Source: a virus. Taken from it: DNA of 23,649 nt. The stretch spans positions 1 to 23,649 of IMG/VR virus record IMGVR_UViG_3300017771_000109; one strand, written 5' to 3'. Each line of letters begins with the position of its first letter. Positions within the stretch are counted from its first letter, which is position 1. The translations under genes and the position numbers were made by a program. Below are positions 1-23,649 of the stretch, piece after piece. Under the pieces are notes generated by a model. It did no database searches. It saw nothing but the letters and a program-made list of their open reading frames with translations, and was not told the DNA's origin.

Positions 1-21
1 ACATTATGAATGAATTTCATA

Positions 22-1182
22 TTAGATATTACTATCCTCTACTGTCTCATCATCATTGACATTTCCTGATAGGTCTTCCATATTAACGCCTGCGTCAACT
101 TTGGAATACAAATCAAGGAAACTGTTTTTAGTATCATCATCAAATCTGTTTACACACACTTGAACAGATTTTAGTTTGTTCTTAAAGATAGCATAAGCAT
201 TAATGATATGTACTAATCTACGAGTAGCGATAATCTCATCAACACCACCATCATAGAAAGTCTTACGAATTACATCAGCCCATTTAACTAGGTTTTCTGT
301 AAACTTGTCATCTTTTAAGTTATAGGCATCCCTAACGTTATCAAGTATTTTTTGTTCTACCTTGATAGGAGGATACTGTTGCTCAAAAGTAACAGGAAAT
401 CTTTCAAGGAATGCTTCATTGAGTATATTAGTACCAATAAATCTTCCGTCTTCACTACCTTTACCCTTAGTATTGGCAGTAGCAACAATGTTGAAACCTT
501 CAGCAGGTTCAACAAATTTACCAATCTTTTTAAGGAACACTCCGTTACCTTCTAAGATAGGTTGCAAACACATAATTTTGTTTGAAGCAAGGTCAATCTC
601 ATCTAACAATAGAAGAGCACCACGCTTCATAGCGTCAACAACAGGACCGTCATGCCATACTGTAGCACCGTCAACTAGTCTGAAACCACCAAGTAAATCA
701 TCTTCGTCCGTTTCAACAGTTATGTTAACTCTAATTAATTCTCTTTTTAACTCAGCACACGCTTGAGTAACACCTAAAGTCTTACCGTTACCAGAAAGAC
801 CTGTAATAAATGTAGGATAGAATATTTTAGATTTTACAATATTCTTAATATCTTTGTAATTACCAAATGATACGAAAGTTGCCTCTTTATTAGGAACTAA
901 ACTCTCAGTATTTTGAGCAGTCTCTTTTAAAGTAACTGTCTCAGCAACTGCTTTAGTCTTAGGCAATTTCTGTTTGATATTCTTACTAGGGTTTACAACA
1001 CCGTCAGTAGGTAATTTATATACGCCTCTGCCCACTTTGTAATCTCCTGAATTTACTAACCAACTGTTACCAGTAAGGTTAAATTTTGTTTCAATTTCTT
1101 GTACTTGCTTTCTTGTTACTGTATCAGTACCAAGTTCTTTAACCGCAAGGTCAACAAACTTTTTTTGTTTCTCGTTTAACAT
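22..1182 (-). CDS. cobS: CobS-like MoxR-family AAA+ ATPase
   Basis: A single-ring AAA+ ATPase of the CobS/MoxR type. Counted from the chosen start, the Walker A motif GLSGNGKT is at residues 128-135, Walker B LLLLDEID at about 190-197, and a sensor-1 VATAN at about 233. The roughly 100 residues before the ATPase core are a small helical domain plus a linker. In cobalamin synthesis CobS works with CobT to insert cobalt; many MoxR ATPases instead pair with VWA proteins as chaperones, and here the partner is the adjacent CobT-like gene. Start choice: an ATG at 1209 lies only 12 bases after the -10 box with no ribosome site, whereas the ATG at 1182 has AAAGGA eight bases upstream, so 1182 is preferred (386 aa; 395 aa from 1209). 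The gene name follows usual marine-phage annotation. A true cobalt-chelatase role is not shown by the sequence. Confidence 0.85.
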   Translation of the reverse strand: MLNEKQKKFVDLAVKELGTDTVTRKQVQEIETKFNLTGNSWLVNSGDYKVGRGVYKLPTDGVVNPSKNIKQKLPKTKAVAETVTLKETAQNTESLVPNKEATFVSFGNYKDIKNIVKSKIFYPTFITGLSGNGKTLGVTQACAELKRELIRVNITVETDEDDLLGGFRLVDGATVWHDGPVVDAMKRGALLLLDEIDLASNKIMCLQPILEGNGVFLKKIGKFVEPAEGFNIVATANTKGKGSEDGRFIGTNILNEAFLERFPVTFEQQYPPIKVEQKILDNVRDAYNLKDDKFTENLVKWADVIRKTFYDGGVDEIIATRRLVHIINAYAIFKNKLKSVQVCVNRFDDDTKNSFLDLYSKVDAGVNMEDLSGNVNDDETVEDSNI

Positions 1183-1206
1183 AAATGTAGTCCTTTCATT
1201 TTTTTT

Positions 1207-1321
1207 CATAATATAGTCTATATCCTATCACAGTTTGTGGTTAAAGTCAAGCGTTATTGGCATAATAAAACCTTTATTTTTCAACGCTTTACAAATTAAT
1301 TGCTGTGTCAACATGTCGCAC
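1207..1321 (-). repeat. imperfect upstream module, copy A (before cobS)
   Basis: The leader of the CobS-like gene resembles that of the CobT-like gene at 3679-3795. Shared blocks in the same order on the minus strand are GTGCGAyATG, CAGCAAT, CGTTGA, ATAAAGGTT, TTATGCCAATA, TTGACTT, TAACCA and TAGGATATA, then the palindrome and TATTATG. Spacing differs by a few bases. It looks like a diverged duplication of a regulatory segment. Confidence 0.55.
1222..1250 (-). promoter_or_regulatory. sigma70-type promoter of cobS-like gene
   Basis: On the minus strand there is TTGACT (1245-1250), a 17-base spacer ending in TGTGA, then TAGGAT (1222-1227). The TG one base before the -10 box gives an extended -10. 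The palindrome ATATAGACTATAT (1211-1223) follows directly, over the expected transcription start. The same arrangement stands before the CobT-like and DUF4338 genes. Confidence 0.75.
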
Positions 1322-1338
1322 TTAGTCATTTTTTTCAT
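1228..1338 (-). CDS. possible 36-aa small ORF between cobT and cobS
   Basis: An open frame begins with ATG immediately after the CobT-like stop codon (TAAATG) and encodes 36 residues rich in Lys and Leu, ending inside the cobS promoter. There is no convincing ribosome site, only the coupling-like position. The related segment before cobT does not keep this frame open, which argues that the similarity is regulatory rather than coding. Listed only as a possibility. Confidence 0.2.
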   Translation of the reverse strand: MKKMTKCDMLTQQLICKALKNKGFIMPITLDFNHKL

Positions 1339-3663
1339 TTAGGCAACTCTTTCCACAAATTTATTCAGTAAAACTCTGGATATCTTTTTAGTTTTTAAAG
1401 TCTTACCAAATTCTGATTTCATTTTAGCAATTGACATATCTGGATCAATCTTCGCTTCTTCGTCAACTATCTTTAAATTCTTTTTTGGAATGATAAACAA
1501 TTCATCATAACCATTACCAACAATAGTACCAACTTTATCTTTACGCATTTGTTTTCTTACAGCGTCAACACCATTATAACCGGCACCTTCTGGTAAGAAA
1601 TTTGATATATCATAGTAACTAGCATTATTTCTACTTGTAACATAGAAACCTACAACGTTAGTACCAGTAGCATGTCTTAACATATCAAATATAACAGCAG
1701 TTGATTTTGTAAATCTATGACTTTCATAAGGATAGTTTTTTCTAGTAATTGAATTTTTAATAACTAAATCTGCTCTTTCAGCACCATAATCTAATTCTAA
1801 CTTGCCATCTACTTCAACAACAGTATTATACATTGAATGACCACAACCATCAGTTAAAAAGATTGTATTCATTTTTTGTATCTTATGTTTAGCAATAAAG
1901 TTTTTAACAATAGTTATAGAAGCAACTACAGCAGGATCCAAAGGAGTACCGCCAAGTCTCATACAACTAGGTATATCAATTGGTTCTTCATAACTGTCAT
2001 AATTTCTTCTATGATTATAATATTGAGTATGATACTCACCAAATCTATATAAGTTTAACATATTCTCATTATACTCAGGAGTTTTTTGGTCACTTGATAA
2101 CCACTCAATTAAGTTTACGTTTTCAATAAACAAGTCACCGTGTTTATGTTTAAAAGGATTGTTATTAATATCTCTTGTTGCTCTACTTGAATAACCATAA
2201 TCATCATCAGCGTCTTTTTTATAGAACGCAGCTCTAGTAATATCTGAAAAAGCAAATACTCTAAAAGGTATTTGAACTGCTTTACAAAACATTACTAAGT
2301 TTAAAGTTTGTTTGATTGTGTCATCAATATTTTGAGACATGGATCCAGACCAATCTATAAACATAATCATACCATGATTTTTGGCACCTGGTTCTACTTG
2401 AATTTTTTTGAATATATCATCATTGAATTTATATGAGTGAATTTTATTCATATTGATAATACCAGTTTTACTTGTCATAGACTTTTTATAATTATCTGCC
2501 GCTTTTTTCATTTCAAACTCTTTTGCCATATAAGAGATTGTACCAGATTGTGATTTCTTCCACTCTTTAAATCTATTCACACTATTTGCTAACAATCTAG
2601 GAGTTGATTGATATTTTACATAGTAATCTTTGTATATCTTAGCAATTTGTTTTGTAGATACAATAACGTCATCCTCATTAAGACTTGGTAATGTAACATA
2701 CATACGGTCTCTAGTATTCTCAGACATATTTGATAAAGACTTCATTGCTTCATTAAATACTTCATCAGTTAATGAACCGTCACTTTTTGAAGGAGTAATT
2801 TTTTCAGGTTGATAATCTGGATTATGACCACCCATGTGACCTTTGTCACCATCTACTTTTTGTTTATTATCGTTTTCAGGTTTGTCTTCGTTACCTTGTG
2901 AACTACCAGAAGTATTGTCTTCTTGTTTATCTTCTTCTTTATCGCCACCAGATTGTTCTTGTTCTTGGTCACCTGGATCCTGACTATCTGAACTATCAGA
3001 TTGCTCTGATTGATTATCTAATTCTTCTTGGTCAAGTTTATCTTGTTCTATTTCTTTTAACTGTTTAAATAAAGGGTCTTTTTCTTTATCGTAATTTTCT
3101 TCACCAGAATATTTGAATATTTGTTTTGCAAGGTCAATTACATCATCAAAAGTTTCTAAGTGATTTGATTTTTCAATAAATGATTTTTCTTGGTCATTAA
3201 ACTCAATAGTATTTTCTAAGTGACCAGATTTTGTAAACACATTAAGTCTATCAATAAATCTCATATTGTTTGCTTCGTCACCAATCTTACCAAAAAAGTC
3301 TCTAGCAACTAATTCTTTGTAACCGTTAAAGTATGATTTTCTAAGACCAGGGTATTTTAATTTCATCTTCTTATCAATTCTGATATCTTCAATAACATTC
3401 ATGTAAGAATGAGGAATATTGTATTTCTTTTTTGCTTCGTTTAATTTTGTCTCATCAGCAGGAGTCCATAATGCGTGACCAACTTCGTGTCCACATAATA
3501 AGTCATAAAGGTCATTAGACATATTGTCCCATATTGGAAGACATAAAGTTCTAGTCTTAGGTACAAAGTGTGCTGTCTTAACTTTACGGTGTTCTACATT
3601 TAGATTTTCTGTTGCAAGTAATTTAGCAAGATTTGATTTTTGCTCTTTTGAAATAGTATTCAT
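1339..3663 (-). CDS. cobT: CobT-like VWA protein with HExxH metallopeptidase motif
   Basis: A large protein of three parts. The N-terminal domain holds HEVGH at residues 59-63 and, some 30 residues on, NVIEDIRID (89-97), the layout of an HExxH zinc peptidase with a downstream acidic ligand. Residues about 200-290 form a very acidic, Gln/Asp/Ser-rich linker. The C-terminal half is a von Willebrand A domain with a full MIDAS metal site: DWSGS at 437-441, a later GGTPL threonine and TDG. CobT of cobalamin synthesis likewise has an acidic linker and a VWA domain, and partners CobS, which is the next gene. Start choice: the ATG at 3663 has GAGG six bases upstream; an in-frame ATG at 3681 has no ribosome site and sits almost at the transcription start (774 aa versus 780 aa). 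The gene has its own promoter and is 156 bases upstream of cobS. A MoxR-VWA protein-remodelling pair is at least as likely as a chelatase. Confidence 0.8.
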   Translation of the reverse strand: MNTISKEQKSNLAKLLATENLNVEHRKVKTAHFVPKTRTLCLPIWDNMSNDLYDLLCGHEVGHALWTPADETKLNEAKKKYNIPHSYMNVIEDIRIDKKMKLKYPGLRKSYFNGYKELVARDFFGKIGDEANNMRFIDRLNVFTKSGHLENTIEFNDQEKSFIEKSNHLETFDDVIDLAKQIFKYSGEENYDKEKDPLFKQLKEIEQDKLDQEELDNQSEQSDSSDSQDPGDQEQEQSGGDKEEDKQEDNTSGSSQGNEDKPENDNKQKVDGDKGHMGGHNPDYQPEKITPSKSDGSLTDEVFNEAMKSLSNMSENTRDRMYVTLPSLNEDDVIVSTKQIAKIYKDYYVKYQSTPRLLANSVNRFKEWKKSQSGTISYMAKEFEMKKAADNYKKSMTSKTGIINMNKIHSYKFNDDIFKKIQVEPGAKNHGMIMFIDWSGSMSQNIDDTIKQTLNLVMFCKAVQIPFRVFAFSDITRAAFYKKDADDDYGYSSRATRDINNNPFKHKHGDLFIENVNLIEWLSSDQKTPEYNENMLNLYRFGEYHTQYYNHRRNYDSYEEPIDIPSCMRLGGTPLDPAVVASITIVKNFIAKHKIQKMNTIFLTDGCGHSMYNTVVEVDGKLELDYGAERADLVIKNSITRKNYPYESHRFTKSTAVIFDMLRHATGTNVVGFYVTSRNNASYYDISNFLPEGAGYNGVDAVRKQMRKDKVGTIVGNGYDELFIIPKKNLKIVDEEAKIDPDMSIAKMKSEFGKTLKTKKISRVLLNKFVERVA

Positions 3664-3678
3664 ATTTGACCTCGTTTT

Positions 3679-3795
3679 CATAATATACTGTATATCCTAT
3701 ACCAATTTGGTTAAAAAGTCAACATATATTGGCATAAAATACAAAAAAAGAACCTTTATAAATCAACGATTTATTGCTGGTGCGTCATATCGCAC
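3679..3795 (-). repeat. imperfect upstream module, copy B (before cobT)
   Basis: This is the counterpart of the segment at 1207-1321, with the same ordered blocks from GTGCGATATG to TATTATG. It contains the promoter and the hairpins described separately. Confidence 0.55.
3694..3722 (-). promoter_or_regulatory. sigma70-type promoter of cobT-like gene
   Basis: TTGACT (3717-3722), a 17-base spacer, then TAGGAT (3694-3699) on the minus strand. The palindrome ATATACAGTATAT (3683-3695) follows. Compared with the cobS and DUF4338 copies, its inner G/C pair is swapped to C/G, so the dyad symmetry is kept. Confidence 0.75.
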
Positions 3796-3798
3796 AGC
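3743..3798 (-). terminator. hairpins and T-run after the DUF4338 gene (weak terminator candidate)
   Basis: Reading the minus strand after the stop codon, a stem GCTG-TGCG / CGCA-CAGC with one bulged C (3776-3798) is followed by a perfect 7-bp AT-rich stem ATAAATC/GATTTAT (3758-3774). Eight bases later comes a run of seven T (3743-3749). The gap before the T-run and the AT-rich stem make this a poor classical terminator, so it may instead be a leader structure. Confidence 0.35.
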
Positions 3799-3817
3799 CT
3801 ATGTTCTTGTTTTGTTC

Positions 3818-5074
3818 TTATCTTCCTACCTGTTTTAGATACTTTTCCTTGGTTTCTTCCCATGTTAAATGTATCAAGTCATCATAGTAAAGCGTCTCCA
3901 TGTTTGTCCTTGTTTGGTCAATCAATGATTTAATACGCTTTCTAGCATAACGTTCTCGCCATAATTCTGATAATGCGTCAACGCTACTCTCAAAACTTTT
4001 GACTAGTTTATCTTCAGGTATTTCTTCTCGTAAAAATTCTCTTGTATTATCATATAGTGTGGAAAAATAAATACCTCTACTGTGGTCTGACTTTGTTAAC
4101 TCTTTTGGTATACCTAGTTTACTATATGCAAATGTATGACTTCTATTTCTGTGGTCTCTCTTATATGGTTGACCTGTAGTTTTTGTAGCACTATACCATT
4201 CAAAGTATTTTCTGGTGTGATTTTCCATAATCCACTTTCTTAACATTTGAATAGTAGGTTTTGTTGCTTCGTATGATACACTACCTGCACTATGACCTCT
4301 TTTCTTCCAATGTCTTAAATTTTGATATTGACTAAAACTACCATATAAACTTGTAGTTGTAACACCAACCATTGTATCGCCATATTCTTTTTTCCATGTC
4401 TCTTGTACTTTATCTGATAAACACATCAACGCAAGTAACTTACCACCTGTGTAATTATAACCTAGTGGTTGTAGTGGCACAATCGTACTACCTATCGCCG
4501 TGTGATTAATCATCTTTTTAGTTTTACGTTCTCTATCCCAACCTATGTAACTATCTCTAGGTGTTAAATCTAAAAAGTCACTTGATATACAAATGACACC
4601 TAGATATTTCTTTGTTGGTTTATCTCTTACTATAAAGTTTAGATTACGACCTATATTGTTATTGTTTTTCATTGTAGAGGCAAATGTTCTTATTGCGTTC
4701 CACAATTGTGGTAATTCTGGACTATCTTTTGTATAGATTAGTTCTGGTTGTAACTTCTCAAAATCCATAGGATCCTGAGGTGACCATATATTGTTCTTTA
4801 CATGAGTTAATAGTTTGTCTTTTGATAAATCTACTAATTGACTTTCTTCGCCAAATAAAGTGTTTACTGTCTGAGCAGGATACTTGTTTTTAACTTCACA
4901 CCATTTTTGATATAACGTATATTCTTCTACCGTCATACCAGACACATAACCTAGTTCAGTAATTAAACGTTCTTTAAGTTCGTTTGTATCTATATGTTCG
5001 TAAGGTGTAGGGTTTTCTTGTTGAAAGGTCTCCCATTGCTTTTCTAATAAAGGGTCTATAATTTTTTCTGCCAT
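3818..5074 (-). CDS. DUF4338 / DruA-like protein
   Basis: A protein of 418 residues with no signal peptide or membrane segment. The middle carries a run of features I associate with DUF4338, the domain of DruA from Druantia defence systems: YLGVI, RDSYIGW, an INH-type turn, GYN followed by GGKLLALMCLSD, a W-KEYGD step, GVTTTSLYG, then WKKRGHSAGS (roughly residues 155-265). A basic C-terminal part follows. The biochemical activity of the domain is not established to my knowledge. Start: the ATG at 5074 lies 12 bases after the -10 box, no ribosome site precedes it, and no nearby internal start is available. The message would therefore have an extremely short leader. It has its own promoter inside the end of the upstream glycosyltransferase gene. 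The family call is from memory of the motif pattern; the gene itself is certain. Confidence 0.7.
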   Translation of the reverse strand: MAEKIIDPLLEKQWETFQQENPTPYEHIDTNELKERLITELGYVSGMTVEEYTLYQKWCEVKNKYPAQTVNTLFGEESQLVDLSKDKLLTHVKNNIWSPQDPMDFEKLQPELIYTKDSPELPQLWNAIRTFASTMKNNNNIGRNLNFIVRDKPTKKYLGVICISSDFLDLTPRDSYIGWDRERKTKKMINHTAIGSTIVPLQPLGYNYTGGKLLALMCLSDKVQETWKKEYGDTMVGVTTTSLYGSFSQYQNLRHWKKRGHSAGSVSYEATKPTIQMLRKWIMENHTRKYFEWYSATKTTGQPYKRDHRNRSHTFAYSKLGIPKELTKSDHSRGIYFSTLYDNTREFLREEIPEDKLVKSFESSVDALSELWRERYARKRIKSLIDQTRTNMETLYYDDLIHLTWEETKEKYLKQVGR

Positions 5075-5086
5075 AATATAGTCTAT

Positions 5087-5115
5087 ATCCTATCACAAAT
5101 TAATCAAATTGTCAA
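5087..5115 (-). promoter_or_regulatory. sigma70-type promoter of DUF4338 gene
   Basis: TTGACA (5110-5115), a 17-base spacer ending in TGTGA, then TAGGAT (5087-5092) on the minus strand, overlapping the last codons of the glycosyltransferase gene. The palindrome ATATAGACTATAT (5076-5088) follows, identical to the cobS copy. Confidence 0.75.
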
Positions 5116-6100
5116 GCCTTGATTGAAAAGCGTTGTAATACCACTCTTTTGACTTCAATGTTCTTCGTTTATAGTCTTCTAATATCTCATTATACTTTTC
5201 TTGCCAGCTATTATTTGTTCTCATTTCTTCAATTTTAGAATATAAATGTTCTACATCTGTTACCCTTTGCCATTCGTTTCCAACTATTGTATTGTTTACG
5301 TCATATTTCATATGAACAAATGGTATTATGCCACATGCTAATGCTTCGTGGTATCTACTTGTTGTTGCTGTCTCACTCATCCAGTTAAAACACATTGTTG
5401 TTTTACCATTTGTTAAGTGTGGTAATAGATTTCTCATCTTATCTATTTTCTTATCTCTTTGTACACCTGAAAACTTACCAATCCAGTATGCACTAATTTT
5501 TTTCTCTTTGTATATTTGTTTAAAGAAAGTGTGTCTTATATCTCCACTATCAACATTATCTGCCGTCTTTCTTTTGTCTGTACCCCAATATACAAAATCA
5601 TATGCTCTTGTACCTTCTTCTAGTTTAGGTGGTATTGCGTCTGTGATAAAATGATACTTCATAGCATGTATGCCACCTTCAATATCTATTTCATCTAATA
5701 TACTTACCTTACCTATATCAAATCCTTTAAATGTTTTGTTTCTGTATAGTTCTTCATTATCTGCTCTATCACTTCTCATTATAATAATATGTTTGTCTGC
5801 CAACATGGCACCTATCTCTTGTACCTTTTCGTTACTACGAAATACTTGTCTATTGTCCTGAAAATTTTTGATATGGAATGTAAACTCATTCTCACTTGGT
5901 ATTAGAATAACATCACTATCTTTAATATCATCCATTTTTTGTCTGTTTGCAAAACCAAAACCAAAGTTGTAATATCCATATTGATGTTGTGGTCTTTGTA
6001 TTTGATATTTTTTATATAACTCATAAAAAGAATCCATAATATCTAATAACGGTTCTTTGTAATTTGTTCCACTTCTTAATCTAGCAATTGTTATTTTCAT
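5093..6100 (-). CDS. GT-B type glycosyltransferase
   Basis: A 335-residue soluble protein. The strongest signal is HEALACGIIPFVH starting at residue 251, the E-A-L-A-x-G-x-x-P motif of the nucleotide-sugar binding half of GT-B glycosyltransferases. The N-terminal half has alternating strands and helices (DVILIPSE, HIIIMRSD), as expected of the acceptor-side Rossmann domain. The acceptor (DNA base, lipid or virion protein) cannot be read from sequence. It is the last gene of the gp55-gp46 operon: its ATG overlaps the gp46 stop by four bases (ATGA), so translation is probably coupled. The length fits the fold. It is unlike the T4 DNA glucosyltransferases as far as I can see. Confidence 0.7.
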   Translation of the reverse strand: MKITIARLRSGTNYKEPLLDIMDSFYELYKKYQIQRPQHQYGYYNFGFGFANRQKMDDIKDSDVILIPSENEFTFHIKNFQDNRQVFRSNEKVQEIGAMLADKHIIIMRSDRADNEELYRNKTFKGFDIGKVSILDEIDIEGGIHAMKYHFITDAIPPKLEEGTRAYDFVYWGTDKRKTADNVDSGDIRHTFFKQIYKEKKISAYWIGKFSGVQRDKKIDKMRNLLPHLTNGKTTMCFNWMSETATTSRYHEALACGIIPFVHMKYDVNNTIVGNEWQRVTDVEHLYSKIEEMRTNNSWQEKYNEILEDYKRRTLKSKEWYYNAFQSRLDNLINL

Positions 6101-7809
6101 TCTACTATCCTTGTAAAGTTCTTATCTTTCTCAAACCTTATTTGTTGTTTAAATTTGTCTGCCATAATATCTGTCTTGTGAGATATAATAAAAACATTCT
6201 CACCTTCTAGTGTGTTTAGTATCTTTAAGAAATCGTCTGTGCCTTGTCCGTCTAAACTACTATCAAATATTTCATCTAGTAATAATAGATTTGTTGATAT
6301 ACTGTTTTTCATTTTAGCAATAGCACGCCATGTAAATAACAATGCAAGATTTATTCTCATCTTCTCACCTTCACTAAAACTTGTATAACTAAAATCGTCT
6401 CTAAATCTACTTCTTATTATTTCTTTAAACTCATCATCTAATTTAAAGTTAACAAAGAAATCCATACTAGCAAGATACTTGTTAATTAACTGGTTCATAA
6501 TAGGCAAGTATTGTTTAATAACTTTTGTTTTGATACCTGTATCTGCTAACATTACTCTTGCCGCTTGTAGGTAATCAGTTTCTTCTTTTTTAGTTCTTAT
6601 TGAATTTTCATATTCTTGTAATTGATTTTCTAATTCTTCTAACTTACCTTTTGCTTTACCTGTGTCTTCACTTTGTTGTGATAACTGTTCAATATTATGT
6701 GCCAGTTTTGTGTTAATATTGTGTAACTCATTTTTTGATTGTTCATACTTAACACTATCAATCTCTAATACTTTTATTTCTTCGTGTACACTAGCAATTG
6801 CTTGTAATCTATTTTGTTTAGTTGTAATCTCTTTGGCAACATCTGCTAATGCCTGATTAAATTTAATAAGTGATTTGTTTTCATCAGCAATCTTTTCTGA
6901 TTTAAATTGTGGGTCAATACTTTGTTGACAAGTAGGACAGTTATCATTGAGTTCATAAAACTTCTTATGTTTTGTACATTGATTTACTTTACTTTCAAAT
7001 TGTGTTTCAAAACTATTCAGTTTCTTAACTTGTTGTCTTACCTTATCTTCATCTAGTATTGTTGTTTTAATATTTGTTATCTGTTTATTGATACCATCAA
7101 CATGTGTTGAATACTTGTCTATTGCTTGTTTATTATCTTCTATCTTAGAATTATAATCATCTATAACTTTTGTATTCTGTTTACCTGTATCTTGTAAATA
7201 TTGTTGTTGAGTTTCTACCTTACTCTTTGTTATTTGTATATCTCTATCAATATCTCTTATCTGTTCAGTAACTTCTTTGATTTGCATTTTAACTAACATA
7301 TTCATTACTGAAAATATCTTAATATCTAAAATGTCTTCTACTACCTCTCGTCTATGTGGTGACTTCAATTCCATAAAAGGAACAAATGTACTACTACCTA
7401 AGATTACTACCTGAGTAAAACTTCTATAGTTAAATTTAAGTATATTATTCTCTAAATGTTTTTGTTGGTCAGCTATAGTTGCTTCTTGGTTTATCATTTC
7501 ACCATTTAAGTATATCTGAAATATATTAGGTTTAATACCTCGTACTACTCTATACTTGTTTTGTGCAATGGTAAAGTTTACTTCTATCTCAGTACCACCT
7601 AAGTTAATACTGTTAATTAATTGTTCTTTCTTTATATCTCTAAAAGCTTTATTAAATAAAGCAAAACACAATGCGTCAAGTATAGTTGACTTACCTGCAC
7701 CGTTATGACCTATAATAAGTGTTGTTTCGTCTTTGTTTAAATCTATTTCTATACCTTGTTGTCCTGTTGAAAGAAAGTTCTTCCATTTAATCTTTTCAAA
7801 TACTATCAT
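6097..7809 (-). CDS. 46: gp46 SbcC/Rad50-like recombination ATPase subunit
   Basis: The SMC-type ATPase of the gp46/gp47 exonuclease complex, which resects DNA ends for recombination-dependent replication and degrades host DNA in T4. Walker A GHNGAGKST is at residues 34-42. A long coiled coil is interrupted by a zinc hook CPTC at 291-294. The ABC signature SFSEGEKMR is at 477-485, Walker B LLLLDEIFD at about 508-516 with D-loop SSLD, and the H-loop IISHK at about 551-555. All are intact, and 570 aa is close to T4 gp46. It overlaps the oxygenase gene upstream and the glycosyltransferase downstream by four bases each. Confidence 0.96.
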   Translation of the reverse strand: MIVFEKIKWKNFLSTGQQGIEIDLNKDETTLIIGHNGAGKSTILDALCFALFNKAFRDIKKEQLINSINLGGTEIEVNFTIAQNKYRVVRGIKPNIFQIYLNGEMINQEATIADQQKHLENNILKFNYRSFTQVVILGSSTFVPFMELKSPHRREVVEDILDIKIFSVMNMLVKMQIKEVTEQIRDIDRDIQITKSKVETQQQYLQDTGKQNTKVIDDYNSKIEDNKQAIDKYSTHVDGINKQITNIKTTILDEDKVRQQVKKLNSFETQFESKVNQCTKHKKFYELNDNCPTCQQSIDPQFKSEKIADENKSLIKFNQALADVAKEITTKQNRLQAIASVHEEIKVLEIDSVKYEQSKNELHNINTKLAHNIEQLSQQSEDTGKAKGKLEELENQLQEYENSIRTKKEETDYLQAARVMLADTGIKTKVIKQYLPIMNQLINKYLASMDFFVNFKLDDEFKEIIRSRFRDDFSYTSFSEGEKMRINLALLFTWRAIAKMKNSISTNLLLLDEIFDSSLDGQGTDDFLKILNTLEGENVFIISHKTDIMADKFKQQIRFEKDKNFTRIVE

Positions 7810-8519
7810 ACTTCGTATCTTTTTTCTCCCATAACATATAGTTTACTATCTGGTCTTTGAAACGCACCATTACCACTTACTGATATTCTTACACCATCAC
7901 ACTTAAATGGTGGCACAGCATGTTTTAACTGAGACGGAAAGATATACATTTCATTTGCTTCAGGTACTCCCATGTGAATATTTGTTACCCAAGGAAAAGT
8001 TACATCTGGATTGCCACTTGTCTCGCCATAACTAAATGCAATACAACCAGGACCAGGACCTTTCTTTTTATAATTTTCTCTTTCTGCTTTCATGCCCTCT
8101 GGTATCTGTAAATAGATTACCCAACTAAAGTCACCAGAATGTGTATGTTCAGGTTGATATTCATTGGCATGTTGATAATTAATCCATACGTTCTCTATTA
8201 CATAATCTGGTACAAAAATATAGTTATGAAAGTTCATACGTTCTTTTGTATAATGTGTAAACACATCTTTTAAACTTTTATTAAACCATCTTTGTTGTTT
8301 GCCATCAAATTGTCTTTCATGTCCTGTTTTTAAATCACCTGCTAAACTATCTTTAATAATTTGATTAGTATATGTACCGTCTTCTTGTAAATATCTATCT
8401 GTAGTTTTATCACCTTGTTCTAATAAATCTTTACAAAATTGTGGGTCTAATTTACAATGATAGATGTAAGGACCAAAGTACATATTTTTATATTCATATT
8501 TGTGGTCGTAATTACTCAT
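7806..8519 (-). CDS. 2OG-Fe(II) oxygenase-like protein (TIGR02466 type)
   Basis: A probable non-haem iron, 2-oxoglutarate-dependent oxygenase of the double-stranded beta-helix fold. From the ATG at 8519 (237 aa), the metal-binding region is EHTHSGDFSWVIYLQIP (from residue 124), giving His125/His127 and Asp130 as candidate ligands. MYIFPSQLKHAV supplies the distal His200, and the following VRISVSGNG supplies Arg211 for 2-oxoglutarate. The FPS-x-L-x-H then R-I-S order is the hallmark of the TIGR02466 group. Start: a longer frame would begin with TTG at 8525, but GGAGG lies nine bases before the ATG at 8519 and only three before TTG. The gene sits between gp47 (eight-base overlap) and gp46 (four-base overlap). 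The substrate is unknown; protein, nucleic acid base or small molecule are all possible. Confidence 0.78.
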   Translation of the reverse strand: MSNYDHKYEYKNMYFGPYIYHCKLDPQFCKDLLEQGDKTTDRYLQEDGTYTNQIIKDSLAGDLKTGHERQFDGKQQRWFNKSLKDVFTHYTKERMNFHNYIFVPDYVIENVWINYQHANEYQPEHTHSGDFSWVIYLQIPEGMKAERENYKKKGPGPGCIAFSYGETSGNPDVTFPWVTNIHMGVPEANEMYIFPSQLKHAVPPFKCDGVRISVSGNGAFQRPDSKLYVMGEKRYEV

Positions 8520-9555
8520 AGTCAAATGCCTCCGTATATAAACTTTTCATTAAAGTTTTTAATCTATCTTTATTTAAATTCGTATCTGTTTGTTCTATAT
8601 AGGTATCAAGTAAAGTTGGTGTATCTTCCGTCTTTTCAACTATATCATCATTTACTGTTGAAGCGTCTAAGTCTGAATAATCTTCTATAATTTTTAAATC
8701 ATATACATTAGACTTTTGGTAAATATCATCAACAAATTTATCAAACATAAAGTAGTCTGATTTCTTTTCTACTATAAGTTTAATGTATTTGTTATTACAT
8801 TCATTAAAATCAAAGTTCTTATAATCTGTAGTTTCATCATTGTAATATATTTTATGATGTATTGTTAAAGGGTTTCGTATTGGTGTAAGTTCTCTTGTTT
8901 CTGTATCGTAAATGTGAAAGTGTTTAGGACATTTATAATCTGACCAAGTCATTTCATATTGACAACCAAGGTAAAATATATGACCATCATCTGATTTCTT
9001 ATGAAAGTGACCAGATAATACTGTTTCAAATCTTTTAAACATTTCTTTTTCTACACCTACATCTGAATGGTGTCCAGTATGCATTTCAAAACCTTTAATC
9101 TCTAAATGACCCATAACAATGTCTGCTGTTTCTTGTTCTAACATCATTTTAGTTCTATCGTAGTTTTCAGGTGTTACCCATGGTATAATCAATATATCAT
9201 GTCCTGCAATTGTAATCTTTTGTGGGTCTGAATAAACTTTAAACTGACTTAACAATTCTTTAGGTGCGTTTACTTCATTTGTGTTCTTGTAATAGGTATC
9301 ATGGTTACCTACTATAAAGTGTGTATCATATTTCTTAAATTGACTTACTATCTTATTATTAAAATCAGTAAGTGTTTTAAAGTTTACATACTTACGTCTA
9401 TCTAATATATCACCTAAATGAATAATTGTTTTGATATCGTTTTGTTCTAAGTATGGAAAGAATTGTTTTTGCCAAAACTTATACATGTATTCATGGTAAT
9501 TTGGATTGTCATTACGACATCCAAAATGTGTGTCGTTAACTAGGGCGATTTTCAT
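8512..9555 (-). CDS. 47: gp47 SbcD/Mre11-like nuclease subunit
   Basis: The metallophosphatase-fold nuclease that partners gp46. Metal-binding motifs are in order: DTH at residues 8-10, GDILD at 49-52, GNHD at 83-86, GH at 149-150 and GHFH at 182-185. The C-terminal part would hold the ATPase-binding segment. At 347 aa it matches the T4 protein in size. Its start overlaps the halogenase gene by 20 bases and its end overlaps the oxygenase gene, so the three are probably translated from one message. Confidence 0.95.
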   Translation of the reverse strand: MKIALVNDTHFGCRNDNPNYHEYMYKFWQKQFFPYLEQNDIKTIIHLGDILDRRKYVNFKTLTDFNNKIVSQFKKYDTHFIVGNHDTYYKNTNEVNAPKELLSQFKVYSDPQKITIAGHDILIIPWVTPENYDRTKMMLEQETADIVMGHLEIKGFEMHTGHHSDVGVEKEMFKRFETVLSGHFHKKSDDGHIFYLGCQYEMTWSDYKCPKHFHIYDTETRELTPIRNPLTIHHKIYYNDETTDYKNFDFNECNNKYIKLIVEKKSDYFMFDKFVDDIYQKSNVYDLKIIEDYSDLDASTVNDDIVEKTEDTPTLLDTYIEQTDTNLNKDRLKTLMKSLYTEAFDYE

Positions 9556-11026
9556 ATATGTTGTCTTTTAAATATTGATATAAAGATGGCATAGTATTTA
9601 CTATTTTTTGCCAATCTTGTTTGTTTTGTTCTAAATGATTTGTCCATTCTTCGTTTATCTCTTTTGTATCCGGGTCATACAATAATTGTTCTACATCTAA
9701 TAATGATACTGCCTGCCAATTTAAACCTGTTGCTATATAATGCATACCACCTAATGGGTTAAAATAGTAATCTTGCATTTTGGCATTCATTAAAGATTGT
9801 ACTTCTTTTAAATGTACCAAACTTCTTTTTCTTACATCTTGCCAATATGGTGTATCGTCTCTTAATGATAAGGCATAATGCATGGCAACAAATGTAACAT
9901 ACTCATCAAAAATACTATTACACTCTAAGTTGTGTGTGTCTCTATCCCATTGTGAAAAATCACCTCGTTCTAAATTAGATACTAGTTTCATTATAAACGT
10001 ATGTGTTTGTAAAAGACCTGTGCTCTCTAATGGTTCTATAAATCCGGCAGATAAACCAATTGAACATACATTTTTTATCCACATTTCTTTTTGTCTGCCA
10101 ACTCTCATACGGATGTTTTTAAATTCTAAATCGTCTCTACCTAAGTATTGTTTAAATTGTATTAATGCGTCATCATCATTGATATATTTACTTGAATAAA
10201 CATAACCAGTACCAATTCTTTCCCAACTAGGTATATTCCACACCCAACCATTATCTATCGCCGTACAATTTGTATATGGTTCTAGTTGTTGTTCTTTGTT
10301 TGTGTATGGCATTCTTGTTGCCCATGCACTATCATTAGGTAATATATCATTGTAAGATATAAAATCACCACCAACTTTATTTAATATCATAGATTTAAAA
10401 CCTGTACAGTCTATGACTAAATCACATTCATGTGAATTGATATGTGATACACCATTATCATTTTGTTGTACAAGATTTACATTTTCTAATACATGTTTCA
10501 CACCTCTTGGTAAACAATAATGTTCTTTTAACCATAAACCAAATTTAGTGGCGTCAAAATGATAAGCGGTATCTGTTTTAAAATTGTAGTTAGGTAAAAT
10601 ATCATTAATATCACTTATTTTATTAGCATTAGAAATTAATACATTGGGTGACATGCACTCAGCATAATCACTATTAGGTAAATTTAATAATTGTTTTCTA
10701 AAGTACCATTTGTTTCTTTCTTTATCGTCCCAATAATATGGTCTGCCAAATGGGTAATGAAATGAACCTGCACCTTTTTTATAGAAGTCTGTAAATTTAA
10801 TTGATAACTTATAACTAGCGTCACAGTAAGGCATAAAGTCTTTGTCTTCAATGTTGAGATAATTTAACCAACCATTGATATGACCTAATGTACTTTCACC
10901 TACACCAACTGTAGATACATCTGGACTTTCTATTACAGTTATATTTTTATCAGGAAAGGTACGAATGAGTGTAGCTGCTGACATCCAGCCTGCACTACCA
11001 CCACCCACAACTATAATATTTTTCAT
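9536..11026 (-). CDS. flavin-dependent tryptophan halogenase
   Basis: A 496-residue FADH2-dependent halogenase of the PrnA type. The nucleotide-binding motif GGGSAGW is at residues 8-14. The family signature WxWxIP appears as WVWNIP at 261-266. A lysine in SYKLSIKF (Lys73) is in the place of the catalytic lysine (Lys79 of PrnA), and GFIEPLESTG (328-337) supplies the glutamate and serine of the active site (Glu334, Ser335). With all these present the enzyme should be active, halogenating tryptophan or another indole/aromatic substrate in the host cell. It needs a flavin reductase, and none is encoded here. It overlaps gp55 by four bases upstream and gp47 by 20 bases downstream, so it is expressed with the late sigma factor and the recombination nuclease. 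Halogenase genes are known from some marine T4-like phages. Confidence 0.9.
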   Translation of the reverse strand: MKNIIVVGGGSAGWMSAATLIRTFPDKNITVIESPDVSTVGVGESTLGHINGWLNYLNIEDKDFMPYCDASYKLSIKFTDFYKKGAGSFHYPFGRPYYWDDKERNKWYFRKQLLNLPNSDYAECMSPNVLISNANKISDINDILPNYNFKTDTAYHFDATKFGLWLKEHYCLPRGVKHVLENVNLVQQNDNGVSHINSHECDLVIDCTGFKSMILNKVGGDFISYNDILPNDSAWATRMPYTNKEQQLEPYTNCTAIDNGWVWNIPSWERIGTGYVYSSKYINDDDALIQFKQYLGRDDLEFKNIRMRVGRQKEMWIKNVCSIGLSAGFIEPLESTGLLQTHTFIMKLVSNLERGDFSQWDRDTHNLECNSIFDEYVTFVAMHYALSLRDDTPYWQDVRKRSLVHLKEVQSLMNAKMQDYYFNPLGGMHYIATGLNWQAVSLLDVEQLLYDPDTKEINEEWTNHLEQNKQDWQKIVNTMPSLYQYLKDNIYENRPS

Positions 11027-11580
11027 TGCATAAAGTATTCTAGTTTAGATACTTTTTTCTTCCTTGGTTTCTTTTCTTTTGGTTTATCAGGTGCTATCTC
11101 TACCATATTCTTTCTTAAAAAGTCAGCATATGCGTTTTGATATTCTGTATTATCTGCTTCTTGTGAAACTAACTCATCTAAACCAGACTTCATTATTAGT
11201 TTCTGTTTAATAATTGTTTGTTTCTTTTCTTTTTGGATTCTTCTTATAAATGCGTAGTATATTATTTGTGTAAAGTAAGCAAATGGATTATTTGATTTTG
11301 TTGGATCAAAGTTAGAAACATATTGTAAACAATTTTCTATACCATCAGATATCATATCTTCTTTATAAGTGTAATTAATGAAGTTTGGTCTATATGATAA
11401 ATGATTAGCAATCTTTAGAAAACACTCACCAATGTAATCAGTTATTGGTGGTCTAGGTTTCTTTTTCTTTTCTGCCGCTATACACTTTAATTTATATTCT
11501 TTCATGGCAACTAAAAATTCTTTATTAGAGACATAATGCTCTTTCTTTTTAGGAACCTTGATTGGTTGTGTATTTTTCAT
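11023..11580 (-). CDS. 55: gp55 late-transcription sigma factor
   Basis: The phage sigma factor that directs host RNA polymerase to late promoters. The core sigma-2-like segment around EDMISDGIENCL, then NPFAYFTQIIYYAFIRRI, closely parallels T4 gp55 (MIADGIEAS..., NPHAYITQ..., FVQRIKKE). It is 185 residues long, like T4 gp55. The extreme C-terminus, SKLEYFMQ, resembles the T4 tail SLDFLYE that docks on the sliding clamp gp45. The flanking sequence is strongly basic (KKPRKKK). The start has AAGGA seven bases upstream and follows a near-consensus sigma70 promoter, fitting early or middle expression before late genes are switched on. It is the first gene of a six-gene operon. Confidence 0.93.
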   Translation of the reverse strand: MKNTQPIKVPKKKEHYVSNKEFLVAMKEYKLKCIAAEKKKKPRPPITDYIGECFLKIANHLSYRPNFINYTYKEDMISDGIENCLQYVSNFDPTKSNNPFAYFTQIIYYAFIRRIQKEKKQTIIKQKLIMKSGLDELVSQEADNTEYQNAYADFLRKNMVEIAPDKPKEKKPRKKKVSKLEYFMQ

Positions 11581-11608
11581 ATTATATTCCTTTTTAAAAT
11601 ATTACCCT

Positions 11609-11637
11609 ATTATATCACAATCTAGTAAAAAAGTCAA
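11609..11637 (-). promoter_or_regulatory. sigma70-type promoter of gp55 operon
   Basis: TTGACT (11632-11637), a 17-base spacer ending in TGTGA, then TATAAT (11609-11614) on the minus strand: consensus -10, one mismatch at -35, and an extended -10 TG. It lies 28 bases before the gp55 start. The bases GCTTGAC around the -35 box are shared with other promoters in the window. Confidence 0.85.
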
Positions 11638-11653
11638 GCTGTTATACTAGATT
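11619..11653. repeat. 9-bp inverted repeat flanking the gp55 -35 box
   Basis: AATCTAGTA (11619-11627) and TACTAGATT (11645-11653) are perfect inverted copies separated by 17 bases, with the -35 box between them. The placement is that of an operator for a dimeric regulator. It could also form an RNA or cruciform stem, but the left arm lies inside the promoter spacer. Confidence 0.5.
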
Positions 11654-11694
11654 TTGTAGTAATAAATTATTTTCATTTTTTTTGGTTTAAGCGC

Positions 11695-11723
11695 TTGACA
11701 ATTTGAACAAAATGGTATATAAT
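11695..11723 (+). promoter_or_regulatory. perfect consensus sigma70 promoter facing plus strand
   Basis: TTGACA (11695-11700), 17 bases, then TATAAT (11718-11723): both hexamers and the spacer are exact consensus. The start would be near 11729-11731. It shares GCTTGACAATTTGA with the minus-strand DUF4338 promoter. No plus-strand gene follows. The RNA would begin with CCUCCUU-containing sequence and run antisense to the Sm-like gene and uvsW. The 185-base gap 11581-11765 otherwise holds only the gp55 promoter, its inverted repeat and a tandem TTACCTTAG repeat at about 11751-11770. Confidence 0.65.
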
Positions 11724-11765
11724 AGGCATGTGCCTCCTTCAGAGATAGATTACCTTAGAGTTACC

Positions 11766-12239
11766 TTAGTGTACTGTCTTCTTACCCATTAAGTAGTCTT
11801 GTGTCTCGTCATACTCAACATCGCCCAATTGGTCTAACAATTTACCAAAAGCAGCGGCTCTGTGTTTCTTTATTTCTTCAGGCGATTGTCTTAGTTTTCC
11901 ACTACGAATATTCATATAATACTCAGAAATATCATCTGTAGGAACTGCAAAACATAAAATATTATTTTTATGTATAGATATTACTTTATCTTTAGACTTG
12001 AATAACCAAGGTTTAATTGTCATCTTTTCTTCCATCATATAGTCTCCCAAAAAGTCATGTGGGTGTAACTGTATAATGTAAGGTTCTTCTAATCTTATAA
12101 AATCTGAGTTATCTTGTACCATTACTATGGCAACAAGTTGTTCACCTGAATTTAACTTTACTATTCTAGGTGTTGGTATCTTCTTAATAGTCTCTTTAGG
12201 GTTAGTAGTCACTTTACTTCCTTTCTTTGGAGTTCTCAT
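11766..12239 (-). CDS. small protein with Sm-like (Lsm) N-terminal segment
   Basis: A 157-residue protein. Residues 25-60 (PRIVKLNSGEQLVAIVMVQD, then IRLEEPYII) have the pattern of an Sm1-type beta-barrel: a strand, a sharp SGE turn, a long strand, an acidic break, then a strand ending in E-x-P. The rest is a second beta-rich part with FAVPTDD and a charged helical tail. A basic, Thr/Lys-rich leader precedes the barrel. The gene overlaps uvsW by four bases and ends the recombination operon. In marine T4-like genomes a conserved small gene often lies between uvsW and gp55. RNA binding like Hfq is a speculation from fold alone. Confidence 0.7.
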   Translation of the reverse strand: MRTPKKGSKVTTNPKETIKKIPTPRIVKLNSGEQLVAIVMVQDNSDFIRLEEPYIIQLHPHDFLGDYMMEEKMTIKPWLFKSKDKVISIHKNNILCFAVPTDDISEYYMNIRSGKLRQSPEEIKKHRAAAFGKLLDQLGDVEYDETQDYLMGKKTVH

Positions 12240-13699
12240 ATCAAGTCCACCGTGTGTATATCATAATCAAACTGTTGTTCATTGTAAATATTTATCCTTT
12301 CCAAAAAGTGCTGGATTGTAAAGTTCTTCTTTTCTTTATAAGTAAAATCGTCAGATATATCATACACTTTAGCAGTATCTTTCTGCTCACCTAATCTTAA
12401 ACCACGACCTATAGATTGTAAAACTCTTATAGGTGATTTAGTAGGGCTACTAAAAATAATGTTGTGTAAGTTACGAATATTGATACCAGTGCTATACGTC
12501 CCGTAAGAAGCGACAATAATCGTGTTGTCCAACTTTTCTGTGATTGCTCTAATTCTTTCTCTATCATTTGTTTCTGTTCCGCCGTAAACAAAAAATACTT
12601 TACGGTCTTTTGCTTTTGCCTTTATTTGGTCATGTAAAGGTTTTCCATGTTTTTCTACATACTGAAATAGAACTAGAGTATTACCTTTTTGGTCGATTGC
12701 CAGATTAGTTAAAAACTTATTTCTTCTTTCGTGTGTTACTATATAGTCAATCTCGTCTTGGAACTTAGCATTTTTTATTTGCATACATTCTTCTTTTGGA
12801 TATTTTAAGACAATACATTCTATTTTTAAATCCGCTAATTGTTTCTTATCTATTAATTCTTTTGTAGTTGTAACATAGTGAACAGGTCCAAAGAGACCTT
12901 CTAATACTAACTTATGTACTTTACTATCATCTAGTGTACCAGTTGTACCTATTCTAAACTTGGCATTAATGCAAGCTGCCATAATCTTTTGTAATTCTTT
13001 TGATTTATATAAGTGTGCTTCATCACCTATTACACAATCAAACTGTTCAAAGTATTTCTTATCAAATGTTGCCAGAGATTGCCATGTAGATACAACTATC
13101 TTCTTATCTTCATCTATCTCATAACCATAATACTTTCTTTGTACATTTGTTTCTGCGTCATACCCATATGATATAAAGTCTTTATACATTTGTTCTACTA
13201 GTGATGTAGTTGGTACTACTAATAATATCTTTCCATCACTTTCTCTTATCATTCGTATAATACAATAGATGATTAGAGACTTACCTGAAGCAGTTGGCGA
13301 TACTAATACAGCACGTTTATTATTGATTGCATGTTGAACCGCTCCTATTTGATATTCTCTTGGTTTGATGTTAGGTATAGATAAACCATCAATATACTTG
13401 GAAAAAAGATTGGTAGGATGGTTCACACCAATGGTTTCAGGTGCTTCGTGTGTGATTGTATGTGCGTTCCGGCGACAAAATTCGTTTATATACGGTAGTA
13501 ACCCATAGTAAATTTTACCAGTTGCTTTACTAAACATTCTTATTTTACCGTCCCAACGTCTTGCTCTTACAGACGGCATAAAGCTGGCACCTGGTACTTG
13601 AAATGTAAAAAAATCAGATAAAGACTGTAACAGTCCTAAATCTTCACTTGTACACTTAATATAGGATTCGTTAAACTTTGTTATTTTTAATTCGCTCAT
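12236..13699 (-). CDS. uvsW: UvsW RNA-DNA and DNA branch-migration helicase
   Basis: A superfamily-2 helicase that, in T4, unwinds R-loops at origins, drives branch migration and shifts replication to the recombination-dependent mode. Visible motifs are REYQ (residues 114-117), Walker A SPTASGKS (134-141), VPTTSL (162-167), DEAH (226-229), GTTGTL (251-256), YSTGINI (402-408) and the arginine-finger motif QSIGRGLR (428-435). The N-terminal ~100 residues correspond to the small DNA-binding domain of UvsW (RRWDGKIRMF). At 487 aa it is near the T4 length of 503. It overlaps the preceding glycosyltransferase-like gene by 29 bases. Confidence 0.95.
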   Translation of the reverse strand: MSELKITKFNESYIKCTSEDLGLLQSLSDFFTFQVPGASFMPSVRARRWDGKIRMFSKATGKIYYGLLPYINEFCRRNAHTITHEAPETIGVNHPTNLFSKYIDGLSIPNIKPREYQIGAVQHAINNKRAVLVSPTASGKSLIIYCIIRMIRESDGKILLVVPTTSLVEQMYKDFISYGYDAETNVQRKYYGYEIDEDKKIVVSTWQSLATFDKKYFEQFDCVIGDEAHLYKSKELQKIMAACINAKFRIGTTGTLDDSKVHKLVLEGLFGPVHYVTTTKELIDKKQLADLKIECIVLKYPKEECMQIKNAKFQDEIDYIVTHERRNKFLTNLAIDQKGNTLVLFQYVEKHGKPLHDQIKAKAKDRKVFFVYGGTETNDRERIRAITEKLDNTIIVASYGTYSTGINIRNLHNIIFSSPTKSPIRVLQSIGRGLRLGEQKDTAKVYDISDDFTYKEKKNFTIQHFLERINIYNEQQFDYDIHTVDLI

Positions 13700-14501
13700 T
13701 TAATTCTGCATATGAGATATTAGTCAAGTTTGGTATGTCTTTGAATTTATCAATAGGTTTACCTACATGTACATATTCATGTTGAGGATATTTCTTACAT
13801 AATTTTTCAGTATGGTCTAACCAGTTCTTAGGTTTGATTGCACTTGCACTCTTACCTACATAACCTTTTGTACCTTTGTATATGTTATTGACTTGTTCAG
13901 TCTCACTATAATAATCATAACCTATTAGATATATCTTACTATCTTTATCAGACGCCATCAAAGCAATCAAAGTACCTGCATTAGTCTTTTCATAGTAATA
14001 CTTACCAAGACCTTGTACTTTGTCTTTTCTCTTTGTCCATGTAATTAGATAACCTTCTTGGTCTTTAGATAGATATAGTTTTAAATCATCTTCATTCCAA
14101 CCATTCTTTATTCTATCTTCTCTTAGTTTTGCCATTAAGTCTCTATTGTTTGCCCAACAAACAAAAAATTTCTTCTTTTCACCTTCCCATTCGTGTTCAT
14201 CTAAATGAGTTAATTTAGGTTCTGCAATATCTTTACCTATAAACTTATCAACTGTTTCTCTTTTAAACAAGTTTTCATATACAGTTGCTGGGTTCTTTGA
14301 CCATTGTCTTAGATAACATATATTTTCAAATGCGTAACCACTACGATATATCTCATGGCATATATTATAATCCATTGCAAGTAATATATCAGGTGTAAAA
14401 TCTCTATACAGTCCGTTAGCACCATATATTTTACCATGTGGTCTTAATGTTTCTAAATCAAAGTCTTTACGACTTTCGCCATTACCAATGCAAAAAATCA
14501 T
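13671..14501 (-). CDS. GT42 sialyltransferase / DUF115-like protein
   Basis: A soluble 276-residue protein. It opens with IFCIGNGESRKDFDL (residues 2-16), a glycine-rich nucleotide-binding turn like the start of GT42 sialyltransferases and DUF115/MptE-like proteins. A second matching block is NAGTLIALMA at 174-183 followed by IYLIGYDYYS at 190-199, where these families have a helix, a strand and a G-x-D-x-Y step. The resemblance is of pattern, not of long identity. The reaction (sugar or phospho-sugar transfer) and acceptor are unknown. It starts two bases after the uvsY stop with GGA seven bases upstream of its ATG, so it is cotranscribed with uvsY and uvsW, between which it is inserted. Confidence 0.55.
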   Translation of the reverse strand: MIFCIGNGESRKDFDLETLRPHGKIYGANGLYRDFTPDILLAMDYNICHEIYRSGYAFENICYLRQWSKNPATVYENLFKRETVDKFIGKDIAEPKLTHLDEHEWEGEKKKFFVCWANNRDLMAKLREDRIKNGWNEDDLKLYLSKDQEGYLITWTKRKDKVQGLGKYYYEKTNAGTLIALMASDKDSKIYLIGYDYYSETEQVNNIYKGTKGYVGKSASAIKPKNWLDHTEKLCKKYPQHEYVHVGKPIDKFKDIPNLTNISYAELNERIKNNKV

Positions 14502-14502
14502 A

Positions 14503-14931
14503 TTATATTCCGCCTTCCGTAAATTTTTTCCAATCTATTGCGTTCTTTATCTGAAAACCACGATTAGATATTTGTTTAAGTATATTCTCTAGGTAACTGT
14601 TTACTACGTTTAAGTAATCTACTTTTTGTTTCTGTTTAATAATATCAGTATCAGCGTCAATAAATGTACCTACATCTTGTCGTAATACTTTTAATTCAAA
14701 GTTATTATCTTTGTATGCCTCTGGTTCTGCTTTACCTAAGTAAAACAACCATTTGCTTTTGTATAGTTGTGAGTATTCACTTTTTGCTTTTGTTAACATA
14801 AGTGAGTATGTGGAAAAGTGTTTAAGGTATTTGGCGTGTAAGATTGGTGTTGCTAAACTTTCTCTATCTAGTTCAGTATCGTCTATCTTTAAATCTTTTT
14901 CTGCTTGTGTTTGTAGTTCTTCTAAGTTCAT
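14503..14931 (-). CDS. uvsY: UvsY recombination mediator
   Basis: UvsY loads the UvsX recombinase onto gp32-coated single-stranded DNA. The protein is 142 aa (T4: 137) and begins MNLEELQTQAEKDLKIDDTEL, parallel to T4 MRLEDLQEELKKDVFID. Its C-terminus RGFQIKNAIDWKKFTEGG matches T4 RGFAIKHIQDMRAFEAG. The middle is helical with the paired basic patches expected of a ssDNA-binding hexamer. Its ATG overlaps the stop of a 36-aa ORF (ATGA). Confidence 0.93.
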   Translation of the reverse strand: MNLEELQTQAEKDLKIDDTELDRESLATPILHAKYLKHFSTYSLMLTKAKSEYSQLYKSKWLFYLGKAEPEAYKDNNFELKVLRQDVGTFIDADTDIIKQKQKVDYLNVVNSYLENILKQISNRGFQIKNAIDWKKFTEGGI

Positions 14932-15038
14932 AGTAAAATTGCTCCAATAATAAAACCTAAACTAAACATAATTTTATGTGGGTGGTCAATCCACAATATT
15001 TCTAGTTTAAATCTCAATTCATTTATATATTTCATCAT
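14928..15038 (-). CDS. 36-aa membrane micro-protein upstream of uvsY
   Basis: Begins MMKYINELRFKLEILW and continues into a hydrophobic stretch (MFSLGFIIGAILL) that ends at the stop, so it would be a single-pass membrane peptide with a charged N-terminus. The stop codon TGA overlaps the uvsY ATG by two bases, a typical coupling arrangement that supports it as real. The two tandem ATGs lie only 3-6 bases after the -10 box, so the message would be leaderless or start at an internal codon. No function can be assigned. Confidence 0.6.
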   Translation of the reverse strand: MMKYINELRFKLEILWIDHPHKIMFSLGFIIGAILL

Positions 15039-15041
15039 AAT

Positions 15042-15070
15042 ATTATATCACGTTTTTGCCAATTTGGCAA
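15042..15070 (-). promoter_or_regulatory. promoter with palindromic -35 box upstream of uvsY operon
   Basis: TTGCCA (15065-15070), a 17-base spacer ending in GTGA, then TATAAT (15042-15047) on the minus strand. The -35 hexamer is one arm of a perfect 7+1+7 palindrome, TTGCCAAATTGGCAA (15056-15070). A regulator bound there would block or recruit polymerase directly. Confidence 0.75.
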
Positions 15071-15078
15071 GTTTTTAA

Positions 15079-15681
15079 TTAAAATGGTGTAGAATACTCG
15101 TGGTACTTATAACCAAATGTTACCTGTGCTGTGATATATTCAACATCTGTATTGTTTTGATTATATTCTATTGCACTTAAAGCTTTAGGATAACAATCTA
15201 TAAATGATATCTCTACTTTAGGTATGTTTCTATTTGTTAAGTGTACTAGTTTTGCGTCTGAGTATATTGCACCATCAGGTGTTGCTAAACCAGATTTACC
15301 TGGTTCACTTTGTATGCCTCTTGTTTGAGAGTTTGGCATTCTATCTTGTCCTTCTGCTAATAGTGCTTGAAATTTCTCATCACTATCAACTTGTGCTAAA
15401 GCTGCCATCCACTCATGTACTTTTCTATAGTTTTGTAATTCTTCATCAACTAAGAAAGTAATTGTTAAATCACTAAACGTCATATCATTACCTGGTATTT
15501 TCAGTTGTTGTAAACGAGTAGGTTGATTTAATTCTGATAATGATACATCTGGTATTTGAGCTGCTACTGTATTAAACTCTACAAGTGGTAATTTTACCAT
15601 CTGAAATTTAAACTTAGTAGGATCAGCGTAATCTAAACCTGCACCACTTGGTTGTTTAGTAGTTATTGTACTATCTGTCAT
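15079..15681 (-). CDS. 3: gp3 tail completion and sheath stabiliser protein
   Basis: Terminates and stabilises the tail tube and sheath before head joining. The segment LTITFLVDEELQNYRKVHEWM matches T4 gp3 LIVRFIVDEELKSWIGMYEWM in both sequence and place. It is the shared tail-tube fold also seen in gp19 and gp54, so confusion with a second tube protein is possible. The location between gp23 and uvsY is the usual one for gp3 in marine T4-like phages. At 200 aa it is a little longer than T4 gp3 (176). No clear ribosome site precedes the ATG. A weak CTAAATAG late-promoter-like octamer lies just upstream. Confidence 0.85.
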   Translation of the reverse strand: MTDSTITTKQPSGAGLDYADPTKFKFQMVKLPLVEFNTVAAQIPDVSLSELNQPTRLQQLKIPGNDMTFSDLTITFLVDEELQNYRKVHEWMAALAQVDSDEKFQALLAEGQDRMPNSQTRGIQSEPGKSGLATPDGAIYSDAKLVHLTNRNIPKVEISFIDCYPKALSAIEYNQNNTDVEYITAQVTFGYKYHEYSTPF

Positions 15682-15694
15682 ATTACTATTTAGT

Positions 15695-15952
15695 CTAACC
15701 CCTAATGTCTGTCCCTGGTTTAGGTAGTGGTGTTATGATAGTTGTTGTCTCATCTACCTCTTCCCACGCTTTATCGTCTGATAATTTCTTTAATTCTTTT
15801 TCTGTATCTGTTAATACTTTTTCTTTTTCTCTTATCTCATCCATTTTTTCTTCTAAAGGTAAAGGATCCTTAGATGTAGGTATCATCATAGCACACACTA
15901 ATATGATAAGCGATATGATTGTTATCCAGAGATATTGTATTAGTATTTTCAT
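15695..15952 (-). CDS. small membrane-anchored protein, unknown function
   Basis: An 85-residue protein with one N-terminal membrane helix (about residues 5-23, with a Cys at 20), a charged heptad-like helix rich in Glu and Lys (about 33-68), and a Pro-rich C-terminus. There is no proper lipobox, since Val precedes the Cys. The layout (N-in anchor plus periplasmic coiled coil) resembles an inner-membrane spanin, but no partner or lysis genes are near and the gene sits between gp23 and gp3. It lies right after the gp23 terminator, with a NATAAATA octamer almost touching the start. Confidence 0.65.
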   Translation of the reverse strand: MKILIQYLWITIISLIILVCAMMIPTSKDPLPLEEKMDEIREKEKVLTDTEKELKKLSDDKAWEEVDETTTIITPLPKPGTDIRG

Positions 15953-15957
15953 ATGAT

Positions 15958-15965
15958 TATTTATT
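15958..15965 (-). promoter_or_regulatory. late-promoter octamer AATAAATA
   Basis: AATAAATA on the minus strand, just after the gp23 terminator and five bases before the ATG of the 85-aa gene. It matches NATAAATA, but the closeness to the start would leave almost no leader. It may serve the downstream gp3 as well. Confidence 0.3.
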
Positions 15966-15967
15966 CC

Positions 15968-15999
15968 AAAAAAAAAGAGGGGAAAATTAATTCCCCTCT
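15968..15999 (-). terminator. intrinsic terminator after gp23
   Basis: On the minus strand a perfect 9-bp stem AGAGGGGAA / TTCCCCTCT with a 6-base AT loop is followed directly by nine T residues. It lies 29 bases after the gp23 stop and separates the capsid module from the gp3/uvsY part. Confidence 0.92.
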
Positions 16000-16027
16000 C
16001 TTTATAATTTACACCGCAAAGGTAATA

Positions 16028-17290
16028 TTACATTAGGTTAGTAACTTTAACCATTCTGTAATAGATGTTTGCTTGGTCAGTACCTGTGTCAGAAGCTTGA
16101 GCACTTGCTTCCGCAAATGGATTTCTTACAAGACCGTATCTTGTTTTGAAACCAATTTTTGGTTGGAAAGTGTTCTCACCAACTGCTCTAACCATTTGTA
16201 GAGGTACATACGGACAATAGAACATACCAGCGTCATAAGGTGAAGTACCTTTATAACCTACTGTGTAGTATTGTGCCGCTGTGTTGTTTGACGCATAAGG
16301 GTCAATGTACACTTTGTATCTACCGTTTAGAGTACCAGCAAAAGTGTTACCTGTGTCATCAACATTTAAACTGTTGTTTAACGCAGGAGCGTAATCTAAG
16401 ATACCCGCCATTTGTAAAGCAGAAGCAACGTCTGAAGAACAAATAACAATGTTACCTCTTCCTCTTCTCGTTTCTTGTGCAATTACGTTAGCGTCTCTTT
16501 CAACTTGGAACATTAGTCCTTTGAATTTTTCAACAGACCATCTACCGTTAGAGTCCGTATCTAAATCAAAAGTACCAGATGTAGTTGTATTAGTGTTAGC
16601 ACCTTTTTTAGCTTTTTCGTAAATTGTTCTCACAACTTCTCTATTGATTTCAGCAAGGATCTCAGCAGAAAGAATGTTAGCAAGTTCAGTTTCAGCGTCT
16701 AAGCCGTGAATTGCTTTAAGGTCTTGTGCAAGTTCCATTGTGTACTCAGCTTTTAACTGTCTAGTCTTAGCTGTTACAGTTGATTTCTCAATTGAGAATG
16801 CCATTTCTGCAAATGATGATGAAGCTTCAGCAGTCGCTGTTGCAATACCAGTACCAGCAGTAACGGATGTTGTTGTGTCGTTCATTAAACCAGGATTCAA
16901 TGTTGCTGAATGTGTTCCAGTTCCAGAGAAATCTGAATCCGCTTCATTAAATAAAGCTTCAGTTCCTGAGTTAGAAGTAAATCTGCTCTTCATAGCGAAG
17001 ATAAGACCAGTTGGACCAGTCATTGGTTGTACACCACAGATGTCGTAGGCAATAAGATTTGGCATTGCTCTTCTTACAAGTGAAATCAAAATAGGGTCCC
17101 AGTTAGCAACTGCGCTACCTGTTACGTTTGCAATTTCACCTAAGAATGCTTTGTCTTCTTTCGCCGCTTTTTCTTGGTTTTCCAAGATTACTGATGTCAC
17201 AGCTCTTTTGTACGGATTGTCAATTTTTGGCAAGTCCGCATGATTAAGAACTGGAGACCATTTCTCTTGTAAGTTTTGCGAATTAAACAT
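16028..17290 (-). CDS. 23: gp23 major capsid protein
   Basis: The main shell protein of the T4-like head, 420 aa, assembled on the gp22 core and trimmed by the gp21 protease. Recognisable are the N-terminal helical pro-part, then the conserved VANWDPILISLVRRAMP and DICGVQPMTGPTGLIFAMKSR block (about 61-101), and the C-terminal region with a YVPLQMVRAVG step. A likely gp21 cleavage site is after Glu52 in FLGE, just before the conserved block (T4 is cut after Glu65). AAGGAG lies eight bases before the ATG. No late octamer lies close upstream, so it may be read from the gp22 message. A strong terminator follows. Confidence 0.96.
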   Translation of the reverse strand: MFNSQNLQEKWSPVLNHADLPKIDNPYKRAVTSVILENQEKAAKEDKAFLGEIANVTGSAVANWDPILISLVRRAMPNLIAYDICGVQPMTGPTGLIFAMKSRFTSNSGTEALFNEADSDFSGTGTHSATLNPGLMNDTTTSVTAGTGIATATAEASSSFAEMAFSIEKSTVTAKTRQLKAEYTMELAQDLKAIHGLDAETELANILSAEILAEINREVVRTIYEKAKKGANTNTTTSGTFDLDTDSNGRWSVEKFKGLMFQVERDANVIAQETRRGRGNIVICSSDVASALQMAGILDYAPALNNSLNVDDTGNTFAGTLNGRYKVYIDPYASNNTAAQYYTVGYKGTSPYDAGMFYCPYVPLQMVRAVGENTFQPKIGFKTRYGLVRNPFAEASAQASDTGTDQANIYYRMVKVTNLM

Positions 17291-17316
17291 TTAAGTCTCT
17301 CCTTAGTTTTTAATTG

Positions 17317-18591
17317 TTAGTAGATATCTCTACTTTTTACCCTACTGATTGCATCCGTATAACGAGACATGCTATCAGACATATCTGTTACTGTGTTACC
17401 ATCTTCGGAGTTAGATTGTGCGTCAACGTTTACCGTTTCAGCAGGTGCTGATTTAGCATTTCCAAAGTAACTTTCTTTAATAGTAGTTAACTTTTTCTTA
17501 TACTCGTCTGCACCGTCGTAACTAACATCTTCAATTAATGATTTTAGTTTCTCAACTTCCGTGTCTGCAAGACCTGAAGTTACTTCGTCTAAAATTTCAT
17601 CTTTTGAAAATTCGTTAATTTGTTTTTTCATTTCCATTGATTTCTCAGTTGTTTCGTTTAACTTAGCTTTCAGCTCTTCAACTTCGTTTTCTTTAGCTTC
17701 AAGTACGTCATACTTTTCATCTGGTATATCAATGTAATGGTCTTCAAATAATTGTTTTAAACCACCAATAAAGTCTTCAGCAATTTCTCCCTTGATACCT
17801 TTTTCAATAGCAAGTTCGTTTTCTGACATCCATTGTTCAACAACATAGTTTAAGTAATTGTCAACTTTGTTTGTTAAATCGTTTTTGAATGTTTCAGTTG
17901 CTTCAGATAACTCAGCAGAATACTCATCTTCTAATCTGCTAATCTCAGTTTTCACTTTTGATTTAACAGCAGCTTCAAAGATAGTAGCAGCTTTGTCTTT
18001 AAAAGTTTCAGATAAAGTGTCATCACCAGAAACTAGAGCAGCAACATCTTCTTTTACGTCAATGTCTTTAACTCTTTTTTCCATTTTTTCTTTTTTCTCT
18101 TTATCTTCTTCGTCAGAATGTTTAGCTTCGTCCATGTCTTTTTCATCTTCGTCGCCATTCATAGCTGCCATCATTTTTCCGTATGAAGCGGCTAAGTCTG
18201 ATTTTTTCTTTTTGCCCATTGCGTCATACATAGCTTGAATTATACCAGCTTTTGTTTTCGGCATTTCAGACATTTCTTTTTCTTTATCGTCTTCTTTTTC
18301 ATCAGCGTCATCATGTGCCGCTTCTTTTTTTACTTTATCGTTTTCTTTTTCATCTTCAGCATTCAATTTTTGCATTGGTTCTGCTGTAGCTGCGCCTTTC
18401 GTAGGAGCGGACGTATCTTTTTTAGCTTTTTTTGCATGGTCAGTTGAACTTGTGTCTGTTGGAGAAGTCACTGCTTTTCCGCCATCTTCAAAATCACCCA
18501 TTTTCTGCATTGGCTCAGCTTTACCTGCGCCTGCTTTTGGAGCGTCTGCACCCTTAGGAGCTTCAGAAACGATTGTTTTATTTTCTTCCAT
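17317..18591 (-). CDS. 22: gp22 prohead core scaffold protein
   Basis: The inner scaffold on which gp23 assembles, later destroyed by gp21. It is 424 aa, against 269 in T4. The extra length is an N-terminal low-complexity half rich in Lys, Glu and Asp, containing two copies of AEPMQK (residues 25-30 and 70-75) in similar surroundings. A helix KAGIIQAMYDAMGKKKKSDL introduces the conserved part, followed by long coiled-coil helices (about 190-390) with GEIAEDFIGGLKQLFEDHYIDIP in the centre. AGGAGAG precedes the ATG at good spacing. Position between protease and capsid genes confirms the call. Confidence 0.9.
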   Translation of the reverse strand: MEENKTIVSEAPKGADAPKAGAGKAEPMQKMGDFEDGGKAVTSPTDTSSTDHAKKAKKDTSAPTKGAATAEPMQKLNAEDEKENDKVKKEAAHDDADEKEDDKEKEMSEMPKTKAGIIQAMYDAMGKKKKSDLAASYGKMMAAMNGDEDEKDMDEAKHSDEEDKEKKEKMEKRVKDIDVKEDVAALVSGDDTLSETFKDKAATIFEAAVKSKVKTEISRLEDEYSAELSEATETFKNDLTNKVDNYLNYVVEQWMSENELAIEKGIKGEIAEDFIGGLKQLFEDHYIDIPDEKYDVLEAKENEVEELKAKLNETTEKSMEMKKQINEFSKDEILDEVTSGLADTEVEKLKSLIEDVSYDGADEYKKKLTTIKESYFGNAKSAPAETVNVDAQSNSEDGNTVTDMSDSMSRYTDAISRVKSRDIY

Positions 18592-18639
18592 TTTTAACTC
18601 TCCTATAAGTCAAAATTAATTAATTAATTTGCGTACTAC

Positions 18640-18647
18640 TATTTATT
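18640..18647 (-). promoter_or_regulatory. late promoter octamer for gp22
   Basis: AATAAATA followed by G on the minus strand, overlapping the gp21 stop codon and 48 bases before the gp22 ATG. The leader then contains a TTAATTAATTAATTAA tract and the gp22 ribosome site. Confidence 0.5.
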
Positions 18648-19302
18648 ATTTTGCAACTTTTCGCATAAATTTTTCAAAAGCAGCAGTTTGTTTTTCAGCT
18701 AACTCAAAACTACGAGCAGCTTCAATCTCTTGTTGTATCTCAGAAATATCTTTTTCTTTAACGATACCATTGTCCCATACCCACTCTTTACCTTCCATAA
18801 CACCTTGTACAAATGCTGATGGAGCAGATGGGTCTGCTACAATGTCGGCAGCAGTTGCTAAGTAAAAGTCTGATTTTACATAGTTAGTACCGCCTTTATT
18901 CTCCAAAGAACCCATGCCCCTTGATGAAACTCCTAGTTGTGCGCCTTCGTCTATCAAAGACTTCACAATCTTACCATAAGGTGTATCAGTCACTTTTGCT
19001 TCGCCAATGTAGTTACCTTTGCCGTCGCCTTCTAATGATGTAATTAAGTGTGACACTCTCTCTAAGTTTACAGTTGGTCCGTCAGGATGTCCTAACTCAC
19101 CAAATGCTCTCTTTTTATTGATAAATTCTTTTCTATATCTGTTTACTTCGTTTTCTAAAACTTCCATAGGATAAACACGACCATTACGGTTCTTAATATT
19201 CGCCTGCATGAATATCCCCTTTATTTTGTGTGACTTTTTGCCGTTTTCATCTGCTTCTGCAAGCAATTTAACGTCAGTAAGTTCCTCTGTAATTAGTTTC
19301 AT
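18646..19302 (-). CDS. 21: gp21 prohead maturation protease
   Basis: A serine protease of the T4 prohead type (family S80) that cleaves gp22, gp23 and itself during head maturation. It is 218 aa, like T4 gp21 (212). Motifs: RNGRVYP (about 39-45), FGELGHPDGP with His72 as the probable catalytic histidine, and LGVSSRGMGSL with Ser126/Ser127 as the nucleophile region. AAGGA lies eight bases before the ATG, and a CATAAATAG late octamer is immediately upstream. Confidence 0.95.
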   Translation of the reverse strand: MKLITEELTDVKLLAEADENGKKSHKIKGIFMQANIKNRNGRVYPMEVLENEVNRYRKEFINKKRAFGELGHPDGPTVNLERVSHLITSLEGDGKGNYIGEAKVTDTPYGKIVKSLIDEGAQLGVSSRGMGSLENKGGTNYVKSDFYLATAADIVADPSAPSAFVQGVMEGKEWVWDNGIVKEKDISEIQQEIEAARSFELAEKQTAAFEKFMRKVAK

Positions 19303-19321
19303 ATGTTTATTCCTTTAGTCC

Positions 19322-19329
19322 TATTTATG
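19322..19329 (-). promoter_or_regulatory. late promoter octamer for gp21
   Basis: CATAAATA followed by G on the minus strand, directly after the stop codon of the upstream gene and 19 bases before the gp21 ATG. It fits the NATAAATA motif of marine T4-like phages. Confidence 0.6.
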
Positions 19330-19716
19330 TTATCGTACCTCTAAAATGATAGAATAACTGTCTCCGTTTACGAAATTGTGCGTAGAGAACAGAATATCAC
19401 CTGTAGGAGTACCTGCATTGTTAGCTATTTGTATTGCCGGCGTCTGTAAATCTATCGTGCCTTGACCAGATAAAAACAGCGCCGTTGCGTTAGTAGTTCC
19501 TTCAAATAGGATTTCTACGGACCCCTTAGGGTCCGTAGTGTTTACACTATAAATCACTCTAGCAATTTTAGTAGAAGTTGACAAGTGATTTAAATTTGCA
19601 CTCGTCATCTTCTCTACTAAACTCTCTCCTGTACCATCAGATTTGTTCGTAAACTTCATTACAGTTTTAGAACCTGCAACGTCTGTTATAGTTTGAGTTG
19701 ATACTGTATCAGCCAT
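19330..19716 (-). CDS. beta-rich structural-type protein, copy 2
   Basis: A 128-residue protein rich in Thr, Ser, Asn and Gly with alternating hydrophobic strands and no enzyme motif. It shares a pattern with its upstream neighbour: a KTVMKFTN / RHVVMFEIN start, a VEILFEG / VAIEFDAG strand, ALFLSGQG / AISLHGSG, a P-x-I-x-N segment, TGDI, and an ILEV ending. The two are probably ancient duplicates. The place between prohead core and protease genes suggests a head component such as a decoration or vertex protein, but that is inference. Its ATG overlaps the previous stop (TAATG). Confidence 0.75.
   Translation of the reverse strand: MADTVSTQTITDVAGSKTVMKFTNKSDGTGESLVEKMTSANLNHLSTSTKIARVIYSVNTTDPKGSVEILFEGTTNATALFLSGQGTIDLQTPAIQIANNAGTPTGDILFSTHNFVNGDSYSIILEVR
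19515..19538 (-). repeat. perfect 10-bp hairpin inside coding sequence
   Basis: CTACGGACCC and its exact inverse GGGTCCGTAG separated by four bases (TAAG on the minus strand). It is GC-rich in an AT-rich genome and lies within codons for TTDPKGSV. No T-run follows, so it is not a terminator. Confidence 0.7.
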
Positions 19717-20120
19717 TATCTAGTCTGTCCTGAGGCAGTATAACCTTTAGTCTTTTTAACTTCTAAAATAAAAGTACCTGTTACAGCACTCGCATTTGTA
19801 ATAACAATATCACCAGTTACACCTGTTGCTTCTGGGTTTGATATGTTTGGTTGTTTACCATGATACCCATACTCGCCACTACCATGTAGTGATATAGCAT
19901 GACTATCTGTGCCTGCGTCAAATTCTATTGCAACGTCGCTTGTCGCAGCTGTTGTATTCCATTTAATAGAACTAATGTCTAGTGTAGGGTTTGAAACATG
20001 TCCTGTCAATGCTGAAGCGTCAATTACTTGTACTGCGTCATTTGTTGCATTGTTAATTTCAAACATTACTACATGTCTAGTACCACTATCCACTAATGTT
20101 CTTTTGTTTACTACCGCCAT
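19716..20120 (-). CDS. beta-rich structural-type protein, copy 1
   Basis: A 134-residue Thr/Ser/Gly-rich protein, predicted beta-sandwich by its strand pattern, with no signal peptide. It is paralogous to the next gene (shared motifs listed there) and has a short basic tail after ILEVKKTKG. AAGGAGT lies four bases before the ATG, a strong site, with a TATAAACA late-like octamer at 20134-20141 just ahead. A virion or prohead role is inferred from location only. Confidence 0.75.
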   Translation of the reverse strand: MAVVNKRTLVDSGTRHVVMFEINNATNDAVQVIDASALTGHVSNPTLDISSIKWNTTAATSDVAIEFDAGTDSHAISLHGSGEYGYHGKQPNISNPEATGVTGDIVITNASAVTGTFILEVKKTKGYTASGQTR

Positions 20121-20136
20121 TTCTACTCCTTTTTGT

Positions 20137-20385
20137 TTATATGGTTATGCCAGTTTCTTTTTTAAAATAGGCTTCGATATCTTTTCTTTGTACTTTATAC
20201 TTCTTAGTAACGTCATTCATAACTTTACTAAAATTCATTAACACTTGTCCCGGTTTCTTTTCAAGCTGAGTATATACGTCATCTACCGCCTCTTTTGATT
20301 TTGGCGCTAATTTCTTATAGACTAGTGAACGTTTATGTTCGTTTTTTTCAGTCGTCAATTTCCGTAGATTGTTCAGCGTTATCAT
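20137..20385 (-). CDS. gp68-like prohead core protein
   Basis: A small, strongly basic helical protein occupying the place of T4 gene 68 (prohead core), between gene 67 and the protease. Two starts are possible. The ATG at 20442 gives 101 aa but adds 19 residues read out of frame from within the preceding gene. The ATG at 20385 (82 aa) gives MITLNNLRKLTTEKNEHKRS and has GGAAA about eight bases upstream, so it is preferred. No recognisable sequence match to T4 gp68 was made; the call rests on order, size and charge. Confidence 0.55.
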   Translation of the reverse strand: MITLNNLRKLTTEKNEHKRSLVYKKLAPKSKEAVDDVYTQLEKKPGQVLMNFSKVMNDVTKKYKVQRKDIEAYFKKETGITI

Positions 20386-20563
20386 TGTTTGTTTCCGGTT
20401 CTTTTGCCATAATTGTTGACGCAACGTCTTTACGTTTGTCATCTAACTCAGTACCTACTTTATTTGATAAAGCAGATTTAAATGCCGTTTCAGCACCTAA
20501 GTTATCACCTTTTTGCAAAGCGTCAATCATATCTCTTGTTGGGTTAGAATTGTCCTGTGTCAT
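20348..20563 (-). CDS. 67: gp67-like prohead core protein
   Basis: A small acidic protein (71 aa). The N-terminal helix DMIDALQKGDNLGAETAFKSAL followed by LDDKRKDVASTIM parallels T4 gp67 (GLIEAIKSNDLVAARKLFAEAM, then an acidic tail). The C-terminus is Glu/Asp/Asn-rich. Location directly after the portal gene is that of gene 67. Two tandem ATGs (20566 and 20563) follow AAGGAG; the second is six bases from it and the first only three, so 20563 is chosen. It overlaps the end of gp20 by 20 bases and the next gene by 38. Confidence 0.75.
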   Translation of the reverse strand: MTQDNSNPTRDMIDALQKGDNLGAETAFKSALSNKVGTELDDKRKDVASTIMAKEPETNNDNAEQSTEIDD

Positions 20564-22073
20564 CATCTTCTCCTTCTGGTGGCGCTTCCGCCTCCTTTTC
20601 TTTTTCTATTTTAGATTTTTCTTCGTCAATGTCAATGTCAGTCATTTTTAAAACATTCTTCATTGCCCACTCTTTAGAATAAACGTTACCTATCAATTCA
20701 CTATCTTTCAAGTTACGATAAATTTCCATTCTTTCTTTTAACATTTCTGCTTCTTTTATTTCAGCATAGTAACCGTCATTTACATAGTTGTATCTGATTG
20801 TTCTTGCTAAACTGTTTTCCCAATCTTCTATTGATATAATACCTTTTAGTATTAATTGTGTTTTCAATAAATCATGGAACAAAGCATTAAATCTTGTTCT
20901 TAGTCTATCAACAAATTTACTAAACTTTAACTCGTCTCTATTAATCTCAGTTGCTCTACCCATATTAAAACTACCTTCAGCTTCTAATCTGGATACAGGA
21001 ACGTTTAATGACTTGTAAAGTTTCTTTTGAAAGTATTTGATATCTTCTACTTCACCTAAGTTAGAACCACCTGGTAGTGTAGTAATTTCTGTACCTCTAC
21101 CACCTTCTCGTCTTGGTAACCAAAAGTCTTCTAACATAGACATGTATTGTCTATCGTCTCTTATTTCACCTGTACTTGCGTCATAGACAAGTTTGTTTCT
21201 ATATCTGTTCATTACATCTTTTAGATATTGCTCTGCTTTTGCTTTTGGTAAGTTACCTACATCAATGTAAAATATTCTTCTTTCAGGCGCTCTGGATATT
21301 CTGTATATAACAATACTATCTTCAATCATTCTTAATTGATTGACAGGTTTAATTGCCTTATGTAAATGTGATAGTATCATGTTTCTTTGTTGGTCAATCA
21401 TTCCTGACGGACAGAAAGCAATACTATCTTTACTAATTGCTAAACCTTGTGTTGAACTTGCTCCCGGTTGTACACCTTTCTCATTGTAAATATAAAATTC
21501 TTCAAAATCTACAACTGGTGGTGCGTTTTGGTCTTTAGGTTTAAAACTTTGTTCGCCCTCAGTCTTCTTAGGTTTACGAACTTTCTTAATTTTTCTAGGA
21601 TCAATATATCTTAATTCAGTAATACCACCTTTTATATTTTTAGGGTCTATTATCTTATGATATACTATTCTACCATCAACATACCATCTACGAAATATGT
21701 CATGTCCTTTTTGTTCAAATTCCAATAACGAAATAATATTATTAAATTCTTCTTCTATCTTCTTTTTTATACCTGTTGAGAAAGGTACTGTATGCATGTT
21801 CAGTCTGATTGTTTCTCTATTGTCATCAATTACTATACCTTCATTGATAACATCTTCAATCGCTTGGTCACACTCAGGTTGCATAGCAACCTCTCTATAC
21901 CTTCTAATTAAATCTGCTTCGTTGTTTACTTTTCCTTCAATATCTAAGTAAGTACCATAATGTCCACCACCCATAATCGTTTGAACGCCATCATCAGCTG
22001 ATGGTGCTGTAAACGTTTGACTAGTTGTTTTGGTGCTTGCTCTTTTGATTTCAAAGCCAAAAAATTCTGCCAC
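20544..22073 (-). CDS. 20: gp20 portal vertex protein
   Basis: The dodecameric portal at the unique head vertex through which DNA is packaged, and the initiator of prohead assembly; 509 aa (T4: 524). Recognisable stretches include the RYREVAMQPECDQAIEDVINEGIV block near residue 60, the FRRWYVDGRIVYHKIID clip region, YIDPRKIKKVRK, and RISRAPERRIFYIDVGNLPK further on. The acidic C-terminus is usual. The gene starts with GTG, not ATG: AAGGAG lies six bases ahead of it, and the only nearby ATG runs straight into a stop. A consensus late promoter in a hairpin precedes it. Confidence 0.96.
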   Translation of the reverse strand: MAEFFGFEIKRASTKTTSQTFTAPSADDGVQTIMGGGHYGTYLDIEGKVNNEADLIRRYREVAMQPECDQAIEDVINEGIVIDDNRETIRLNMHTVPFSTGIKKKIEEEFNNIISLLEFEQKGHDIFRRWYVDGRIVYHKIIDPKNIKGGITELRYIDPRKIKKVRKPKKTEGEQSFKPKDQNAPPVVDFEEFYIYNEKGVQPGASSTQGLAISKDSIAFCPSGMIDQQRNMILSHLHKAIKPVNQLRMIEDSIVIYRISRAPERRIFYIDVGNLPKAKAEQYLKDVMNRYRNKLVYDASTGEIRDDRQYMSMLEDFWLPRREGGRGTEITTLPGGSNLGEVEDIKYFQKKLYKSLNVPVSRLEAEGSFNMGRATEINRDELKFSKFVDRLRTRFNALFHDLLKTQLILKGIISIEDWENSLARTIRYNYVNDGYYAEIKEAEMLKERMEIYRNLKDSELIGNVYSKEWAMKNVLKMTDIDIDEEKSKIEKEKEAEAPPEGEDDDTGQF

Positions 22074-22103
22074 TACATTCTCCTTTTCATTATCTTTTAT
22101 TTC

Positions 22104-22111
22104 TATTTATA
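22104..22111 (-). promoter_or_regulatory. consensus late promoter for gp20
   Basis: TATAAATA followed by G on the minus strand, identical to the T4 late-promoter consensus and read by gp55-bearing polymerase. It lies 30 bases before the GTG start of the portal gene and forms part of the 3' arm of a hairpin. Confidence 0.8.
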
Positions 22112-22134
22112 GCGGCCCGGAGACCGCTATAAAT
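22105..22134 (-). repeat. 11-bp hairpin between gp19 and gp20
   Basis: A perfect inverted repeat: stems at 22105-22115 and 22124-22134, an 8-base loop, and a GC-rich base step at the loop side (GCGG/CCGC). It begins eight bases after the gp19 stop. No T-run follows on either strand, so it is not a standard terminator; RNA processing or 3'-end protection of the gp19 message is possible. Confidence 0.75.
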
Positions 22135-22142
22135 TCACAACA

Positions 22143-22670
22143 TTACGTTGTAGTGTTACTTTCCCAGTATTGGTATCTCCATGTACATTCAAAAGTCTCT
22201 AACGCACTTACTGGATCATAGTTCAAATCAACTGTACCTATTGTTAAAGGAAATAATCCTCTAAATGTGTACGATTTGATTGTATTACCATTTCTATCTA
22301 AGTGGTCGATAAATGCGTCCACTTGATAATCAGTAGGGTTGTTTAAACCTTCGTTGTCACTATGGTTGTTAATACCATTTGACCATCTTTCAATAGCATT
22401 TCTGATATCAAAAGAAGTATCGTTGATAATAGTTGTACTCCAAGTTTGGAATGTTCTATCACCAGCCATATGTATTGGTCTACCTCTAAAGTTTACAGTT
22501 AATTCTCCTAACTCAGAACTTGGAAGTTGAGTAGCAGAACATAAGAACGACATGTTCTCAGTTTCGCCACCAACAGCAGCAAAACCAGGGAAAGGCATTG
22601 TAACCTTAAACTGATTTTGTCTAGCTCCGCCGCCTTTAAGTTTGGAGATAAAGTCTGATACGTTTGCCAT
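22143..22670 (-). CDS. 19: gp19 tail tube protein
   Basis: The subunit of the inner tail tube; 175 aa (T4: 163). It begins with ANVSDFISKLKGGGARQNQFKV, typical of gp19, and ends with FECTWRYQYWES. The fold shares the hexameric tail-tube barrel with gp3. AGAGG precedes the ATG, and the gene follows the sheath gene by 14 bases, so the two are cotranscribed. Confidence 0.93.
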   Translation of the reverse strand: MANVSDFISKLKGGGARQNQFKVTMPFPGFAAVGGETENMSFLCSATQLPSSELGELTVNFRGRPIHMAGDRTFQTWSTTIINDTSFDIRNAIERWSNGINNHSDNEGLNNPTDYQVDAFIDHLDRNGNTIKSYTFRGLFPLTIGTVDLNYDPVSALETFECTWRYQYWESNTTT

Positions 22671-22684
22671 TTTTTATTTCCTCT

Positions 22685-23649
22685 CTATGCGCCTGCTACT
22701 TCAGAAAAGGCAACGCCTGTTCTTGTAGCTACGAAGTTAAGTTTGATGAAGTTAATAGAACGATTTGGTTTGACAAATATGTCTGCAACAAATTCGTTTC
22801 TATCTATAACTGCACTTACATTGTTTGTTTCATCACACACTACTTTAAAGTCTGTGATACCACGTCTACCTTGTACGTCTCTAAGGAATGGTTCTATCAA
22901 GTTTCTGAAATTCGCTCTTGTAAATTCATCATTGAACTCAAAGAGTTGGAATTTAGCAGCAGTTGATATTGCCTTTTCCATAGTTATGAACAATCTTCTA
23001 ACATTTATTCTGTCAAAAGCACTAGGTTTCGCTTGAGCTGTCTTATCACCAAACAATACAGTACCTTGTCCTGGGAATGTTACCACAGGATTTACTCTTG
23101 CTTTGTATAAGTCGTCTCTTTGCGCTTGGTTAGGATCAAAGGCAAGTTTAACTGCACCTCTAATCTGACCTCTTGTAAACCCAGCCGGTGAGAACCAACT
23201 ATCAGCAACTGCGTCTGTTCTAGCACAAAGTCCAGCAATGTCACCGTTTAATGGAACATATCTATATACGCCGTTGTATTTGTCGTACATGTATTTGTAT
23301 CCACTATCAATAACTGCATATGAACTTGAAGCAAGACCGTCTGCAAAAGCTTTAACATTAACAGTTTGTGCAATAGGATCGCTTACGTTTACAACGTCTG
23401 CTCTAGCAGGCGAAATAAATGCTACACAATCTTTTCTTGCTTCAACTATGTCAATAACTTTAGTTGCTTTGGTATCTCCAGTTGCGTCAGCACCTGTATG
23501 TGAAGGACCAGTCATAAGTAAGTTAACGTCAACGCTTGCACTATCAGCAAATTTATCATAACCTAATGCTAATTCACCGTTAGTTGGTGCGTTATCGTCT
23601 GTACCACCTGTAAGACTAGAACTAAAGACTGTTATGCCTTGAGTACCAG
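22685..23649 (-). CDS. 18: gp18 contractile tail sheath (C-terminal part)
   Basis: The frame stays open to the window edge, so the N-terminus is missing; the methionine at 23515 is internal. The conserved C-terminal sheath domain is clear: YVPLNGDIAGLCARTD, SPAGFTRGQIRGAVKLAF, INVRRLFITMEKAI, FEFNDEFTRANFRN, LRDVQGRRGITDF. In T4 gp18 is 659 aa and contracts to drive the tube through the envelope. The visible 321 residues are roughly half. Confidence 0.96.
   Translation of the reverse strand, partial: GTQGITVFSSSLTGGTDDNAPTNGELALGYDKFADSASVDVNLLMTGPSHTGADATGDTKATKVIDIVEARKDCVAFISPARADVVNVSDPIAQTVNVKAFADGLASSSYAVIDSGYKYMYDKYNGVYRYVPLNGDIAGLCARTDAVADSWFSPAGFTRGQIRGAVKLAFDPNQAQRDDLYKARVNPVVTFPGQGTVLFGDKTAQAKPSAFDRINVRRLFITMEKAISTAAKFQLFEFNDEFTRANFRNLIEPFLRDVQGRRGITDFKVVCDETNNVSAVIDRNEFVADIFVKPNRSINFIKLNFVATRTGVAFSEVAGA

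Follow-up and report, generated by a model that had tools for sequence, protein, structure and literature searches.

What could a perfect host-type promoter be doing where it points away from the gene on one side and runs against the genes on the other? The question is raised by a stretch of 23,649 nucleotides of viral DNA (IMG/VR record IMGVR_UViG_3300017771_000109, positions 1 to 23,649), referred to here as the window. The window comes from a Pelagibacter phage near HTVC008M (Kyanoviridae), with ~96% identity to HTVC008M over the region around the promoter. On the minus strand it carries gp55, the late-transcription sigma factor (11023-11580; phrog_234, E 4.7e-64), a Sm/LSm-like gene of the PF16243 family (T4-GC_139; 11766-12239) and the uvsW helicase gene (12236-13699; phrog_16). 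The promoter lies in the 185-bp gap between the LSm-like gene and gp55. It faces away from gp55 and, as the earlier note had read it, is antisense to the LSm-like gene and then to uvsW. No tRNA or known structured RNA was found in the window, and the antisense element matched no curated Rfam family. Elsewhere in the neighbourhood, a tryptophan halogenase gene (9536-11026, minus strand) separates gp55 from gp47, a place occupied in HTVC008M by just a 129-bp ORF. NTAAATA motifs resembling late promoters occur on the minus strand at 22110, 19328, 18646, 15964 and 15693, directly upstream of gp20, gp21, gp22 and two other genes of the structural region.

The promoter (11695-11723, plus strand) reads TTGACA-N17-TATAAT, with the -35 hexamer at 11695-11700 and the -10 hexamer at 11718-11723, matching the consensus at 12 of 12 hexamer positions with a spacer of 17. 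It is the sole exact consensus site in the window. The chance expectation is 0.16 sites per window (spacer 15-19), and 13 of 100 shuffled windows contained such a site, in agreement with the earlier note, which had called an exact match rare by chance. That note had also compared the site with a genuine phage promoter on the strength of a shared sequence, GCTTGACAATTTGA. This sequence has one other exact copy in the window (5117-5104, minus strand), which sits in a promoter-like site (5115-5087, minus strand) directly ahead of a gene starting at 5074. Promoter-like sites of the GCTTGACT...TGTGATATAAT type directly precede genes in HTVC008M, and the comparison is therefore sound.

Neither hexamer varies within the close clade, and both are conserved across the family. 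The antisense promoter was found between the LSm-like stop codon and gp55 in nearly all of ~280 distinct loci, with gp55 identity falling to ~50%. In a collection of 234 distinct gp55-upstream regions, mostly from IMG/VR, it matched at least 10 of 12 hexamer positions in 223 regions and at least 11 of 12 in 185, with TGT at the start in 211; these counts include a small number of chance sites, taken in regions whose length limit left out the true one. Most loci that lack the promoter near gp55 carry the element further upstream; in ten of them it lies ~0.3-1 kb from gp55 (L024, L025, L041, L054, L056, L059, L074, L080, L084 and L088). No antisense element was found in L036, L089 or the methylophage Melnitz-3. 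When the search was begun from the LSm gene rather than from gp55, the element was present in 44 of 44 distinct loci. Conservation of both hexamers, proposed beforehand as a check by sequence, thus holds strongly and well beyond close relatives. Among eight whole genomes scanned, the element was the top-scoring such site in HTVC008M, Mosig, S-BM3, P-SSM2, S-CRM01 and ACG-2014f and ranked second in P-SSM4, placing it first or second in seven of the eight.

The hexamers and a T(-1)G(+1)T(+2) triplet are kept among relatives while the spacers have diverged. In an alignment of 142 diverged elements anchored on T(-1)G(+1), the consensus was a -35 of TTGACA/T, a spacer of 16-17 and a -10 of TATAAT, TACAAT, TAGAAT or TACACT, followed by the TGT, TT at +8/+9 and a purine run from +11 to +18. 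The site combines both hexamers, at a spacing within the 16-18 nt of sigma-70 promoters, with an occurrence beyond chance and family-wide conservation, and this conservation rules out a chance promoter. Judged from sequence, it is close to certain that marine T4-like phages share a conserved antisense promoter. The literature searched contained no description of the element, which is provisionally new.

We placed the predicted transcription start at G11730, within the conserved TGT, using the usual 6-nt discriminator after the -10 hexamer together with conservation. Applied to another promoter (TTGACA/TATAAT...TGT), in P-SSM2, this rule of six bases between the -10 and the G of TGT puts the start at 142835, 2 nt before 142837, where a strong Rfam match to the manA RNA begins (RF01745, 181.6 bits; L306:2837-3034, equal to P-SSM2 142837-143034). 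The predicted RNA of the window begins GUGCCUCCUUCAG. A purine-rich stretch, CAGAGATAGAT, follows at +11 to +21 (11740-11750), comparable to the purine tract of relatives, in which the purine content of +11 to +18 is 83% versus 54% at control promoters. Short coding sequences were considered on both strands and rejected. Plus-strand frames past the start close soon and lack conservation. An 18-residue minus-strand ORF behind AAGGAGG differs among close relatives by two changes, one synonymous and the other not, and AAGGAGG is absent from other lineages, so that this ORF is not what is conserved.

The predicted start is the centre of a palindrome, AGGCA-TG-TGCCT (11724-11735), with its left arm at 11724-11728 and its right arm at 11731-11735. 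Across the elements the left arm typically occupies -6 to -2, immediately after the -10 hexamer, the start G lies in or beside the loop, and the right arm spans about +3 to +9. The arms differ in sequence from phage to phage, as in AACGG-TGT-CCGTT (Mosig), AACCTT-GTG-GAGGTT (S-BM3) and, in contigs, GGACT-ATGT-AGTCC and ACCC-ATGT-GGGT. Among 131 distinct 18-mers, 90 have a stem of four or more Watson-Crick pairs, versus a mean of 12 and a maximum of 23 in shuffled sets. With DNA parameters, the mean folding energy was -2.33 kcal/mol for pelagiphage-type and -1.50 kcal/mol for cyanophage-type elements, compared to -0.31 for 749 other promoter-like sites in the same genomes. Covariation of the arms is clear in pelagiphage-type loci, whereas the cyanophage-type palindrome is conserved largely as sequence. 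Similar hairpins were noted at other promoters. ACG-2014f (KJ019142.1) has TTGCCA-N17-TATAAT/TATACT-ACCTTTGTN promoters at 37649, 147191, 169712 and 211355, akin to the gp55-side element and some with a small start-site hairpin; the copy at 211355 is followed within ~40 nt by a strong terminator, as if a short RNA were made. P-SSM4 (NC_006884.2) has at 51125 a second, stronger copy of promoter plus start-site hairpin, in gene direction and ahead of small hypothetical ORFs.

In which molecule would the palindrome fold? The left arm begins 0-2 nt after the -10 hexamer, too early for a sigma-70 start and ahead of every plausible one, so that the RNA would carry the right arm only. A palindrome within the RNA was rejected on this ground, and a terminator on either strand was rejected for want of a T run after the hairpin. 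The computed folding energies of the two strands are nearly equal, and the strand argument rests instead on the types of imperfect pair. Counted over unique arm pairs on the plus (non-template) strand, there were 40 G.T pairs and 2 A.C pairs, a bias that suggests folding of the strand sharing its sequence with the RNA. From its position and pair types we infer that the palindrome folds in single-stranded non-template DNA and not in RNA. Because promoter and start-site palindrome are kept together across hundreds of lineages, marine T4-like phages probably make a deliberate antisense transcript from this promoter.

The element is tied to the gene that it opposes. A LSm-like gene is present at this position in 208 of 209 loci, with the predicted start mostly 8-43 nt past its stop codon (mode 20-21 nt; 36 nt in the window). 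The cis-antisense arrangement, as judged by promoter position only, holds in the same 208 of 209 loci and in all 44 found by starting from LSm. Note that the last profile round missed six proteins, five of which are recognisable as LSm-like from their sequence or from an earlier round; the sixth is g49 of the freshwater phage S-CRM01, to which the element is antisense in that genome. The identity of the LSm-like gene is indicated by Pfam Sm_like matches in relatives and by an AlphaFold model (pLDDT 86) that aligns with 3by7, a solved Sm/LSm-like protein, at a TM score of ~0.88 on the target. The element stays near the LSm stop codon even where extra genes separate it from gp55. Conservation at fourfold synonymous sites rises to 0.835 in the last 10 LSm codons, versus ~0.53-0.75 over most of the gene, in a comparison whose pairs are not independent. 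TAGCT is enriched before the LSm stop, being in part the stop codon itself. A motif resembling late promoters, ATAAATA (12289-12295, minus strand), lies ~50 nt before LSm in the end of uvsW, within the codons for RINI. Of 59 distinct pelagiphage-type loci, 55 have it no more than 150 nt upstream of LSm, usually at 50-60 nt, versus 0 of 114 cyanophage-type loci. In the pelagiphage-type loci it falls mostly within the conserved UvsW peptide RINI, with ATA-AAT chosen far more often than overall codon use predicts.

Three readings fit these findings: an antisense brake on LSm and uvsW, control of gp55 timing or insulation, and an R-loop primer. The earlier note had already offered the brake and a replication primer. 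We prefer the brake, tentatively and with somewhat less than even confidence, because the element stays with the LSm 3' end though genes intervene toward gp55. The ATAAATA motif ahead of pelagiphage-type LSm lends further support, as does the expression from a late promoter of T4 uvsW, whose product unwinds origin R-loops (PMC3016281). At the sequence level the reading draws on the promoter, the start-site palindrome, the conserved position, the antisense direction and the late-type motif. Transcription itself, its length and effect, and a role for the palindrome are inferences beyond these. In this scheme, a strong early promoter for host sigma-70 RNA polymerase would point back from the LSm/gp55 junction and start transcription in the palindrome loop. 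Early in infection, transcription from G11730 would run antisense through the LSm-like gene into uvsW, and head-on collision together with RNA pairing would hold both genes low, while gp55 is produced from its own divergent promoter. Once gp55 redirects RNA polymerase to late promoters, the antisense promoter, dependent on sigma-70, would fall silent and LSm and uvsW would come on. In the initiating complex the palindrome may act in the exposed single strand of non-template DNA and slow rewinding of the bubble, which would favour a productive start or a short RNA:DNA hybrid. Several points weigh against the brake. The reach of the antisense RNA to uvsW (~0.5 kb) is assumed, the stretch antisense to LSm showed essentially no intrinsic terminator and no conserved RNA fold, the S-CRM01 element opposes g49, and cyanophage-type loci lack ATAAATA before LSm. 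In addition, a brake alone needs no start-site palindrome, which counts against it.

A second reading, the leading novel alternative, makes the locus an R-loop replication origin. The antisense transcript would stay hybridised near its start and its 3' end would prime leading-strand synthesis, as at T4 oriF, with the palindrome of the displaced strand keeping the two DNA strands from closing again over the 5' end of the RNA. We consider this unlikely. Most genomes have a single element, near uvsW, and the excess of G.T over A.C pairs (40 vs 2) points to folding of the non-template strand. The first 20 nt, which are purine-rich, favour an RNA:DNA hybrid (mean -1.72 kcal versus 0.03 for controls and -0.51 for strong promoters), but positions +21 to +70, with 71% A+T, disfavour one (5.53 versus 0.53), all computed from nearest-neighbour values. 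A strand-composition switch is present at some T4 origins. No consistent switch in GC skew was seen at the element in 8 genomes, where skew is confounded by gene strand, and Melnitz-3 does without the element. In T4, a promoter transcript held in an R-loop serves oriF and oriG, and an early promoter apparently serves oriE, but the origins have no common motif (PMC3016281). The resemblance to oriF and oriG lies in the placing of a promoter close to uvsW/uvsY in a T4-type phage and in an initial transcript that favours an RNA:DNA hybrid; the T4 origins, however, combine MotA middle promoters with an A+T-rich unwinding element, whereas the antisense element, known from sequence, combines a sigma-70 consensus with a start-site palindrome (PMC3016281). 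A fuller version, which we regard as rather improbable, would amount to a new promoter architecture: the non-template strand, folded during initiation, would lock the bubble open and anchor a short R-loop that primes early Kyanoviridae replication, with the R-loop helicase gene uvsW lying under the antisense transcript.

Equally unlikely in our estimate is the third reading, in which the target is gp55 itself: polymerase directed backwards would block read-through from the uvsW operon or compete with an overlapping gp55 promoter, keeping the appearance of late sigma on time. Nearly all loci do have the element between LSm and gp55. In the window, the gp55 sense promoter is TTGACT-N17-TATAAT with TGTGA before the -10 (11609-11637, minus strand), divergent from the antisense promoter. 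TTGTCAA serves both promoters of cyanophage-type loci as a common -35 region in 90% of sequences, and up to ~70% also have a -10 matching at least 5/6 at a spacing of 16-18. In this back-to-back arrangement the two promoters should exclude each other. The two -35 elements of pelagiphage-type loci are separate, however (58 bp in the window clade), some loci have up to ~1 kb and extra genes between element and gp55, and the sense promoter is less well conserved than the antisense promoter. The gp55 -35 (11637-11632) is also flanked by a perfect 9-bp inverted repeat, AATCTAGTA / TACTAGATT (11619-11627 and 11645-11653), which is operator- or hairpin-like and invariant in the close clade.

A discrete, trans-acting small RNA, with the LSm protein encoded next to it as a possible partner, appears improbable. 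The Sm/LSm fold of the adjacent gene's product, the conserved UU at +8/+9, the purine tract and the TAGCT enrichment speak for it. But the RNA sequence differs between lineages, nothing in Rfam matches, the start is mostly only 20-40 nt from LSm, and TAGCT is partly the LSm stop codon; a version ended by an intrinsic terminator was rejected, essentially none being present in the LSm antisense stretch. Very improbable is a phage-specific operator, with the palindrome as a dimeric repressor site over the start. Variable palindromes do overlap the start, but their loops range from 3 to 7, in place of a fixed half-site spacing, and neither this nor the G.T/A.C strand bias is expected of a double-stranded operator. 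Finally, an anti-Shine-Dalgarno RNA masking ribosome-binding sites, a reading prompted by the earlier note, is extremely improbable and is rejected as a general function, since the CCUCCUU that the window clade carries at +4 to +10 (CCTCCTT, 11733-11739) is simply the right arm of the palindrome plus the following bases and, among the 142 diverged elements, just 4 have it in their initial 16 nt, all from two neighbouring lineages.

Returning to the antisense brake, phage antisense promoters that hold back regulators are familiar from lambda pAQ and pO/oop. The element resembles these as an opposite-strand promoter for host sigma next to or in genes of temporal control, but it is directed across LSm/uvsW and away from gp55, the late regulator, has a start-site palindrome and is conserved family-wide. 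Cyanophage S-PM2 is reported to have an antisense RNA, CfrI, in its psbA region (Millard 2010, cited in PMC5931967). An antisense RNA from the element would share with CfrI its setting in a marine T4-like phage, whereas the element lies at the LSm/gp55 junction and is near-universal. Bacterial bidirectional promoters (PMC10268837, PMC12825309) also have close divergent starts, like the overlapping -35 of cyanophage-type loci; here, in contrast, it is the antisense half that is better conserved, and in pelagiphage-type loci it stands apart from the sense half.

Kyanoviridae are abundant marine phages in which the timing of early-to-late transcription and the sites of replication start are little known. 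A near-universal element at one junction, between the late-sigma gene and uvsW/LSm, provides experiments with a fixed target in HTVC008M, P-SSM2 and other cultured phages. If the palindrome does act in the melted strand, it would be a new regulatory feature for bacterial-type promoters.
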